NCBI RefSeq assembly: GCF_900100955.1 | Contig: NZ_FNCC01000020.1 | Coordinates: 62,001-126,000, forward strand | DNA: 64,000 nucleotides | From: Lentzea fradiae | GTDB taxonomy: Bacteria > Actinomycetota > Actinomycetes > Mycobacteriales > Pseudonocardiaceae | Direction of reading: 5' to 3' | Shown: piece by piece, positions 1-64,000 of the stretch | Numbering within the stretch: position 1 is the stretch's first letter | Layout: each line of letters begins with the position of its first letter | Notes under the pieces: generated by a model | The model's database searches: none | What the model was told of the DNA's origin: nothing | What the model saw: only the letters and a program-made list of their open reading frames with translations | Program-made: the position numbers and the translations under genes

Positions 1-1259
1 AGTGCCTGCCCTCGCCGAGCATCCCGCAGCCCGCCCAGTAGAACCACAGCGTCCCGGCGAGGTGCACGCAGTGGTCGCCCGCCTCGTCGAGGCAGAAGTC
101 CAGGACCGCGCGCAGGTTCTGGTGTTCCAGGCGGGTGAGCGCGAAGATCTCCGGCTGCGCCGGGCCGAACCACTGCTTCTCGCACCGCTCCGCCCACTCG
201 ACGAAGTGGTCTCGGTGCCGTTGCCGCAGCACGTGGTCGCGCCCGGCGGCGCGCAGCTTCTCCCAGCCGTACTGGCGCAGCGGCTCCAGCAGCCGGAACC
301 GGGTGCCCGACGGGTGCGGCCGGGACACCACGACCGACTTGTCGACGAGGCCGGTCAGCGACCGCATGATCTCCTCGGGCTCCACGCCGTCGCCGGAGCA
401 CACCCGTTCCGCCGCCGACAGGTCGAACGTGCCGGAGAACACCGATGCCCGCGTCCACAGGATCTGCTCGGGCCGCGTGCAGAGGTGGAAGCTCCAGTCG
501 ACGGCTGCCTGCAGCGTCTGGTGGCGGGGATCGCCGCCGCGCCTGCCCTCCGCCAGCACCCGGAACGTGTTGTCCAACCTGGACAGCAGGTGGTCGAGCG
601 TCAGCACGCGCAGCCGCACGGCGGCCAGTTCGACGGCCAGCGGGATGCCGTCCAGCAGCGCGCAGATCCTGGCGACCTGCTCGCGGTTGTGCGGGCCGAG
701 CGCGAACCCCGGCTCGACGGCCGCCGCCCGTTCGGCGAACAGCGTCAACGCGGGTTCGAGCGGAAGCGGCGCGACCTGCCAGAGGTGCTCACCGGCGACA
801 CCGAGGCGTTCCCTGCTCGTCGCGAGCACGCGCAGACCGCGGGCGGAGCGCAGCAGCACGTCCACCAGTTCGGCGGTGGCCTGCACGACGTGCTCGCAGT
901 TGTCCAGGACCACCAGCGTCTGCCGGTCGCGCAGGTGTTCCACCAGGACCGTGCGGTGCTTGCGGACCGTGTCGTCGTGGACGCCCAGCTGTTCCAGGAC
1001 GGTGTGCACGACCAGTTCCGGGCCGGTGACGCCTCCCAGGTCGACGAACCACACCCCGTCCGGGAACGCCCGGTTCGTCTCGGCGGCAGCCCGCAGCGCC
1101 AGCCGCGTCTTGCCGACGCCGCCGACCCCCGTGAGGGTCACGAGGCGGGACTCGGACAGCAGCCGCCGCACCTCGGCGACGTCGGTCCTGCGACCGACGA
1201 AAGTAGTTGTGTCGGCAGGCAAATTGCCTTTGCGACCTGGGGAAGGGGAACCGCCCACA
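1..1259 (-). CDS. LuxR/AfsR-type NB-ARC ATPase regulator, N-terminal part (runs off window)
   Basis: Read on the minus strand, this frame opens after an in-frame TAG at 1269-1271 and the first possible start is GTG at 1259. The product begins with a short linker, then a FVGRR segment, a Walker A loop GVGGVGKT (residues about 44-51), a Walker B segment LVVLDNCEH and a later IPLAVELAA motif. These are the marks of the STAND/NB-ARC ATPase core of large LuxR- or AfsR-like regulators. About 419 codons are present and the C-terminus, where a LuxR helix-turn-helix or TPR repeats would lie, is outside the window. No N-terminal DNA-binding domain is present. Target genes cannot be inferred. Confidence 0.85.
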
Positions 1260-1405
1260 GCGGCACCCTAGGTCGGCCCGTTCACCTGCTGCAACGCGGT
1301 CCCCCGGAGGTACCAACACCGGAACACGGGTAGTTACCCCCTAGGGGCGATGCCCGCACGAGGCGAGGCTTGGAGGCTTGGGACACACCTGTGGGAGGGA
1401 CCCCC

Positions 1406-2182
1406 ATGAGCGGCGACGGCCTCGAGGTCGACTTCCGCGAGCACAACGGCGTGCTGGTCGTCCGGTTCAGCGGGCTGCTCGACTGGACGACGTACCTGCG
1501 CGTGCAGGACGTGCTGCTCGACTGCGTCACGAAGGAGCTCTCGGGGGTGGTCGTCGAGCTCGACGACCTGGAGGCGGAGTCACCGGCGCTGCTCGTCGTG
1601 TTCGACGTCGTCTGGCTGTCCGCGGCGCGCTGGCCGGGGATCTCGATGAGCCTGGTCGTGGGCGGTCACCGGCTGCGGTCGACGCTGGAGTCGCGCGGCC
1701 TGCCCCGGCACATCCCGCTGCACGCCACGACCACGGACGCCACCGCCGCCGTGGTGCGGGTCGAGCACGACGACCGGGTGGACGCGACGCTGCCGACGTG
1801 CCGCTGCCTGCCGCACGTGGCCGAGCGGATCACCGAACGCGCCTGCGAGCGGTGGGGCGTCCAGTCGATGCTCGACGTCGCGCCGCAGGTCGCCGTGGAG
1901 CTCGTGTCCCACGTCGAGGACGAAAGCCCGTTGGCGCTGCTGCTGCGGATGCGCGGCGGCAAGCTGTCCGTCGCCGTGCGCACGACCGCCCGTCTCGACC
2001 TGAAGCAGTGGCACGTCATGCGGCACAACGTCGCGTCCATCGCCGTGTGCAACTTCAGCATGGGCGAGACGCCGGCCGGGGGCGGACGGCAGATCATCTG
2101 GACGTTGCTCGACGTGCCGGAGGACAGCGAACGGCCGCCGCTACAGCTCGTGGAGCCCCCGATTTTCACCCATCGGGGTTAA
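1406..2182 (+). CDS. STAS-domain protein (anti-sigma antagonist-like) with an extra C-terminal domain
   Basis: 258 aa. Residues about 5-100 look like a STAS domain of the SpoIIAA/RsbV type: an early strand reading VLVVRFSGLLDW, then GVVVELDDL where the phosphorylatable Ser region lies, followed by alternating strands and helices. The remaining ~140 residues may be a degenerate GHKL/HATPase-like or unknown domain (VAVELVSHVEDE, LSVAVRTTARL), but no clear ATP-binding N, G1 or G2 boxes are seen. ATG 1406 is chosen because GGGAGGG lies about 8 bases upstream; an in-frame TTG at 1370 is less likely. It stands alone, divergent from the ATPase regulator. A role in partner switching is inferred from the STAS fold only. 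Confidence 0.65.
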   Translation: MSGDGLEVDFREHNGVLVVRFSGLLDWTTYLRVQDVLLDCVTKELSGVVVELDDLEAESPALLVVFDVVWLSAARWPGISMSLVVGGHRLRSTLESRGLPRHIPLHATTTDATAAVVRVEHDDRVDATLPTCRCLPHVAERITERACERWGVQSMLDVAPQVAVELVSHVEDESPLALLLRMRGGKLSVAVRTTARLDLKQWHVMRHNVASIAVCNFSMGETPAGGGRQIIWTLLDVPEDSERPPLQLVEPPIFTHRG

Positions 2183-2200
2183 ACACTTCCGGGCATCGTT

Positions 2201-2560
2201 CTACCTCGCGTGGGTTGCCGCGAGACTCGTCCGGCACGCCCGCACGACCTGACGGTTCGCCGCCGTGTCCGGTGTCCGCGTGCCGCAGCTCGGACAGGAC
2301 AGCCGCGCCGTCGTCTCGTCGAGGTGCACTTCCAGAGGGCTCGCGCACGGCCGGCACCAGCGGTGCCCGGTCAAGGGGATGACGTGGTCAGGTGACGTCA
2401 CGCACTCGTGCAGCCAGCTGCGGTGCAGCCCGCACGTGGCCCTCGCGTGCGGGTCGAGCCCGAGCTCCTCGGCGAGGTCCTCGGCGTCGAGGACCGCCGA
2501 CAAGGTCGGGTCCTCGCTCTCGGCGGAGGTCACCAGCCGCAGGTGGGCGCGTCGCCTCAT
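2201..2560 (-). CDS. small cysteine/histidine-rich hypothetical protein, possible zinc ribbon
   Basis: About 119 aa from ATG 2560; an upstream in-frame ATG at 2590 would add 10 residues. The N-terminal half is acidic and helical (LDAEDLAEELGLD). The C-terminal half carries CGLH...HEC, then CRPC and CPSCG spaced about 23 residues apart, which fits a zinc-ribbon or treble-clef-like metal site. The family is not recognised. The gene is divergent from the TPR gene at 2723, and the space between them (2561-2722) probably holds both promoters. It could act as a small regulator or adaptor, but nothing in the sequence proves this. Confidence 0.55.
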   Translation of the reverse strand: MRRRAHLRLVTSAESEDPTLSAVLDAEDLAEELGLDPHARATCGLHRSWLHECVTSPDHVIPLTGHRWCRPCASPLEVHLDETTARLSCPSCGTRTPDTAANRQVVRACRTSLAATHAR

Positions 2561-2722
2561 GTGCAGAACCCTGTTCCTCGACGGAGTCATCTCGAACGGA
2601 AGCGGGCATACCCGCGTTCACACCAGTCGAATCCCGTCGAAGTGATTCCACCCCGAACGGCACCTCTTCTCAGCCGCTCCGCGGCCCCCTACGCTCAGGA
2701 CAAGACGGCGCGAGGTGTACCG

Positions 2723-3595
2723 ATGACGGATCCTGCGTACTTCCCTCCCCCGCACTCCGCCCGCATCGGCATGAGCGATGTGGAACAGCTGAAGTCTCAG
2801 ACCCGTTCCCTCAGATCGGTCGACTACCGGCACGGCGGCGGCGCCTGCCGGGACGCGGTCGTGGTGCGGATCTACTGGGCGCAGCAGCTGCTGGCCGCCG
2901 AGGCGTCCGACCACGTGCGCGCCCGCCTGCTGACCGCGGTCGCGGACCTGCACAACCTGGCGGGGTGGACGTCGTTCGACTGCGGCCAGGTCGGGGCGGC
3001 GTACCACCACTTCGACCGCGCGCTCGACTTCGCCCGGCACGACGAGGACCTGACGACCAACATCGTGTACCGGCGTGGACGCGTCCATCTGCACCACGGC
3101 GCTCCGGGTGACGCGCTGGCGTACTTCCAGAGGGGCGCGCAGACGCCGTTGGCGTCGAGCATCATGCACGCGAACGAAGCGTGGGCGTACGCGCGCCAGG
3201 CCCGTTCCGACGAGGCGTTGCGTGCGCTGGGCCGGGCGCAGGACGCGTTCGCGGCGGCGGACGTCCGGCACGCACCGGACTGGGCGCGGTTCCACGACGA
3301 GACCGACCTGCTTTCGCTGACCGGCATCGTCCACACCGAGCTCGGCGACACCGCGACCGCGATCCCCGCGCTGCTCACGGCCGTGGAACGGCTCGGACCG
3401 GCGATGGCGCGCAGCCGGACGTTCTGCCTGATCGCCCTGGCGACCTGCCACTTCCTCGACGGCGACCTCGACGAGGGCAAGGCGGTCGGGTCGCGGGCGA
3501 TGAGCGCGGCGGAGGACCTGCGGTCGGAACGGGTGTGGGACCGGATGCGGCCGATGCTGAGGGCGGCGGCCGCGCACGGGGTCTCGCTGCGGTAG
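2723..3595 (+). CDS. orphan TPR protein, resembling the effector half of XRE-TPR regulators
   Basis: 290 aa. It begins MTDPAYFPPPHSARIGMSDV and continues through an array of helical repeats (LLTAVADLHNLAGW, GAAYHHFDRALDFA, GDALAYFQRGAQ). This matches the C-terminal TPR half of Streptomyces-type XRE regulators that normally start with a ~70-residue helix-turn-helix. That N-terminal DNA-binding domain is absent. The frame is open further upstream to 2408, but that stretch is the shadow of the minus-strand gene. ATG 2723 is preceded by GAGG about 8 bases away. It may be a stand-alone protein-interaction partner or a remnant of a once longer regulator. Confidence 0.75.
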   Translation: MTDPAYFPPPHSARIGMSDVEQLKSQTRSLRSVDYRHGGGACRDAVVVRIYWAQQLLAAEASDHVRARLLTAVADLHNLAGWTSFDCGQVGAAYHHFDRALDFARHDEDLTTNIVYRRGRVHLHHGAPGDALAYFQRGAQTPLASSIMHANEAWAYARQARSDEALRALGRAQDAFAAADVRHAPDWARFHDETDLLSLTGIVHTELGDTATAIPALLTAVERLGPAMARSRTFCLIALATCHFLDGDLDEGKAVGSRAMSAAEDLRSERVWDRMRPMLRAAAAHGVSLR

Positions 3596-3661
3596 CGATC
3601 TTTGCAGAACCCGAACATTCGGCGGACCTGGTCCTGACGGAGCTCCGTCATCGTTCGTGGC

Positions 3662-4024
3662 ATGGACATTTCGCGAATCGGTGGGCTCGTGGCGTTGCTG
3701 ATGCTGCTGGGCGCGGGGACCGCGGCGGCGCAGGAACCGGTCACGATCAGCCAGGAGAAGGTGCGGGAGATCTGTTCCGAACGGCTGCCCCGCGTCGAGA
3801 ACCGCGTGCGGGCGCTGACCGACCGAATCAACGGTGACGCCGGAACGCTCGGCTCGAAGAAGTGGCTGGAGCAGAAGGCCGCCACTGCCCGCAAGGCCGG
3901 CAACACGGCACGCGCGGACGTGCTGGACGCACAGCTGAAGCTGCGCGACTCGCAGCTCGGGAAGCTGACGAACGCTTCCGAGCGGCTCGCCGAGTTCCGG
4001 TCCGAGCACTGCGGGTCGAAGTGA
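3662..4024 (+). CDS. small secreted helical protein upstream of a two-component system
   Basis: 120 aa. A signal peptide is clear (MDISRIGG then a hydrophobic run, ending GTAAAQ with a cleavage site near residue 22-24). The mature part is charged and helical, with two cysteines (REICSERL and SEHCGSK) that may form a disulfide. Its stop overlaps the GTG of the next gene (GTGA), so the four genes from here to the kinase at 4837 look like one transcript. The family is not recognised. An extracytoplasmic accessory or ligand-sensing role for the kinase is possible, inferred only from position. Confidence 0.7.
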   Translation: MDISRIGGLVALLMLLGAGTAAAQEPVTISQEKVREICSERLPRVENRVRALTDRINGDAGTLGSKKWLEQKAATARKAGNTARADVLDAQLKLRDSQLGKLTNASERLAEFRSEHCGSK

Positions 4025-4164
4025 GGCCCGGGATGAGGTGGCTCGCGGCGCTGGTGCTGCTGGTCTCGCTGACGGCGTGCCGGGGCGAGGCTCCGGTCTC
4101 GGACCTCGATGATGTGGAATCAACGCTGAACAGCATCGAGTCGGATCTCAACCAGCCGGGGTGA
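4021..4164 (+). CDS. very small lipoprotein (43-47 aa)
   Basis: The frame can start at GTG 4021, overlapping the previous stop, or at ATG 4033. From the ATG the product is a short type II signal peptide with the lipobox LTAC, followed by about 24 mature residues rich in Asp, Ser and Asn (DLDDVESTLNSIESDL), which look like one amphipathic helix. It would be a lipid-anchored helix outside the membrane. The stop lies only 4 bases before the response-regulator start. Such tiny genes are easy to miss; the lipobox and tight packing support it. Confidence 0.65.
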   Translation: MRPGMRWLAALVLLVSLTACRGEAPVSDLDDVESTLNSIESDLNQPG

Positions 4165-4168
4165 ACGC

Positions 4169-4840
4169 GTGGAACGTGGCCTGGTGCTCGTCGTGGAGGA
4201 CGAACCGGCGATCGCCGAGCTCGTCGCGCTCTACCTGCGGCGCGACGGTTTCGGCGTGCACCTGGAGTCCTCGGGGGACGCGGCACTGGCCGCGGTCCGC
4301 TCGCTCTCGCCCGTCGCGGTCGTCCTGGACGTCGGCCTGCCCGGTCTGACCGGCATCGAGGTCTGCCGGGCGATGCGCGCGGCGGGCGACTGGACCCCCG
4401 TGCTGTTCGTGACGGCCCGCGACGACGAGGTGGACCGCCTGCTCGGCCTGGAGCTCGGGGCCGACGACTACGTCACCAAGCCGTTCAGCCCGCGCGAGCT
4501 GGCGTTGCGCGTCCGCACGGTCCTGCGCCGCTCTTCCCCGGTCGTGTCCGACGTTCTGCGGGTGGGAGCCGTCCGCCTGGACGTGGGCGAGCGGAGGGCG
4601 TTCGCCGACGGTCACGAGGTTTCTTTGACGACAACGGAGTTCGGGTTGCTCTGCCACCTGATGAGGCACCCGCGCCAGGTGTTCTCGCGCGAGCAGCTGC
4701 TGTCCGCGGTGTGGGGTTACTCGTCGGCGGCCGGCACCCGGACCGTGGACGTCCACATCGCCCAGCTGCGCGCCAAGTTCGGCCCGTCCAGTCCTATCAG
4801 GACGGTGCGCGGCGTCGGTTACTCGGCGGACGCGTCGTGA
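4169..4840 (+). CDS. OmpR/PhoB-family response regulator
   Basis: 223 aa. The receiver domain (residues 1-118) has the acidic pocket VVEDEP, the phospho-acceptor Asp54 in VVLDVGLPG, the conserved Thr of FVTARDD and the Lys of VTKPFSP. The C-terminal winged helix (about 130-220) has LTTTEFGLLCHL and the recognition region RTVDVHIAQLRAKF, with a typical RTVRGVGY end. GTG 4169 is used because it leaves 4 bases after the lipoprotein stop. Its stop overlaps the GTG of the histidine kinase, showing translational coupling. It is the DNA-binding partner of that kinase; targets are unknown. Confidence 0.93.
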   Translation: MERGLVLVVEDEPAIAELVALYLRRDGFGVHLESSGDAALAAVRSLSPVAVVLDVGLPGLTGIEVCRAMRAAGDWTPVLFVTARDDEVDRLLGLELGADDYVTKPFSPRELALRVRTVLRRSSPVVSDVLRVGAVRLDVGERRAFADGHEVSLTTTEFGLLCHLMRHPRQVFSREQLLSAVWGYSSAAGTRTVDVHIAQLRAKFGPSSPIRTVRGVGYSADAS

Positions 4841-6168
4841 ACCTCGGCGCCCGGATCGCGTTGGTGTGCCTGGGAGTCGCGTTCGTCGCCGTGGTCGTGG
4901 CGGGGGTCGTGTCGACCCGCCAGGTCCTGTCGACCTCGCAGCAGGTGAGCCGCGAGTTCCTGCGCTCCCAGGCCGACGTGGTGGCGGGCCAGCTCGCCGG
5001 CGACCGGGTCGAGCAGGTGCTGGAGCGCCAAGGCATCGCGATCGTGCGGATCTCCGCGACCGGCGAGGTGTCGGGCTCCGACCGTGCCGCCGTCCGCGCG
5101 GCCCGGGACGCCGACGTGGCGCGGGTGCTGACGGGCACGCCGGTGACCGGGGTGAGCGGCCGGCTGAACGTCGAGGCCCGTCCGTCCGGCGACGGCGGTT
5201 TCGCGCTGGTCCAGGCGACGGAGACCAGCGGCGCGTTCCGCAGGCTGGTCCGCAACGTCCTGTTCGCGCTGGGCGTCGGCCTCGTCGTCGCCTGCCTGGC
5301 GGGCCTCGCCCTGGGCAGCGTGCTGACCCGCCCGCTGCGCCGGGTGGCGGCCGTGGCCCGCTCCATGAGCGCGGGCCGCCGCGACGTCCGCGTCCCGGTC
5401 ACCGGCCCTGCCGAACTGGCCGAGGTCTCCACGTCGGTGAACGTGCTCGCGGACGCGTTGCAGCGCAGCGAGTCCCGCCAGCGCGACTTCCTGCTGTCCG
5501 TCTCGCACGAGCTGCGAACCCCGCTCACCGCCGTGACGGGCTTCGCCGAGTCGCTGGCCGACGGCGTCGTGACGGGCGACCGCGTGGCCCCGGTCGGCAC
5601 CGTGATCCTCGACGAGGCGCGCAGACTGGACCGCCTGGTCACCGACCTGCTCGACCTCGCCCGCCTGGGCGCCGACGACTTCCGCCTCGACCTGGCCCCG
5701 ATCCCCCTGGACCAGGTCGTCCGCTCCGCCGCCGAGGTGTGGCACGCCCGCTGCCAGGCCCGCGGCGTCCCGTTCTCGGTGGAGATCACCGCCTCACCGG
5801 TCGTCCACGCCGACGCCCGGCGGCTGCGCCAGGTGGTCGACGGCCTGCTGGAGAACGCCCTGCGCGTCACCCCGCCCGGCCGCCCGGTCGTGCTCTCCCT
5901 GTCGTCGGTGCTGCAGGTCCGCGACGGCGGCCCCGGCCTCGCACCCGAGGACTACCCCGTGGCGTTCGACCGCGGCGTGCTGCACGCGCGCTACCAGCAG
6001 TCCCGGCCCGTGGGGACCGGCGTCGGCCTCGCACTGGTGCACGGCCTCGTGACGCGGATGGGCGGGACGATCACGGCGGGGCCAGCCGCGGAAGGCGGCG
6101 CCGCGTTCACCGTGACGCTGCCCCCTGCGGCCCCTTCGAGCCCCGTCACTTCGACTGGGGCAGCTTGA
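4837..6168 (+). CDS. two-component sensor histidine kinase
   Basis: 443 aa from GTG 4837, overlapping the regulator stop. It has a first membrane helix at about residues 5-25, an extracytoplasmic loop of about 115 residues, a second helix at about 140-163, then a HAMP linker. The HisKA motif SVSHELRTPL has His224. The ATPase domain has the N-box LLENALR, the G1 box DGGPGL and the G2-like GTGVGLALV, but the stretch between N and G1 is short. The extracellular loop is where the small lipoprotein and secreted protein encoded upstream could act (inference). Its 3' end overlaps convergent xth by 23 bases. Confidence 0.92.
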   Translation: MNLGARIALVCLGVAFVAVVVAGVVSTRQVLSTSQQVSREFLRSQADVVAGQLAGDRVEQVLERQGIAIVRISATGEVSGSDRAAVRAARDADVARVLTGTPVTGVSGRLNVEARPSGDGGFALVQATETSGAFRRLVRNVLFALGVGLVVACLAGLALGSVLTRPLRRVAAVARSMSAGRRDVRVPVTGPAELAEVSTSVNVLADALQRSESRQRDFLLSVSHELRTPLTAVTGFAESLADGVVTGDRVAPVGTVILDEARRLDRLVTDLLDLARLGADDFRLDLAPIPLDQVVRSAAEVWHARCQARGVPFSVEITASPVVHADARRLRQVVDGLLENALRVTPPGRPVVLSLSSVLQVRDGGPGLAPEDYPVAFDRGVLHARYQQSRPVGTGVGLALVHGLVTRMGGTITAGPAAEGGAAFTVTLPPAAPSSPVTSTGAA

Positions 6169-7006
6169 CCTTCTTCTTTCCCCCCGGCGACGACGGCGGC
6201 GGCACGACCGGCCCGATGTCCCCGTCCGGTGCCTCGTCCAGGTCGACGACCACCGGCGCGTGGTCGCTCGGCCCGGTCCCCTTGCGCGCGTGCCGGTCGA
6301 CCCACGCCGCCTGCACCCGCGGCGCCACCGAGTCGGACGCCAGCACCAGGTCGATCCGCATGCCCAGGTCGCGGTGGAACATCCCGGCCCGGTAGTCCCA
6401 GTAGCTGAAGATCCGCTCGTTGGGCCACCGCTCACGCACGACGTCGTGGAACCCCAACGCCTCGATGGCCCGCAGTGCGGCGCGTTCGGGTTCGGTGACG
6501 TGCGTGTGCCCGATGAACGACTCCGGGTCGAAGACGTCGGCGTCGGCAGGAGCGATGTTGATGTCCCCGCACACGAGCGCGTCGTCAGGACCGGCGTCCA
6601 GCACGTCGCGCAGTGCCGCCAACCACTCCAGCTTGTACTTGTAGTGGTCCGACTCCGGTTCACGGCCGTTCGGCACGTACAACGAATGCACCCGCACACC
6701 ACCACACGTCGCCGCGACGGCGCGTGCCTCGACATGTGGGAAGCCGGGCGCTCCCGCGATGCCGACCTCGACGTCTTCGAGGCCCACCCGCGACAACAGC
6801 GCCACGCCGTTCCACTGCGCCTCACCGAACAGGGCGACCTCGTAGCCGCGCTCGTTCAGAGCCACCCCCAGCAAGGCTCTGAAGGCGTCGTCGGCCAGCT
6901 TGGTCTCCTGAAGGCACACGACGTCCGGCTTGCGCTGGTCCAGCCACGGCAGCAGGCGCGGCACGCGTTGCTTGACGGAGTTCACGTTCCAGGTCGCCAC
7001 TCGCAC
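6146..7006 (-). CDS. xth: exodeoxyribonuclease III (AP endonuclease family)
   Basis: 286 aa from GTG 7006, which gives the family-typical beginning VRVATWNVNSVKQR. Catalytic motifs are present: ATWNVN, LQETK (metal-binding Glu), YVPNG, GDINIAP (catalytic Asp and Asn), and the C-terminal SDHAPVV (catalytic Asp-His). It removes 3' blocking groups and cleaves at abasic sites in base-excision repair. The frame opens further to 7042, but those residues are not family-like. After SDHAP there is an acidic-proline tail ending in a Lys-rich KKKVKLPQSK, longer than usual. It is convergent with the kinase gene. Confidence 0.93.
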   Translation of the reverse strand: MRVATWNVNSVKQRVPRLLPWLDQRKPDVVCLQETKLADDAFRALLGVALNERGYEVALFGEAQWNGVALLSRVGLEDVEVGIAGAPGFPHVEARAVAATCGGVRVHSLYVPNGREPESDHYKYKLEWLAALRDVLDAGPDDALVCGDINIAPADADVFDPESFIGHTHVTEPERAALRAIEALGFHDVVRERWPNERIFSYWDYRAGMFHRDLGMRIDLVLASDSVAPRVQAAWVDRHARKGTGPSDHAPVVVDLDEAPDGDIGPVVPPPSSPGGKKKVKLPQSK

Positions 7007-7124
7007 GCCTGCCACGGTAGTCACCGCGACTAAAGCCCGCATGGAGCGCGCAGTCAGAACCCGCCGGACACCGCCCCTGCCGGGCCCACGGGCCTTTGAC
7101 GACGACGGCTCAGGCGACCGGGAG

Positions 7125-7688
7125 TCACGCGACGACTCTGACGTCCATTCGCACCGTCGCTCCCTGATAAGCCCGGAAATACTGCTGCAACTGCCCGCTG
7201 CTCGCAGTGCACCCGACTTTCGTCAGCTCATTCTCGGCCGTGGCCGGCAGCACGACCGAGCACCTGGCCAGATAAGTGTTCTCGTCCTGCCGCAGAACGT
7301 AGAACACAGCGGAACCGGACCCGTGTCCCCCGTAATTGCGGAAGACCGCGCTCATCGCGCACCAGTGCTCTCCGCACGGCCCGTCCCAGTCCGACGACGT
7401 CAGGTGGAACTCGGGCGCCCTGGGCCGCGTCGTGACCACGACCGGCGGCTCGGGCCTCCTGACGGACTCGGCGCGCACCGCACTGTAGGGCGTCTTCGTC
7501 GTCGCGGGCGCCGCGGACCGGCTCGTCGTGACACCGATTTCTTTCAGCAGGTCGACCCCCGTCAACGTCTGCACACCGGTCAGAATGGCGAGAACACCAC
7601 CGATACTGCCGATGATGACGTTCCATTTCTTGTATTCCGGTTCGCTGTCGGCTTTCTTCCCGTCCCCCTCGCCGGCCATGTGATCCAT
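7125..7688 (-). CDS. single-pass membrane protein of unknown function
   Basis: 187 aa (or 184 from the second ATG, 7679). A charged N-terminus (GEGDGKKADSEPEYKK) precedes one membrane segment WNVIIGSIGGVLAILTGVQ at about residues 22-45. A Pro/Thr-rich linker follows, then a C-terminal domain with paired cysteines (GPCGEHWCAMSAVF and later CSVV...GCTAS), typical of an exported, disulfide-bearing domain. The family is not recognised. It stands alone on the minus strand upstream of xth, separated by about 120 bases. Confidence 0.6.
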   Translation of the reverse strand: MDHMAGEGDGKKADSEPEYKKWNVIIGSIGGVLAILTGVQTLTGVDLLKEIGVTTSRSAAPATTKTPYSAVRAESVRRPEPPVVVTTRPRAPEFHLTSSDWDGPCGEHWCAMSAVFRNYGGHGSGSAVFYVLRQDENTYLARCSVVLPATAENELTKVGCTASSGQLQQYFRAYQGATVRMDVRVVA

Positions 7689-7834
7689 CGTACTCGAAAC
7701 TGATCCGGAGAGGAGCGGGTTCCACCCGATCAGGAATACCGGCAGGCTGGTCGCGGACTTCAGCGAACCGGCGCGTCAACGTCCCAACCGCGCGTTCCGG
7801 CCGAGCGCCCGGGACCACGATCCGAGCGATGGAA

Positions 7835-9787
7835 TCATCGAGCGCTGCTACCGAGGGCTTCGTTCGCGGCGGTGACGATTTCGTGTTCCGGGTGGTCGCG
7901 GGCGATCGTGGCCAGCATCGGGTTCCGGTCGGGATGGTCGGTAACGGCGACCGCGCGCACGAAGCCGAGCTGGTCGCGGAGCGGATGCGTGGTCATCTCC
8001 TCCAGCAGCACCCCGTGGTCGTGCATAGCGGCCATCTCCTCGGACAGCGCCAGCATCATCTCCCGCTCGCCAACGGCTTCCGGAGCCAGCTCACCGCGAC
8101 CGGCCAGCCATCGGGCGGCGACCCCTCCCACCACGCCGCCCTCCGAGCGCAACCGGCGAGCTTCCACCACACCCGGTGTACCGGTGTGCTCCAGCGCGTT
8201 CCACGCGAGCAGCCGCACAACCGGCGTCGGCCCGTTCACGCAGAACGCCGCCAGCTCGGTCGCCGCTTGCGCGGCATCCCTGCGCGCCACCCACGTCGCC
8301 AGCACGGAGTCGGCGATCTCAGGCGCGCAGGACTCCACGGCCTCGCACACCTGCTCCAAGGGAGCTTCCGCCAGCTCCTCCACCGAGGGCGCGTCGATTC
8401 CTTGCGCACGCAATGCCTTGCGCACGCCCCACAGCCCCAGCGGAGTCAGCCGCACGAGAGTGAAGTCGGGATCGTCCCGGCCGGAAAGCTCGACGATCTT
8501 GTCCCGTTCCCACACCTCGGCGGCCGTCGTCAGCTCGACCGCTCCCAATGCCGCCAAGGCCGCGAGCACCGCGCCGAGATCGCGCCGCCACATCACCTCC
8601 CGGAAGCCGCCCAGCAGCGCACCGAGGCCGTACCCGGCCGAGACCGTCTCGCGGACACCCGCGGCCAGCAACTCCACCGGCACGGGTGTCCCACCGGCGG
8701 TGTACAGGCTCAGCCACAGGTCCAGCATCACCTCCGGCAGCACCTGTCCGACCAGAGAAGGCTCCTCGAAGCGGCTAGCGGGACCGCACGCCGCGGGACC
8801 GAGGTCGTCGAACGCCTCGAACACCCGCCACCACAGGTCGAGCGGCCGGGCCGGCACACGGGCCGCGCTCTTGACCGGCACCAGCCTGCCCTTGACCACC
8901 CGCACCAGACGGGCGGCCCGAGCCCACGCCACCAGCAGCGAGACCTGGGGCAGATCCGCGCTGCTGCGAGCCAATTCCAGGTAGGGGGTGTCGACCTCCA
9001 GCAGCAGTGCGAGCTCGCGGGCATCCGCCACTCGCAGTCGCTTCGTCGTCGTCAACACGCGCCCTGCCCCCACCCACGACACCAGGACCCGGAACCGCGC
9101 CACCACGTCGGTGCCCTCCGCCAGGGCAGCCACCTCGTCATCGGACGGAACGAGGGTGGGCGGCAGCGGCCCCGGGCTGTCCTCCACGAACTCCGGAAGA
9201 ACCAGATCGGCGTCGCTGCCGAGCGCGTGACGCCGCATGATCTCGTCCAGCACGTCCCGGTCGTAGTCGACCTCCCCCGCCTGGGCGGCCATCAGGAACG
9301 CGCGAACATCCTCTCCGTCCGCGATGTCGACCCCGTGCTCGACCATCCGCACCATCCAGAACTTCGACAGGCCGAAGTTGCGCTCCTCACCCATCCGGGC
9401 CTGGAACTCCGAAGCGCTCCGGTCGATCACCGCGTGCAGCCCGGCGACGTCCCCCGTCCCGGCGGCGCGAGTCGCGGCCAGGAAGTCGACCCAGCCGTGC
9501 AACGTGACCAACACGAGCGGCCACTCCGACCGCTCCAGGGTGACCTTCCGCGGAAACCACTCGAGCAGAACACTTTCGACGTCCGCCGCGTCCCACCGGG
9601 TGAGCACCCCGTCACCGGTCACCCGCGCGTCCAACGCCGCCTCGGCGACGAAAAGATCGACCTCGATCCCGCGACCGGCGGCCCAGTCGCCGAACTCGTC
9701 CAGCAACCGGCCCGCCTGCTCTTCCAGCTCTTCTCCGAGATGACTCACGAGCGACACGCTAATCACCACCGACGACCGGTCCGTCAT
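7835..9787 (-). CDS. large uncharacterised protein carrying the WVG...LT module
   Basis: 650 aa from ATG 9787 (MTDRSS); the frame is open to 9811 but the extra 8 residues are less likely. Residues about 231-310 contain WVGAGRVLTTTKRL...DA..L..LL, then a helical LLVAWARAARLVR and GRLVPVKSAAR. This segment closely resembles residues 16-100 of the protein at 36210 and a weaker version in the one at 34556. The C-terminal third is Ala/Glu-rich and helical, possibly HEAT-like (ATELAAFCVNGPTPVVRLLAW). There are no membrane segments and no catalytic motif I recognise. Unlike its two relatives it has no pRiA4b ORF-3-like domain. Confidence 0.75.
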   Translation of the reverse strand: MTDRSSVVISVSLVSHLGEELEEQAGRLLDEFGDWAAGRGIEVDLFVAEAALDARVTGDGVLTRWDAADVESVLLEWFPRKVTLERSEWPLVLVTLHGWVDFLAATRAAGTGDVAGLHAVIDRSASEFQARMGEERNFGLSKFWMVRMVEHGVDIADGEDVRAFLMAAQAGEVDYDRDVLDEIMRRHALGSDADLVLPEFVEDSPGPLPPTLVPSDDEVAALAEGTDVVARFRVLVSWVGAGRVLTTTKRLRVADARELALLLEVDTPYLELARSSADLPQVSLLVAWARAARLVRVVKGRLVPVKSAARVPARPLDLWWRVFEAFDDLGPAACGPASRFEEPSLVGQVLPEVMLDLWLSLYTAGGTPVPVELLAAGVRETVSAGYGLGALLGGFREVMWRRDLGAVLAALAALGAVELTTAAEVWERDKIVELSGRDDPDFTLVRLTPLGLWGVRKALRAQGIDAPSVEELAEAPLEQVCEAVESCAPEIADSVLATWVARRDAAQAATELAAFCVNGPTPVVRLLAWNALEHTGTPGVVEARRLRSEGGVVGGVAARWLAGRGELAPEAVGEREMMLALSEEMAAMHDHGVLLEEMTTHPLRDQLGFVRAVAVTDHPDRNPMLATIARDHPEHEIVTAANEALGSSAR

Positions 9788-9886
9788 GGTGCCCTCCGCT
9801 CGGCAGACCACGTCGGCACAGCCTCCGGCGCGAACCAGGACCGGGCGTGGCTACCGCCCGAACGAAGCGGTTCGTGCAACGACTGT

Positions 9887-9964
9887 TGGTGGGGAAGGTG
9901 GGGCTCGAACCCACGACCTGACGGATTATGAGTCCGCTGCTCTGACCAACTGAGCTACTTCCCC
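9887..9964 (-). tRNA. tRNA with CAU anticodon (probably elongator tRNA-Met)
   Basis: Read on the minus strand, the 7-bp acceptor stem GGGGAAG/CTTCCCC, the D-arm GCTC-AGTTGGTCA-GAGC, the anticodon arm with loop CTCATAA and the T-arm GTGGG-TTCGAGC-CCCAC fold as a normal cloverleaf. The anticodon is CAU. An A discriminator is followed by an encoded CCA (9887-9889). CAU can be elongator Met, initiator Met or lysidine-modified Ile2; the base-paired acceptor start argues against the initiator. Elongator Met is preferred, Ile2 not excluded. Confidence 0.93.
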
Positions 9965-10051
9965 CCGGCTCACGCTGCGTGGTGGAGGATACCGATCTCC
10001 CCGGACGGGGGTTGCGCGCCCCCGTGGCGAGCGACACATAGGCTTGCCGGC

Positions 10052-10513
10052 GTGCGTCTGATCCTCCGCGACTTCACCCCTGCGGACGAGCCCGAGGTGC
10101 TGCGCCTGTTCGCCGACTGCGACGACTGGTTCCAGGCCGCCACCGGCCATCCGTCCGGTCCCGGCGACGTGCAGAGCCTCTACTACGCGCTGCCGGAGGG
10201 CGCGGCGTTCGAGCAGAAGCGGCTGCTGGTCGCGCAGGCCGAGGGCATGATCGGGTTCGTGGACCTCGTGCTGGACCACCCGGTGCCGGGTGAGGCGAGC
10301 GTCGGGTTCTTCCTGGTGCCGAAGGACCTGCGGCGGTGGGGCATCGGCACGGAGATGGTGAAGGCGCTCGCCGAACGGTTCCCCGCCGTCACGCGCGTGC
10401 ACGTGCGGCTGCACGACTTCCGGCCCGGCACCGAGTTCCTCAAGGCGACGGGTTTCGTCCTGAACGGTCAGCGGGCAGTGCTGGAGCTCGCGCCGAGGTC
10501 CGACGGCCGGTAG
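10052..10513 (+). CDS. GNAT-family N-acetyltransferase
   Basis: 153 aa from GTG 10052 (VRLILRDFTPADE), a typical RimJ/RimL-like beginning. The middle strands read GMIGFVDLVLD and ASVGFFLVPKDLRRWGIGTEMV, giving the acetyl-CoA pyrophosphate loop R-R-W-G-I-G-T. The C-terminal half ends FLKATGFVLNGQRAVLELA. The acceptor substrate is unknown. Its 3' end overlaps the convergent DUF2236 gene by 46 bases. Confidence 0.85.
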   Translation: MRLILRDFTPADEPEVLRLFADCDDWFQAATGHPSGPGDVQSLYYALPEGAAFEQKRLLVAQAEGMIGFVDLVLDHPVPGEASVGFFLVPKDLRRWGIGTEMVKALAERFPAVTRVHVRLHDFRPGTEFLKATGFVLNGQRAVLELAPRSDGR

Positions 10514-11325
10514 CCGTCCGGGTAGCCGGGGTAGGTGCGGTTGCGGGCGCGGGTGAGCTTCAGCCGGCGGCGTGGTGGCAGGTGACGCACCACGAACGCC
10601 CGCGCGCGCAGCGCCAGCCGTCCCGCGGCGCCCACCCAGGCCGGGGGCGGGGTGAAACCGAACGCCCGCACCATCGACGGGTCCAGCATCGAGATCACGG
10701 CGCGGGAGACGACCGGTTTGAGGACCGCCGGGTACCACGAGCAGAACAGGTCGAGCGTGTACTGGCCGATGCGGCGGTTCGAGGGCGCGAACGTGAAGTG
10801 GCGCTGTTCGTAGTCCGCCTTGAAGGCGCGGAACTCGTCGAAGTCCGCGGGGATCTCCCGGATTCCCATGCGGGCCCCGACGGCGCGGTAGAAGTGGAAC
10901 GCGGCCAGTTCCTCGTTGCGCGTCAACGGCCTCCAGCCGAACCGCGACAACCACTCGATCGGGTCGTAGATGAACGTCGACAGGACGTACCGCATGTCGT
11001 CGTTCGAGATGTCGTAACGCCCGTGCTGGCGGTTGACGACCCGCAGCGACTCACGGCCGCGCGGCGAGTCGTAGCCGTGCTCGACGAGCTCGGCCATGAG
11101 AACGGCCGTGTCGTCGTAGCGCTTCTGCGGGCGCCGTTCGAACTCCCCGGTGCGTTCCAGCAGCCCTGAGATCGTCGGGACGCAGTACGTGCGGAACAGC
11201 GCCATCTCCAGCGCCTTCTGGTAGTCCCACGGGAACTCCAGGCCCGACGAGATCCGCAGGATCTCCTCGTGGCCGGTGACCGGGTCCAGGGAGGAGATGC
11301 GGCGGAGGTTCGTGAAACGCGGCAT
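10468..11325 (-). CDS. oxygenase MpaB / DUF2236-family protein
   Basis: 285 aa. It is almost entirely helical and carries the DUF2236 hallmarks: ALFRTYCVPTISGLL near the start, a VVNRQHGRYDISNDDMRYVL segment with conserved His and Arg, then a STFIYDPIEW and FYRAVGARMGI region. Relatives include fungal MpaB and the rubber oxygenase Lcp, which bind haem b through such a His; the residues here fit, but the substrate is not inferable. A basic C-terminal tail (HLPPRRRLKLTRARNRTY) follows. It lies downstream of the tRNA-Asn terminator. Confidence 0.8.
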   Translation of the reverse strand: MPRFTNLRRISSLDPVTGHEEILRISSGLEFPWDYQKALEMALFRTYCVPTISGLLERTGEFERRPQKRYDDTAVLMAELVEHGYDSPRGRESLRVVNRQHGRYDISNDDMRYVLSTFIYDPIEWLSRFGWRPLTRNEELAAFHFYRAVGARMGIREIPADFDEFRAFKADYEQRHFTFAPSNRRIGQYTLDLFCSWYPAVLKPVVSRAVISMLDPSMVRAFGFTPPPAWVGAAGRLALRARAFVVRHLPPRRRLKLTRARNRTYPGYPDGYRPSDLGASSSTAR

Positions 11326-11355
11326 CGCTTCACGCTGGCCGACGGCCGGGAAAAG

Positions 11356-11389
11356 CGCTAGGGCCCAGTTGGATGACTGGGCCCTAGCG
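11356..11389 (-). terminator. rho-independent terminator after tRNA-Asn
   Basis: A perfect 14-bp inverted repeat (CGCTAGGGCCCAGT at 11356-11369 and its complement at 11376-11389) with a 6-base loop. On the minus strand it follows the tRNA by 6 bases and is succeeded by CTTTTCCC, a short U-tract. It is well placed to end the tRNA-Asn transcript before the DUF2236 gene. Confidence 0.85.
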
Positions 11390-11395
11390 GCTACG

Positions 11396-11468
11396 CTCCC
11401 CCAGCTGGACTCGAACCAGCAACCCTGCGATTAACAGTCGCATGCTCTGCCAATTGAGCTATGGGGGA
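11396..11468 (-). tRNA. tRNA-Asn (GTT anticodon)
   Basis: Minus strand: acceptor TCCCCCA/TGGGGGA, D-arm GCTC...GAGC, anticodon loop CTGTTAA giving anticodon GUU, and T-arm CTGG-TTCGAGT-CCAG. The discriminator is G and CCA is not encoded. The 73-base length is standard for tRNA-Asn. Confidence 0.96.
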
Positions 11469-11606
11469 ATGTTCGGTTGTTCTCGCTGTCAGGCTTGGTT
11501 CCTCCTGACAGTGGGTAACTCTACATGAGCCTCAAAACGGGTTCCGCAAGGACCCCCCACTTTGCGGCAACATGGCCATGACCAGGCACGATGAGAGGAG
11601 ACCCGC

Positions 11607-11897
11607 ATGAAGGGCATCTTGGTCGGCGCGGCGATCGGCTACGTGCTCGGCGCCAAGGCCGGGCGGGAGCGCTACGACCAGATCGTGCGCCTCTGGCACC
11701 GCTTCACCGCGAACCCCACGGTCCGCAAGACTGCGGGCCAGGCCAAGGACAAGGCGTTCGAGGCCGCTCACCAGGCGAAAGACCTGGCCGCGGATGCCGC
11801 GGGGAAGGCGGCGGACGCCGCCGGGAAGGCCGCCGACAAGGCTCCGTGGAAGAACAAGGAGCAGTCCAACGGCCAGCCGGTCAGCCGGCTCACGTGA
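11607..11897 (+). CDS. small YtxH-like protein with Ala/Lys-rich helical tail
   Basis: 96 aa. It begins with a short glycine-zipper hydrophobic segment (MKGILVGAAIGYVLGAKAGRERYDQI), as in YtxH-domain proteins. It then continues as a long charged helix with near repeats of A-G-K-A-A-D (residues about 62-80). ATG 11607 is preceded by GAGAGGAG. This arrangement resembles small actinobacterial envelope or stress-linked proteins, but a function is not known. It is monocistronic, between tRNA-Asn and a convergent methyltransferase gene. Confidence 0.8.
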   Translation: MKGILVGAAIGYVLGAKAGRERYDQIVRLWHRFTANPTVRKTAGQAKDKAFEAAHQAKDLAADAAGKAADAAGKAADKAPWKNKEQSNGQPVSRLT

Positions 11898-11915
11898 CGA
11901 TCTTCACAGCGCGGG

Positions 11916-12656
11916 TCACACGCGGGCGACCGCGAAGATCCGCCTGAACGGGAACCACGTCGTGCCGTCGGCTCGCTGGGGGTACGCCTCACGCAGCCGC
12001 GGCGCGAGTTCCGCCACGAAGGTCTCGTAGTCCGTTGAGGACAGTGCGGCGCGCACCGGCCGCAGGGCCGTGCCGCTCACCCAGTCGAGCACGGGGTCCC
12101 GGCCGGTGAGCCGCTGCACGTACGTCGTCTCCCAGACGTCCACTGTGGAGCATCCGCCGAGCAGGTTCGCGTACTCCACCGGGCTCAGAACCGGTGTGCC
12201 GGAACGGAAGACGTGCCGCAGGGACGGTCCGGCGACCTCGCGGATCAGCCGGTGCGACGGGTCCGCGAAGTTGCCGGGCAGCTGGAACGCGAGCCACGCG
12301 CCGGGTGCCAGCGCGTCCACCCAGGACGACACGATCGAGGGATGCGACGGGATCCACTGCAGGACCGCGTTGGACACCACGACATCGGTGTCCGGCGACG
12401 GCGTCCAGGTGGTGACGTCGCCGACTCGGGCGTCCACCCCGGCGGCCCGTGCCGCCTCGACCATCTCCGGGGACGAGTCGAACGCCTCGACCACCGCGGA
12501 GGGCCACCGCTCGGACAGCGACGAGGTCAGGTTGCCCGGTCCGCAGCCCGCGTCGACCACCCGCCGGGGCTTCTCCGCCGCCACGCGCGCCACCAGCTCG
12601 TAGAACGGCCGCGCCCGGTGGTCGGCGAAGGCCAGGTACTGCGCCGGATCCCACAC
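11916..12656 (-). CDS. tam: trans-aconitate 2-methyltransferase family
   Basis: 246 aa beginning [18 protein letters not shown], the characteristic Tam start. Class I SAM methyltransferase motifs follow: motif [13 protein letters not shown], the acidic ribose-binding VEAFDSS, the GDVTTW region and [12 protein letters not shown]. Tam methylates trans-aconitate, which otherwise inhibits aconitase. The length matches the family. It overlaps no gene; the downstream neighbour at 11607 is convergent. Confidence 0.87.
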
Positions 12657-12680
12657 ACTTCTGACAGTACACGCGTACTG

Positions 12681-13175
12681 CTAGCGGGCAAGCCTTGCCG
12701 CGATCGGGGCCACGGCCTCGCGGACGGCGGCCAGGTCGACGCCCGCGTCCCCGCGCGCCTGCCACACGAAGCCGTCCCGGCCGGGGATCTTGCGCTGCAA
12801 CACCCACACGCCGGGCGACTCGACGCGTTCACGCGCCCTGATCGACCCCTCGACGCGCTGGCTGATCGCCCGCAGCACGCGGCCCGGGTCGTCGACGCCG
12901 AACCGCAGCGGCGCCAGGTCCTCCAGCAGCACCACGGAGCCCTCGGTGGCGGCCTCGGACGCCTCCACGACCCGCAGCGCGCCCTCCCACTTCACCTTGC
13001 TGACCAGGTGCCAGCCGATGCGCCGGGGGCCGGGCACCCACAGCCCGAGCGACGTCACCACGAGGTGACCGCCGCTCTGCACAGGTGTGTGGGCGACCAC
13101 CGTCTCCTCCGGTTCCAGGTCGCCGGTGAACCCGTCCGGCGCGCCGTTGCCGAACAGTCGTCGGAACAGTCCCAC
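12681..13175 (-). CDS. conserved hypothetical protein coupled to dnaG
   Basis: 164 aa from GTG 13175, whose G is also the last base of the dnaG stop (TAGTG), so translation is probably coupled. It begins VGLFRRLFGNG and appears as an all-beta N-terminal half (HLVVTSLGLWVPG, IGWHLVSKVKWEGALRVVE) followed by a helical C-terminus. The pattern resembles a small PH-like fold, but I do not recognise a named family. Its place next to dnaG suggests only co-expression. Confidence 0.8.
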   Translation of the reverse strand: MGLFRRLFGNGAPDGFTGDLEPEETVVAHTPVQSGGHLVVTSLGLWVPGPRRIGWHLVSKVKWEGALRVVEASEAATEGSVVLLEDLAPLRFGVDDPGRVLRAISQRVEGSIRARERVESPGVWVLQRKIPGRDGFVWQARGDAGVDLAAVREAVAPIAARLAR

Positions 13176-15067
13176 TACAGCACTCCCGCACTCTGCTGCA
13201 GGAGCGCCTTGCGGTACTCCTCCAGGGCCACCAGGTCGCCCCACAGCGCCCGGTACTCGTCGGCGTCCTTGATCGGGGACAGCCGCCGCAGCCGCGACTT
13301 CACGTCCTCGACCTGCTTGCCGACCTGCACCTCCTGCAGGCGCGCGATCACCATCGACACGTAGCGGAACTCGTCGTTCTGCTTGACGGTCAACGGTTCG
13401 ACGGCGAGCTCGGTCAGCACCGACCGCACCGACGCGTGCGAGCACGCCTGCGAGATCGCGTCCAGGTAGGCCGTGCCCGCGAGGCCGGACGACGCGCCGC
13501 CGGCGTCGCGGATCGCGCGGTGCAGCGCCACGTACGCGGGGTGCGTGAACGCCTCGTCGGGCAGCGAGTCGTAGAGCGGACCGGCGTACTCGGGCAGCCG
13601 CAGCGCGACCTTGAGCACCTCGCGTTCGGGCACGAGCCGGGGGTCGCGCGGGTTGGGCCGCGGCGGACCGTCGACCTCGACGCCCAGCGCCATCTGGTTC
13701 GGGTCGGTGCGCTGCGCGGGGGCGGCGGCCGGGGCCTTGCCTCCGGCGACCTGGCGCACCCGCCGCACGACCATCGCCTCGTCGTCCCAGCCGACCCACC
13801 AGGCCAGCCTCGTCGCGTAGCCGTCGCGCTTGGCGCGGTCCTTGATCTGCGCGACGAACGGGACCATCTTCTTGAGCGCCTCGACGCGCCCGTCCACCGA
13901 GTCGAGGTCGTACGCCTTGAGCTGCGCCTTGATCGCGAACTCGATCAGCGGCGTGCGCCGGGCCACCAGGTCGCGCACCGCCACGTCGCCCTTGGCCTGC
14001 CGCAGCTCGCACGGGTCCATGCCGTCGGGCGCGACCGCGATGTAGGTCTGCGCGTTGAACTGCTGCTCCCCCTCGAACGCCTTCAGCGCGGCCTTCTGGC
14101 CCGCCTCGTCGCCGTCGAAGGTGAAGATGACCTCGCCGTTCACGTCGTCGTCGATCAGCAGCCTGCGCAGCACGTTCATGTGCTCGGTGCCGAACGCCGT
14201 GCCGCAGGAGGCGACCGCAGTCGGGACGCCGGCCAGGTGCATCGCCATCACGTCGGTGTAGCCCTCGACGATGACGGCCTGCTTGCGCTTGGCGATCTCG
14301 CGCTTGGCCTGGTCGAGCCCGAACAGCACCTGCGACTTCTTGTAGATCATCGACTCGCTGGTGTTCAGGTACTTGGCCTGGATCGGGTCGTCGTCGAAGA
14401 TCCGCCGCGCGCCGAAGCCGACGACCTCGCCGCCGATGTCCTTGATCGGCCACAGCAGCCGCCGGTGGAACCGGTCGATCGGGCCCTGCCTGCCCTCCTT
14501 GGTGAGCTGGGCCTTGATCAGCTCGGTGATCTCGAACCCGCGGCCGAGCAGGTGCTTGGTGAGCTTGTCCCAGCCGCCGGGGGCGAACCCGCAGCCGAAC
14601 TGCCTGGCCGCCGCCTCGTCGAAGCCGCGTTCGGCCAGGAACTCGCGTGCCTGCTGCGCCTCCGGGGAGGCGAGCTGCTCGGCGTAGTACTCGGCCGCCG
14701 CCTTGTGGGCCTCGATGAGCCTGCTGCGCGTGCCGCGGTCGCGCTGGACCGTGTTGCCGCCGCCCTCGTAGGTGAGCTGGATGCCCGCCCGGTCCGCGAG
14801 CCGCTCGACGGCCTCGACGAACGACAGGTGCTCGACCTTCATCACGAAGGCGATCACGTCGCCGCCCTCGCCGCAGCCGAAGCAGTGGTACGTGCCGTGC
14901 GACGGGCGCACGTTGAACGACGGCGTCTTCTCGTCGTGGAAGGGGCACAAACCCTTCAGAGCTCCGCCACCGGCCCTCTTGAGCGAGACCTGGTCCCCCA
15001 CGACCTCGTCGATGCGGCTGCGCTCACGCACCAATGCGATGTCGCTCTCCCTGATGCGTCCTGCCAC
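13175..15067 (-). CDS. dnaG: DNA primase
   Basis: 630 aa. The N-terminal zinc-binding domain has C41, H44, C62 and C65 (CPFHDEKTPSF and HCFGCGEGGD). The RNA polymerase core follows, with the Toprim motif IVEGYTDVMA and a later DGDEAG. The C-terminal helical domain (about 480-625) is the helicase-binding region. It makes RNA primers at the replication fork. Length and motifs are complete. The start MAGRIRESDIALVRERSRID is family-typical. The gene is divergent from the ECF41 sigma gene, with under 40 bases between starts. Confidence 0.97.
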   Translation of the reverse strand: MAGRIRESDIALVRERSRIDEVVGDQVSLKRAGGGALKGLCPFHDEKTPSFNVRPSHGTYHCFGCGEGGDVIAFVMKVEHLSFVEAVERLADRAGIQLTYEGGGNTVQRDRGTRSRLIEAHKAAAEYYAEQLASPEAQQAREFLAERGFDEAAARQFGCGFAPGGWDKLTKHLLGRGFEITELIKAQLTKEGRQGPIDRFHRRLLWPIKDIGGEVVGFGARRIFDDDPIQAKYLNTSESMIYKKSQVLFGLDQAKREIAKRKQAVIVEGYTDVMAMHLAGVPTAVASCGTAFGTEHMNVLRRLLIDDDVNGEVIFTFDGDEAGQKAALKAFEGEQQFNAQTYIAVAPDGMDPCELRQAKGDVAVRDLVARRTPLIEFAIKAQLKAYDLDSVDGRVEALKKMVPFVAQIKDRAKRDGYATRLAWWVGWDDEAMVVRRVRQVAGGKAPAAAPAQRTDPNQMALGVEVDGPPRPNPRDPRLVPEREVLKVALRLPEYAGPLYDSLPDEAFTHPAYVALHRAIRDAGGASSGLAGTAYLDAISQACSHASVRSVLTELAVEPLTVKQNDEFRYVSMVIARLQEVQVGKQVEDVKSRLRRLSPIKDADEYRALWGDLVALEEYRKALLQQSAGVL

Positions 15068-15102
15068 GCCCCGAGTCTAATCCTTTGGCAAACTTGCCAA
15101 CC

Positions 15103-15963
15103 GTGACCACGGCCGACGTCTTCGGGCTCCACCGCACGCACCTCATCGGGGTCGCCTACCGGCTGACCGGCAGCGTCGCCGACGCCGAGGACGCCGTGCA
15201 GGAGGCGTGGCCGCGGTTCGCGAAGGCCGAGGGCGTCGAGGACGCGCGGGGCTGGCTCACGACCGTGGTGAGCCGCATCTGCCTCGACCGCCTGCGCTCC
15301 GCCGCCGTGCGCCGCGAGACGTACGTGGGTTCGTGGCTGCCGGAGCCGCTGGTCACGACCGAGGAGGACGACGACCCGCTGGCGGCGGTCGTGCGGGCCG
15401 ATGGAGTGCGCATGGCGGCTCTGGTGCTGCTCGACAAGCTCACGCCGGACCAGCGGGTGGCGTTCGTGCTGCACGACGCGTTCGCCGTGCCGTTCAGCGA
15501 GATCGCGGACGTGCTGGGTGTGACGCAGGCCGCCGCCCGTCAGCACGCGTCACGGGCGCGCAAGATCGTGACGGGGTCGGCGCCACCGCCGCGCGCCGCT
15601 CTCGACGAGCAGCGCGCCGTGCTGGAGAAGTTCCTCGCCGCCATGACGAACGGCGACATCGACGCCGTCCTGGGCCTGCTGCACCCGGACGCGGTGATGG
15701 TCGGCGACGGCGGCGGCAAGGCGCGCACCGCCGTCAACGCGGTCTCCGGCGCGGACAAGGTCGCCCGCTTCTTCCTCGGCCTGCTGCGCAAGTACGGCTA
15801 CCCGGAGCTGCGGCCCGTGCTCGTCAACGGCGACGTGGGCGTGGCCATGCCCGCGCAGGGCGACATCGCCGCCCGCGTCACCACGTTCACCGTCCACGAC
15901 GGCAGGATCACCGCCGTCTACGACGTCGTGAACCCGGACAAGCTCCGCCACGTCGGCCTCTGA
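15103..15963 (+). CDS. ECF41-type sigma factor with SnoaL-like C-terminal domain
   Basis: 286 aa from GTG 15103; an in-frame TTG at 15085 is possible. The sigma2 region reads FGLHRTHLIGVAYRLTGSVADAED-AVQEAW and sigma4 contains LTPDQRVAFVLHDAF and EIADVLGVTQAAARQHASRAR. A C-terminal extension of about 110 residues with a SnoaL/NTF2-like fold follows, as in SigJ and ECF41 factors, where this domain replaces an anti-sigma factor. ECF41 genes are usually beside a carboxymuconolactone decarboxylase, oxidoreductase or epimerase gene. Here a decarboxylase-like gene lies about 1.4 kb away with an exact ECF41 promoter (17367-17393). Confidence 0.92.
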   Translation: MTTADVFGLHRTHLIGVAYRLTGSVADAEDAVQEAWPRFAKAEGVEDARGWLTTVVSRICLDRLRSAAVRRETYVGSWLPEPLVTTEEDDDPLAAVVRADGVRMAALVLLDKLTPDQRVAFVLHDAFAVPFSEIADVLGVTQAAARQHASRARKIVTGSAPPPRAALDEQRAVLEKFLAAMTNGDIDAVLGLLHPDAVMVGDGGGKARTAVNAVSGADKVARFFLGLLRKYGYPELRPVLVNGDVGVAMPAQGDIAARVTTFTVHDGRITAVYDVVNPDKLRHVGL

Positions 15964-15971
15964 CCCCGGCG

Positions 15972-16784
15972 TCACCACCGCAGCCGGAGCAGCTTGCCGA
16001 CGTCGCGGAGCTTCGGGATCGCGCCGACGACCTTCAGCTGGACCCGGCCCGCCCCGGGCAACGCCTCCCGGTGCGGCAGGTCCACGCTGCGCCAGGAGTC
16101 CACTGTGGTCAGTCCGGGGTGCAGCGCCTCGACCTCGCGCGGGTCGTCGACGCCCCAGTGCAGGGTCGCGCCGGCGTTGCGGACGGCGGGAACGAGCTTC
16201 TGCAGCTTGATCCCCCACGAGCCGTAGACGTCGAACAGGAGCTCACCGCCCGCGAACCGGCCGGTGATCCTCCTGACCAGCCCGTGCCCCTCCTCCCGCG
16301 TGAGGTACATCGAGAGCCCTTCGAACACCGCCACCACCGGCCGGTCGGCGGGAACGGCGTCGAGCCAGGCGTCCTCGGTGACCGACGACGCCACGAGCGC
16401 GTAGTCGCCCGCCGGTTCCGGCAAGATCCTGCGCCGCAAGGCAACGACGTCCGGCATGTCCACGTCGACCCACCGCACGGTCTCCGGCCGTTCGAGCCGG
16501 TGCGCGCGGGTGTCGAGGCCGCAGGCCAGGTGCAGCACCGTGCAGGACGGGTGGCGTGCGATGAACTCGCGCGTCCAGTCGTCGAGCACCCTCGCGCGGA
16601 TGGCGACGCCGACGGCGGTCGTCGTGGTCATGCCGGTCTTGCCGAAGTCGTAGTCGATGCGCTCGACGGCACGCTTCGCGGCGTCGTCGTGCAGCACCGA
16701 CTCGGGCCGTTCGCTGTCGAGCGCCCGGCCGTACAGGGTGGCGAGCATGGTCGCCTGCGCACCCCTGAGGGAAATCTTCTCCAC
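15972..16784 (-). CDS. SAM-dependent methyltransferase, LCMT/TcmP-like
   Basis: 270 aa from GTG 16784 (VEKISLRGAQATML); the open frame upstream belongs to the preceding gene. Motifs include TVLHLACGLDTRAHRL, VRWVDVDMPDVVALRR, VFEGLSMYLT and LLFDVYGSWG, typical of the leucine carboxyl methyltransferase-like family that includes polyketide O-methyltransferases. The start lies 4 bases after the stop of the decarboxylase-like gene, so both are probably in one operon driven by the ECF41 promoter. Substrate unknown. Confidence 0.87.
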   Translation of the reverse strand: MEKISLRGAQATMLATLYGRALDSERPESVLHDDAAKRAVERIDYDFGKTGMTTTTAVGVAIRARVLDDWTREFIARHPSCTVLHLACGLDTRAHRLERPETVRWVDVDMPDVVALRRRILPEPAGDYALVASSVTEDAWLDAVPADRPVVAVFEGLSMYLTREEGHGLVRRITGRFAGGELLFDVYGSWGIKLQKLVPAVRNAGATLHWGVDDPREVEALHPGLTTVDSWRSVDLPHREALPGAGRVQLKVVGAIPKLRDVGKLLRLRW

Positions 16785-16788
16785 GCCT

Positions 16789-17358
16789 CTACGGTGCCGG
16801 GACGCGGCAGGCGTCGCCACTGGCGAAGCCCTGGTCCTTGATGTCGAACGCGCTGTTGAACCGGGCGCGCTGGTTCTCCAGCGCGATCTGGTAGGTCAGC
16901 GCGACCAGCTCCTCGCGGCCCAGCAGCCGTTCCAGCTCGGCGACCTGCTCGTCGGTGACGGTGACGGGCGTGCCGGTCATCGCGTCGGCGTAGGCGAGCG
17001 CCTTGCGTTCGAGGTCGGTGAACAGCTCCGAGGTGGCGTACGAGTCGATGTGCCGGAGCCGCTCGACGTCGAGGCCCTCGTGCTTCATCAGCATGGCGCC
17101 GAAGTCGACGCACCACGAGCAGCCCAGCGTGACCGCCGTCCGGTAGACGCACAGCTCGAACAGCGGTCCGTGCGCCGAGCCCTTCACCGCCTTCTTGACC
17201 GCCAGCTCGTGCCGGCCGCTCGCCAGCGTCAGCCGCGGGTGGTGCGCCATCACGGTGACGGGCTCCGGCACGGCGCCGAACTCGCGCCGCGCGAACCAGT
17301 ACAGGGCCTTCGTGAGCAGGCCGGTGTCCTTCGCGGGAACTCCCTTGATCCTCGTCAT
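16789..17358 (-). CDS. carboxymuconolactone decarboxylase / AhpD-like protein
   Basis: 189 aa from ATG 17358. The AhpD-like core contains VTLGCSWCVDFG with C80 and C83, the redox CxxC of this fold, followed by a helical segment and ALTYQIALENQRARFN. In many such proteins the pair acts as a peroxidase or disulfide reductase rather than a decarboxylase. The start sits 8 bases after the -10 element of an ECF41 promoter, so its transcript may be nearly leaderless. It is the first gene of a two-gene operon with the methyltransferase. Confidence 0.87.
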   Translation of the reverse strand: MTRIKGVPAKDTGLLTKALYWFARREFGAVPEPVTVMAHHPRLTLASGRHELAVKKAVKGSAHGPLFELCVYRTAVTLGCSWCVDFGAMLMKHEGLDVERLRHIDSYATSELFTDLERKALAYADAMTGTPVTVTDEQVAELERLLGREELVALTYQIALENQRARFNSAFDIKDQGFASGDACRVPAP

Positions 17359-17366
17359 GACCAGTG

Positions 17367-17393
17367 GACGAGGCGGCGCCGCGAAATGTGACA
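17367..17393 (-). promoter_or_regulatory. ECF41-type promoter TGTCACA-N16-CGTC
   Basis: Minus strand: TGTCACA (17393-17387), exactly 16 bases, then CGTC (17370-17367). This is an exact match to the promoter described for ECF41 sigma factors. Eight bases separate CGTC from ATG 17358, so a start about 6-8 bases downstream would give a leaderless or nearly leaderless mRNA. The ECF41 gene at 15103 is in the same neighbourhood. Confidence 0.85.
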
Positions 17394-17440
17394 CCTTTGG
17401 GTGACTGGGCGGCCGGGACGGGTCCTCATAGGGTCCACGC

Positions 17441-17617
17441 ATGAGCAACGACTTCGTGCTGGACATCGATCACGAGTCGGCCGGCCTGCTGGCGGGAACG
17501 CTGCTGGCGGGCGACTCGTGCGCGGTCCCGGTGCGACACCAGAACGTCAAACTGCTGCTGTGCGCGCTGCCGGGCGAGGACGGGATGCGGTTGTTCCTGC
17601 GCCGCAACACCCCCTAG
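17441..17617 (+). CDS. 58-residue hypothetical protein
   Basis: The frame from ATG 17441 to TAG 17617 encodes 58 residues (MSNDFVLDIDHESAGLLAG ... MRLFLRRNTP). It is soluble, with an acidic start and a basic end, and contains two Cys. It is divergent from the decarboxylase-like gene and convergent, 13 bases away, with the DUF5753 gene. It does not show the W-rich pattern of DUF397. The support is an uninterrupted frame with normal actinobacterial codon bias; function unknown. Confidence 0.5.
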   Translation: MSNDFVLDIDHESAGLLAGTLLAGDSCAVPVRHQNVKLLLCALPGEDGMRLFLRRNTP

Positions 17618-17630
17618 GGCCGTGAGGGGC

Positions 17631-18149
17631 CTACCGGTCGTAGACGGCCACGTACTCCATCAGCACGTCGCGCGACCGTTCGTTGTCCAGGGCGATGGCG
17701 TGCATGCGCTGGAAGATCGCCACGGCCCGTTCCACCGTCGCGGTGTCGCTCGCGAGCGTCCAGTTCGCCAGGTAGACCAGCGGCGGCTCGTGCTCGTACT
17801 GGATCAGCGCGTAGTCGAGCCCGACCGCCGCCGCCCCGCCCGCGCTGGCCGGCACGATCCGGATCGAGGGCGCGTGGAACAGCAGGTGCAGGACCTGGTC
17901 CTCCATCAGGCGGTCGTTGCCGACGACCGTGCGCAGCGCGTACTCGTGGATGAAGAACACGCACTGCGGCAGCACGCCGTCACACCGCAGCTCGGGCGAC
18001 GGCGTGAAGCCCAGCGCCCTGGCCAGCGTCTTCTCGTAGTACTCGGTGCGCAGGAGAACGGGGATGGTGACGCCGCTGAAGCAGGTGATCCGCGTGGCGC
18101 CCGCCGCGGCGAGCACGACGAACTGCTCGCCGGCACCGTGCTGGGTCAT
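17631..18149 (-). CDS. orphan DUF5753-like protein lacking the helix-turn-helix
   Basis: 172 aa. The sequence follows the DUF5753 effector domain usually found at the C-terminus of actinobacterial XRE regulators: ITCFSGVTIPVLLRTEYYEKTLARAL, then QCVFFIHEYALRTVVGN, MEDQVLHLLF and IRIVPASAGG. The HTH of ~70-100 residues is absent, and the product starts directly at MTQHGAGEQFVVLAAAGA. Family members with the HTH pair with DUF397 proteins. This copy may sense a partner without binding DNA or may be a remnant. Confidence 0.75.
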   Translation of the reverse strand: MTQHGAGEQFVVLAAAGATRITCFSGVTIPVLLRTEYYEKTLARALGFTPSPELRCDGVLPQCVFFIHEYALRTVVGNDRLMEDQVLHLLFHAPSIRIVPASAGGAAAVGLDYALIQYEHEPPLVYLANWTLASDTATVERAVAIFQRMHAIALDNERSRDVLMEYVAVYDR

Positions 18150-18217
18150 GTCCGAACGGTAAGGCCGTGATCATGATCTCGCCGCCCGAAACGGTCGCCC
18201 GACAGAGCGGCGCGTGC

Positions 18218-19219
18218 TCACGGACGGGCGACCTGCGCGAGGAAGTACACGGCCCCCGAGGAGGCGTGGCGCACGGCGAGCAGGAACGGCCGGTCCACCT
18301 CCACGACGACCGGGTCGGAGGGGATCTCCATCGACACGGTGCGGAACATGACGGCGGTGGCCGCGGCGCCTTCGAGGCCCTCCTCGTCCAGGCGCAGGAC
18401 GGCCTCGTGGATCACGTCGTCGACGAACAGCCGCTGGTCCGGTGACAGCCCGCTGAAGTCGGCGTCGCGGGTGAACATGCGCTCGACCCCGAGCCGCCGC
18501 AACGTGTCCCTGAGGGTGAGCTTGGCCCGGACGTCCAGCCGCGGCAGGGAGAGGTCGAGGCGGGTGACCTCGTGCGCGTCGAACACCGCCGGGGTCAGCG
18601 GCTGCTCCAGCGAGACGTCCGGCAGCAGGACGACGGCCTCGACACCGGAGTCTGCGGGCAGCACGACGGTCTGCCAGCCGTCGCGGTGGGCGTAGCGGAA
18701 CTTCTCGGTGACGTTCATGGTCGGCACGTCCACGTCACCGCCGGGCGCGTGGAACGGCTTCGGCGTCGTCTCGGAGAACCGGTTCAGCCAGCCCACCTTG
18801 AGGTACAGGGCGTTGACGATGATCGCGGCGGCGTCCGAGGGCGGCGGGCTCTCCAGCAGCTCGGGGATGAGGCCGCGGGTGGTCTCGGCGACGTCGGTGT
18901 TGACGAGCCTGCGGACCGTCGACGGGTCGGAGAACGCCGTGCGCCGCACCGAGGACGCCAGCGGGAAGCCGGGGTCGAGGGTCAGGTCGTCGTCGGCCCA
19001 GAGCGTGTTCGCGACGGCCAGCTCCGGCACGTCGAGGGCGTCGGCCGGGTCGAAGCCCTTCAGCAGCGCGTCCAGCTCGGCGCGGGTCTCACCGCGGGCG
19101 GCCTCGCGGGCCAGTGCGAGCGCGCCGGCCACCGAGAAGGGCGACCAGCACGCGTTCGAGGACGGGTCGGGCACGGCGACGCGGTGCAGGTTCAGGGCGA
19201 AGTCGGCCTGATCGGTCAC
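18218..19219 (-). CDS. serpin-family protein
   Basis: 333 aa, shorter than the ~370-400 of animal serpins and without an obvious signal peptide. Family motifs are present: SPFSVAGALALAREAARGET, ANTLWADDDLTLDP, AAIIVNALYLKVGW and the C-terminal DRPFLLAVRHASSGAVYFLAQV. The reactive-centre hinge starts near residue 279 with EEGLEGAAATAVMF, close to the inhibitory consensus of small residues. P14 is Leu rather than the usual Thr or Ser. The P1 region falls around FRTVSM. It could inhibit a serine or cysteine protease in the cytoplasm or after non-classical release. Confidence 0.9.
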   Translation of the reverse strand: MTDQADFALNLHRVAVPDPSSNACWSPFSVAGALALAREAARGETRAELDALLKGFDPADALDVPELAVANTLWADDDLTLDPGFPLASSVRRTAFSDPSTVRRLVNTDVAETTRGLIPELLESPPPSDAAAIIVNALYLKVGWLNRFSETTPKPFHAPGGDVDVPTMNVTEKFRYAHRDGWQTVVLPADSGVEAVVLLPDVSLEQPLTPAVFDAHEVTRLDLSLPRLDVRAKLTLRDTLRRLGVERMFTRDADFSGLSPDQRLFVDDVIHEAVLRLDEEGLEGAAATAVMFRTVSMEIPSDPVVVEVDRPFLLAVRHASSGAVYFLAQVARP

Positions 19220-19256
19220 AGCGGCTCCTCCGTTGGCGCGGGTCCGGTTCCCGACG

Positions 19257-20498
19257 CTACGCCGACGCGCGGTGCCAGGCCACGGCTTGGGCGTCGGTCA
19301 GCAGCGCGACCTGGTCGACGACGACGCGAAGCCGTGCGGCGTCCGTGGCCGCGGCCGCGAAGACGGGGCGGAACGCGGCGTCGAGCAGTTCCGGCCGTTC
19401 CACCAGGCGTGTGACCAGCTCGGCGATCAGCTCGCGCTGCGCCGCCTGCATGGCCAGGCGGGCCTGGTCGCTCATCACGTACCGGACGGCCATCGCCTTG
19501 AGCAGCGCCACCTCCGCCGCCACCTGGCGCGGCACCTCCAGCGACGCGGAGTAGCGCGTCAGCGGCCCCTCGCCGTGCGCGGCGCGGGTCGCGGTGACGG
19601 CGGCGGAGGCGAAGCGGCCCACCAGTTCGCTGGTGAGGTTCTTCAACGCCACCTGCGCGCCGAGCGAGCCGTCGTACTCGTGCCCGGTCCAGAAGGCGAT
19701 CACCGGCAGCGTGACCAGCTCCTCGGCGGCGGCTTCGAGATCGGCGACGGACTCGTCCGAGAACGTCTTGGCGGCGAGCTCCGCGATGGCGGCGCGCTCG
19801 TCGGAACGGGCCAGAGCGCCGAGGCTGATGCGGTGCGCCAGCACGCCGTCCTCGACGTCGTGCACGGAGTACGCCACGTCGTCGGACCAGTCCATCACCT
19901 GTGCCTCGATGCACCGCTCACGGTCCGGTGCGCCCTCACGCATCCACTCGAACACTTCGACGTCGTCCTCGTACACGCCGAACTTCACCGTGCCCGGCGT
20001 GCGCGGCCACGGGTACTTCGTCGCCGCGTCGAGCACCGCGCGCGTGAGGTTCAACCCGTGCGCGGACTTGGGTTCCAGACGGGCGAGGATGCGGAACGTC
20101 TGCGCGTTGCCCTCGAAACCACCGCACGGGCCCGCGAGCTGGTTGAGCGCCCTCTCGCCGTTGTGCCCGAACGGCGGGTGCCCGATGTCGTGCGCGAGAC
20201 CGGCCGTGTCGACGATGTCCGGGTCGCAGCCCAGTTCGCCGCCGATGCCGCGGCCGATCTGCGCGACCTCCAGCGAGTGCGTCAGGCGCGTGCGCGGCAC
20301 ACCGGTGACCTCCGAGCCCTCACCGGGGCCGACGACCTGGGTCTTGCCCGCGAGCCTGCGCAACGCCGCGGAGTGCAGCACGCGGGCGCGGTCACGGGCG
20401 AACGGCGTGCGGGTCTCGGAGCGGGCACCCGGCAACGCGGCGCTCTTGGGTCCCTCGGGGAGCAGTCGCTCCGCGTCGTGGCCGGTGTATCCCATCAC
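19257..20498 (-). CDS. dgt: dGTP triphosphohydrolase
   Basis: 413 aa (or 412 from ATG 20495). The HD-domain metal site is visible as [29 protein letters not shown] and the later [15 protein letters not shown]. The start overlaps the stop of the YdcF-like gene (GTGATG), giving two choices one codon apart. It hydrolyses dNTPs to nucleoside and triphosphate and helps control dNTP pools. The dnaG-dgt proximity matches the order in mycobacteria. Confidence 0.94.
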
Positions 20499-21169
20499 CC
20501 GATTTTAGGGAGGTTCAGCTCCTCGAACACGCCGGCGTGGGCCTTCATCAGGCGGTAGTACAGCAAGGCTCCGGTCTCGCGCTTGATGTAGAACCACTGG
20601 GTCTCGCGGGTCTGCACGTTCGGCCCGCTGCGCGTCGGCGACGTCCACGCGCGCAGACCCGCGTCCTCGGCCATCGTGCGGGCGCGCAGCGAGTGCCACG
20701 GGTCGCTGACGATCACGGCGGTCGTCAGGTCGCGTTCCTTCGCCACCGACGCGACGGCCCGCAGCGACCCGAGCGTGTCCGCGCCCTCGCCGACCTGCAG
20801 CACCCGGTCCTCCGGCACGCCGCGCTCCACCAGCCACATCTTGCCGACCTGGCCCTCGGTGAAGTTGTCGCCGGGCTGACGCCCGCCGGTGGTCGCGATG
20901 TAGCTGACGACGCCCTCCTCGTAGAGGCCGAGCGCGTGGTTCAGCCGGGCCTCCAGCACGTCGGACGGGACGCCGTTGTACTGCGCGGCACCGAGGACGA
21001 TCGCGACGTCCGCCTTCGTCCAGTCGTCGACGCGCGCCACCTGCCACACCCGGAACGCCGTACCGCCGACCACGAGCACACCTATCACTAGCGCCCCGAA
21101 GAGGAGGCGCAACACGATCCGGCGAATCCTGGCGAGTGGTCTGAGGGGCGTGGTCCGCACACCACGCAT
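20495..21169 (-). CDS. YdcF/DUF218-family membrane-anchored protein
   Basis: 224 aa from ATG 21169. A basic N-terminus is followed by one membrane segment ([19 protein letters not shown], about residues 18-38). The DUF218 domain then reads [49 protein letters not shown] and [14 protein letters not shown]. Relatives include YdcF and SanA, linked to envelope integrity and vancomycin sensitivity at high temperature. It overlaps the start of dgt, so the two are co-transcribed. Confidence 0.88.
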
Positions 21170-21220
21170 GGTTCCAGACCCGGCCCGGCCGGCTTTGACG
21201 CCCCTGCGAGGATCACACCC

Positions 21221-21952
21221 ATGCCCGCTGAGCAGCCCACCATCCTCGCCACCTCCGGCGGCTGGCGCCCCGGTCACCGCAGCGCCCTGGAGTTCGGCAA
21301 GCTGATCCACTTCGCGCTCGACCTGTCCGGTGTGGAAGGCCGCAGGCCGCGGTTCCTGCACGTCGGCACCGCCGGTGGCGACCAGCGCGCGATGAACGCG
21401 AACGTCGCGGAGGCGGGCGCCATCGCGGGCGTCGACGTGTCGTTCCTCAACCTGTTCACCATGCCGCCGACCGACGACCTGGAGAGCTACGTGCTGTCCC
21501 ACGACGTCGTGTGGGTCGGCGGCGGCTCGGTCGCGAACCTGCTCGCGGTGTGGGACGTCCACGGCCTCGGCCCGGTGTTCCGCACGGCGTGGGAGGCGGG
21601 CGTCGTGCTCAGCGGCGTGTCGGCGGGGTCGATCTGCTGGCACGCGGGCGGTGCGACCGACTCGTTCGGGCCGGACCTGCGGATCGTCACCAACGGCCTG
21701 GGCCTGCTGCCCTACGGCAATGGCGTGCACTACGACTCCGAGGAGCAGCGCCGCCCGAAGATCCACGAGGCCGTCGCGGCCGGGCTGCTGCCGAAGACGT
21801 ACTGCACGGACGACGGCGTGGGTCTGCTGTACCGGGGCACCGAGTTGGTCGAAACGGTGACGGAACGTCCGGAATCCGGCGCATACCTGGTGGTCAGGGA
21901 CGATTCTTCAGCAACCGCACAGGAGGAAAAGCTCGACACCAGGGTGCTGTGA
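21221..21952 (+). CDS. peptidase E / S51-family serine peptidase homologue
   Basis: 243 aa. The protein has the Rossmann-like S51 fold: ILATSGGWRP at the start, VVWVGGGSVANLLAVW and the nucleophile elbow GVSAGSICW, whose Ser is the expected catalytic residue. A possible partner His lies in GVHYDSEEQRR. Peptidase E cleaves Asp-X dipeptides; cyanophycinase is a related branch, so the substrate is not certain. It is divergent from the YdcF-dgt operon and 15 bases ahead of the serine-hydrolase gene, probably one transcript. Confidence 0.88.
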   Translation: MPAEQPTILATSGGWRPGHRSALEFGKLIHFALDLSGVEGRRPRFLHVGTAGGDQRAMNANVAEAGAIAGVDVSFLNLFTMPPTDDLESYVLSHDVVWVGGGSVANLLAVWDVHGLGPVFRTAWEAGVVLSGVSAGSICWHAGGATDSFGPDLRIVTNGLGLLPYGNGVHYDSEEQRRPKIHEAVAAGLLPKTYCTDDGVGLLYRGTELVETVTERPESGAYLVVRDDSSATAQEEKLDTRVL

Positions 21953-21967
21953 GCAGACCGTTGAAGT

Positions 21968-22822
21968 GTGCGCTGGACGTTGATCCTATTGCTCGTCGCG
22001 GTCGTCTTCGCCGTCCCCGACGCCGCTCCCTGCCGCGCCGGCCACGAGCTGTCGACTGATATATCGCGTGGCCCGGACCTCGTCGGCGAACCCGATATAT
22101 CGCATACCGGCAGTTCCGACGTCGCTTCACTGGTATCCAATATATCAGCTGCTGATATATTGGATATCGCAGCGGCGGGTGGTGTCTCCGACGTCGCCGT
22201 CGCCGTTCTCGACCTGCAGACCGACGAGGTCGTCGCGGAACGGGGCGACAAGCCGTTCTACTCGGCGTCGCTGTCGAAGCTGATCGTCGCCGTCGACGCG
22301 CTGCGCGGGCAGCTGTCCACGTCCGACGAGGACCTGGTTCACCGCGCGTTGAGCCTCAGCGACGACAGCGCGATGGACGTGCTGTGGACGCGGTTCGACG
22401 GCATGGGCGCCATCGGCCGTGTCGCCGCCGAAGCGGGTCTCACCGGCACGCACGCCCCGGACGACCCGTCGCAGTGGGGCGAGGTCGTCATCACCGCCAA
22501 CGACATGGTGCGGTTGTACCGGCACGTGCTCTCCTCACCGGCGCGAGACGCGGTCGTCGGGTCGCTGTCCGCCGCTCCCGCCGTCGCCGCCGACGGCTTC
22601 GACCAGGCGTTCGGCCTGCTCGGCGTCACCGGCGCCTACGCCAAGCAGGGCTGGATGTACTACCTGCCGAGCGACGTCCACCTGCACAGCGCGGGCGTGC
22701 TCGACGACCGGTACGCCGTCGCCGTCCTCACGACGAGCCCGACCGGCAGCTGGACGTCGGCCCGTGAGTCGATCAACGCCGTCGTCCAGGCCGTGCTGGC
22801 GAAGCTCAGCGTCAGCGGCTGA
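21968..22822 (+). CDS. secreted serine hydrolase, class A beta-lactamase-like with degenerate motifs
   Basis: 284 aa with a signal peptide (VRWTLILLLVAVVFAVPDAAP, cleavage near residue 20-24). Residues about 30-70 form a linker encoded by AT-rich DNA with GATATATC repeats. The penicillin-binding fold follows: VAVAVLDLQTDEVVAERGD, then SASLSKL giving S101-x-x-K104, SDDSAMD in place of SDN, and GAYAKQGW in place of KTG. The Glu166-type omega loop is not obvious. It is more likely a beta-lactamase-related hydrolase than an active beta-lactamase. Its end overlaps a convergent membrane-protein gene by 11 bases. Confidence 0.78.
   Translation: MRWTLILLLVAVVFAVPDAAPCRAGHELSTDISRGPDLVGEPDISHTGSSDVASLVSNISAADILDIAAAGGVSDVAVAVLDLQTDEVVAERGDKPFYSASLSKLIVAVDALRGQLSTSDEDLVHRALSLSDDSAMDVLWTRFDGMGAIGRVAAEAGLTGTHAPDDPSQWGEVVITANDMVRLYRHVLSSPARDAVVGSLSAAPAVAADGFDQAFGLLGVTGAYAKQGWMYYLPSDVHLHSAGVLDDRYAVAVLTTSPTGSWTSARESINAVVQAVLAKLSVSG
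22058..22168. repeat. cluster of GATATATC-type palindromes inside the hydrolase coding region
   Basis: GATATATC occurs at 22058-22065 and 22094-22101. It is followed by a perfect inverted repeat with 16-bp arms, TATCCAATATATCAGC (22134-22149) and its exact complement (22151-22166), around a single T at 22150. A GATATC follows at 22163-22168. All copies stand in the same reading phase and encode D/N-I-S/L in the linker of the hydrolase. The base composition is sharply different from the flanking GC-rich DNA. Confidence 0.9.
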
Positions 22823-23654
22823 CCCGCCACGGCCGCTCCCAGGAACCGGTGAACTCGCGCAGCACGAGGATCGCGCCGATGAGCAGCACGGTCGCCGCCA
22901 GGACCAACGCCCCGAACAGCATCCCGGCGGCACCACCGGCGGACACCAGCTCGGCCGCGGCGTACCCGGCCGCGGTGGGCACGACGATGTACGCGCCGAT
23001 GTTGCGCCGCCGCGCCGAGCGGACGTCGTCGACCCGCGTGAGCGACAACCCGAGCACCACCGGCGTCAGCGTCACGACCAGCCCGAACGCTTCGAGCAGC
23101 AGCCACCGCGACGGCGACGTGAACGCCAGCACCACCACCGAGACCGACAGCACGCTCCCCGCGACGACCAGCAGGGTGCCGAGCACCCGGATCCTCGGGA
23201 CCAGCGCCGGAGCTGCGGCGTCCGGCACGAGCGGCCCGAACTCGGCGACGACGATCCGGTGCACGAGCAGGCTGGTCCGCAACGCCAGGACCAGCGCGAC
23301 CACCACCGGCACCACCAGCGACACCACGACACCCACCGCGAGGGCACCGGGCCTGCCGACCGGCTCGACGCTGAACGCGAACCAGTAGAACGGGAAGAGC
23401 AGCGCGAGCGCGGCACCCTCCAGCACGACGAACACGTGCCGCAGCCGGGCCGCCGGCACCGCGCCGGTCACCCGCCGCGCCACCAGCCCGCCCGCCACCG
23501 GGCACAGGCACAGCATCGCGCCCGTCGCGGCGGTGGCCACGAGCACCTGCGGGGTCCCCGTCTCGGCCACCGCGGCGGTGAGCACCACCCAGGCCGCCAG
23601 GACCACGCCCGCCACGGCCTGCCACGGCCCGCGCTTCCGGAACTCTTCCGTCAC
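22812..23654 (-). CDS. polytopic membrane protein of unknown function
   Basis: 280 aa from GTG 23654 (VTEEFRKRGPW); the frame is open to 23750 but that part is polar and unlike a membrane-protein start. About eight to nine hydrophobic segments are visible, for example AVAGVVLAAWVVLTAAVA, VVVSLVVPVVVALVLALR and VLGTLLVVAGSVLSVSVVVLAF. No transporter or enzyme motif is recognised. The C-terminus ends with a short basic tail WERPWRVSR. It lies after the glyS terminator and is convergent with the hydrolase gene. Confidence 0.75.
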   Translation of the reverse strand: MTEEFRKRGPWQAVAGVVLAAWVVLTAAVAETGTPQVLVATAATGAMLCLCPVAGGLVARRVTGAVPAARLRHVFVVLEGAALALLFPFYWFAFSVEPVGRPGALAVGVVVSLVVPVVVALVLALRTSLLVHRIVVAEFGPLVPDAAAPALVPRIRVLGTLLVVAGSVLSVSVVVLAFTSPSRWLLLEAFGLVVTLTPVVLGLSLTRVDDVRSARRRNIGAYIVVPTAAGYAAAELVSAGGAAGMLFGALVLAATVLLIGAILVLREFTGSWERPWRVSR

Positions 23655-23736
23655 GCCCTTTGACACGCGGGAACGTGCCGGAATGTTGCCTCGGCCCGGC
23701 GCCGGAGGCCGGTCGCGAGCGAGCTGCGACGACCGA

Positions 23737-23763
23737 ACCCCCTGCGACACCGTCGCAGGGGGT
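23737..23763 (-). terminator. hairpin terminator after glyS
   Basis: ACCCCCTGCGAC (23737-23748) and its exact complement (23752-23763) form a 12-bp stem with a 3-base loop, about 15 bases beyond the glyS stop on the minus strand. No clear U-tract follows, which is common for actinobacterial terminators. Confidence 0.75.
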
Positions 23764-23778
23764 CCGTGGTCGAACGGG

Positions 23779-25176
23779 TCAGCAGCCGACCAGGCGCGCG
23801 GCCAGGTACGACTCCAGCTGGTCCATCGCCACGCGCTCCTGCGACATCGTGTCGCGCTCCCGCACCGTCACGGCGTGGTCGGTGAGCGTGTCGAAGTCGA
23901 CCGTGACGCAGAACGGCGTGCCGATCTCGTCCTGGCGGCGGTAGCGGCGGCCGATGGCGCCCGCGTCGTCGAAGTCGACGTTCCAGTTGCGGCGCAGCGC
24001 CGTCGCGAGGTCGCGCGCCTTCGGCGACAGGTCGGCGTTGCGCGACAGCGGCAGCACGGCCACCTTCACCGGGGCGAGCCTCCGGTCGAGCTTCAGCACG
24101 ACGCGCTTGTCCACGCCGCCCTTGGCGTTGGGGGCCTCGTCCTCGGTGTACGCCTCGAGCAGGAACGCCATCATCGGGCGGCCGACGCCGGCCGCCGGCT
24201 CGATGACGAACGGCTTGTAGCGCGAGTTCGTCGCCTGGTCGAAGTACGACAGGTCGACGCCGGAGTGGTTGGAGTGGGTCGTGAGGTCGAAGTCGGTGCG
24301 GTTCGCGATGCCCTCGAGCTCACCCCACTCCTGGCCGCCGAACTTGAAGCGGTACTCGATGTCGACGGTCCGCTTCGAGTAGTGCGACAGCTTCTCCTTC
24401 GGGTGCTCGTAGTGCCGCAGGTTCTCCTTGGACACGCCGAGCTCGGTGTACCAGCGGGTGCGCTCGTCGATCCAGTACTGGTGCCATTCCTCGTCCGTGC
24501 CCGGCTCGACGAAGAACTCCATCTCCATCTGCTCGAACTCACGCGTGCGGAAGATGAAGTTGCCCGGCGTGATCTCGTTGCGGAACGACTTGCCGATCTG
24601 GCCGATGCCGAACGGCGGCTTCTTGCGGGAGGTCGTCTGCACGTTCAGGAAGTTCGTGAAGATGCCCTGCGCCGTCTCCGGGCGCAGGTAGTGCAGGCCC
24701 TCCTCGGTCTCGACCGGGCCGAGGTGGGTCTTGAGCAGGCCGTTGAACATCTTCGGCTCGGTGTAGGTGCCGCGGGTGCCGCAGTTCGGGCACGGCACGT
24801 CGGAGACGTCGCCCTCGGCGACCTCCTTGCCGGTGCGCTCGGCGTACTCCTCGGACAGCGTGTCCGCGCGGAACCGCTTGTGGCAGGACTCGCACTCGAC
24901 GAGCGGGTCGACGAACGCCTCGACGTGGCCGGAGGCGACCCACACGTCGCGCGGCAGGATCACCGACGAGTCGAGGCCGACGACGTCCTCACGGCCGCGG
25001 ACCATGAAGTTCCACCACTGCCGCTTGATGTTGTCCTTGAGCTCGACGCCGAGGGGCCCGTAGTCCCACGCCGAGCGGGTACCGCCGTAGATCTCCCCGC
25101 ACGGGTAGACGAACCCCCTGCGCTTGCAGAGGCTGACAACGGTCTCAATACGATCGGCGGCCAACGGGAACTCCAT
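23779..25176 (-). CDS. glyS: glycyl-tRNA synthetase
   Basis: 465 aa from ATG 25176 ([20 protein letters not shown]), the family start; the frame runs on to 25608 but that part is a shadow of the opposite gene. This is the homodimeric class II form, with [13 protein letters not shown] and SAWDYGPLG, a zinc-like CESCHKRF and CPNCG pair, motif 2 [20 protein letters not shown] and motif 3 [13 protein letters not shown]. The C-terminal anticodon-binding domain follows ([10 protein letters not shown]). It charges tRNA-Gly. Its position beside smtB-zur on the opposite strand matches mycobacteria. Confidence 0.97.
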
Positions 25177-25257
25177 CGGGGGAATCAGATTCGGGGGCTC
25201 CAGCGTAGCCGTCACCTCGCGGCCCCGAACGAGCGACCGGGGGCCTACGCTGCACGA

Positions 25258-25935
25258 ATGGAAGACCGGCTGCGAGAGCTGTGGGACTTCGCCGACCTCG
25301 ACGGCACCGAGACGAGGTTCCGGGCGCTGCTCGGCGAGGTGGGCACCGACGACGAGCGCGCGGAGGTGCTGACCCAGCTCGCGCGGATCGAGGGCCTGCG
25401 GGAGGACTTCGCCGCGGGTCACCGCCTGGTCGACGAGGCGGAGGTGCTCGTCGCGCCCGACTCGACCGGCCGGGTCAGGGCTCTGCTCGAACGCGGCAGG
25501 CTGCACCGCTCCGGCGGCGACCCGGCCGCCGCCCAGCCGCTGTTCGTGGCGGCGTTCATCCTGGCCAAGACCCGCGGTGACCTGTCGCTCGCGGTCGACG
25601 CCGCGCACATGGCGTCACTGGTGGACGACCCGGAGAAGTGGACGAAGCAGGGCCTGGAGCTGGTGGTGGCGAACCCCGGCCTGGTGCGCTGGCTCGGCCC
25701 GCTGCACAACAACCTCGGCTGGTTCTACTACGAGAACGGCCGCTACGACGAGGCGCTGGAGGCGTTCGAGAAGACGCCGGAGGCGTACGCGGAGAGCGGC
25801 AAGGCCAAGACGCTGCACGCGCTGGGCCGCACCGCCGAGGCCGCCGAGTCCGCGCGCAGGGCGTTGCAGCTGCTCCCCCACGGCGCGCACGAGGAGTGGG
25901 TGCAGGAGATGGAGGCTATCGCCGCCGAGGGGTAG
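25258..25935 (+). CDS. TPR-containing protein
   Basis: 225 aa from ATG 25258, about 80 bases from the divergent glyS start. It is helical throughout, with TPR-like units [43 protein letters not shown] and [22 protein letters not shown]. There is no signal peptide or enzymatic motif. It is probably a protein-interaction scaffold; partner unknown. Its 3' end overlaps the convergent monooxygenase-like gene by 20 bases. Confidence 0.82.
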
Positions 25936-26296
25936 CGGGGCCGCCCGCCTCGCCCAGCCGGACGGTGAACGCGTCCTCGGCGAGCAGGCTCGTGTGCTCC
26001 TCGACCTGACCGTCCGCGCTGGTCAGCGTCGGTTCGTACATCGCGGGCTCGTCGGTCAGCGCCTCCGACAGCAACGGGATGACGTGCTCGCGCACCGGGA
26101 ACGGCGACATCGCCCGCCGGTAGGCCACCACCGAGGCGAACTCGACGGTGAGCACCCACCTGTCGTCCTCGTCGGTCGACCGGGCGAGCGTGCCGCGCAG
26201 GCAGCCCGGCTGGGCGGTCAGCAGCTTCAACGCCTCCTCGGCTCGCGAGGTGAACGTCTCGGGGTCGGACACGCGGAAGCGGCACACCAGCAGCAC
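25916..26296 (-). CDS. antibiotic biosynthesis monooxygenase (ABM)-like protein
   Basis: 126 aa from GTG 26296. The first ~95 residues follow the ferredoxin-like ABM fold: LLVCRFRVSDPETFTSRAEEAL, QPGCLRGTLARS, RWVLTVEFASVVAYRRAMSPF. The C-terminal 25 residues are variable and polar. Members range from quinol monooxygenases to haem-degrading enzymes, and the length does not settle which. It is divergent from the gene at 26314 and convergent with the TPR gene. Confidence 0.75.
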   Translation of the reverse strand: MLLVCRFRVSDPETFTSRAEEALKLLTAQPGCLRGTLARSTDEDDRWVLTVEFASVVAYRRAMSPFPVREHVIPLLSEALTDEPAMYEPTLTSADGQVEEHTSLLAEDAFTVRLGEAGGPATPRRR

Positions 26297-26313
26297 GGTG
26301 CAAGGATGGCACG

Positions 26314-26592
26314 GTGACCAACAAGCGCCCCCTGCTGCCCGGCGACGGCCCGCTCGCGCGCGTGCGTCCGGTCGTGGCGTTCGTGCTCGTGCTCGGCCTG
26401 TTCATCACCGGCGTCTGGGTCGGCGGCACGGTCGGCGCGGTGCTGCTCGGAGTCCTGGTGATCGGCGCCTGCGTCCTGCTGGCGGCGACCTGGAAGGTGC
26501 TTTCCCCAGCTCACCGCACATTGCGCGTGGTGGTCCTGCTGGTTCTCGTGCTCATCACCGTAGAATTGGTTGTGAAAATCCCTACCAGGTGA
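26314..26592 (+). CDS. small membrane protein (DUF6703-like)
   Basis: 92 aa from GTG 26314. Three hydrophobic segments are visible (PVVAFVLVLGLFITGVWVGG, VGAVLLGVLVIGACVLLAA and VVVLLVLVLITVELVV). A small protein of this kind commonly lies just upstream of the smtB-zur pair in actinobacteria. The function is unknown; the stop is 11 bases before the smtB ATG. Confidence 0.72.
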   Translation: MTNKRPLLPGDGPLARVRPVVAFVLVLGLFITGVWVGGTVGAVLLGVLVIGACVLLAATWKVLSPAHRTLRVVVLLVLVLITVELVVKIPTR

Positions 26593-26603
26593 GGTGCGCC
26601 GCC

Positions 26604-26954
26604 ATGACTGCTCAGCTGCACGGCGAGCACTCCCCCGAACGCGCGGCACCGGCACCGGCGCCACGACCGGCCGCCCACGCCCTCGCCGAGGCGGGTGACC
26701 TGCTGCGGGCGCTCGCCGCTCCGGTCCGCATCGCCATCGTGCTGCAGCTGCGCGAGCACGACCGCTGCGTGCACGAGCTGGTCGAGGCGCTGGGTGTGGC
26801 CCAGCCGCTGATCAGCCAGCACCTGCGGGTGCTGAAGTCGGCGGGGGTGGTGCACGGGGAACGGCACGGCCGCGAGGTCGTGTACCGGCTGGTGGACGAA
26901 CACCTGGCGCACATCGTGGTGGACGCTGTGACGCACGTCGAGGAGAAGTTGTGA
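26604..26954 (+). CDS. smtB: ArsR/SmtB-family metal-sensing repressor
   Basis: 116 aa. The winged helix reads LLRALAAPVRIAIVLQL, CVHELVEALGVAQPLISQHLRVLKSAGVV and GREVVYRLVDEH. The C-terminal helix keeps D-x-H, then His 11 residues on and Glu 3 after that (within DEHLAHIVVDAVTHVEE), the alpha5 zinc-site pattern of SmtB. The gene overlaps the zur start by 4 bases. In mycobacteria the SmtB-Zur pair balances zinc export and import; the same logic is inferred here. Confidence 0.92.
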   Translation: MTAQLHGEHSPERAAPAPAPRPAAHALAEAGDLLRALAAPVRIAIVLQLREHDRCVHELVEALGVAQPLISQHLRVLKSAGVVHGERHGREVVYRLVDEHLAHIVVDAVTHVEEKL

Positions 26955-27349
26955 CCGGACTGAGGTCCACCAAGCAGCGCACGGCGGTGTCGAACCTGCT
27001 CGACCAGCTGGACGACTTCCGCAGCGCCCAGGAACTGCACGAGGAGCTGCGCCGCCGCGGCGAGGGCATCGGCCTGACCACCGTCTACCGGACCCTGCAG
27101 TCCCTCGCGGACGCGGGCCAGGTCGACGTGCTGCGCACCGACTCCGGCGAGGCGATCTACCGCCGCTGCTCGGCGCACCACCACCATCACCTGGTGTGCC
27201 GCCACTGCGGCCGCACGGTCGAGGTGGAGGGTCCCGCCGTCGAGAAGTGGGCTGACCGCGTCGCCGCCGAGAACGGCTTCTCCGAGGTCAGCCACACCGT
27301 CGAGATCTTCGGCACGTGCGCGGAGTGCACGGCCAAGGGCCTGAGGTAA
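26951..27349 (+). CDS. zur: Fur-family zinc uptake regulator
   Basis: 132 aa from GTG 26951, overlapping the smtB stop. The N-terminal winged helix contains QELHEELRRRGEGIGLTTVYRTLQSL. The dimer domain has a HHHHH cluster, C-x2-C (CRHCGR) and a second C-x2-C (CAECTAKG), forming the structural zinc site. Zur represses zinc uptake genes when zinc is replete. The convergent permease and TIGR03943-type genes beyond the hairpin are plausible members of the zinc network. Confidence 0.94.
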   Translation: MTGLRSTKQRTAVSNLLDQLDDFRSAQELHEELRRRGEGIGLTTVYRTLQSLADAGQVDVLRTDSGEAIYRRCSAHHHHHLVCRHCGRTVEVEGPAVEKWADRVAAENGFSEVSHTVEIFGTCAECTAKGLR

Positions 27350-27395
27350 CCCGGCCCACCGCTCACCCACACGCACCCCACCAGCCCCACCCGGA

Positions 27396-27450
27396 CGCCA
27401 CGCGGGGGCCCTTCGTACTACGTGACAGTACGAAGGGCCCCCGCGTGGCG
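27396..27450. terminator. 24-bp perfect hairpin between convergent zur and the permease operon
   Basis: Arms at 27396-27419 and 27427-27450 are exact complements, with a 7-base loop (ACGTGAC). It lies between two convergent operons, so it can stop both. Neither side has a U-tract: the plus strand continues with AAAAGG and the minus strand with TCCGGG. The stem is longer than in most intrinsic terminators. Confidence 0.85.
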
Positions 27451-27475
27451 AAAAGGAAGGGCTTGAAGTAGCGGG

Positions 27476-28177
27476 TCAGCTTTCGTAGGGCTCGACCGGT
27501 TCGGCGACCGGGGTGAACGAGTCCACGGTGAAGCTCGGCACCCACGAGTTCGTCTCGTTCGCCGACTTCGGCACGACCTGGCCGGTCACCTCGACCCACT
27601 GCTCGTCGGGCAGCGCGGGCACGTCCCCGCCCAGCCGCACCTTCAGCGGGCGGGCGTCGGCGGCGCAGCACGAGATCGCGATGCGCGCGGCGTACGTCTC
27701 GCCGTCGGCGCGCAGCAGGAAGCCGGTCAGCTTCACCCGCCGCCCGTCCAGCGTGCCGGACTCGTCCCACGCCGTGCGCGTGACGAACTCCGTCATGGAC
27801 AGCGGGATGACGTCGCCGGAGGGCAGCTCGCCCAGCAGGTTGCGGGAGCGCTGCGTCTGGTTGGTGTCGGCGGCGGAGTTGACGATGTCGCCGCCCAGCG
27901 CGGGCGGCGAGATCAGGAACACCGCCATGACCGGCAGCAGCAGGAACCAGGTCGACCGCGACGAGTGCTCGTGGCCCGCCTCGGCCGCCTCCGCCCGGCC
28001 GCGCCGGATGTCGGTGACGATCGCGAACAGGGCCAGGCCGATCATCACCACGCCCGCGGCGATCAGCAACGGCAGCAGGCTCTTCTGCACGTAGCGCAGG
28101 TACATGCCGGAGAAGCTGATCTTCAGCAGCGCCCCGCCGAGCAGGACCAGCAGGATGTTCTGGGTCTCCCGCCTCAC
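27476..28177 (-). CDS. TIGR03943-family protein (YcgQ-like), partner of the permease
   Basis: 233 aa from GTG 28177, overlapping the permease stop by 4 bases. Two or three N-terminal membrane segments (ILLVLLGGALLKI, LLPLLIAAGVVMIGLALFAI, FLLLPVMAVFLISPPAL) precede an exported beta-rich domain with GRRVKLTGFLLR, RIAISCCAADARPLKVRL and EQWVEVTGQV. TIGR03943 proteins are found with UPF0718 permeases; in Bacillus the pair YcgR-YcgQ belongs to the Zur regulon. The zur gene lies just across the terminator. Confidence 0.88.
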   Translation of the reverse strand: MRRETQNILLVLLGGALLKISFSGMYLRYVQKSLLPLLIAAGVVMIGLALFAIVTDIRRGRAEAAEAGHEHSSRSTWFLLLPVMAVFLISPPALGGDIVNSAADTNQTQRSRNLLGELPSGDVIPLSMTEFVTRTAWDESGTLDGRRVKLTGFLLRADGETYAARIAISCCAADARPLKVRLGGDVPALPDEQWVEVTGQVVPKSANETNSWVPSFTVDSFTPVAEPVEPYES

Positions 28178-29184
28178 AGCAGCACCACTCCAGACAGAAC
28201 CGCGCACAGGATCGCCACCACGAACGTGGCCGGTGCGAAGCGGAAGGCGAAGGACTTGCCGAAGGCGCCCGCCTGCAACGCGATCAGCTTCACGTCGACC
28301 GCGGGGCCGACGACCAGGAACACCAGGCGCGGCAGCAAGGGCAGCGCGGAGAACGCCACCGCCACGAACGCGTCGGCCTCCGAGCACAGCGCCAGCACCA
28401 CGGCCAGCACCGCCATCACGAGCACGCCCAGCACGATCTGCGCGCCGAGCGTCTGCATCCACGCGGTCGGCACGAACGTCTTGAACGCCGCCGCGAACAG
28501 CCCGCCCAGCACCAGGAACCCGCCTGCGTCCACGAGGTCGTGCCGCGCGCTCTCGGCGAACACGGCCCACCTGTTGCGGCCGGAGTGGTCGGACATGCGC
28601 GCCAGCGCGCGTTCCGCGATCCACTCCATCTTGCCGAACCGCACCCACAGCCAGCCCATGACCATCGCGGTCAGCAACGAGCCGGCGAACCGCGCCACGA
28701 CCATCATCGGGGTGTCGTTGAACGCCACCGCCGTCGAGACCAGCACGATCGGGTTCACCGCGGGCGCGGCCAGCAGGAACGTCAGCGCCACGGCGGGTGC
28801 CACGCCCTGCTGCATCAGCCGCCGCGCGACGGGCACCGAGGCGCACTCGCAGCCGGGCAGCGCCACCCCCGCGACCCCCGCCACCGGCACGGCCAGCGCG
28901 GTCTTCGAGGGCAGCAGCCTGCGCAGGGCCGAGGCCGGCACGAAGGCCGCGATGGCGCCCGAGATCAGCACGCCCAGGACCAGGAACGGCATGGCCTGCA
29001 CGCAGATCGCCACGAACACCGTCGAGGCCGTGCGCAGCTTCGGCACGTCGAGCAGGTCGACGAGCCGGGACTGGAAGAGCAGTGCGAGAACGAGAATCCC
29101 GCACAGCACCTCCAACGACGTGATCTTCAGCCGGGGCGGGCCGGACCGCCGCTTCGACGAGCGGATCTCGCCGGTGATCGTCAC
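28174..29184 (-). CDS. UPF0718/DUF318-family permease (YcgR-like)
   Basis: 336 aa from GTG 29184, overlapping the stop of the acidic-protein gene. Eight to ten membrane segments are visible. The family signature is VALPGCECASVPVARRLMQQGV, followed by VALTFLLAAPAVNPIVL and a later ALCSEADAFVAVAF, which contain conserved Cys, Glu and Asp residues inside the membrane. The transported solute is not proven for the family; a zinc link is inferred from zur and the TIGR03943-type partner. Confidence 0.9.
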   Translation of the reverse strand: MTITGEIRSSKRRSGPPRLKITSLEVLCGILVLALLFQSRLVDLLDVPKLRTASTVFVAICVQAMPFLVLGVLISGAIAAFVPASALRRLLPSKTALAVPVAGVAGVALPGCECASVPVARRLMQQGVAPAVALTFLLAAPAVNPIVLVSTAVAFNDTPMMVVARFAGSLLTAMVMGWLWVRFGKMEWIAERALARMSDHSGRNRWAVFAESARHDLVDAGGFLVLGGLFAAAFKTFVPTAWMQTLGAQIVLGVLVMAVLAVVLALCSEADAFVAVAFSALPLLPRLVFLVVGPAVDVKLIALQAGAFGKSFAFRFAPATFVVAILCAVLSGVVLL

Positions 29185-29582
29185 GTCGTCTTCATCGCCA
29201 GGACGCGCTGGTAGATGCGCTCGACGCCCTCGCGGAACTCCTCCGGCGACGGCAGTTCCGTCTCGCTCGCGTCCTCTTCGAGGCCCTCGTCGTCCTCGTC
29301 CTCGTCGTCGTCCTCGTCCTCCAGCTCGCGGAGCTTCCCGATCGTGGCGGCCACCTCTTCAGGCGACAGCACGGGCAGGACCGACTTCACGACGGCCACC
29401 ACGGGGATGTCGTCGTCCGCCCACGCCACGGCCTCGGCCAGCGCGATCGCGTCCTGGTACTCGTAGGGGCCGCAGACGAACGGCTCCCACTCCTCCTCGT
29501 CGGACGGTTCGAACGTGACGGTCCACGCGAACTGGTTGGGGAACCTGTCCTCGTCCGGTTCGTAGATGACCACGTCACCCAT
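29181..29582 (-). CDS. acidic hypothetical protein, paralogue 2, coupled to the permease
   Basis: 133 aa. A conserved N-terminal domain begins MGDVVIYEPDEDRFPNQFAW and continues TVTFEPSDEEEWEPF, VCGPYEYQDAIALAEAVAW. A nearly uninterrupted Asp/Glu run of more than 20 residues follows, then ELPSPEEFREGVERIYQRVL. It is clearly paralogous to the protein encoded immediately upstream (29613-30044). Its stop overlaps the permease GTG by 4 bases, so the two are translationally coupled. The polyacidic stretch could bind cations or a basic partner. No named family is recognised. Confidence 0.8.
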   Translation of the reverse strand: MGDVVIYEPDEDRFPNQFAWTVTFEPSDEEEWEPFVCGPYEYQDAIALAEAVAWADDDIPVVAVVKSVLPVLSPEEVAATIGKLRELEDEDDDEDEDDEGLEEDASETELPSPEEFREGVERIYQRVLAMKTT

Positions 29583-29612
29583 GAGGGTCCTCTCAGGCAG
29601 TCGGAGCGATCG

Positions 29613-30044
29613 TCATTCCGCGTCCAGGTCCAGCAACCGGCGGTAGGTGCGGGCCATGCCCTCGCGGATCTCCTCCGGCGACGGCGGCTCGGCGAACTCG
29701 GCCTCTTCCTCTTCGAGGTCGTCGTCGAAGTCGACGGGCGTGCCGTTGACGCCCTCCTCGGCCTCGGCCTCCTCGGCGAGCGCCTCCTCGCGGAGCTCCT
29801 CGATCGTGGCGGTCACGTCCTCGGCCGACAGCGCGGGCAGCATCGGCTTCACGATGGCCAGCACGCCGCCCTCGGCGTCGTCCAGCGCCACGGCCTCGGC
29901 CAGCGCGACCGCGTGGTCACGCTCGTAGGGGCCGCAGATGAACGAGTCCCACTCGTCACCGCCGGACGGCTCGAACGTGACGGTCCACGGGAACTCGTTG
30001 ACGTCCGAGTCCTCTTCCGGCTCGTAAATGATCACGCCACCCAT
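29613..30044 (-). CDS. acidic hypothetical protein, paralogue 1
   Basis: 143 aa from ATG 30044. It shares with the next gene GV/VVIYEPxED, FPWTVTFEPSG, FICGPYERDHAVALAEAV and a C-terminal PSPEEIREGMARTYRRLLDL. Between these lies a Glu-rich segment (EEALAEEAEAEEG, then DDDLEEEEAEF). It is 14 bases downstream of the YbjN-like gene and 30 bases upstream of its paralogue, within the uppS-to-permease operon. There is one Cys, in CGPYE. The function is unknown; a recent tandem duplication is implied. Confidence 0.78.
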   Translation of the reverse strand: MGGVIIYEPEEDSDVNEFPWTVTFEPSGGDEWDSFICGPYERDHAVALAEAVALDDAEGGVLAIVKPMLPALSAEDVTATIEELREEALAEEAEAEEGVNGTPVDFDDDLEEEEAEFAEPPSPEEIREGMARTYRRLLDLDAE

Positions 30045-30058
30045 GAGAGGGTCCTTTC

Positions 30059-30460
30059 TCAAGAAAACCGGGAGAGGAGCTCGCCACGCACCTGCGACGC
30101 GGTCGAGACGACCAGCATGAGCAGCGTGCTCAACGGCTCCGGCTTGAGGCCGTCCGCCGGGAACGCGTACCGCAGCATCACGTCCGTGCCGCCCCGCTCG
30201 GACTGGATGACACCGAGCGTGCCGAACAGACCCTGACCGGCGCGTTCCGCCACCCACACCGCCACGTCGCCGGGCAGGTCCCAGGCGACGACAACGGTCA
30301 GCGACAGCACCGTCAGCCCCTCGGCCAGCTCCATGCCCTGCACCGCGCACGGCACGTCGCCGTGGCGGAAGCTCAGCGCCCCGTCGTCGTCCACGGACAC
30401 GTCGTGGAACAGCTCCAGCGCCTTGCGCGCCGCCTCCAGGGCGTCTCCGCTCGCGTTCAC
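30059..30460 (-). CDS. YbjN / T3SS-chaperone-like small protein
   Basis: 133 aa, overlapping the uppS stop by 4 bases. The alternating pattern ([61 protein letters not shown]) resembles the alpha/beta fold of YbjN-domain and type III chaperone-like proteins common in actinobacteria. No catalytic residues are evident. It could be a chaperone-like partner of a neighbouring product such as the acidic proteins, inferred from order only. Confidence 0.65.
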
Positions 30461-31281
30461 GACGACGCCACCTCCTCACCCGGCTTGTCGACGGCACCGC
30501 CGAAGCGGCGGTCGCGGCCCGCGAACTTCTCGCAGGCCCGCCACAGGTCGCGGCGGTCGAAGTCCGGCCACAGGATGTCCTGGAACACCATCTCGGCGTA
30601 CGCGGACTGCCACAGCAGGAAGTTCGAGATGCGCTGCTCGCCCGACGGCCGGATGAACAGGTCGACGTCCGGCATCTCCGGCTTGTACATGTACTTCGCG
30701 AGCATGCGCTCGTCGACCTTGTCCGGGTTGATCTGCCCAGCGGCGGCCAGCTTCGCGATCTCGCGGGCGGCGTCACCGATCTCCGCGCGGCCGCCGTAGT
30801 TCACGCACATGACGAGGTTCAGCACGTCGTTGTCCCGCGTGCGGACCTCGGCGTCCTGCAGCTGCTTGATGACGCTGCCCCACAGCCGCGGCGACCGCCC
30901 GGCCCAGTGGATGCGCACGCCCATCTCGTCGAGCTCGTCGGTGCGCCGCGCGATCACGTCGCGGTTGAAGTTCATCAGGAAGCGCACCTCCTCGGGGCTG
31001 CGCTTCCAGTTCTCGGTGGAGAAGGCGTAGAGCGACAGCCACTTCACGCCCAGCTCGATGGAGCCCTTGGCGACGTCGAGGACGACCTGCTCACCGCGCT
31101 TGTGCCCCTCGACCCGCGACAGGCCGCGCTGGTTGGCCCAGCGGCCGTTGCCGTCCATCACGATCGCGATGTGCTTCGGCACCAGGTCGGCGGGGATGTC
31201 CGGCGGCGTCGCACCGGAGGGGTGCGGGTCCGGTGGGCGCGGGACGCGCTTCTCCCGCTCCGAGCGGCGGCGGCGCAGCAT
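30457..31281 (-). CDS. uppS: isoprenyl transferase (long-chain cis-prenyl diphosphate synthase)
   Basis: 274 aa. The family signature is complete: [18 protein letters not shown] with the catalytic Asp, [29 protein letters not shown] and the C-terminal [24 protein letters not shown]. It condenses IPP into the Z-polyprenyl diphosphate used as the lipid carrier for cell-wall glycans. The basic N-terminal extension ([17 protein letters not shown]) is common in actinobacteria. It sits between recO and the YbjN-like gene in one operon. Confidence 0.96.
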
Positions 31282-31328
31282 GGGTCCAGGCTTCCTCTCA
31301 CGAAAACCGTTGTCGGTAGGCGGTCAGA

Positions 31329-32081
31329 CTAGCCGTCCGCCGGCTGGGCCTTCCGCTCGACCAGCGGTAGCGACCGCAGCTGCCTTTCGAGGTGCCACTG
31401 CAGGTGCGCGGCGACCAAGCCGCTCGCGTCACGGCGTGCCACGTGCGGGATCTCGTCGACCACGTTCCACTGACCGTGCAGCAACGCCGACAGCAACGCC
31501 AGCGTGTCACCCGATGGTGACGCCGACCCCGGTGGACGGCAGTTCGGGCAGCACGAGCCACCCGCCTGCACGCTGAACGCCCGGTGCGGCCCGGGAACAC
31601 CGCACTTGGCGCACTCGTTGACCGCGGGCGCCCACCCGGCGAACGCCATCGCCCGCATCAGGTAGGCGTCCAGCAGCAGCGACGGGTCACGCTCTCCCGC
31701 CGCCAACGCCCTGAGGGCCCCCGTCACGAGCAGATAGAGCCGCACGGCCGGTTCGCCCTCTTCGGCCGTGAGCCGGTCAGCGGTCTCCAGCACCGCGCAC
31801 GCGGCCGTGTAGCGCTGGTAGTCGCCGACGATGCCGACGCCGAACGCGTCGAGCGTCTGCACCTGCGTGATGATGTCGAGCGTCCGGCCGGGGTGGAACT
31901 GCACGTCGACGTGGCAGAACGGCTCCAGCCGCGCCCCGAACTTCGACGACGTGCGGCGCACCCCCTTCGCCACCGCGCGCAGCTTGCCGTGCCGCTGGGT
32001 GAGGAACGTGATGATCCGGTCCGCCTCACCGAGCTTCTGCACCCGGAGCACGATGCCGGTGTCGCGGTAGAGGTTCGCCAT
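31329..32081 (-). CDS. recO: DNA repair protein RecO
   Basis: 250 aa. The OB-fold N-terminus reads LYRDTGIVLRVQKLGEADRI and GKLRAVAKGVRRTSSKFGARLEP. The C-terminal part has a zinc motif, CAKCGVPG and CCPNCRPPG. RecO anneals single strands and loads RecA with RecR in recombinational repair. The length is normal. It is 14 bases downstream of era, probably co-transcribed. Confidence 0.95.
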   Translation of the reverse strand: MANLYRDTGIVLRVQKLGEADRIITFLTQRHGKLRAVAKGVRRTSSKFGARLEPFCHVDVQFHPGRTLDIITQVQTLDAFGVGIVGDYQRYTAACAVLETADRLTAEEGEPAVRLYLLVTGALRALAAGERDPSLLLDAYLMRAMAFAGWAPAVNECAKCGVPGPHRAFSVQAGGSCCPNCRPPGSASPSGDTLALLSALLHGQWNVVDEIPHVARRDASGLVAAHLQWHLERQLRSLPLVERKAQPADG

Positions 32082-32095
32082 CAGAGACCCGCCAC

Positions 32096-33028
32096 CTAGA
32101 ACCCCAGGCGTCGCAGCTGCTTCGGGTCCCGCTGCCAGTCCTTGGCGACCTTGATGTGCAGGTCCAGGTACACGCGCGTGCCGAGCAGCGCCTCGATCTG
32201 CTTGCGCGCCGTCATGCCGACCTGCTTGAGCCGCTCACCCCGGTGCCCCAGGATGATCGCCTTCTGCGACGGCCGCTCCACGAACACGAAAGCGTGAATG
32301 TCGGTCAGGTCGTCCCTGCCCTCGCGCAGCGCCATCTCCTCCACCACCACGGCGATGGAGTGCGGCAGCTCGTCGCGCACGCCCTCCAGCGCCGCCTCCC
32401 GGATCAGCTCCGCGACCAGGGTCTGCTCCGGCTCGTCGGTCAGGTCGCCGTCCGGGAACAGCTGCGGCCCCTGCGGCAGCTTCTGCAGCAGCAGGTCGCT
32501 CAGCTTGTCCACCTGGAACCCGTCCACGGCGGACACCGGGATGATCTCGGCGAACTCCATGACCTTCTGCAGCGCGAGCAGCTGCTCCATCACCTGCTGC
32601 TGCGAGACCAGGTCGGTCTTGGTGACGATGCCCACCACCGGCGTGCGCTTCGCGACCTTCTCCAGCTCGGCGGCGATGAACTTGTCACCGGGCCCGACCT
32701 TCTGGTCCGCGGGCACGCAGAAGCCGACGACGTCGACCTCCGACCACGTCTCGCGCACCAGGTCGTTCAGCCGCTGGCCGAGCAGCGTGCGCGGCCGGTG
32801 CAGCCCCGGCGTGTCCACCAGCACGAGCTGGCCGTCCTCGCGGTGCACGATGCCGCGGATCGTGTGGCGGGTCGTCTGCGGCTTGCTGGACGTGATGGCG
32901 ACCTTCGTGCCCACCAGCGCGTTCGTCAGCGTCGACTTCCCTGCGTTCGGGCGTCCGACGAAACACGCGAACCCGGAGCGGTAACCATCCATCCGCCCAT
33001 TGTCGCCCCCTGCCGCCAGCGGGTTCAT
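32096..33028 (-). CDS. era: GTPase Era
   Basis: 310 aa from ATG 33028, or 298 aa from ATG 32992 (MDGYRSGFACFVGRPN), which is closer to other actinobacterial starts. G motifs: GRPNAGKST (G1), TRHTIRG (G2), DTPGLHRP (G3), TKTD (G4). The C-terminal KH domain contains the family pattern IILGHRGERLKQVGMTARKQIE. Era assists 16S rRNA maturation and 30S assembly. It heads the leftward operon; the island begins just upstream. Confidence 0.96.
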   Translation of the reverse strand: MNPLAAGGDNGRMDGYRSGFACFVGRPNAGKSTLTNALVGTKVAITSSKPQTTRHTIRGIVHREDGQLVLVDTPGLHRPRTLLGQRLNDLVRETWSEVDVVGFCVPADQKVGPGDKFIAAELEKVAKRTPVVGIVTKTDLVSQQQVMEQLLALQKVMEFAEIIPVSAVDGFQVDKLSDLLLQKLPQGPQLFPDGDLTDEPEQTLVAELIREAALEGVRDELPHSIAVVVEEMALREGRDDLTDIHAFVFVERPSQKAIILGHRGERLKQVGMTARKQIEALLGTRVYLDLHIKVAKDWQRDPKQLRRLGF

Positions 33029-33061
33029 CGGAGGTCCCCCGCCCGCCTCACCGGCCGGGCG

Positions 33062-33322
33062 TCACGCCCACACGAGGCTCGCTTCACACCCACGGCCGAA
33101 GTGCCGCATCGCCCGGTCCACCGACCCGAAACGGCCGTGTCCGCTGCCGTCCGTGCTCACCCACTGCACCTGATCCGCGAACGCCAGCCCCCAGGCGACC
33201 AGCTCAGCCCCGGTCAGCTCCCCCTCCCCGCCCCGCTCCAGCTCGCAGACCGCGAACAACCGGGGAGCGGCCTCCGCGACCAGCTCGACCAGAAACTCGC
33301 CGAACTCGGCCTCCATCGACAT
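33062..33322 (-). CDS. 86-residue hypothetical protein
   Basis: 86 aa, MSMEAEFGEFLVELVAEAAP..., helical first half, then VQWVSTDGSGHGRFGSVDRAMRHF. There are no membrane segments or metal motifs. It is divergent from the XRE regulator with 113 bases between starts, which contain an inverted repeat at 33395-33410. It may be under the control of that regulator (inference). It is the left border of the accessory island next to era. Confidence 0.6.
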   Translation of the reverse strand: MSMEAEFGEFLVELVAEAAPRLFAVCELERGGEGELTGAELVAWGLAFADQVQWVSTDGSGHGRFGSVDRAMRHFGRGCEASLVWA

Positions 33323-33394
33323 CCATCGCCTCCGTGTCGTAACCGATTGATCACCAGCAGTAGCGCTACGGTGAACCGGTCAGCCCTGAAGTAA

Positions 33395-33410
33395 AAGTGG
33401 GAACCCACTT
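33395..33410. promoter_or_regulatory. inverted repeat, candidate operator of the XRE regulator
   Basis: AAGTGGG (33395-33401), AA, CCCACTT (33404-33410): a 7-bp perfect inverted repeat with a 2-base centre, 25 bases upstream of ATG 33436 in the divergent space. The position fits autoregulation by the XRE protein and control of the 86-residue gene. No binding data are available. Confidence 0.45.
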
Positions 33411-33435
33411 ATTCACCCTTTCGGAGTTGAAGTCC

Positions 33436-34317
33436 ATGAGTCTGGACAACGGCGCGGTGAACGCGACCGTGCGGAGGTGGCAGCTCACCGAGACGCTGCG
33501 GCAACTTCGCGAGCAGAGCGGTCTGACGATCGAACGCACCGCGGAGCTGCTGCGCACGGGGACAGGTAGGTGGTCGCGTTCCAAGGTCAGCCGGATCGAG
33601 AACCGCGAGCAGGGCGTGAAGGCGCACGAGGTGGAGCAACTGCTCGATCTCTACCAGGTCGAGGACGAACCGCTCCGAAGCTGGCTGATCAGCCTGGCGT
33701 CGAGTGCGCACGAACGCGGTTACTGGCTCTCGATCCGCAAGGACCTGCCCGAGGACTTCCACGAGTTCCTCAGCGTCGAAGCCGCACTGGTGGCATTCCG
33801 CCAGCTCGCGACCATGGTCATTCCCGGACTCCTGCAAACGCCCGACTACACCCGAGCGTTGATCAACGGCGCCCGTCCAGGGCTGGCATTCGAGTTGGTG
33901 GAACGGCGAGTCCTCGCGCGCATGGCTCGTCAACAAGTCCTGCGCCGGCCGAACCCCTTGCGCTACCACGCGATCATCGAGCAAGCGGTTCTCGAGCGCC
34001 CGGTCGGCAGCCCTTCCGTGATGCGCGGTCAACTCCACCGGCTGCTCGAAGCTTCCGAAGCCGGCCACATCACGCTTCAGGTCCTCGCCAAGTCAGCGGG
34101 TGCGACCCCGGCACTGGACGGACCGTTCTCCGTGTTGACGCTGCCCGACCCGATCCCGGACTTCTGCTACACGGAAGGCCCCGGAGGCTCCGTCTACATC
34201 GAGGACAGGGCCGCGGTACGGACCTGCATCGAGAAGTGGGGCATCCTCACCGAGCGGTCACTGTCACCGGCTGACTCGCTGGACGTGATCCGGGAGGCGG
34301 TGAAGACTTACGAGTAG
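33436..34317 (+). CDS. XRE-family regulator with DUF5753 effector domain
   Basis: 293 aa from ATG 33436 (MSLDNGAVNATVRRW); CGGAG lies 13 bases upstream. The helix-turn-helix spans about residues 13-75 (LRQLREQSGLTIERTAELL, WSRSKVSRIENREQGV). DUF5753 covers about 105-285, with QLATMVIPGLLQTPDYTRALI, RMARQQVLRRPNPLRYHAIIEQAVL, ITLQVLAKSAG and the closing VYIEDRAAVRTCIEKWGIL. Such regulators are usually paired with a DUF397 gene, as here 20 bases downstream. Developmental or antibiotic regulators of the WhiJ type belong to this group. Confidence 0.93.
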   Translation: MSLDNGAVNATVRRWQLTETLRQLREQSGLTIERTAELLRTGTGRWSRSKVSRIENREQGVKAHEVEQLLDLYQVEDEPLRSWLISLASSAHERGYWLSIRKDLPEDFHEFLSVEAALVAFRQLATMVIPGLLQTPDYTRALINGARPGLAFELVERRVLARMARQQVLRRPNPLRYHAIIEQAVLERPVGSPSVMRGQLHRLLEASEAGHITLQVLAKSAGATPALDGPFSVLTLPDPIPDFCYTEGPGGSVYIEDRAAVRTCIEKWGILTERSLSPADSLDVIREAVKTYE

Positions 34318-34337
34318 CCGAACGACGAGGATGTGGG

Positions 34338-34520
34338 ATGGCGAACGAGCTCTTGCGGTGGCGGAAAAGCACCTACTCCGGCAGCGGTGACACGGGCGGC
34401 GGGGAGTGCGTCGAGATCGCCTGGCTCTCCGAGGACCGGATCGCTCTGCGCGACAGCAAGAACCCCGGCGCGGGCACGGTGACCGCCTCCCGCGCCTGGT
34501 TGCGCACCGTGGGCCGCTGA
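34338..34520 (+). CDS. DUF397 protein, partner of the XRE regulator
   Basis: 60 aa with the DUF397 signature: LRWRKSTYSGSG, then GECVEIAWLSEDRIALRDSKNPG and a terminal SRAWLRTV. In Streptomyces DUF397 proteins are thought to modulate the adjacent WhiJ/BldB-linked XRE regulators, in an arrangement that resembles toxin-antitoxin pairs. It lies in one run with the regulator and the two larger genes downstream. Confidence 0.93.
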   Translation: MANELLRWRKSTYSGSGDTGGGECVEIAWLSEDRIALRDSKNPGAGTVTASRAWLRTVGR

Positions 34521-34555
34521 CACGACGGGACGTCGCGCTCGGTATTTTCGGCTGG

Positions 34556-36145
34556 GTGTCACCCGATCTTGAACTCGCTGCCCGCGACCATCCCGTGGTG
34601 CTGGCGGCGGCACGCCTGGCGGAATGGGTCGGCGAGGACGGCAGAGCCCTCACCACGGGCGGAGCGCTTCGGCCCGCCGACGTTCCCGACGCCGCGCGGG
34701 CGCTGGGCGTGCGGACACCCGCGAAAGTCAGGCGGGCGGCCGACGTGCCCGAGGTCCACCGCCCCTGGCTGGTGGCGGTCGGCGCGGGTCTTGTCGTCGT
34801 CGCGGACAACCGCGCCGTCCGCTCGCGTCAGCCGGATGGTCCGCTGACCGTGTGGTGGTCGGGGTTGCAGGCACTGCTGACCGCCGAGGCGGCCGACAAC
34901 TTCGGCGGCGATCCTCGTGTCACCGCCCTCACGGCACTGACCGCGATGGCCGATGGGCCTGCTCTGGACGAGTGGGCATTCCGCCGCCGCATCGGCCGCC
35001 TGATGCAGGAACGCGGCGACTGGGACGTCTTCCGGGACCCGCAGCGTCACGGCAGACCCCATCCGGCCGACGCGGCTTTGACGCTCCTGCGGCTGTTCGG
35101 TGCCGTCGAGGGCTCCGCACCGACGCCGCTGGGGGTATGGGCCCTCGCCGAATGGCGACGCGTGCTGCCGCAGCCGATCACCGCGGACCTGCCGGCGAAG
35201 GAACTGCTCGATCTGCTCGACGGCATCGATGAGTCCGAGGCTTGGCAACGGGCCGTGCAGTGGTTCGGTGGACGCACTAAAACCGAGATCGTCGCCGAGC
35301 TCCTCCCGTGTGCCGCCGAGGCCGCCCCGGCCCAACGGATCACGGCGATCGGACTGATCGGCGGTCTGGGAGACGACCTCCTCCCGGCGTTGCGCGCGGC
35401 AGCCGAGGGATTTCCAAACCTCGCGGCTCATGTGCGCGCCCTGGCCTATCAGTACGGGCTGACGGCGTCGCTCGACCCGGACGACCTGGTCTGGCTGGCC
35501 ACCGAGTACGCCCACGCCGACCTCGTCCACCACGGACTCAGCGCGGCCCGGTACGTGGCTGCGGACTACCTGGACGCCGCCGGGTTCGACTTCGACTCCG
35601 GCGGCGTCGACCGGATGGCCCGCTGCGGACACCCGCACGCGAGCGAGGTCGCCGCCGCCCTCGCCCCCGTCGCCGGATCAGCCGTGCCGGTCCAGCGGCT
35701 CAAGATCTCCCTGAGCGGACGCTGCTGGCGCCGGGTGCTGATCCCGGAGAACGCCACACTGGCGCTGCTCCACCAGGTGATCATCGTGCTTTTCGGCTGG
35801 GACGACGACCACCTCCATCTGTTCACCGTGGGACGCCGCCACTACACGGACTCCTTCCACAACCTCGACGAGATGGCGCCGGAAGACTCGATCCGGTTGC
35901 ACCAGGCACTCCCCCGGCCGAAGGCGACCATCTCCCACACCTACGACTTCGGCTCGAACCGCCAGCACCGGATCGAACTGGAAGAAGTCGTGGACGGCCA
36001 CCGGCTCACGCACCCGGAGTGCGTCGGCGGCCGGGGCGACAATCCGATCGAGTACTACGATCCCGACGATCCCGAGCCCGCGGTGCCGTTCGACATCGAA
36101 GGTGTCAACGAACGGCTGAAGAGGCTGGCTGAGGCAAGACACTGA
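34556..36145 (+). CDS. protein with WVG...LT module and C-terminal pRiA4b ORF-3-like domain
   Basis: 529 aa from GTG 34556, 35 bases after the DUF397 stop; the open frame before it is a shadow. Residues 18-85 hold the module LAEWVGEDGRALTTGGALRPADV. The middle (about 100-370) is helical. Residues about 378-525 form a pRiA4b ORF-3-like domain: LKISLSGRCWRRVLIP, LHQVIIVLFGWDDDHLHLFTVG, ISHTYDFGSNRQHRIELEEV, ECVGGRGDNP. This domain type occurs in plasmid and transposon-associated proteins; its function is unknown. It is paralogous to the next gene. Confidence 0.82.
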   Translation: MSPDLELAARDHPVVLAAARLAEWVGEDGRALTTGGALRPADVPDAARALGVRTPAKVRRAADVPEVHRPWLVAVGAGLVVVADNRAVRSRQPDGPLTVWWSGLQALLTAEAADNFGGDPRVTALTALTAMADGPALDEWAFRRRIGRLMQERGDWDVFRDPQRHGRPHPADAALTLLRLFGAVEGSAPTPLGVWALAEWRRVLPQPITADLPAKELLDLLDGIDESEAWQRAVQWFGGRTKTEIVAELLPCAAEAAPAQRITAIGLIGGLGDDLLPALRAAAEGFPNLAAHVRALAYQYGLTASLDPDDLVWLATEYAHADLVHHGLSAARYVAADYLDAAGFDFDSGGVDRMARCGHPHASEVAAALAPVAGSAVPVQRLKISLSGRCWRRVLIPENATLALLHQVIIVLFGWDDDHLHLFTVGRRHYTDSFHNLDEMAPEDSIRLHQALPRPKATISHTYDFGSNRQHRIELEEVVDGHRLTHPECVGGRGDNPIEYYDPDDPEPAVPFDIEGVNERLKRLAEARH

Positions 36146-36209
36146 CAGCGCCGGAGCCGAGACTCCGTTCACCTGCCCCGCCGCACGATGAATGACGAGG
36201 ACATCCGGT

Positions 36210-37451
36210 ATGGATCACGCCGCACCGAAACTTGAAATGCCCGAGCAGGTGCGCACGTTCGTCCGCTGGGTGGGCGACGGCCGCAAGCTCACCCAGACCG
36301 GGCGCGTGACCCTCGCCGACGCCAAGGCACTGGTGAAGCTGCTGGGCACCGAGGACGTGATCGATCCGACGATCGGTGATCGCGTGTACAGGACCGGCTC
36401 CAGCCAGGAACTCCTCCATCTCACGCTCATCGTCGAGTGGGCGAAGGCCGCCCGGCTCGTGCGCAAGACAGGCAACCGGCTGATGCAGGTGAAGAAGAAC
36501 GCCAGGCTGCTCGACGACGAGGAAGCGCTGTGGCGCACGTTGTTCACCTCGTTCGATCAGCTGGGTGAGGCGTTCCTGCCTGACGGCTTCGGCGAGTCGC
36601 TGCTGCGCCGGGAGTTCGCCCCGGCCATCCGTGCCGTACTGGCCTGGTTGTACCACCGCGGTGCACCCGTTCCTGTCGAGGACCTCTGCGAGATCACGTG
36701 GGACATGGCGAGCGCGCCGTATGTCCTGGACCACGCCACCGAGCTCCAGCTCGACCACCTCCGCGCCTGCAACGACCGAGACACCAAGCAGGCCCTCGAA
36801 GCACTGCGGTCGCTCGGCGCGGTCACGTTCGAGAACGATGCCGCGGAGCTGACCGAGCTCGGCCGGGACGGCGTGCGCGAGCTGCTCGGTCAGCCGTCGC
36901 CAGGTGACCCGGTCCACCAGCTGAAGATCACTCTGCTCGGCGTCGAGAACCCACCGGTGTGGCGGCGGGTTCTCCTCCCGGCGGCGGTCCGGCTCGATGA
37001 CCTGCACGAGATCGTGCAGGCCGCGATGGGCTGGGAGAACGCGCACCTGCACGCCTTCGTCGACGGGCGGACCCAGTACAGCGTTCCCGATCCCGACCTG
37101 CCGTATCGCGACGAGCGGGAGGTCCGCCTGACCGACCTGGTGAAGCCCGGCGGCCGGCTCCTCTACGTCTACGACTTCGGCGACCACTGGGAACACGAGA
37201 TCGTCGTCGAGGAGGTGACCGCCGCCGAAGCGGGGAAGAGCTACCCGCTCTGCGTCGCGGGTCAGGGCGACTGCCCACCCGAGGACTGCGGAGGCGTGGC
37301 CGGCTACGAACACCTCGTCGAGATCCTGGCCAAGCCGGACCACCCGGAACACGGGGACGCGCTCGACTGGCTCGGTCTCGACGACGGCACCCGGTTCGAC
37401 CCCGCCCGCTTCAGCCTCGACGAGGTCAACCGCCGTCTCCTGGGTGCCTGA
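36210..37451 (+). CDS. second WVG...LT / pRiA4b ORF-3-like protein
   Basis: 413 aa from ATG 36210, with GACGAGG upstream; ATG 36192 is also in frame. The N-terminal module (residues 16-100) reads FVRWVGDGRKLTQTGRVTLADA, LIVEWAKAARLVR, LMQVKKNAR. The pRiA4b ORF-3-like domain (about 235-412) reads LKITLLGVENPPVWRRVLLP, MGWENAHLHAF, YVYDFGDHWEHEIVVEEV, CVAGQGDCPPEDCGGVAGY. The Cys pair in the last segment (C354 and C360) is better preserved than in the previous gene. It ends the island, 7 bases from the convergent deaminase-like gene. Confidence 0.85.
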   Translation: MDHAAPKLEMPEQVRTFVRWVGDGRKLTQTGRVTLADAKALVKLLGTEDVIDPTIGDRVYRTGSSQELLHLTLIVEWAKAARLVRKTGNRLMQVKKNARLLDDEEALWRTLFTSFDQLGEAFLPDGFGESLLRREFAPAIRAVLAWLYHRGAPVPVEDLCEITWDMASAPYVLDHATELQLDHLRACNDRDTKQALEALRSLGAVTFENDAAELTELGRDGVRELLGQPSPGDPVHQLKITLLGVENPPVWRRVLLPAAVRLDDLHEIVQAAMGWENAHLHAFVDGRTQYSVPDPDLPYRDEREVRLTDLVKPGGRLLYVYDFGDHWEHEIVVEEVTAAEAGKSYPLCVAGQGDCPPEDCGGVAGYEHLVEILAKPDHPEHGDALDWLGLDDGTRFDPARFSLDEVNRRLLGA

Positions 37452-37458
37452 CGGCCGC

Positions 37459-37791
37459 TCAGACCACCCCGGCGACCTCGCCCGCGCCGTTCGCACGGAT
37501 CACCGGGCCGTTCGCCGTCAGATCGCGCACCGCCCGCACAGACGCTTCGTCGAGCCCGTCCGCGTCCGTCACCACGGCCGCCGCTTCGAGGCCCTCGGCA
37601 CCGCTCGACACCGCCGCCGCCACGGCAGCCTGCAACGCCGTCAGCTTCAACGACGGCAACGCGACGGTCGACGCGTTGTACGTGCGGCCGTCGAGGTCGC
37701 GCACCGCCGCACCCTCCGCGGCGCCGTTGCGCGCACGGACGGCCCTCGCCAGCGTGACGAGCTTCGCGTCTTCAGGGTCAAGGTCACTCAT
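37459..37791 (-). CDS. degenerate cytidine-deaminase-like protein
   Basis: 110 aa. The order and length follow a short cytidine deaminase: VTLARAVRARNGAAEGAAVRDLDG, RTYNASTVALPSLKLTALQAAVAAAVSSG. The catalytic His/Cys-Ala-Glu motif and the PCxxC zinc ligands are missing, and the protein has no Cys. It is unlikely to deaminate cytidine. Its ATG overlaps the end of the CBS-domain gene by 8 bases, so it is co-translated. A similarly placed small gene lies between era and the CBS protein in other actinobacteria. Confidence 0.72.
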   Translation of the reverse strand: MSDLDPEDAKLVTLARAVRARNGAAEGAAVRDLDGRTYNASTVALPSLKLTALQAAVAAAVSSGAEGLEAAAVVTDADGLDEASVRAVRDLTANGPVIRANGAGEVAGVV

Positions 37792-39070
37792 CTTCGTCGT
37801 TCTCCTTCTGCACAGGCCGCACCAGCACGGTCGTGACGCGAATGCGGCCCCGCACGTCCTTGCCGCCCTCCGCCCGCATCCGCAGGCCCGCGATCTCGGC
37901 CTCCGTGCCGGGCAGCGGGACGCGCCCGAGCCGTTGCGCGAGCAGGCCGCCGACGGTCTCGACCTCGTGGTCGTCCAGCTCGGTTCCGAACAGCGCGTCC
38001 AGGTCGTCGACCGGCAGCCGCGCGCTCACCCGCACCGCGCCGTCGTCGAGGTGCTCGACCGGCGGGCGGTCGTCGGTGTCGGACTCGTCGGTGATCTCGC
38101 CGACGATCTCCTCCAGGATGTCCTCGATCGTGAGCAGGCCCGCCGTGCCGCCGTACTCGTCGACGACGATCGCCATGTGCTTGCGCGACAGCTGCATCTC
38201 CCGCAGCAGGTCCGCGATCGGCTTCGAGTCCGGGATGAAGCTCGTCGGGCGCATCAGCTCGGCGACGGTCTTCGGGTCCTCGCCGTCCGCGAGCGTCGCC
38301 CGCATCAGGTCCTTGAGGTTCACCACGCCCAGCACGTCGTCGACGCTCTCGCCGATCACCGGCACGCGCGTGTAGCCGGTGCGCAACGACAGCGCGAGCG
38401 CCTGCCGCACCGTCTTCGCCTGCTCGATCCACACGATCTCGGTGCGCGGCACCATGATCTCGCGGGCGATCGTGTCACCCAGCTCGAACACCGAGTGGAT
38501 CATCTCGCGCTCGCCCTCGTCCACGACGCCGCGTTCCTGCGCCATGTCGACCAGCTCGCGCAGCTCGACCTCGGAGCTGAACGGGCCCTCGCGGAAGCCC
38601 TTGCCGGGCGTGATCGCGTTACCGATGAGGATCAGCAGCTTCGACAACGGCCCGAGCACCCGCCCGAGCTGCCGCACCGTGCCCGCGGCGACCAGGCTCA
38701 CGCCGTACGGGTGCTGACGGCCGATGGTGCGCGGCCCGACACCGACGAGCACGTACGACACGACGAGCATGCTCAGGCACGAGTACAGGACCGCGACCCA
38801 GTCCTTGTCCACGTAGTTCAAGAACACCGTCGTGACCAGCACGGCAGCCGACATCTCACACGCGAGACGCAGCAGCAGCAACAGGTTGACGTGCCGCGGC
38901 CGGTCGTTGAGCACCTGCAACAGCTGCCCGGTACCCCAACGCCCCTGCCGTTGCAGCGACTCCACCCGTGCACGCGACACGGTGCCGAGCGCGGCGTCCA
39001 CACACGCGAAGACCCCTGCCGCGAGCACGAGCAGCACGGCCAGCACGATCACACTGGCGGGATTGCCCAT
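37784..39070 (-). CDS. CNNM/CorC-type membrane protein with CBS pair (hemolysin family)
   Basis: 428 aa from ATG 39070; upstream open frame is a shadow of ybeY. An N-terminal DUF21 membrane domain (residues 1-180; VIVLAVLLVLAAGVFACVDAAL, then further segments) is followed by two CBS motifs (TIAREIMVPRTEIVWIE and RPTSFIPDSKPIADLLREMQ, ending AIVVDEYGGTAGLLTIEDILEEIVGEI). A transporter-associated CorC_HlyC domain follows (VSARLPVDDLDALFG). Such proteins are implicated in Mg/Co efflux. It is in the conserved ybeY-phoH operon. Confidence 0.93.
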   Translation of the reverse strand: MGNPASVIVLAVLLVLAAGVFACVDAALGTVSRARVESLQRQGRWGTGQLLQVLNDRPRHVNLLLLLRLACEMSAAVLVTTVFLNYVDKDWVAVLYSCLSMLVVSYVLVGVGPRTIGRQHPYGVSLVAAGTVRQLGRVLGPLSKLLILIGNAITPGKGFREGPFSSEVELRELVDMAQERGVVDEGEREMIHSVFELGDTIAREIMVPRTEIVWIEQAKTVRQALALSLRTGYTRVPVIGESVDDVLGVVNLKDLMRATLADGEDPKTVAELMRPTSFIPDSKPIADLLREMQLSRKHMAIVVDEYGGTAGLLTIEDILEEIVGEITDESDTDDRPPVEHLDDGAVRVSARLPVDDLDALFGTELDDHEVETVGGLLAQRLGRVPLPGTEAEIAGLRMRAEGGKDVRGRIRVTTVLVRPVQKENDEDE

Positions 39071-39077
39071 TGCCGCG

Positions 39078-39638
39078 TCAGTCTTCTTCGGGGTGCTGCA
39101 ACGGCCGCTGCTCGTCCAAGCCGACGGCCCCGAGCACCTTGTCGTCCGTGCTGCGCTGGAGCGCGGCCCGTTCGGCCTCCTCGCGAGCGGCGCGGAAGTC
39201 CGCGAGGATGCGGTTCTGCAACGTGAACATCTCGCGTTCCTCGGCCGGCTCCGCGTGGTCGTAGCCCAGCAGGTGCAGCACACCGTGCACGGTCAGCAGG
39301 TGCAGCTCGTCCAGCAGGCCGTGGCCCGCCTTCTTGGCCTGGTCCTTCGCGAACGCCGGGCACAGCACGATGTCCCCGAGCAGCGCGGGACCGAGCCCCG
39401 CGGCGTCGGGCCGGCGCGCCGAGTCCAGCTCGTCCATGGGGAAGGCCATGACGTCCGTGGGACCAGGCAGGTCCATCCAGCGCTCGTGCAGGTCCGCCAT
39501 CACGTCCAGCTCGACGAGCAGGACGGACAGCTCGGCCAGCGGGCTCACGCCCATGCGGTCCAGCGCGAAGCGGGCGGCTGCGACGATGGAACCCTCGTCG
39601 ACCACGACACCCGACTCGTTGGCGATCTCGATGCTCAC
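39078..39638 (-). CDS. ybeY: endoribonuclease YbeY
   Basis: 186 aa from GTG 39638 ([10 protein letters not shown]); the frame is open to 39731 but that part belongs to phoH in another frame. The zinc site is [17 protein letters not shown], with the three conserved histidines. [11 protein letters not shown] is the other family signature. It acts in 16S rRNA 3' end maturation and ribosome quality control. It starts 5 bases after the phoH stop. Confidence 0.95.
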
Positions 39639-39643
39639 GACGC

Positions 39644-40693
<1,050 letters not shown>

Positions 40694-40796
40694 GTGGCCC
40701 CGGCCTGCTTCCTGTCGCTCGGATCTGGTGCCGTCGATGCTAGTCCGGCCGAAAATGAGTGGCTACCGGATTGCTCACCGTGTGTGCTCACCGGTC

Positions 40797-41582
40797 GTGG
40801 AGATTCGCAGGCTTGGTGTCGAGGACGTACCCGAGTGCATGAAGCTCATCACGGACCGAGGTTGGGCGTGGACGCCCGCGCAGTGGGAGCTGATGCTCGT
40901 GCTCGGACCGGGCTGGGGAGCGTTCGACGAGTCGGGGCTGGTCGGCACGGCGATGACGACGCCGTATCCGGAGATGCAGGCCATCAGTGGTGTGCTGGTC
41001 GCTTCCCGGGCAGGTCGGCGCGGCATCGGCACACGGCTGATGTCGCACGTGTCGGGCGCCGGTCCCTCGACGCTGTACGCGACGGACATGGGTGAGCCGC
41101 TGTACGCCAGGCTCGGCTTTCACCCGGTCGGGGCCACGACGGACTATCACGGCGTGTTCCGCGGAAACGCCTCCGGCGTGTCGCGTGAGGCCACGCCTGC
41201 GGACGCCGAGGCGCTGGCCGCGCTCGACCACGAGGTGAGCGGCTTCACGCGGCCGGAGCTGTGGCGGTGGCTGCTCGACCCGGCCACGCCGCACACGGTG
41301 CGCATGACGGACTCCGGCGTCGTCGCCACCCGCCCGAACCCCGAGGGCATCACCATCGGCCCGCTGATCGCACCCTCCTCGGCGGAGGCGTGCCGGTTGG
41401 TCTCGGACGTGGCCACCGGCCGGGTCCGCGTGGACACCGGCGACGCCGACGTGGGCGCGTACCTGCTGGAGCAGGGCTTCGAGAAGCGCACCGGCGGGTG
41501 CACCTTGATGGTCCGCGGTGCGGACGACGTGCCGGGTGACCGTTCGCGTTACTTCGCGCCCGCCTCGCTCGCGCTCGGTTAG
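40797..41582 (+). CDS. GNAT-family N-acetyltransferase
   Basis: 261 aa from GTG 40797 (VEIRRLGVEDVPECM); the same frame is open earlier and other starts are possible. The acetyl-CoA site is in ISGVLVASRAGRRGIGTRLM, with the R-x2-G-x-G/A pattern. The C-terminal half (about 135-261) looks like a second, degenerate GNAT domain, ending in VGAYLLEQGFEKRTGGCTLMV. Substrate unknown. It is divergent from phoH and its stop overlaps the convergent HIT gene by 4 bases. Confidence 0.83.
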   Translation: MEIRRLGVEDVPECMKLITDRGWAWTPAQWELMLVLGPGWGAFDESGLVGTAMTTPYPEMQAISGVLVASRAGRRGIGTRLMSHVSGAGPSTLYATDMGEPLYARLGFHPVGATTDYHGVFRGNASGVSREATPADAEALAALDHEVSGFTRPELWRWLLDPATPHTVRMTDSGVVATRPNPEGITIGPLIAPSSAEACRLVSDVATGRVRVDTGDADVGAYLLEQGFEKRTGGCTLMVRGADDVPGDRSRYFAPASLALG

Positions 41583-41914
41583 AGGGCGGTCCCCGCTTGG
41601 AGCTTCTGCCCGCCGAGCAGGTGCAGGTGGGCGTGGAAGACCTCCTGCCCGCTGTCCGGTCCGGTGTTGAACAGCAGCCGGTAGCCGCTCTCGGCGACGC
41701 CTTCTGCCTCGGCGACGTCCTTCGCGGCGGCGAAGAGGGCGCCGAGCTGCTCGGCGGTCAGGTCGACGGCGTTCGGCACGTGCTCGCGCGGGATGAGCAG
41801 CACGTGCACCGGTGCCTTGGGCTGGATGTCGCGGAACGCGAGCGTGGTCTCGGTCTCGTGGACGACCGTCGCGGGGATCTCGCCGCCGACGATCCGGCAG
41901 AACAAACAGGACAT
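41579..41914 (-). CDS. HIT-family (HINT-like) nucleotide hydrolase
   Basis: 111 aa. It begins MSCLFCRIVGGEIPATVVHE and ends with EVFHAHLHLLGGQ, the histidine triad H-x-H-x-H. The N-terminal C-x2-C is common in HINT proteins. It acts on nucleoside phosphoramidates or dinucleotides; the physiological substrate is not inferable. It is 9 bases downstream of the TetR gene. Confidence 0.93.
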   Translation of the reverse strand: MSCLFCRIVGGEIPATVVHETETTLAFRDIQPKAPVHVLLIPREHVPNAVDLTAEQLGALFAAAKDVAEAEGVAESGYRLLFNTGPDSGQEVFHAHLHLLGGQKLQAGTAL

Positions 41915-41923
41915 GCGCCGACG

Positions 41924-42514
41924 TTAGGCGAAGAAGGCGTCCAGCTGCTCGTCGACGGCCTCGATCATCTCCTCGGCGGTCAGCTCGTCCGGGCCGAGCC
42001 CGTGGTGGATGTTCAGCCCGTCGAGCAGCACGATCAGCCGTCTTGCCGCCTTGGCGGGCACCACGCCCTCGCGCAGCTCTCCCGCTTCCTGCGCCGCGAC
42101 GAGGATTTGAGCGACCCCGTCGTAGAGCCGGCGCGTGCCGTAGCGCTCCATCTCGTGCAACGACGGCTCGACCATCGCCCTGGGCAGGAACGACAGCAGC
42201 ACGGCCGCCTCGGCGCGCCGTTCCTCGTCGAGCGCCAGCATCTCGTGGGCGACGGCCCTGACCAGCTGCCGGTTGCCGAGCGACCGGTCGAGCTGCTCCA
42301 GCCTGGCCAGGAACTTCCGGTAGGCGAGCTCCATGGCGAACCCGAGCAGCGCGTCCTGGGTGGGGAAGTAGTGGCGCAGTGACCCGCTCGACCACCCGGA
42401 CTCGGCGGCGACGGCGCGCACGGACGCGTGGTCGATGCCGTCGCGCCGCACGATGCGCCAGACGGCCTCGGCGAGTTCGCGGCGGCGTTCCTCATGGTCG
42501 ACAACCTTCGGCAC
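41924..42514 (-). CDS. TetR-family transcriptional regulator
   Basis: 196 aa from GTG 42514 (VPKVVDHEERRRELAEAVWR). The HTH is HASVRAVAAESGWSSGSLRHYFPTQDALL. The C-terminal ligand-binding region contains RRLIVLLDGLNIHHGLGP, a pattern close to BetI-type regulators (TetR_C_6). It lies between the alpha/beta hydrolase and HIT genes in a compact minus-strand group, so it may regulate the hydrolase gene. Confidence 0.9.
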   Translation of the reverse strand: MPKVVDHEERRRELAEAVWRIVRRDGIDHASVRAVAAESGWSSGSLRHYFPTQDALLGFAMELAYRKFLARLEQLDRSLGNRQLVRAVAHEMLALDEERRAEAAVLLSFLPRAMVEPSLHEMERYGTRRLYDGVAQILVAAQEAGELREGVVPAKAARRLIVLLDGLNIHHGLGPDELTAEEMIEAVDEQLDAFFA

Positions 42515-42524
42515 CCGACCAGTT

Positions 42525-43181
42525 CTAGCACTCGCGTGCAAGCTTCCCGACGGCCGCGCGGCAGCGTTCCCACGCCTCTGTGCCGGGTGTGATGACGTCC
42601 ATGTGCCCGGCGCCTTCCACGACGACGAGCTCCGCGCGTGGCTCCACGGCGCAGAACCCGGTGCTTTGCTCCACCGGGACGTCCTCGTCCTGGTCGCCGT
42701 GCACGCAGATCACCGGTTTCCCGATGGGGACGAGCGCGTGCGGTGACGCCTGCGGGAACTGCTCCTCGGAACACAGCTCCAGCGCACGGCCGGTGATGTG
42801 CCGGGTGAAGTCGAGCACCGCCGCCTGTGCCACGGCACCGGCTACGCGCGCACTGTGCTTGGCCGCCCACACGGCCAGATGGCCGCCCGCGCTGTGTCCG
42901 AGCGTCACGACGGGTCCGAGGTCGACGGCGTCGATCGCCGCGAGGACGTCCTCTCCGGTCTGCGGCCATCCGCCGCCACCGCTGAGACGCCGGTACTCGA
43001 TGTTCCACACGGCGAATCCGTCGGCGACGAGCACTTCCGCGAGAGGCCGGCCGAGCTCCAACCCGTACCGCTGGTGCCAAAAACCACCGTGAATGACGAC
43101 AACGGCACCGAGCGTGTCGCCTTCGGGAACGAAAAGCTCGCCGAACTGGCTGGGGTGGTCACCGTAAGCAATTCTCTGCAC
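42525..43181 (-). CDS. alpha/beta hydrolase, kynurenine-formamidase/esterase-like
   Basis: 218 aa from GTG 43181 (VQRIAYGDHPSQFGELFVP); no other start codon fits between this and the terminator upstream. The oxyanion motif is VVVIHGGFWHQRYG and the nucleophile elbow TLGHSAGGHLAVWA. The expected acid lies in HGDQDEDVP and the His in EGAGHMDVI. The HGGFW form is typical of formamidase and carboxylesterase subfamilies. It precedes the TetR gene by 10 bases. Confidence 0.85.
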   Translation of the reverse strand: MQRIAYGDHPSQFGELFVPEGDTLGAVVVIHGGFWHQRYGLELGRPLAEVLVADGFAVWNIEYRRLSGGGGWPQTGEDVLAAIDAVDLGPVVTLGHSAGGHLAVWAAKHSARVAGAVAQAAVLDFTRHITGRALELCSEEQFPQASPHALVPIGKPVICVHGDQDEDVPVEQSTGFCAVEPRAELVVVEGAGHMDVITPGTEAWERCRAAVGKLAREC

Positions 43182-43273
43182 ACGATGAAAGTACGTGACA
43201 GAAACACGAGATCGTGAAAGAAGCGGCGACGAGGGCGGCCTGACCAGGCGCGCAGACCCGGAACAAAAGGAAC

Positions 43274-43320
43274 GGCGCCTCGCGGTCCGAAGCCTGGGGG
43301 TCGCTTCGCCGCGAGGCGCC
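43274..43320 (-). terminator. terminator of the hrcA-dnaJ-rsmE operon
   Basis: GGCGCCTCGCGG (43274-43285) pairs with its exact complement at 43309-43320. An inner CGAAGC/GCTTCG stem (43288-43293, 43303-43308) follows after a 2-base bulge, closing a 9-base loop. On the minus strand the hairpin is followed by GTTCCTTTTGTTC, a U-rich run. It ends transcripts coming from rsmE about 185 bases downstream of the stop. Confidence 0.82.
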
Positions 43321-43360
43321 GACGCCGGACCGAGGGGGGAGGTGTCCGGCGAGTCCTTGT

Positions 43361-43402
43361 GGTCAGAAGAGCCTAATTGACTGCTCCGATTACGGCTAGA
43401 CC
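43361..43402. other. structured intergenic segment of unknown role
   Basis: GGTC (43361-43364) and AGCC (43370-43373) pair with GGCT (43394-43397) and GACC (43399-43402), closing a 20-base AT-richer loop. On the minus strand the neighbouring GGGGCTCAATTGGTCTAGC resembles a tRNA D-arm, but no anticodon or T-arm follows. It lies in the untranslated stretch between rsmE and its terminator. Confidence 0.35.
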
Positions 43403-43503
43403 AATTGAGCCCCTCTGCAACCAGAGTAACCCCATCGGCCTGCGATTCGCTACAACTTGCGTCAAGCCAATCCTTTCGGCGTCGCCGCGAGAAGTGATCG
43501 GTG

Positions 43504-44235
43504 TCACCACCGCGAGGTGAGTACCCCGATGGCACCGAGAGCAACCGCGGCAGCGGTGGATGCACGCAGAACGGTTGGGCCCAACCGCACTACCCGCGCA
43601 CCCGAAGATCGCAAGGTGTCGAGCTCCTCGGCGGTGATGCCGCCTTCGGGACCCACCACCAACAGCACGTCTCCGTGGTCGGGGAGTACCACGTCCGAAA
43701 GCCGTTCAACCGCACTTTCGTGCAACACGAGCGTCAGCGCGGACGACGACACGCGCTGGGCGAGCTGTTTGGTCGAGACGGGCTCGTCGACGGACGGCAC
43801 GCGGGAGCGTCTTGCCTGCTTGGCGGCCTCACGGGCGGTGGACCGCCAGCGTCCCAGCGCCTTCGCGCCGCGCGGGCCGTCCTCCCACTTCGCCACGCAC
43901 CGGGCGGCCCGCCACGGCACGACGCCGTCGACCCCGGCCTCGGTGGCCAGCTCGACGGCGAGCTCGCCCCGGTCGCCCTTCACCAGTGCCTGCGCGAGGA
44001 CCACGCGCGGTGCCGGCTGGGGGTCTTCCCAGCGTTCCTCCACGTGCAGCGCCAGCGCGTCGCGTTCGACCGCGGTGACCGAGCACCGCACGAGCATCCC
44101 GGAGCCGTCGGACAGCACGAGCTCCTCACCCACGCGCAGCCTGCGCACGGTGGCGGCGTGGCGGCCTTCCGGTCCGTCCAGCACGAGCTCCTCGCCCGGC
44201 GGCAGCGCCGGGACGAGGAAGACGGGCAGCGTCAC
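43504..44235 (-). CDS. rsmE: 16S rRNA m3U1498 methyltransferase
   Basis: 243 aa, overlapping the dnaJ stop by 4 bases. The N-terminal PUA-like part has [21 protein letters not shown]. The SPOUT domain has [36 protein letters not shown] and [18 protein letters not shown], forming the knotted SAM site. It methylates U1498 of 16S rRNA. dnaJ-rsmE order is conserved in actinobacteria. Confidence 0.95.
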
Positions 44236-45398
44236 CGGTGGCCGCGACCGGCGCGCAGGCGGGAGAACAGCCCGCCGCCGCCCTTGCCGTTGTGCGACAG
44301 CGACGGCTCGCTCTCGCCGCGCAGGTCGGCCAGGTCGCGCAGCAACGCGGTCTGCGCCGCGTCCAGCTTGGTCGGGACGATGACCTCGAGGTGCACGTGC
44401 AGGTCGCCGCGGCCGTCGACACGGCCGGTGGACCTCAGCTTCGGCATGCCGCGGCCGGTCATGACGAGCTGCGTGCCCGGCTGCGTGCCGGGGTCGATCT
44501 GCAGCTCCTCCTCGCCGTCCAGCGTCTTCAGCGGCAGCGTGGCGCCGAGCGCGGCGGTCGTCATCGGGATCTGCACGACGCAGTGCAGGTCGGCGCCGTC
44601 GCGTTCGAAGATCTCGTGCGGCTGCTCTTCGACCTCGACGTAGAGGTCACCGGCCGGGCCGCCGCCGGGGCCGACCTCGCCCTGGCCCGCGAGGCGCACG
44701 CGCATGCCCTCGGCGACACCGGCGGGGATGTTCACCGAGATCGTGCGGCGCGACCGGGTGCGGCCGTCGCCCGCGCACTGCTGGCACGGGTCGGGGATGA
44801 CCTCGCCGTAGCCGCGGCAGACCGGGCACGGCCGCGACGTCACGACCTGGCCCAGGAACGAGCGCTGCACCGACTGGACCTCGCCGCGGCCGTGGCAGGT
44901 GTCGCACTGGACGGGCTTGGAGTTGTTCTGGGTGCCGGCGCCGTGGCAGCGGTCGCAGAGGATCGCGGTGTCGACGGTCAGCTCACGGGTGGCGCCCGCC
45001 GCGCACTCCTCCAGCGTCATCTCCAGCCGGATCAGCGCGTCCGAGCCGGGCTGCACGCGGCTGCGCGGCCCGCGGCCACCGCCACCGGACGTGGCGCCGA
45101 AGAAGGCGTCCATGATGTCGCCGAGGCCGAAGCCCGCGAACGGGTCACCGCCCGCGCGTCCGCCGCCCGAGGAGTCGAGCGGGTCGCCGCCCAGGTCGAC
45201 GACGCGGCGCTTCTCGGGGTTCGACAACACCTCGTAGGCGGCCGTGACCTCCTTGAAGCGGGCCTCCTCGTTGGGATTGACGTCCGGGTGCAGCTGCCTG
45301 GCGAGCTTGCGATAGGCGCGCTTGATCTCATCCTGTGTCGCGTTCTGCGAGACACCGAGGATGCCGTAGTAATCCCTGGCCACCTTTGTCGCTTTCAT
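44232..45398 (-). CDS. dnaJ: DnaJ co-chaperone
   Basis: 388 aa from ATG 45398; GTG 45389 ([11 protein letters not shown]) would match other family starts, and ATG codons at 45407/45404 are also in frame. The J domain has the HPD motif in [15 protein letters not shown] Gly-rich linker follows, then four zinc-finger repeats [24 protein letters not shown] and CQQCAGDG, and the C-terminal substrate domains. It delivers substrates to DnaK. It is 53 bases after hrcA in one operon. Confidence 0.96.
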
Positions 45399-45451
45399 GT
45401 TCATCACTCAGAGCAAGTACGTGTGGGCAAGTGCGCGTGGCGAGTCCCTGG

Positions 45452-46474
45452 TCACCGACCGGTCAGGATCTCGCCGACGTAGTTGGCGACCGCGCGGACG
45501 GCCGCCATGGTCCCCGGGTAGTCCATCCGCGTCGGTCCGACGACACCCAGACCCCCGAGCGGGTTGTCCCGGCTGCCGTAGCCGATGGACACGACGGAGG
45601 TGCTGCGCATCTCCGCCGCCTCGTTCTCCTCGCCGATGCGCACCAGCACGCGACCGGGGTCACGGGAGGCGGCGAGCAGCTTGAGCACGACGACCTGCTC
45701 CTCCAGGGCTTCCAGCACCTGCCGCAGCGAGCCGGGGAAGTCCGTGATGTTGCGGGTGAGGTTGGCCGTGCCGCCGAGCACCAGGCGTTCCTCCGGGTGC
45801 TCCACCAGCGTCTCTATCAGCACTGTAGCGACTCGCAGCATCGGGTCGCGCAGGTTCGGCGGAACCTCGTCCGGCAGCTCGGCGACCTTGGCGCTGGCGT
45901 CCGCGAGCCGCTGCCCCGCCATCGCCTGGTTCAGCACGCCGCGCAGCTGCGCCGTGTCCTCCTCGCTGATCACGTCGCCCAGCTCGACGATCCGCTGGTC
46001 GACGCGCCCGGTGTCGGTGATGAGCACCAGCATCAGCCGCGCCGGCGTGATCGGCAGCACCTCCAGGTGCCGCACGGCCGCCCGCGACAACGTCGGCACC
46101 TGGATCACCGCGACCTGCCGCGTGAGCTGCGCGAGCAGCCGGACGCTGCGCCGCATCACGTCGTCGAGGTCGAGCGCGCCTTCGAGGAAGCTGCGGATGG
46201 CCCGCTTCTCCGCGACCGACAACGGCTTGACCTCGCTCAGCCTGTCGACGAAGAGCCGGTACCCCTTGTCCGTGGGCACGCGGCCCGCGCTGGTGTGCGG
46301 CTGGGCGATGTAGCCCTCGTCCTCCAAGGCGGCCATGTCGTTGCGCACGGTCGCGCTCGACACCCCGAGGTTGTGCCGCTCGACCAGCGCCTTGGACCCG
46401 ACGGGCTCCTGGTTGGACACGTAGTCGGCGACAATCGCGCGCAGCACCTCGAACCTGCGTTCATCGGCGTTCAA
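45452..46474 (-). CDS. hrcA: heat-inducible transcription repressor HrcA
   Basis: 340 aa from TTG 46474; the rare start is supported by GGAGGTG about 8 bases upstream and by the family start [18 protein letters not shown]. The winged helix contains [28 protein letters not shown]. The C-terminal GAF-like domain ends with [25 protein letters not shown]. HrcA represses groE-type genes via CIRCE. No CIRCE (TTAGCACTC-N9-GAGTGCTAA) is seen upstream of this operon. Confidence 0.95.
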
Positions 46475-46602
46475 CGCTGCTTCACCTCCGTGTCCGGTGC
46501 CCCGAGTTTACCCAGCCGATTTCGCGTCCGGGTGGCCGCTGGGACGAGGTGCTCCCCCGCGACTCACGTTTTTTGTCGGTGCCGGTCGCTAGGGTCCAAA
46601 CC

Positions 46603-46824
46603 GTGAGGGAGGAGCGGCGCAGGCACCTGTCGGTGGTGCGGGACGGCGACCCGGCGCCGGGCACCGCCTGCCTGGTGCACAGCGACGACGAGTGGTGGCC
46701 GGGCACCGTGACGTGGGAGGACGTGCGCCGGGCCGACGGGTTGTGGTGGGGCGAGGTGACGTACCGCAGGGACGGGGTGCTGCGCACGGAGGTGCACAGC
46801 CAGCACGACCTGCGGGCCCGCTGA
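46603..46824 (+). CDS. 73-residue hypothetical protein
   Basis: 73 aa from GTG 46603. It is compact and beta-rich: GTACLVHSDDEWWPGTVTWEDV, then GLWWGEVTYRRDGVLRTEVHS. The Trp-rich strands resemble a small SH3/Tudor-like or PepSY-free barrel, but no named family is recognised. It is divergent from hrcA and convergent with hemW, with a terminator hairpin 17 bases after its stop. Confidence 0.65.
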   Translation: MREERRRHLSVVRDGDPAPGTACLVHSDDEWWPGTVTWEDVRRADGLWWGEVTYRRDGVLRTEVHSQHDLRAR

Positions 46825-46840
46825 CTCCGGTACGTCAACG

Positions 46841-46871
46841 CCTGACCGGGGCAGGTGCACCCCCGGTCAGG
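46841..46871. terminator. bidirectional hairpin between convergent genes
   Basis: CCTGACCGGGG (46841-46851) and its exact complement (46861-46871) form an 11-bp stem with a 9-base loop, between the 73-residue gene and hemW. No U-tract is seen on either side. Confidence 0.75.
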
Positions 46872-46888
46872 GGCGGCTCAAGTCCGGC

Positions 46889-48097
46889 TCAGGGCAGCAG
46901 CCGCCGCACCACGGCGTCGGCGAGCAGCCGCCCCCGGTCCGTCAGCACGCAGCGGTCCTCCAGCGGCTCCAGCAACCCGTCGGCCACCGCGGCCCGCGCC
47001 TCGCGCCGACCGGCGGAGTCGAGCACGTCGAGAGGCAGTCCTTCGGCGAGCCGGAGCTCCAGCAGCACCCGTTCCACCCGCTGGTCCTCCGCCGACAGCA
47101 CCTCGCGCCCGGCGGCGGGCGACGAACCGGCGGCCAGCAGCGACGAGTAGCGGGCGGGGTGCTTCACGTTCCAGAACCGGACGCCGCCGACGTGGCTGTG
47201 CGCGCCGGGGCCGAAGCCCCACCAGTCGGCGCCCTTCCAGTACAGGACGTTGTGGCGGCACCGCGCCTCGGCCGAGGTGGCCCAGTTCGACACCTCGTAC
47301 CAGGAGAAGCCCGCGCCGGAGAGCACCGAGTCGACCATCTCGTACGACGAGGCCAGCACGTCGTCGTCCGGCATCGGCAGGTCGCCGCGGCGGATGCGCC
47401 GGGCGAGACCCGTGCCGTCCTCGACGATCAGCGCGTAGGCGGAGACGTGGTCGACGCCCGCGTCCAGCACGGCGTCCAGTGACGCGGCCAGGTCGGACGG
47501 CCGCTCCCCCGGTGTGCCGTAGATCAGGTCGAGGTTGACGTGCTCGAAACCGGCGGCGCGGGCCTCGCGGGCGGCGTCGACCGGGCGGCCGGGGGTGTGC
47601 TTGCGGTCCAGGACGGCGAGGACGTGGCGGGCGGCGGACTGCATTCCCAGCGACACGCGGGTGTAGCCGGCTTCGCGGATGCCCTCGAAGAACTCCCGGG
47701 AGGTCGACTCGGGGTTCGACTCGGTCGTCACCTCGGCGTCGGCGGTGAGGCCGAACGACTTGCGCACCGCGTCGAGCACGTCGGTCAGGCCAGAGGTGCC
47801 GAGCAGCGACGGGGTGCCGCCGCCGACGAAGACGGTCGAGGCGGCGACCGGGGTGCCCAGGACGGAGGCCGCCAGGTCCAGCTCGCGGCGCAGGCCCTCC
47901 AGCCACGACTCGGGCGAGGCGGACGAGCCGAGCTCGCCGGGGGTGTAGGTGTTGAAGTCGCAGTAGCCGCAGCGGGTCGCGCAGAACGGGACGTGGACGT
48001 AGACGCCGAAGGGACGGGTGCCGACACCGGCGAGAGCGGACGCGGGCAGCGTTCCGTCGGCGGGCGCGGGCTCGCCTTCTGGCAGAGCGGAGGGCAT
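46889..48097 (-). CDS. hemW: radical-SAM haem chaperone HemW
   Basis: 402 aa from ATG 48097 (MPSALPEGEP); ATG 48115 is an alternative. The radical SAM cluster motif is PFCATRCGYCDFNTY (C-x3-C-x2-C), followed by VFVGGGTPSLL, TTESNPEST and VNLDLIYGTPGE. The C-terminal HemN-type domain contains EVSNWA, HNVLYWKGADWWGFGPGAHS and R-rich tails. The CNLYC-type pattern of true HemN is not required here, as HemW inserts or traffics haem rather than oxidising coproporphyrinogen. It lies between hrcA and the sulfur operon, as in mycobacteria. Confidence 0.93.
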   Translation of the reverse strand: MPSALPEGEPAPADGTLPASALAGVGTRPFGVYVHVPFCATRCGYCDFNTYTPGELGSSASPESWLEGLRRELDLAASVLGTPVAASTVFVGGGTPSLLGTSGLTDVLDAVRKSFGLTADAEVTTESNPESTSREFFEGIREAGYTRVSLGMQSAARHVLAVLDRKHTPGRPVDAAREARAAGFEHVNLDLIYGTPGERPSDLAASLDAVLDAGVDHVSAYALIVEDGTGLARRIRRGDLPMPDDDVLASSYEMVDSVLSGAGFSWYEVSNWATSAEARCRHNVLYWKGADWWGFGPGAHSHVGGVRFWNVKHPARYSSLLAAGSSPAAGREVLSAEDQRVERVLLELRLAEGLPLDVLDSAGRREARAAVADGLLEPLEDRCVLTDRGRLLADAVVRRLLP

Positions 48098-48268
48098 GTC
48101 CCCAGTGTCCCCCACACAGCCCGAACGGCGGTGTCCAGCCAGGGCTTGTGTCTGTCTGTGACAGAAGTATCACGGAGTGAAATCGGGCCTGGCTGTCAAC
48201 TTCTCCTCGTGCGTCCCACCATTCGGTTGGCGGTGGACCATGCACTGGACGCCATGCACACTGAGGAC

Positions 48269-48355
48269 ATGCCTTCGACTGGAGTCCGCCTCGTGGCCCG
48301 CCGCCACGTCGACTTCCGTCGTGTCTCCAGCGCGATGTGCCGTCGTTCGGCCTGA
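48269..48355 (+). CDS. leader peptide upstream of the sulfite reductase operon
   Basis: 28 aa from ATG 48269 (in-frame ATG 48254 is also possible). It ends LVARRHVDFRRVSSAMCRRSA, matching the R-x-HVD-x2-RVSSA-x-CR pattern of short putative leader peptides found ahead of sulfur genes in actinobacteria. The Cys near the C-terminus suits translational or transcriptional attenuation by cysteine availability. The stop is 110 bases before the reductase start, and a hairpin (48375-48397) lies between. Confidence 0.8.
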   Translation: MPSTGVRLVARRHVDFRRVSSAMCRRSA

Positions 48356-48374
48356 CCGCGCGCTGATTTGTTCC

Positions 48375-48397
48375 CGTCGGCGCCCGGCGCGCTGACG
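48375..48397 (+). promoter_or_regulatory. hairpin between leader peptide and sulfite reductase gene
   Basis: CGTCGGCGC and GCGCTGACG pair over 9 positions (one G-T) around a CCGGC loop, 19 bases after the leader stop. It could be part of an attenuator that senses ribosome stalling in the leader. Alternative pairings were not enumerated. Confidence 0.45.
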
Positions 48398-48465
48398 ACG
48401 CCCCCATCACCAGCACGTCCGGGCTCGCACGCGCACCGAGCGCCTCGAAACCCCGGAGGATGGCG

Positions 48466-50145
48466 ATGGTCCCGCCGCAGACGGCACCGCGCGCCAAGCA
48501 GCGTCGCGGCGAGGGGCAGTGGGCGCTCGGGTACCGAGAGCCGCTGAACCCCAACGAGCGGAGCAAGAAGGACGACAACCCGCTCAACGTCCGCGCCCGC
48601 ATCGAGAACATCTACGCCCACGGCGGTTTCGACTCCATCGACCCGGCCGACCTGCGCGGAAGGTTCCGCTGGTACGGCCTGTACACGCAGCGCAAGCCCG
48701 GCATCGACGGCGGCCGCACGGCCACGCTGGAGCCGGAGGAGCTCGACGACGAGTACTTCATGATGCGGGTGCGCAGCGACGGTGGCGCGCTGACGACGCA
48801 GCAGCTCAAGGTGCTCGGTGAGATCTCGCAGACCTACGCGCGGGACACGGCGGACATCACCGACCGCCAGAACGTGCAGTACCACTGGATCCGCATCGAG
48901 GACGTCCCCACGATCTGGCAGAAGCTCGAAGCGGTCGGCCTGACCACGACGGAGGCGTGCGGCGACAGCCCCCGCGTCATCCTCGGGTCGCCGGTCGCGG
49001 GCATCTCCGCCGACGAGGTCGTAGACGGCCAGCCGGCGATCGAGACGATCCTCGAGCGCTACATCGGCGACCCGCGCTTCTCCAACCTGCCGCGCAAGTT
49101 CAAGACCGCCATCTCCGGGTCGCAGGACGTCGCGCACGAGATCCACGACGTGGCGTTCGTCGGCGTCGTCCACCCCGAGCACGGGCCGGGCTTCGACCTC
49201 TGGGTCGGCGGCGGCCTGTCCACGAACCCCATGCTGGGCAAGCGCCTGGGCGCCTGGGTGCCGCTCGACGAGGTGCCCGACGTGTGGGAAGCCGTCATCA
49301 GCGTCTTCCGCGACTACGGCTACCGCCGCCTGCGGCACCGCGCGCGCATCAAGTTCCTCGTCGCCGACTGGGGTCCGGAGAAGTTCCGGCAGGTCATGGA
49401 GGACGAGTACCTCAAGCGCAAGATGATCGACGGCCCCGCTCCCGAGGTCTTGGACCAGCAGCTCGACCACGTCGGCGTGCACAAGCAGAAGGACGGCCTG
49501 CACTACGTCGGCGCGGCGCCGGTCGCGGGCCGGGTGTCCGGCTCGATCCTGGTCGAGGTCGCGAAGATCGCCGAGCGGGCCGGCTCGCAGCGGGTCCGGT
49601 TCACGCCGCAGCAGAAGATCATCGTGCTGGACGTGGCCGAGTCCGAGGTGCCGACGCTCAAGAGCGACCTCGCGAAGCTCGGCCTGCAGGTCGACCCGTC
49701 GCCGTGGCGGCGCGGGATCATGGCGTGCACCGGCATCGAGTTCTGCAAGCTCGCGATCGTCGAGACGAAGGCCCGCGCGCTGGACCTCGTCACGCAGCTC
49801 GAAGCCAACCTCAAGGACATCGTCGACGGCGTCACGGCGCCGATCACCGTGCACATCAACGGCTGCCCCAACTCGTGCGCCCGGATCCAGACCGCGGACA
49901 TCGGCCTCAAGGGCCAGATCGTCACCGACGAGCAGGGCAACCAGGTCGAGGGCTTCCAGGTGCACCTCGGCGGCGGGCTCGGCCTGGACGCCGGGTTCGG
50001 CAGGAAGCTGCGCGGCCACAAGGTCACCGCGGCCGAGCTGCCCGAGTACGTCGAGCGGGTGGTGCGGAACTTCGTGGCGCAGCGCGAGACCGACGAGCGG
50101 TTCGCCCAGTGGGTCGCCCGCGCCGAGGAGAGTGCGCTGCGATGA
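48466..50145 (+). CDS. sir: ferredoxin-dependent assimilatory sulfite reductase (NirA/Sir family)
   Basis: 559 aa from ATG 48466; GGAGG at 48455-48459 sits 6 bases upstream, so the earlier in-frame ATG 48460, which touches it, is less likely. The sirohaem-[4Fe-4S] ligands are C421, C427, C467 and C471 (TGIEFCKLAI, INGCPNSC). Y73 and C165 are 92 residues apart, like the covalent Tyr69-Cys161 pair of M. tuberculosis NirA. It reduces sulfite to sulfide. It is the first enzyme gene after the leader peptide; cysH follows two small frames later. Confidence 0.95.
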   Translation: MVPPQTAPRAKQRRGEGQWALGYREPLNPNERSKKDDNPLNVRARIENIYAHGGFDSIDPADLRGRFRWYGLYTQRKPGIDGGRTATLEPEELDDEYFMMRVRSDGGALTTQQLKVLGEISQTYARDTADITDRQNVQYHWIRIEDVPTIWQKLEAVGLTTTEACGDSPRVILGSPVAGISADEVVDGQPAIETILERYIGDPRFSNLPRKFKTAISGSQDVAHEIHDVAFVGVVHPEHGPGFDLWVGGGLSTNPMLGKRLGAWVPLDEVPDVWEAVISVFRDYGYRRLRHRARIKFLVADWGPEKFRQVMEDEYLKRKMIDGPAPEVLDQQLDHVGVHKQKDGLHYVGAAPVAGRVSGSILVEVAKIAERAGSQRVRFTPQQKIIVLDVAESEVPTLKSDLAKLGLQVDPSPWRRGIMACTGIEFCKLAIVETKARALDLVTQLEANLKDIVDGVTAPITVHINGCPNSCARIQTADIGLKGQIVTDEQGNQVEGFQVHLGGGLGLDAGFGRKLRGHKVTAAELPEYVERVVRNFVAQRETDERFAQWVARAEESALR

Positions 50146-50189
50146 CCGCCGGCCGACGTACGTGTCTCAGCGGAGGCTGCGATGTCTGA
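50142..50189 (+). CDS. possible 15-residue peptide with two cysteines
   Basis: ATG 50142 overlaps the reductase stop (ATGA) and the frame runs 15 codons (MTAGRRTCLSGGCDV) to a TGA at 50187-50189, overlapping the start of the zinc-ribbon gene at 50182. It might be a translational coupler or a second cysteine-sensing leader, or simply chance. No independent support is available. Confidence 0.2.
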   Translation: MTAGRRTCLSGGCDV

Positions 50190-50340
50190 CCGCGCGACGC
50201 CGTTCTACTGCCCCTACTGCGGTGACGAGGACCTCCGTCCGCAGGAGGAGCCGAGCTACTCGTGGCTGTGCACCGGCTGCCGCCGCGTCTTCAAGGTCTC
50301 GTTCGTCGGGCTCAACCTTCCTCAGGGGGTGAAGAAGTGA
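50182..50340 (+). CDS. small zinc-ribbon protein in the sulfur operon
   Basis: 52 aa from ATG 50182 (GGAGG is 5-9 bases upstream). Two C-x2-C pairs (FYCPYCGDED and WLCTGCRRVF), 22 residues apart, form a classical zinc ribbon. Its stop overlaps the cysH GTG. A small protein of this kind is found between sulfite reductase and cysH in several actinobacteria, so it may be a metal- or Fe-S-related helper of APS reductase; this is inference from position. Confidence 0.8.
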   Translation: MSDRATPFYCPYCGDEDLRPQEEPSYSWLCTGCRRVFKVSFVGLNLPQGVKK

Positions 50341-51032
50341 GCGATCTCAAGCAAGACCTCAGGATCGTCGCCGAGGCCGCGGAGCAGGAGCTGAAGGACG
50401 CCACCGCGATCGAGGCGCTGGAGTGGACCGCGCGGACGTTCGGTGACAGCTACATCGTCGCTTCCAACATGCAGGACGCCGTGCTGATCGACCTCGCCGC
50501 ACAGGTGAAGCCGGACTTCGACGTGTTGTTCCTGGAAACCGGGTACCACTTCCCGGAGACCATCGGAGTGCGGGACGCCGTCGGGGTCGTCTATCCCGGA
50601 GTGCGGATCGTGAACGCCGCCGCCGAGCAGTCGGTGGAGGACCAGGAACGCGAGTTCGGCCTGCTGTACCAGTCGGACCCGGCCGCGTGCTGCAACCTGC
50701 GCAAGGTCGTGCCGCTGCGCAGGGAGCTCGCGAAGTACGACGCGTGGGTCACCGGTGTGCGCCGGGTGGACGCCCCGACGCGGGCGAACACGCCGATCGT
50801 GCAGTGGGACGAGCGCAACGGCCTCGTGAAGATCAACCCGATCGCGCCGTGGACCGACGAGGAGTTCACCACCTACCTCCAGGAGAAGGGGATCTTGGAG
50901 AACTTGCTGGTGCAGGAGGGGTATCCCTCCATCGGCTGCCTGCCGTGCACGTCGAAGCCGTTGCCGGGGCAGGACGCCCGCAGCGGCCGGTGGGCCGGCC
51001 AGGCGAAGACGGAATGTGGGTTGCACGGATGA
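50337..51032 (+). CDS. cysH: adenylyl-sulfate (APS) reductase
   Basis: 231 aa from GTG 50337, overlapping the zinc-ribbon stop. The PAPS-reductase fold is marked by IVASNMQDAVL and LFLETGYHFPET. The paired cysteines C118-C119 and C201-x2-C204 show the [4Fe-4S] APS-reductase type, not the thioredoxin-dependent PAPS form. The C-terminal ECGLH carries the catalytic Cys227. APS is reduced to sulfite, so no APS kinase is needed. Its stop overlaps the cysD ATG. Confidence 0.95.
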   Translation: MSDLKQDLRIVAEAAEQELKDATAIEALEWTARTFGDSYIVASNMQDAVLIDLAAQVKPDFDVLFLETGYHFPETIGVRDAVGVVYPGVRIVNAAAEQSVEDQEREFGLLYQSDPAACCNLRKVVPLRRELAKYDAWVTGVRRVDAPTRANTPIVQWDERNGLVKINPIAPWTDEEFTTYLQEKGILENLLVQEGYPSIGCLPCTSKPLPGQDARSGRWAGQAKTECGLHG

Positions 51033-51928
51033 CGACCGCGCTGGACACGTTGGGGCGCCTCGAGTCGGAGGCCATTCACATCTTCCGCGAGGTCGCGGGC
51101 GAGTTCGACCGGCCGGTGATCCTCTTCTCCGGCGGCAAGGACTCCACGCTGCTGCTGCACCTCGCGATCAAGGCGTTCTACCCGGCGCCGGTGCCGTTCC
51201 CGCTGCTGCACGTCGACACGGGGCACAACTTCGACGAGGTCATCGAGTTCCGCGACCGCGTCGTGGCGCAGCACGGGCTGCGCCTGGAAGTCGCGAAGGT
51301 CCAGGACTGGATCGACGACGGCCGCCTGCAGGAACGCCCGGACGGCACGCGCAACCCGCTGCAGACCGTGCCCCTGCTGGACACCATCACGCAGCACAAG
51401 TTCGACGCGGTGTTCGGCGGAGGCCGCCGCGACGAGGAACGTGCCCGCGCCAAGGAGCGGATCTTCAGCCTGCGCACGGCGTTCGGCCAGTGGGACCCGA
51501 AGCGCCAGCGCCCGGAGCTGTGGAACCTCTACAACGGCCGGCACCGCCCCGGTGAGCACGTCCGCGTGTTCCCGCTGTCGAACTGGACCGAGCTCGACGT
51601 GTGGAACTACATCGAGCGCGAGGGCGTCGAGCTGCCGGACATCTACTACGCGCACGAGCGCGAGGTGTACCTGCGCGACGGCATGTGGCTCGCCGAAGGA
51701 CCGTGGGGTACCGCGCGTGACGGCGAGACGTTGGTGCGCAAGACGGTTCGTTACCGCACGGTCGGCGACGGCTCCTGCACGGGCGCCGTCGAGTCCGACG
51801 CCGCCGACATCCACGCGGTGATCGCCGAGGTCGCCGCGTCCCGGCTGACCGAGCGCGGCGCCACCCGTGCCGACGACCGGCTGTCCGAGGCCGCCATGGA
51901 AGACCGCAAGCGGGAGGGGTACTTCTAG
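51029..51928 (+). CDS. cysD: sulfate adenylyltransferase subunit 2
   Basis: 299 aa from ATG 51029. The PP-loop reads ILFSGGKDSTLLLHLA, with further motifs LLHVDTGHNFDEVIEFRD, GGGRRDEERARAKERIFS and VFPLSNWTELDVWNYI. It adenylates sulfate with the GTPase CysN to make APS. The next gene starts immediately after its stop. Confidence 0.96.
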   Translation: MTTALDTLGRLESEAIHIFREVAGEFDRPVILFSGGKDSTLLLHLAIKAFYPAPVPFPLLHVDTGHNFDEVIEFRDRVVAQHGLRLEVAKVQDWIDDGRLQERPDGTRNPLQTVPLLDTITQHKFDAVFGGGRRDEERARAKERIFSLRTAFGQWDPKRQRPELWNLYNGRHRPGEHVRVFPLSNWTELDVWNYIEREGVELPDIYYAHEREVYLRDGMWLAEGPWGTARDGETLVRKTVRYRTVGDGSCTGAVESDAADIHAVIAEVAASRLTERGATRADDRLSEAAMEDRKREGYF

Positions 51929-53272
51929 ATGAGCGACCTGTTGAGGCTGGCCACGGCGGGCAGCGTGGACGACGGCAAGTCCACGCTCGTCGGCAGGCTG
52001 CTCTACGACACCAAGTCCGTGCTCGCCGACACGCTCGACGCCGTGCACCGCGCGAGCGCCGACCGCGGGCTCTCGACGCCGGACCTGTCGCTGCTCGTCG
52101 ACGGCCTGCGGTCGGAGCGGGAGCAGGGCATCACGATCGACGTGGCGTACCGGTACTTCGCGACGCCCAAGCGGTCGTTCGTGCTCGCGGACACCCCCGG
52201 ACACGTGCAGTACACCCGCAACACGGTGACGGGCGCCTCCACCGCCCAGCTCGCCGTCCTGCTCGTCGACGCGCGCAAGGGCGTGATCGAGCAGACCCGC
52301 CGCCACGCGGCCGTGCTCGCGCTGCTGGGTGTGCCGCGGCTCGTGCTCGCGGTCAACAAGATCGACCTGGTCGACTACGACGAGGTGACGTTCTCCCGCA
52401 TCGCCAAGGAGTTCACCGCGCACGCCACGGCACTCGGCTACACCGAGGACGCGGTCGTCCAGATCCCGGTGAGCGCGCTGGCGGGCGACAACGTCGTGGA
52501 GAAGTCGGACAGGACGCCCTGGTACTCCGGCCCGACGCTGCTGGAGCACCTGGAGACCGTGCCGGTCGAGCCCGACCCGCACGACGCGCCCTTCCGGTTC
52601 CCCGTGCAGTACGTGATCCGCCCGCGCACCGCCGAGCACCTCGACTACCGGGGCTACGCCGGTCTGGTCGCGGCGGGCACGGTCAAGCCGGGCGACGAGG
52701 TCGTGGTGCTGCCCTCCGGCCGTCGCTCGACGGTCACGAAGATCGACACGGCGGACGGCGAACTGGCGGAGGCGGCGGCCGGCCAGTCCGTGACGCTGCT
52801 GCTGGCCGACGACATCGACATCTCCCGCGGCGACCTGATCTCGGTGGCGGGCAACGAACCCGTCGTCACCGACGAGCTGGACGCCACCCTGTGCTGGCTC
52901 GCGGAGAAGCCTCTGCGACCCGGCGCCCGAGTCCTCGTCAAGCACGGCACGCGCACCGTGCAGGCGATGGTCACCGACCTGCGCGACCGCTTCGACGAGC
53001 AGCGGCTGTCCAGTGTGGACAGCCCGGCCTCGCTGGAGCTCAACGAGATCGGCCGAGTGGCTCTGCGCCTGGCAGAGCCCGTGCCGCTGGACGACTACAG
53101 CTTCAGCCGGCGCACCGGGTCCTTCCTGGTGATCGACGCGAGCGACGGTTCGACGCTCGCCGCCGGACTGGTCGGGGCTCCACTGCCGTTGCCGGACAAC
53201 GGCGTGGAGAGCTGTACCGGGGGCGGAACCGCCGCCCCGGACTCGCACGCCCTCGTCTCCCCCGGTCCCTGA
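51929..53272 (+). CDS. cysN: sulfate adenylyltransferase subunit 1 (GTPase)
   Basis: 447 aa. GTPase motifs: GSVDDGKSTL (G1), ITIDVAYRYF (G2), DTPGHVQYT (G3), NKID (G4), followed by two beta-barrel domains. The protein ends after the third domain without a fused CysC APS-kinase domain, consistent with the APS-type CysH. The final ~15 residues are a variable tail. GTP hydrolysis by CysN drives APS formation by CysD. Confidence 0.95.
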   Translation: MSDLLRLATAGSVDDGKSTLVGRLLYDTKSVLADTLDAVHRASADRGLSTPDLSLLVDGLRSEREQGITIDVAYRYFATPKRSFVLADTPGHVQYTRNTVTGASTAQLAVLLVDARKGVIEQTRRHAAVLALLGVPRLVLAVNKIDLVDYDEVTFSRIAKEFTAHATALGYTEDAVVQIPVSALAGDNVVEKSDRTPWYSGPTLLEHLETVPVEPDPHDAPFRFPVQYVIRPRTAEHLDYRGYAGLVAAGTVKPGDEVVVLPSGRRSTVTKIDTADGELAEAAAGQSVTLLLADDIDISRGDLISVAGNEPVVTDELDATLCWLAEKPLRPGARVLVKHGTRTVQAMVTDLRDRFDEQRLSSVDSPASLELNEIGRVALRLAEPVPLDDYSFSRRTGSFLVIDASDGSTLAAGLVGAPLPLPDNGVESCTGGGTAAPDSHALVSPGP

Positions 53273-53286
53273 AAGGCCACTTCGCC

Positions 53287-54342
53287 GTGAACCTCAAGTC
53301 CGCCATCGCCGTCGCTTTAGTCTCCCTGACCGCGCTGTCCGCCTGCAGCCGCGCCGACAGCACCGACACCGCCTCCGCTCCTTCCGAGTCCAAGGGCGCC
53401 GCCGCCGAGGTCCGCCTCGGGTACTTCCCGAACGTCACCCACGCCGCCGCGCTGATCGGCGTCGAGAACGGCCTGTTCGCGAAGGAGCTCGGTGACACCA
53501 AGCTGACGACGCAGACGTTCAACGCGGGTCCCGACGAGGTCAACGCCCTGCTGGGCGAGTCCCTCGACATCGGCTTCATCGGGTCCGGCCCCGCCATCAA
53601 CGCCTACGCCAAGTCCAAGGGCGAGGCCGTGCGGCTGGTCGCCGGCGCGACGTCCGGTGGCGCCCAGCTCGTCGTGAAGCCCGAGATCAACTCGATCGAG
53701 GACCTCAAGGGCAAGGTCGTCGCCACGCCGCAGCTCGCGAACACCCAGGACGTGTCGCTGAAGAAGTACCTGGCGGAGAAGAACCTCACCGGCCAGATCA
53801 CCGTGCAGAACGTCGAGAACGCGCAGACGCTCGACCTGTTCAAGAAGGGCGACATCCAGGCCGCCTGGGTGCCGCAGCCGTGGTCGGCGCGCATCATCGA
53901 GGAAGCGGGCGCGAAGGTCCTGATCGACGAGAAGACGCTGTGGGAGGGCGGGGCGTTCCCGACCACCGTCGTCATCGTGCGGACGAAGTTCCTGCAGGAG
54001 CACCCGGAGACCGTCGAGGCGGTCCTGAAGGGGCACGTCGCCGCGACCGAGTGGGCGAAGGCCAACTCCGACGAGGCCAAGAAGACGGTCAACGCCGCGC
54101 TGGAGAAGCTCACGTCCAAGAAGCTCGGCGACAAGATCCTCGACGCCGCGTGGGACAACATCGAGCTCACCACGGACCCGCAGGCCAGGCACTTCCCGCA
54201 GCTCGCGAAGGACGCCGTGACGGCGGGCGTGGCCAAGGAGGCCGCCGAGGTCGCCGGGTACGCCGACTTCACGCTGCTGAACAAGGTCCTGCAGGCGCAG
54301 GGCAAGACGCAGGTGCAAGCAGCCGGGCTGGACAAGAAGTAA
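53287..54342 (+). CDS. ssuA: sulfonate ABC transporter substrate-binding lipoprotein
   Basis: 351 aa from GTG 53287, 14 bases after cysN. The lipobox is LSAC, cleaved before Cys at about residue 19. The mature protein matches the SsuA/NMT1 fold: VRLGYFPNVTHAAALIGVENGLF, LLGESLDIGFIGSGPAINAYAKSKG, VVATPQLANTQDV, QAAWVPQPWSARI. It binds aliphatic sulfonates or taurine; sulfate is less likely. Upstream open frame belongs to the cysN shadow. Confidence 0.9.
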   Translation: MNLKSAIAVALVSLTALSACSRADSTDTASAPSESKGAAAEVRLGYFPNVTHAAALIGVENGLFAKELGDTKLTTQTFNAGPDEVNALLGESLDIGFIGSGPAINAYAKSKGEAVRLVAGATSGGAQLVVKPEINSIEDLKGKVVATPQLANTQDVSLKKYLAEKNLTGQITVQNVENAQTLDLFKKGDIQAAWVPQPWSARIIEEAGAKVLIDEKTLWEGGAFPTTVVIVRTKFLQEHPETVEAVLKGHVAATEWAKANSDEAKKTVNAALEKLTSKKLGDKILDAAWDNIELTTDPQARHFPQLAKDAVTAGVAKEAAEVAGYADFTLLNKVLQAQGKTQVQAAGLDKK

Positions 54343-54362
54343 CTCGCCGAGGGGACACGGAC

Positions 54363-55148
54363 ATGACCGCCACGCTCGAGACCACTGCTTTGTCCACTGT
54401 GGATACTGCCGTCGAACTGGCCGGAATCCGCAAGGTGTTCGGCCACAGCGGCTCGGCCGTGGTGGCGCTCGACGGCGTCGACCTGTTGGTCAAGCCGGGT
54501 GAGTTCGTGTGCCTGCTCGGCGCGTCGGGCTGCGGCAAGAGCACGCTGCTGAACATCGTCGCCGGCCTCGACGCCGCGACGTCGGGCGAGCTGCGGATCA
54601 ACACCTCGCGCCCGGCCGTGATGTTCCAGGAGCCCGCGCTCATGCCGTGGCTCACCGCCGCCCGCAACGTCGAGCTGGCACTGCGCTTCGCCGGTGTCGG
54701 CCGGCTGGCGCGGCGGCGGCGCGCACTGGAGCTGCTGGACCTCGTGCGTCTCGGTGACGCCGCGGACAAGCGTCCGCACGAGCTGTCCGGCGGCATGCGC
54801 CAGCGCGTGGCGCTGGCCCGCGCGCTGGCGTCCACCACCGTCTCCGCGGACGGCGCTCCCGCCCTGCTGCTGATGGACGAGCCGTTCGCGGCACTCGACG
54901 CCATCACGCGTGACGTGCTGCAAAGCGAGCTGCTGCGCGTCTGGGAGACCACGAACACCGCGATCATCTTCGTGACGCACGACGTGCGCGAGGCCGTGCG
55001 CCTCGGCCAGCGCGTCGTGCTGCTGTCCTCCCGTCCCGGCCGTGTCGTGCGCGAGTGGGACGTGACGTCGCCCGAGAACGGCAACGACGAGGTCGTCGAC
55101 GAGATCAACACCCATCTGCGAGAGGTCATCAGTGGCCACGCCTCCTGA
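54363..55148 (+). CDS. ssuB: sulfonate ABC transporter ATPase
   Basis: 261 aa from ATG 54363. Walker A is GASGCGKSTLL, the signature LSGGMRQRVALARAL, Walker B ALLLMDEPFAALD and the switch THDVREAVRLGQ. The SsuB/TauB-type VMFQEPALMPWLTA is present. It powers import through SsuC. Its end overlaps ssuC by 17 bases. Confidence 0.95.
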   Translation: MTATLETTALSTVDTAVELAGIRKVFGHSGSAVVALDGVDLLVKPGEFVCLLGASGCGKSTLLNIVAGLDAATSGELRINTSRPAVMFQEPALMPWLTAARNVELALRFAGVGRLARRRRALELLDLVRLGDAADKRPHELSGGMRQRVALARALASTTVSADGAPALLLMDEPFAALDAITRDVLQSELLRVWETTNTAIIFVTHDVREAVRLGQRVVLLSSRPGRVVREWDVTSPENGNDEVVDEINTHLREVISGHAS

Positions 55149-56004
55149 CACGCTCGACAAGGTCGGCGCCGGCCTCGACGCGCTGGACGCGCCCGTCGGG
55201 GCGCGGAAAGCACCGCTGTGGCAACGGTTCCTGAAGACCGGCGTGCCACCGATCATCGCCTTCGCCCTGCTGATCGGCGTGTGGCAGGCGCTGTGGGCCT
55301 CGGCGATCCTGCCGGAGTTCCAGCTGCCCGCCCCCGGCGACGTGTGGAACGAGCTGGTCCGCTCGATCTCCACCGGCGAGGCGTTCGGCATCCTGTGGAC
55401 GTCGCTGCACCGCGCGGTGCTCGGCTTCGCCGCGGCCGTCGTGATCGCCACGCCCCTGGGCCTGCTGATCGCGAAGGTGCGGGTGGTCCGCGCGGCCATC
55501 GGCTCGCTGCTGACCGGCCTGCAGTCGCTGCCGTCCGTCGCCTGGGTGCCGGCCGCGATCCTGTGGTTCGGCGTGACCCCGTCGACGATCTACTTCGTCG
55601 TGCTGATGGGTTCCGTGCCGTCGATCGCCAACGGCCTGGTCGCGGGCATCGACCAGGTCCCGCCGCTGCTCCCGCGCGTCGGCAGGGCACTGGGAGCGGG
55701 ACGGCTGGCCTCGGCCAGGCACATCCTGCTGCCCGCCGCCCTGCCCGGCTACCTGGCGGGCCTGAAGCAGGGCTGGGCGTTCTCGTGGCGGTCGCTGATG
55801 GCCGCGGAGATCATCGCGACGTCCCCTCAGCTCGGCACCGGCCTCGGCCAGTACCTGCACAACGGGTCGTCGCTCAACGACATCAACATGGTGATCGCGG
55901 CGATCTTCCTGATCCTCCTGGTCGGCATCGGCATCGAGCTGCTGCTGTTCCGCCCCCTGGAACGCGCGGTGCTCCGCGCCCGCGGCCTGACGGGTGCGCT
56001 GTGA
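55132..56004 (+). CDS. ssuC: sulfonate ABC transporter permease
   Basis: 290 aa from GTG 55132. A ~35-residue cytoplasmic start is followed by about six membrane segments (IIAFALLIGVWQALWASAI, VLGFAAAVVIATPLGLLI and others). The EAA loop is LLPAALPGYLAGLKQGWAFSWRSLM. Its stop overlaps the chelatase GTG. It forms the membrane channel of the SsuABC importer. Confidence 0.93.
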   Translation: MATPPDTLDKVGAGLDALDAPVGARKAPLWQRFLKTGVPPIIAFALLIGVWQALWASAILPEFQLPAPGDVWNELVRSISTGEAFGILWTSLHRAVLGFAAAVVIATPLGLLIAKVRVVRAAIGSLLTGLQSLPSVAWVPAAILWFGVTPSTIYFVVLMGSVPSIANGLVAGIDQVPPLLPRVGRALGAGRLASARHILLPAALPGYLAGLKQGWAFSWRSLMAAEIIATSPQLGTGLGQYLHNGSSLNDINMVIAAIFLILLVGIGIELLLFRPLERAVLRARGLTGAL

Positions 56005-56696
56005 TCCCGCTCGTCGCCGTCGCGCACGGCAGCCGCGACCCCCGCTCAGCCGCGTCGATCCACTCGCTGCTGGCGGTGGTCCGGTCCCTGCGCCCGGAAC
56101 TCGACGTGCGCGGGTGCTTCCTGGACCTGTGCGCCCCGCGCCTGACCGACGTGCTGCACGGCCCGTCCGTCGTCGTACCTCTGTTGCTGGGCAAGGCTTA
56201 TCACGCACGGGTGGACGTCCCCGCCGCCGTCGCCGAGTCGCGCGTACCCGCCGTCGTCACCCCGGTCCTGGGCCCCGACCCCCGGCTGGAGTCGGCCGCA
56301 CTGCGACGGCTGTCCGAGGCGGGCGTCGACTTCGACGACCGCTCGCTGGGCGTCGTCCTGGCCGGCGCCGGCTCGTCACACGCACCCGCCAACGAAGCCG
56401 TCGCCGCGGTCGCCCGGCGGTGGGCGCGGCAGTCCGCGTGGGCCGGGGTGGAGGCGGCTTTCGCTTCCATCGCCTCACCTTCCGTGCCCGAGGCCGTCGC
56501 CCGGTTGCGTGCCCGCGGGGCACGGCGGATCGCCGTGGCGTCGTGGTTCCTGGCGCCCGGGTTGTTGCCGGACAAGGTTTCGGCGGCGGCCGGGGACGCT
56601 CTGGTGGCGGCGCCGCTGGGAAACGACGTGGAGGTCGCCCAACTGGTGCTGGACCGGTACGACGAGGCGTTGGCGCGGCAGACGGTGGCGGCCTGA
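56001..56696 (+). CDS. sirohydrochlorin chelatase (CbiX/SirB family)
   Basis: 231 aa from GTG 56001, coupled to ssuC. It begins LVAVAHGSRDPRSAASI with the catalytic His10-type residue, then VVVPLLLGKAYHARVDVP, and a second half-repeat VVLAGAGSSHAPANEAV with VASWFLAPGLLPDKV. Two such halves are typical of the long CbiX form. It inserts Fe (sirohaem for sulfite reductase) or Co. Placement at the end of the sulfur operon favours iron insertion for Sir. Confidence 0.9.
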   Translation: MIPLVAVAHGSRDPRSAASIHSLLAVVRSLRPELDVRGCFLDLCAPRLTDVLHGPSVVVPLLLGKAYHARVDVPAAVAESRVPAVVTPVLGPDPRLESAALRRLSEAGVDFDDRSLGVVLAGAGSSHAPANEAVAAVARRWARQSAWAGVEAAFASIASPSVPEAVARLRARGARRIAVASWFLAPGLLPDKVSAAAGDALVAAPLGNDVEVAQLVLDRYDEALARQTVAA

Positions 56697-56770
56697 CCGT
56701 TCGGGTGGCCGCGAGTTCGTTCGCTGTCACCTGAACGAGAAGTGTCGGCGCTGCCTGCGATCCTGTTCGG

Positions 56771-57292
56771 ATGCACATGTTCGTCGACGAGTCGGAACGG
56801 GGCGGCTACCTCATGGCGGCCGTCCTGGTCACCCCCAGCGCGCTGCACACCACCCGCGCGCTGATGCAAAGCCTGCTGCTGCCCGGCTCCCGGCGCGTGC
56901 ACTTCAAGACCGAGAAGCCCTCGCGCCGCAAGCTGGTCGCCGACAGGCTGGCGTGCGGGGACTTCGTGGCGCACATCTACCTCGGCCGCGGCAAGAGCGA
57001 GCACGTCCGGTCGAAGCTGTTGCCGCTGCTGGTCGAGGACGCCCTCGGTCTCGGTGTCACGCGGCTGGTGCTCGACTCACGTGACCCCGTCGGCAACAGC
57101 CGCGACCGGCTCCTGATCGGCACCCGGACCAAGGCCCACGACGCCGGACTGGTGTACGAGCACATCCACTCGTCGGCGGAACCCGCGCTCTGGGTGAGTG
57201 ACGCGATCGCCTGGTGCCACGGCGCCGGGGGCGACTGGAAGCGGCGCGTCGCACCGGTCGTCGCCGCAGTGGCCGACCTGGGAACGGTCTAG
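56771..57292 (+). CDS. DUF3800-like protein (RNase H-like fold)
   Basis: 173 aa. It begins HMFVDESERGGYLMAAVLV, a D-E-S motif seen in DUF3800 proteins, with a middle GVTRLVLDSRD and the closing WVSDAIAWCHG. These acidic residues could form an RNase H-like metal site. DUF3800 proteins occur near mobile or defence-related genes, but the activity is unproven. Codon use does not differ noticeably from its neighbours. The gene is alone, 75 bases after the sulfur operon. Confidence 0.65.
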   Translation: MHMFVDESERGGYLMAAVLVTPSALHTTRALMQSLLLPGSRRVHFKTEKPSRRKLVADRLACGDFVAHIYLGRGKSEHVRSKLLPLLVEDALGLGVTRLVLDSRDPVGNSRDRLLIGTRTKAHDAGLVYEHIHSSAEPALWVSDAIAWCHGAGGDWKRRVAPVVAAVADLGTV

Positions 57293-57301
57293 AAAGCGCG
57301 A

Positions 57302-57338
57302 AGCCCAGGCAGCGACCGTCCGGACGCGCACCTGGGCT
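57302..57338 (+). terminator. weak terminator after the DUF3800-like gene
   Basis: AGCCCAGG (57302-57309) pairs with CCTGGGCT (57331-57338) across a 21-base loop, about 10 bases after the stop. The sequence then continues CACTTCCTCC; no strong U-tract. Confidence 0.45.
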
Positions 57339-57467
57339 CACTTCCTCCACCTAGCGGCAGAGGCTCTGCGAACAGCCTAACACAGCCGATCCCCACCGCC
57401 GCCACTTCGCGCCACCGCCACAAGATCGAGTGAACGCCGCCGTTCGGGCGATGTGAACTGTGAACCG

Positions 57468-57504
57468 TTGACGTGAAACCTACTCATGAGTAGTCAGGTG
57501 ACTA
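57468..57504 (+). promoter_or_regulatory. promoter with overlapping palindromes before the secreted protein gene
   Basis: TTGACG (57468-57473) is followed after 17 bases by TAGTCA (57491-57496), a possible -35/-10 pair. The perfect 14-bp palindrome CTACTCATGAGTAG (57480-57493) lies in the spacer, and TAGTCA-GG-TGACTA (57491-57504) overlaps the -10. Such placement suits a repressor that blocks RNA polymerase. The downstream gene starts at 57551. Confidence 0.5.
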
Positions 57505-57550
57505 CGCCGCGTGCTGGAAGTGTCCCTCGTCCACTCAACGGGGAGAGGCC

Positions 57551-58165
57551 ATGAAGCTAGCCGGATTTGCGTCGTTGCTCTTGGTACCCATGCTGCTGTT
57601 CGCCTCCAACGCCTCCGCGGCCGCACCGCAGACCGTCACCTACAAGCTCCGCGCCACGGCGGTCGGGCAGACGTCGGACTTCACCCTTGACCAAGGTGTC
57701 GACGCGTCGGCGCCGGCGAGTGTCGCCGCGGGTGGTGCGCTCACGGTCACCATCGACCCCGCGCCCAACACCATCCCGTCCGAGGCCGGTGGCCGCACGG
57801 TGCGGGAGATCAAGGGGCTCGCGCTGCGGCTGCCGGTGCCCGCGAACTCGACGTTCCGGTCGGCGAGCCTGTCCGGCGGGGCCGGGCTGGGTGGCACGCC
57901 GACGATCGCGTTGTCCGGTAGCGATGTCGTGCTGAGCGTGCCCGGTCCGATCCGGGGTGGTGCGAGCTTCGAGCTGCCGACGGTCACGATCAACCTCACG
58001 GCCGGCTCCGGCGGCGAGATCGCCACGAAGCTGGGCGGCACGAGCTACGACGCGCCCGGTCTCACCTTCACCGCCGTGGTCACGGTGATCGGCATCCCGA
58101 TCAACGCCGCCGCCAAGGGCTACCCGGACCCGAACCCCGTCCTCACGACCACGACCATCGGCTGA
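57551..58165 (+). CDS. secreted beta-rich protein of unknown function
   Basis: 204 aa with a Sec signal peptide (MKLAGFASLLLVPMLLFASNASA, cleavage near residue 23-24). The mature part is Gly/Thr/Ser-rich with regular strands (AVTYKLRATAV-like start, ALTVTIDPAPNTIPSEAGG, FELPTVTINLTAG). No catalytic motif and no cysteines are visible. Resembles small exported actinobacterial proteins of unknown function. GGGGAGAGG upstream is a good ribosome site. It is preceded by a likely regulated promoter. Confidence 0.75.
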   Translation: MKLAGFASLLLVPMLLFASNASAAAPQTVTYKLRATAVGQTSDFTLDQGVDASAPASVAAGGALTVTIDPAPNTIPSEAGGRTVREIKGLALRLPVPANSTFRSASLSGGAGLGGTPTIALSGSDVVLSVPGPIRGGASFELPTVTINLTAGSGGEIATKLGGTSYDAPGLTFTAVVTVIGIPINAAAKGYPDPNPVLTTTTIG

Positions 58166-58200
58166 CCGACGCCCACCCCTGCCGGGCATCGATCGGCACG

Positions 58201-58230
58201 TGCGCAGGTCCTCCGACCGGGACCTGCGCA
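58201..58230. terminator. bidirectional hairpin between convergent genes
   Basis: TGCGCAGGTCC (58201-58211) and its exact complement (58220-58230) form an 11-bp stem with an 8-base loop, 35 bases after the secreted-protein gene and 3 bases from the stop of the DJ-1/PfpI gene. Confidence 0.78.
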
Positions 58231-58233
58231 TCG

Positions 58234-58755
58234 TCAGTCCCGGACGCTCGCCACCAGGTTCCGGTACGCCTCGGGCTCCGCCAGCACCTCGCGGGCGAAC
58301 TCCAGAGCGCTCGCGCCACCCGCTGTGATCACGCCACGGTCGCGCACCACGCGTTCGTCGCGATAGAGCGCCGCGCCGCCGTACGGGCCGAGAGTCGCGG
58401 GGAAGTTCGACGTGTGGGCGACGTCGTCGAGCAGCCCTTCGGCGGCCAGGACCCTCGTCGCTCCGCAGATCGCCGCGATCGGTTTGCCCGCCGAACGGAA
58501 CTCGCGGGCGAGCGTGCCGAACACCGCGCGCGAGCTGCTCTCCCACCCGTCACCGCCCGGCAGCACGAGCATCGCGGCGTCCTCGAGCGACACTTCGGAG
58601 AGCGCCATGTCCGGCAGCATCCGCACGCCGCCGATGGTGCGGACCGGGTCGGTCGTGAGCCCTACGGTCCTCAGCTCGTAGCGGCCGGGCCGCTGCTGGA
58701 ACCGCTGCAAACTCACCTGCGCGGCCAAGGCCAAGTACACCACGGAGGAACTCAT
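58234..58755 (-). CDS. DJ-1/PfpI-family protein
   Basis: 173 aa from ATG 58755 (MSSSVVYLALAAQV); ATG 58797 is in frame but would overlap the divergent gene. The glutamine-amidotransferase-like fold shows AAMLVLPGGDGWE and the nucleophile elbow AAICGATRVLAAEG with its Cys, then GVITAGGASALEFAREV. Members include glyoxalase III, proteases and deglycases. A specific activity cannot be inferred. It is divergent from the enoyl-CoA hydratase gene. Confidence 0.88.
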   Translation of the reverse strand: MSSSVVYLALAAQVSLQRFQQRPGRYELRTVGLTTDPVRTIGGVRMLPDMALSEVSLEDAAMLVLPGGDGWESSSRAVFGTLAREFRSAGKPIAAICGATRVLAAEGLLDDVAHTSNFPATLGPYGGAALYRDERVVRDRGVITAGGASALEFAREVLAEPEAYRNLVASVRD

Positions 58756-58795
58756 CACAGCATCGTGGCGCAGAGCAGCGGTTAAGGTCAGCGAC

Positions 58796-59572
58796 ATGGC
58801 AGAAGAGCTGGTCCACTACGAGGTGCGGCGTGGCATCGCGACGATCACGCTGGACTCTCCCCGCAACCGCAACGCCCTGTCCGCGCAGCTGCGCCGGGAG
58901 CTCCGCGAGCACCTGACCGAGGCAGTGCGGGACGACCAGGTGCGCGTGGTCGTGCTGACCCACACGGGTCCCGTGTTCTGCTCCGGCATGGACCTCAAGG
59001 AGGCCACCGGGGCGAGTGCGGGAGACCAGGGCGTCAACGAGTTCCCCGCGATCCTCGAACAGCTCTGGACGAGCCCGAAGCCGGTCGTCGCCGCGCTCAA
59101 GGGCCCGGCCCGCGCGGGAGGCGTCGGCCTGGTCGCTGCCTGCGACATCGCCGTCGCCGCGAACGAGGCCACGTTCGCGTTCAGCGAGGTCAGGATCGGT
59201 GTCGTGCCCGCGATCATCTCGGTGACCGTGCTGCCCCGGCTGCTCCCCCGCCAGGCGCACGAGCTGTTCCTCACCGGCGAGTCGTTCGACGCGCAGCGCG
59301 CCGTGCGGATCGGCCTGCTCAACTCCGCGGTGCCGGTCGACGGCGTCGACGCCGAGGTGCGCCGCTACACGGACATGCTCGCGCTCGGCGGGCCGGTCGC
59401 GCTGGCCGCGACGAAGGAGATGCTGCGGCAGGAGCGGTCGGCGAACCTCGGGGAGGTCTTCGCGGACATGCTGAAGCTCTCCGCCCAGTACTTCGGCAGC
59501 GCCGAGGGCCAGGAAGGCATCACGGCGTTCGTGCAGAAGCGCAAGCCCTCGTGGGTGCCCACAGAGGACTGA
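58796..59572 (+). CDS. enoyl-CoA hydratase/isomerase family protein
   Basis: 258 aa from ATG 58796. The crotonase fold is marked by IATITLDSPRNRNALSAQL, VLTHTGPVFCSGMDLKEA (oxyanion hole), ALKGPARAGGVGLVAACDIAVAA and FAFSEVRIGVVPAIISVTVL. The second Glu of active hydratases is in FSEV, but the first is less clear. It probably acts in fatty-acid or amino-acid degradation. It lies 3 bases from the convergent barstar gene. Confidence 0.9.
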   Translation: MAEELVHYEVRRGIATITLDSPRNRNALSAQLRRELREHLTEAVRDDQVRVVVLTHTGPVFCSGMDLKEATGASAGDQGVNEFPAILEQLWTSPKPVVAALKGPARAGGVGLVAACDIAVAANEATFAFSEVRIGVVPAIISVTVLPRLLPRQAHELFLTGESFDAQRAVRIGLLNSAVPVDGVDAEVRRYTDMLALGGPVALAATKEMLRQERSANLGEVFADMLKLSAQYFGSAEGQEGITAFVQKRKPSWVPTED

Positions 59573-59575
59573 CGG

Positions 59576-59836
59576 TCACCTCTCGGTTCGCACGACCCGC
59601 ACGGGTCGCTCGGATCCGGCGGTGTGCTCGGCTGCGTCCCGCAGCACGTCCAGCACCGCCGGGTCCAGGCCGATCGGCACGACCAGCACGTACTCGCCCT
59701 CCGGCAGCCACGACAGGTCGGTGAGGCTGTCGTGCAGGGCGTCGAGGTTCTGCCCGAACCAGGACGGGAAGTCGAGGGCGCGCGCGATCGCGGCTATCGC
59801 CGCCTGCTTCTCGGTGACGAGGATGCGGCGCTTCAT
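59576..59836 (-). CDS. barstar-like RNase inhibitor
   Basis: 86 aa from ATG 59836, overlapping the RNase stop by 4 bases. The barstar core is ALDFPSWFGQNLDALHDSLTDL, where barstar has a similar W/Y-GxNLDALxDxLT pattern with acidic residues that fill the RNase active site. It protects the cytoplasm from the RNase. The co-translated order membrane peptide, RNase, barstar is explicit in the sequence. Confidence 0.9.
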   Translation of the reverse strand: MKRRILVTEKQAAIAAIARALDFPSWFGQNLDALHDSLTDLSWLPEGEYVLVVPIGLDPAVLDVLRDAAEHTAGSERPVRVVRTER

Positions 59837-60294
59837 TTCCGCACGTCCACGACCACGAACGACGAGTAGTGGTCGGCGGTGTAGAAGACTTCCTCCTCCG
59901 ACCCGGTGACGAGCCTGCGCGCGCCGCGGTCGCGGCTGCCGGGCGTCGGCACCGTGTACTCCTTGTAGTACCCGGAGCTCTTGGCGGGCAGCCGCTTCTC
60001 CCGGTTCTGGAACGTCACGCCGTCGTTGCGCGGGTGCGGGAACGGCCCGTTCGACTCGATCAGCTTCCACGTCTGCGCGGCCTCGGCGGGCAGCTTCGAC
60101 AGCGGCTCGACGGCCAGCCCGGACGCCTTCGCACCGGGCACGTCCGCCGCAGCGGCGGTGCCGCTGGTGACGGTGCTGCTGGTGACCGGGGGCGGGGTGC
60201 CGTCCGGCGGGGTCGTGTCCTTGACGAACCACCCGATGACGACAAGAGCGACGAGCCCGACCAGTGCGACGGTCAGGCGGCGACCAGGACTCAC
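59833..60294 (-). CDS. guanyl-specific ribonuclease (RNase Sa-like), membrane-anchored or secreted
   Basis: 153 aa from GTG 60294. A membrane segment (LTVALVGLVALVVIGWFV, about residues 7-24) is followed by a Pro/Thr-rich linker to about residue 58. The RNase domain matches RNase Sa: GPFPHPRNDGVTFQNREKRL and YYKEYTVPTPGSRDRGARR. E112, R123, R127 and H142 correspond to the catalytic Glu54, Arg65, Arg69 and His85. The Sa disulfide cysteines are missing. It overlaps the barstar gene downstream and the membrane-peptide gene upstream by 4 bases each. Confidence 0.92.
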   Translation of the reverse strand: MSPGRRLTVALVGLVALVVIGWFVKDTTPPDGTPPPVTSSTVTSGTAAAADVPGAKASGLAVEPLSKLPAEAAQTWKLIESNGPFPHPRNDGVTFQNREKRLPAKSSGYYKEYTVPTPGSRDRGARRLVTGSEEEVFYTADHYSSFVVVDVRK

Positions 60295-60500
60295 GCGGCG
60301 ACCTTCTCCGGTTCGGGTTCGGGCTCGGAACCGACCGACGCCGGGTTCTTCGCGCCCCAGTCCGCCACGCGGTCGATCAGCCGCGCCACGCCCAGGCAGA
60401 GCGGCAGCACCACGACCATCACCACGGGGAACTGCAGGGCGACGGGCAGCTGCACGACCCACAGCTCGACGCCGTTCCACCACTGCACCAGCCAGTCCAC
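60291..60500 (-). CDS. small membrane protein upstream of the RNase
   Basis: 69 aa from GTG 60500 (VDWLVQWWNGVEL). One long hydrophobic helix follows a Trp-rich start (VVQLPVALQFPVVMVVVLPLCLGV), then RLIDRVADWGAKNP and a Glu/Pro tail (SEPEPEPEKVAA). Its stop overlaps the RNase GTG, so it is co-translated. It may help export or anchor the RNase, or be its own small effector. No family recognised. Confidence 0.7.
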   Translation of the reverse strand: MDWLVQWWNGVELWVVQLPVALQFPVVMVVVLPLCLGVARLIDRVADWGAKNPASVGSEPEPEPEKVAA

Positions 60501-60570
60501 CCGTCCCAGCCTAGTCTCGTGACGGGTGTCACGACATTTGGCCACGATCCAGGTGGGTATGTTGCCAAGC

Positions 60571-61539
60571 ATGTTCGCCGTTTACGCAGAAGCACCCAGT
60601 CCCGAGAACCCGCTGGCCGCGCTGCGCGTCGGCGAGCGTCCCGACCCCGAGGTGCCCGCCGGGTGGGTGCGGGTGGCGGTCAAGGCCGCGAGCCTCAACA
60701 TGCACGACGTGTGGACGCTGCGGGGCGTCGGCATCAAGGCCGAGCAGTTCCCGATGATCCTGGGCTGCGACGGCGCGGGCATCCTCGACGACGGCACCGA
60801 GGTGGTGCTGCACTCGGTCATCGGCGACCCCGGCTGGTCCGGTGACGAGACGCTCGACCCGAAGCGGACGCTGCTTACCGAGAAGCACCAGGGCACCTTC
60901 GCCGACCACGTCGTGGTGCCCGCCCGCAACGCGCTGCCCAAGCCCGCGGAGCTGTCGTTCGCCGAGGCGGCGTGCATGGGCACGGCGTGGCTGACGGCGT
61001 ACCGGATGCTGTTCGTGAAGTCCGGTCTGCGTCCCGGCCAGACGATGCTCGTGCAGGGCGCGTCGGGCGGTGTGTCGACGGCGCTGATCCAGCTCGGCCG
61101 TGCCGCCGGTTTCCGGGTCTGGGTGACGGGCCGCACGGAGGACAAGCGCGCGCTGGCGTCGAGCCTGGGCGCCCACCAGGTGTTCGAGTCCGGTGCCCGG
61201 CTGCCCGAACGGGTCGACGCGGTGTTCGAGACCGTCGGCAAGGCCACCTGGTCGCACTCGATGAAGGCGCTGAAGCCCGGCGGCGTCGTGGTGATCTCCG
61301 GCGCGACGTCCGGCGACGCGACGGCGGCCGAGTTGCAGCGGCTGTTCTTCCTGCAGCTGCGCGTGGTCGGCTCGACGATGGGCACCCGCGAGGAGCTGGG
61401 CGACCTGCTGAGGTTCTGCGCGCTCAACGACCTGAAGCCGCAGATCGGCGCGGAGCTGAAGTTCGAGGACGCCGAGCAGGGCATCAGGTCGATGATCGAC
61501 GGCGAGACCGCGGGCAAGATCGTGTTCAGCAGGCCCTGA
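60571..61539 (+). CDS. NADPH:quinone oxidoreductase / zinc-type MDR-family dehydrogenase
   Basis: 322 aa from ATG 60571 (MFAVYAEAPSPENPL). The GroES-like N-terminal domain has ASLNMHDVWTLRGVG and ILGCDGAGILDDG. The Rossmann domain has MLVQGASGGVSTALIQLGRAAG, then VFETVGKATW. The cysteine/histidine ligands of the structural and catalytic zincs are absent, so it is closer to the quinone oxidoreductase branch. It probably reduces quinones or enals with NADPH. It is divergent from the RNase operon. Confidence 0.88.
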   Translation: MFAVYAEAPSPENPLAALRVGERPDPEVPAGWVRVAVKAASLNMHDVWTLRGVGIKAEQFPMILGCDGAGILDDGTEVVLHSVIGDPGWSGDETLDPKRTLLTEKHQGTFADHVVVPARNALPKPAELSFAEAACMGTAWLTAYRMLFVKSGLRPGQTMLVQGASGGVSTALIQLGRAAGFRVWVTGRTEDKRALASSLGAHQVFESGARLPERVDAVFETVGKATWSHSMKALKPGGVVVISGATSGDATAAELQRLFFLQLRVVGSTMGTREELGDLLRFCALNDLKPQIGAELKFEDAEQGIRSMIDGETAGKIVFSRP

Positions 61540-61639
61540 ACGGCACGAAAGTGCCGAAAACGGCTTCCTGATCGGTGGGTCCGGCCGAACCGCGTGACAG
61601 TGGTCATGAGTGTTCGCCCGGACCCAAAGGGAGCTAGGC

Positions 61640-63058
61640 ATGACCACGCAGGGCGTCTTCCGGCGCAAGCCCATCGACCAGATCGCCGACGACTCCGGCG
61701 ACGGGCTCACCAGAACGCTGGGCCTGTGGCAGCTCACCGCGATCGGCGTCGGCGGCATCATCGGCGCGGGCATCTTCTCGCTCGCGGGCGCCGTCGCGAA
61801 CAAGACGGCCGGTCCCGCCGTGCTGATCTCGTTCCTCGTCGCCGGCGTCGCGAGCGCGGCGGCGGCGTTCTCGTACGCGGAGTTCGCCGGTCTGATCCCG
61901 AGGGCGGGCAGCGCCTACACCTACGGCTACGCGGTGCTCGGCGAGATCGTCGGCTGGTTCATCGGCTGGGACCTGCTGCTCGAGTACACGGCGATCGTGG
62001 CAGTGGTCGCCATCGGCATCTCCGGCTACTTCACCGAACTGCTGTCGTTGCTGGACATCCACCTGCCGCAGTGGATGCTCGGCGCGCCGGGGACGGAGAC
62101 CGGTGACGTCGCCGCGGGCACGTACAAGGTCAACCTGTTCGCGGTGCTGCTGTGCCTGCTGATCGCGTACGTGCTGAACCTGGGCATGAAGAACGCGGCG
62201 CGGTTCGAGACGACGCTGGTGTACCTGAAGGTCGGCGTCGTGCTGCTGGTCATCGTCGTCGGCGCGTTCCACATCGACACCGCCAACTACAACCCGTTCT
62301 TCCCGTTCGGCCTCTCGGGTGCGCTCACGGGCGCGGCCACGGTGTTCTTCGCGGTGTTCGGCTACGACGCCATGTCGACGGCGGCCGAGGAGTCGAAGGA
62401 CTCCCAGAAGCACATGCCCAGGGCCATCATCTACTCGCTGGCGATCTCGATGGTCCTGTACGTGCTGGCCTGCCTGGTGCTGACCGGCATGGTGAACTAC
62501 GCCGACGTCGACGCCGAGTCCGCCTTCGCCACGGCGTTCGCCGACGTCGGCCTGCCCGCGCTCGGCATCGTCATCAGCGTCGGCGCGATCCTCGGCATCA
62601 CGACGGTGCTCTTCACGTTCCTGCTGGGCGCGGCCCGCGTCGGCTACTCGATGAGCCGCGACGGGCTGCTGCCTCCGTGGTTCGCGAAGACGCACCCGGT
62701 GAAGCACGTGCCGTCGCGCATCACCTGGGTGCTCGGAGCCGCCTCCGCCGGCATCGCCGGGTTCCTGCCGATCGCCGAGGCCGCCGAGCTCACCAACATC
62801 GGGATCCTGCTGGCGTTCGTCGTGGTGTGCGTGGCGGTGATCGTGTTGCGGTACAAGCAACCCGAACTGCCGCGCACGTTCCGGACCCCGGGCATGCCCG
62901 TCGTCCCGGCCGTCGGCGTCGTGTTCTCGCTCTGGCTGATCACGTTCCTGAACCCGGAGACCTGGCTGCGGTTCGGGGTGTGGTTCGTGATCGGCCTGGT
63001 CGTCTACTTCACCTACTCGAAGCGGCACTCCGTCATGGAGCGTCGGCCCACCTCGTGA
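61640..63058 (+). CDS. amino acid permease (APC superfamily)
   Basis: 472 aa from ATG 61640, with AAGGGAG upstream. About 12 membrane segments; the first contains the APC motif AIGVGGIIGAGIFSLAG. The segment GSAYTYGYAVLGEIVGWFIGWDLLLEY is typical of the cationic amino acid transporter (CAT/YfnA-like) group, and FFAVFGYDAMSTAAEESKDSQKHMPRAI follows. It probably imports a cationic or neutral amino acid. It is convergent with the DUF885 gene (26-base overlap). Confidence 0.92.
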   Translation: MTTQGVFRRKPIDQIADDSGDGLTRTLGLWQLTAIGVGGIIGAGIFSLAGAVANKTAGPAVLISFLVAGVASAAAAFSYAEFAGLIPRAGSAYTYGYAVLGEIVGWFIGWDLLLEYTAIVAVVAIGISGYFTELLSLLDIHLPQWMLGAPGTETGDVAAGTYKVNLFAVLLCLLIAYVLNLGMKNAARFETTLVYLKVGVVLLVIVVGAFHIDTANYNPFFPFGLSGALTGAATVFFAVFGYDAMSTAAEESKDSQKHMPRAIIYSLAISMVLYVLACLVLTGMVNYADVDAESAFATAFADVGLPALGIVISVGAILGITTVLFTFLLGAARVGYSMSRDGLLPPWFAKTHPVKHVPSRITWVLGAASAGIAGFLPIAEAAELTNIGILLAFVVVCVAVIVLRYKQPELPRTFRTPGMPVVPAVGVVFSLWLITFLNPETWLRFGVWFVIGLVVYFTYSKRHSVMERRPTS

Positions 63059-64000
63059 CGATCTGGTCGAGGGTGGAGAGCGGCACCGGTCCGCTCCCCA
63101 CCACCAGGTCGTGGAAGGCGCGGACGTCGAACCGGTCGCCCATCTTCGTCTCGGCCTCGGCGCGGATGCGCTGGATCTCCAGGCGTCCCACCATGTACGA
63201 CAGCGCCTGGCCGGGCGACTCGATGTACCTGTCGATCTCCGACTGGATCTCGGGCTCGGTCATGACGGTGTTCTCGCGCAGGTAGTCGACGGCCTGCTGC
63301 CGCGACCAGCCGAGCGCGTGCAGACCCGTGTCGACCACCAGCCGCCCGGCGCGCATGGCGTCCGTGCCCAGCATCCCGAGCCGCTGCTCGTCCGAGGAGT
63401 ACAGGCCCATCTCGTCGGCCAGGCGCTCGGTGTAGAGGCCCCAGCCCTCCAGATACGCCCCGATGAACGCGAACTTGCGCATGTCGGGGAGGTCCAGCTC
63501 GCCGGAGATGGAGAACTGGTAGTGGTGGCCGGGCACGGCCTCGTGGAACGCCGTCGCCTCGGACAGGGTGCGGCTGCGTTCGGTGGCGCCCAACGGGTTC
63601 AGCCAGTACGTGCCGGGACGGCTGCGGTCGGCGGGCGCGGGCTGGTAGAACGCGATGGCCGACGTCCGCTGCTCCTCCTCGGGCACGGCGAGGACCTGGC
63701 AGCCGATGCTCGGCATGCGGCCGAACCACTTCGGCGCCTCCGCCTCGGCGCGCGCGATGGCCGCGACGGCGCTCTCGATCATCTGCTCCTGGCTGTCCCA
63801 CAGCAGTTCCGTGCGCAGCCGGTGGAAGATCTCCGCGACGTCCTTCGTGCCCCACAGCCGGGAGCCGATCTCCGCGTACTCCTCGCGCAGCCCGGCGATC
63901 AGGTCGAGCCCCAGCCGGTGCAGCTCCTCCGGTGTGCGCGAGGTCGTCGTGTAGTCGGCGACGAGCTTGGCGTAGTTCTCCTGGCCGTCCGGCAGCCAGC
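63033..64000 (-). CDS. DUF885-family protein, C-terminal part (runs off window)
   Basis: The frame is open from the window edge to the stop at 63033, about 320 codons. The motif ATAFHEAVPGHHYQF resembles HExxH metallopeptidase sites, with a downstream Glu in YLEGWGLYTERLA. Other family marks are SDEQRLGMLGTDAMRAGRLVVDTGLHALGW and ENTVMTEPEIQSEIDRY. DUF885 members are putative metallopeptidases of ~550-600 residues. The N-terminus lies beyond position 64000. Confidence 0.9.
   Translation of the reverse strand, partial: WLPDGQENYAKLVADYTTTSRTPEELHRLGLDLIAGLREEYAEIGSRLWGTKDVAEIFHRLRTELLWDSQEQMIESAVAAIARAEAEAPKWFGRMPSIGCQVLAVPEEEQRTSAIAFYQPAPADRSRPGTYWLNPLGATERSRTLSEATAFHEAVPGHHYQFSISGELDLPDMRKFAFIGAYLEGWGLYTERLADEMGLYSSDEQRLGMLGTDAMRAGRLVVDTGLHALGWSRQQAVDYLRENTVMTEPEIQSEIDRYIESPGQALSYMVGRLEIQRIRAEAETKMGDRFDVRAFHDLVVGSGPVPLSTLDQIVTRWADAP

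What the first reader, a model, noticed from the sequence alone, without database searches (positions are those of the whole stretch)
22058..22168. AT-rich palindrome cluster inside a GC-rich secreted-hydrolase gene
Two GATATATC sites and a perfect 33-bp inverted repeat (arms 22134-22149 and 22151-22166 around one T) lie within 111 bases of a ~70% GC coding region. All units are in the same codon phase, encoding D/N-I-S/L in the linker between signal peptide and catalytic domain. A chance perfect 16-bp inverted repeat here is very unlikely. Possible explanations are an operator for a regulator that binds AT-rich palindromes (PadR- or TetR-like), an intragenic promoter or silencer, an RNA hairpin controlling translation, or expansion of a short repeat unit. 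The hairpin would fall about 60 codons after the start.
Basis: partly seen in the sequence, partly recalled or inferred. Interest (0 to 1): 0.72.

Follow-up and report, generated by a model that had tools for sequence, protein, structure and literature searches.

The report
Palindrome motif marking one chromosome domain
The AT-rich palindromes inside this gene belong to a motif that, in Lentzea bacteria, is packed into one stretch of the chromosome midway between replication start and end, which suggests an unknown protein that marks or folds that stretch.

Summary
In detail: two GATATATC sites and a perfect 16+16-bp inverted repeat lie in the linker of a PF13354 (beta-lactamase-like) gene. 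Gene-specific readings (operator, hairpin, silencer) are not supported. GATATATC occurs 30 times in the 8.5-Mb genome, 28 of them in one collinear block. In a complete genus mate, 48 of 49 fall within 731 kb of 10 Mb (41 within 383 kb), 40-54% of the way from oriC to dif on one arm. Of 24 Lentzea genomes, 21 carry 10-36 copies of an 11-bp form; a 14-bp form was in none of 393 sampled genomes of other genera in the order. Sites favour gaps between convergent genes (24/133), avoid divergent gaps (1/134), and in genes use rare or synonymous codons. Positions are conserved (strict count 7/11 loci versus 3/98 control gaps). One species nested among site-rich relatives has lost them; a basal one carries another palindrome (CAATATATTG) there. 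A second hairpin family often adjoins the sites. Best reading: recognition sites of an unidentified protein that marks or organises a mid-arm domain, working like MatP/matS; this gene is a dense outlying cluster. No trans-acting factor was found; the gene-content candidates failed or were not pursued.

The parts
22058..22065 (.). GATATATC site 1 of the linker cluster (codons GAT ATA TCG, D-I-S)
   Evidence: GAT ATA TCG or TCA at this place in 17 of 20 orthologues
22094..22101 (.). GATATATC site 2 with GCATACC tail (GATATATCGCATACC, a recurrent variant)
22134..22166 (.). Perfect 33-bp palindrome made of two inverted near-match copies of the motif (CCAATATATCAG 22137-22148 and CTGATATATTGG 22152-22163)
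   Evidence: found once in the genome; perfect in 2 of 20 orthologues, 7-15 of 16 pairs in the others
22162..22168 (.). GGATATC companion unit of the second arm
21968..22822 (+). Host gene: PF13354 Beta-lactamase2 family protein with a signal-like N-terminus (judged by eye) and a variable linker that carries the site cluster

Best explanation
The palindromes are members of a genus-specific family of short, near-palindromic DNA recognition sites (consensus about CC-GATATATC-AG, often with a GATATC or GGATAC companion) that mark one chromosomal domain of Lentzea, about 0.4 Mb dense core and 0.73 Mb in all, halfway along one replichore. Shown: the motif, its confinement, its avoidance of divergent (promoter) gaps, its preference for convergent gene ends, its positional conservation between two species, and its near absence in three species. 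Inferred: a sequence-specific DNA-binding protein binds the roughly 30-50 sites, bridges or anchors them, and so gives this region its own folding, position or segregation behaviour, as MatP does with matS in the E. coli Ter region. The gene in the window tolerates sites in a flexible linker and serves as a dense cluster lying apart from the main block on its origin-proximal side. Its protein has no shown part in the mechanism.
For: 30 GATATATC in 8.5 Mb, 28 in one block collinear with a genus mate. In the complete genome G002 48 of 49 lie in 731 kb and 41 in 383 kb; binomial P about 1e-53 before a scan correction of about 14. GATATA on either strand: 109 in 800 kb versus 3 in 400 kb of control chunks. 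oriC is placed by dnaA, three DnaA boxes and four parS-like 12-mers near 2.90 Mb, and dif at 7.66 Mb, so the block lies 40-54% along one arm. CTGATATATCG is present 10-36 times in 21 of 24 genus genomes; the reversed-pattern control is 0 in all 24. TGATATATCGGATA is in 3 of 397 genomes of the order, all in this genus; a 19-bp form gives 33 of 35 hits in Lentzea, counting one labelled Nocardia. Convergent gaps 24/133, tandem 13/385, divergent 1/134. Conserved positions: 11 of 17 mapped loci in G002 versus 3 of 54 control gaps; with tight intervals 7 of 11 versus 3 of 98. Linker Ile codons: 83 of 101 ATA versus 5 of 138 in the catalytic part. At 3 of 17 coding sites a relative has the same amino acids without the site. 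A basal species has its own palindrome in the block, once at an orthologous codon position.
Against: No binding protein was identified. The best gene-content candidate, a CGNR zinc-finger regulator at the middle of the block, has an orthologue in only 9 of the 21 site-bearing genomes. Known macrodomain sites mark Ori or Ter; a one-sided mid-arm domain has no precedent known to me. Spacing is no more even than random (P 0.32). Three species live with 0-1 copies, and copy number varies threefold among the rest. 6 of 17 mapped loci have no exact site in G002. A second hairpin family shares the block, which a single-protein model does not explain. There are no 3D-contact or binding data.
Confidence: 0.5

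Rival explanations
1. A REP/BIME-like selfish or mobile palindromic element family that, for an unknown reason, multiplies only in this part of the chromosome; several families (GATATATC, CAATATATTG, TTTGCAA/CATTGCAA hairpins) share or compete for the same gaps.
For: Several palindrome families share the block and differ between species; 10 of 15 TTTGCAA-type loci lie within 200 bp of a GATATATC in G002; preference for 3' gaps; repeated units in the linker.
Against: The shared unit is only 8-13 bp and flanks are unrelated. At 17 coding sites none of the aligned relatives shows an insertion or deletion in the ten codons compared; the differences are substitutions. REPs usually exceed 100 copies per genome (abstract of PMC2817692 in the listing); here there are 30 and 49.
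Confidence: 0.2
2. A mutational or recombinational quirk of the block (local template switching at palindromes, or ancient introgression of a segment rich in the motif) without function.
For: Palindromes can be perfected by template switching (general knowledge); linker units vary in number.
Against: Site positions are kept between species. In G012, nested among species with 13-33 sites, only 1 CTGATATATCG is left in the genome, and the two places looked at (the dapF gap and the hydrolase linker) are GC-rich relics. That suggests the sites need active maintenance in a 70% GC genome.
Confidence: 0.12
3. RNA-level elements: hairpins acting as bidirectional terminators or mRNA stabilisers at 3' ends of genes in the block.
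For: Convergent-gap preference; the region 22040-22190 folds well, z -4.6; some gaps keep inverted repeats with matched changes, G004 and G009 at dapF; single sites fold strongly, down to z -9.6.
Against: Sites as a class do not fold (mean z -0.88 for 18 isolated and -0.66 for 30 composite sites, mononucleotide shuffles). 18 of 48 sites in G002 1-800 kb are lone 8-bp palindromes without a companion. No covariation beyond shuffles in the window palindrome. GC-rich inverted repeats coexist beside some sites. It does not explain restriction to one block.
Confidence: 0.08
4. Operator, promoter or silencer of the host gene or of an ordinary regulon.
For: Palindromic AT-rich sites resemble PadR/TetR operators (recall).
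Against: 1 of 134 divergent gaps carries a site; sites lie at 3' ends and inside many different genes over 0.4-0.7 Mb.
Confidence: 0.05

Closest known systems
MatP/matS, Ter macrodomain of E. coli
   Same: Short (13-bp) site repeated 23 times in one 800-kb region (PMC3330122: passages read)
   Different: Here the block is mid-arm, on one replichore, in an actinomycete; the site sequence differs; the protein is unknown; motif identity changes between species
MaoP/maoS, Ori macrodomain
   Same: Site-specific system for one macrodomain (PMC5023128: title and start of abstract seen)
   Different: Here there are tens of sites, and they are far from oriC
parS/ParB, SlmA and Noc binding sites
   Same: Palindromic sites with a position-dependent distribution on the chromosome (recall)
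   Different: parS-like 12-mers lie at oriC in G002, and those systems' distributions are ori-centred or Ter-excluding (recall); none known to me is confined to a mid-arm block
REP/BIME/REPIN elements
   Same: Short palindromes with lineage-specific families (PMC2817692, PMC3733652, PMC3116915: starts of abstracts), often at 3' ends of genes (recall)
   Different: Copy number far lower, confined to one block, shared unit only 8-13 bp, differs between relatives by substitution inside genes

Membership tests
MatP/matS-type macrodomain system | Short palindromic site repeated tens of times in one contiguous domain and nearly absent elsewhere | tested here: met
   48 of 49 sites in 731 kb of 9.998 Mb; 28 of 30 in the own genome
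MatP/matS-type macrodomain system | Domain surrounds the replication terminus (dif) | tested here: not met
   Block is 40-54% along the oriC-dif arm
MatP/matS-type macrodomain system | Bound by MatP (or a homologue) | not tested
   No MatP search was made; the factor is unknown
MatP/matS-type macrodomain system | Site binding changes long-range contacts or segregation | not testable with these tools
   Needs Hi-C or imaging
REP/BIME elements | High copy number over the genome (commonly >100) | tested here: not met
   30 and 49 exact GATATATC in two genomes, confined to one block
REP/BIME elements | Extragenic 20-40-bp palindrome that moves as a unit | tested here: not met
   15 of 53 loci lie in coding sequence; no insertion or deletion at 17 coding sites in the aligned relatives. 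The second, longer hairpin family was not tested for this
REP/BIME elements | Associated RAYT transposase | not tested
   No scan for Y1 transposases was made
Intrinsic terminator | G+C-rich stem followed by a T run | tested here: not met
   Sites are AT-rich, show no T run in the 73 aligned sites and do not fold as a class
PadR/TetR-type operator | Located in promoter regions of regulated genes | tested here: not met
   1 of 134 divergent gaps, 13 of 385 tandem gaps, 24 of 133 convergent gaps
ParB/parS | Consensus GTTTCACGTGAAAC (recall) near oriC | tested here: not met
   The core 12-mer was found only at 2.905-2.906 Mb near dnaA among the G002 pieces held; the block has none

The most novel reading that the evidence does not exclude
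Lentzea has a lateral (mid-arm) macrodomain whose place is fixed while its recognition sites turn over: GATATATC in most species, CAATATATTG in a basal one, and only longer TTTGCAA/CATTGCAA hairpins left in others. A fast-evolving binding protein and its sites would be co-evolving much as centromeres do, and a secreted hydrolase gene's linker serves as a dense outlying cluster of sites.
Probability: 0.35. Interest if true: 0.92.

Novelty: new variant of a known kind. Interest (0 to 1): 0.8.

Why it matters
Site systems that define a chromosome region are known for Ori and Ter in E. coli (titles, abstracts and passages). A site family confined to the middle of one arm, in an actinomycete, with natural site-less species and a species that has switched motif, would allow a direct comparative test of what a chromosomal domain does and how the protein and its sites co-evolve. 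No paper on such sites in Lentzea appeared in the six searches made (open-licence PMC text only, listings seen).

Tried and rejected
1) Operator of the host gene: rejected by the distribution. 2) RNA hairpin: folding of 48 sites and pair counts on 20 orthologues (85.6% of cells paired, covariation score 0.153 versus shuffled mean 0.153) give no support beyond the shared motif units; sliding the partner does lower pairing, as it must for a repeat of inverted units. 3) Mobile island: rejected as a simple account; 151 of 178 called C41 ORFs and 89 of 118 C42 ORFs match G002 1-800 kb, nearly all in collinear order, and G011 has the same block of genes with one site. 4) Trans factor by gene content: in C41, among genes present in G000 and G002, the CGNR regulator c41_108 and its neighbour hydrolase were absent from all three regions held from the site-less species; one search found an orthologue at 77% or more identity in only 9 of 24 genomes (all among the 21 site-bearing ones), so it was dropped. 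A MerR regulator (c41_137), absent from the G011 and G012 regions but present in G023, has both MerR domains in Pfam; it looks like an ordinary metal-type regulator (judged by eye) and was not pursued. A 191-aa ORF at C41:188870-189445, weak in G011 and missing in the other two, was not pursued either. The G012 and G023 regions cover only part of C41 and none of C42, and only domain genes could be compared, so a factor elsewhere remains possible. 5) Another genus: 60 kb around dapF in G034 showed no such motif. 6) Even spacing: not found. 7) Literature: the GATATATC search returned 302 papers, 20 listed, none relevant by title. 8) The opposite mid-arm place was sampled only at 5.38-5.44 Mb; GATATATC is absent there, but a different motif there is not excluded.

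Caveats: genes were called by home-made codon-score scripts, so gap classes carry some error. The loose orthology count used intervals up to 1500 bp and counts one G002 site for two G000 loci; the strict count is (intervals up to 600 bp: 7 of 11 sites, controls 3 of 98; G011 0 of 10). The linker end was found by a text anchor; in four orthologues it ran on to 100 codons and in G008 it stopped early. Control chunks come from G002, also when other species were tested. The hairpin family was looked for only in DNA held, not genome-wide. The tree has 9 open forks and a long branch for G023.

Full report
What was claimed and checked. They lie in one codon phase of ORF 21968-22822, a PF13354 beta-lactamase-like protein, in the linker between a signal-like N-terminus and the domain. 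The 33-bp palindrome occurs once in the genome.

The motif is not about this gene. GATATATC occurs 30 times in the 8.5-Mb genome: 23 on contig C41, 2 here on C42, 3 near the end of C32, and 1 each on C19 and C28. C41, most of C42 and the end of C32 are collinear with one stretch (216-800 kb) of the complete genus mate G002, so 28 of 30 lie in one block. In G002, 48 of 49 sites lie between 53.9 and 785.1 kb of 9.998 Mb, and 41 lie within 383 kb. GATATA on either strand occurs 109 times in the first 800 kb and 3 times in 400 kb of control chunks.

Where the block is. dnaA lies at 2.8995 Mb, with three DnaA boxes and four parS-like 12-mers within about 7 kb, and the dif pattern (recalled) matches once in G002, at 7.6616 Mb. 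The block is therefore 40-54% of the way from oriC to dif on one arm: neither Ori nor Ter. It carries an rRNA operon (a recalled 16S primer sequence matches at 268.8 kb) and genes such as dapF (name by recall).

Who has it. CTGATATATCG is found 10-36 times in 21 of 24 genomes of the genus and 0-1 times in G011, G012 and G023; the reversed pattern is 0 in all 24. In the capped place list of that call, 32 of 33 copies in G007 lie on one 498-kb contig and 26 of 29 in G019 on one 460-kb contig, each holding the hydrolase gene. TGATATATCGGATA is in 3 of 397 genomes drawn from the order; the three are among the four genus members drawn. The 19-mer CTGATATATCGGATATCAG hits 35 stretches in the genome collection: 32 named Lentzea, one named 'Nocardia sp. 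NRRL S-836', and two gut bacteria that look like chance; it has no hit in viral contigs. I take the genus to be Lentzea.

What the site looks like. Seventy-three sites from two species give a core GATATATC, flanked by CC or GC on one side and AG (or GG) on the other, frequently with a GATATC or GGATAC companion. Eighteen of 48 sites in the first 800 kb of G002 have no companion within 30 bp, and neither class folds as RNA on average (mean z -0.88 and -0.66), although a few single sites do.

Where sites sit. In C41, the C32 end and G002 180-600 kb, 53 loci (sites merged within 200 bp) fall as 24 in convergent gaps, 13 in tandem gaps, 1 in a divergent gap and 15 in coding sequence. By gap: 24 of 133 convergent, 13 of 385 tandem, 1 of 134 divergent (Fisher 3e-9 for convergent versus the rest). 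This placement avoids promoters. Some sites overlap the TGA stop of the upstream gene (C41 4025 and 57044).

Selection acts on the DNA. In the linkers of 20 orthologues, 83 of 101 Ile codons are ATA, against 5 of 138 in the catalytic part, and GAT is 128 of 196 Asp codons against 14 of 425. Of 17 sites inside other genes, 3 have a relative with the same amino acids over the site but no site: for example GCG ATA TAT CAG in G002 where C41 has GCG ATC TAC CAG, and CGA TAT ATC AGT where G012 has CGC TAC ATC AGC. The other coding sites differ from relatives by amino-acid changes as well. Of 17 G000 loci that could be mapped (of 21), 11 have a GATATATC in the G002 interval, against 3 of 54 sampled site-less gaps; with intervals up to 600 bp it is 7 of 11 against 3 of 98, and 0 of 10 in G011. 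In the site-less species the loose count is 1 of 16 (G011), 0 of 9 (G012) and 1 of 7 (G023).

Loss and replacement. G011 has 379 kb of the same block with one GATATATC. G012 is nested with 100/99 support among G016, G014 and G020, which carry 13-33 copies, yet has one. Its dapF gap and linker show GC-rich relics. At the dapF gap an exact GATATATC is present in 16 of 24 genus genomes, with symmetric variants in G004 and G009. G023, the basal species, instead has palindromes of the type TGCAATATATTGCA in the block (ATATATTG 15 times in 200 kb against 1 in 500 kb of G002 control), once at the codon position of a G002 site.

A second family. Longer hairpins (CTTTGCAA..., CATTGCAA..., TTAGCAATGAGTC...) occur in G002 (15 loci at 180-600 kb, 1 at 17 kb, none in 500 kb of other pieces), in G011 and G012, and in 19 of 33 other Lentzea loci; none was found in C41 or the C32 end of the window's genome. 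In G002, 10 of 15 lie within 200 bp of a GATATATC (random mean 0.48, maximum 4). So the same gaps collect two kinds of element.

The cluster in the window. The orthologous gene carries GATATATC in its linker in 18 of 20 orthologues with a full-length match (the two without are G012 and G016). In G002 it lies about 168 kb origin-proximal of the dense core, with no GATATATC between, and has the most sites within 350 bp of any place in the first 800 kb (4 against 2). It is a conserved outlying patch. The 33-bp palindrome is two inverted motif units, perfect in 2 of 20 orthologues; pair counting shows no covariation beyond shuffles.

How it most likely works. A protein binds these sites; tens of sites in one block allow bridging or anchoring, giving the block its own folding or position. 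The placement, the restriction to one block, the maintenance against GC drift and the loss in single lineages all fit this; the binding itself is inferred. MatP/matS is the closest working model: a 13-bp site, 23 copies, 800 kb (PMC3330122, passages read). Membership fails on the terminus location and the protein is unknown, so I say 'works like', not 'is'. The strongest rival is a REP-like family with an unexplained regional limit. The factor was not found: the gene-content candidate failed, and whole proteomes could not be compared here.

Noticed in passing
G002 180-600 kb (L083-L103); G011 and G012 regions (L140-L167): Second hairpin family (CCTTTGCAACGAGTCTTTTGCGGACGTCCGCAAACGTATTTTGCAT and variants), usually beside GATATATC sites in G002; present where GATATATC is lost, none found in C41 of the window's genome.
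   Followed up: partly
L168-L177 (G023): Basal Lentzea species has its own palindrome family, CAATATATTG with CATTCTGCAT tails, in the same block.
   Followed up: partly
L022 (G006); L140 near 12,589 (G011): The hydrolase orthologue is frame-broken in G006 (two pieces, one TGA) and only a remnant in G011; no orthologue-level match in G003 and G023.
   Followed up: no
dapF gap in G006 and G010 (L251, L248): A different palindrome, GTTAGA-GGG-TCTAAC, sits in the G006 gap, and its right part in the G010 gap.
   Followed up: no
L180: Record labelled Nocardia sp. NRRL S-836 carries the Lentzea motif; the label may be wrong.
   Followed up: no
window 22040-22190: The stretch folds better than shuffles as RNA (z -4.6), though the motif class in general does not.
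   Followed up: yes
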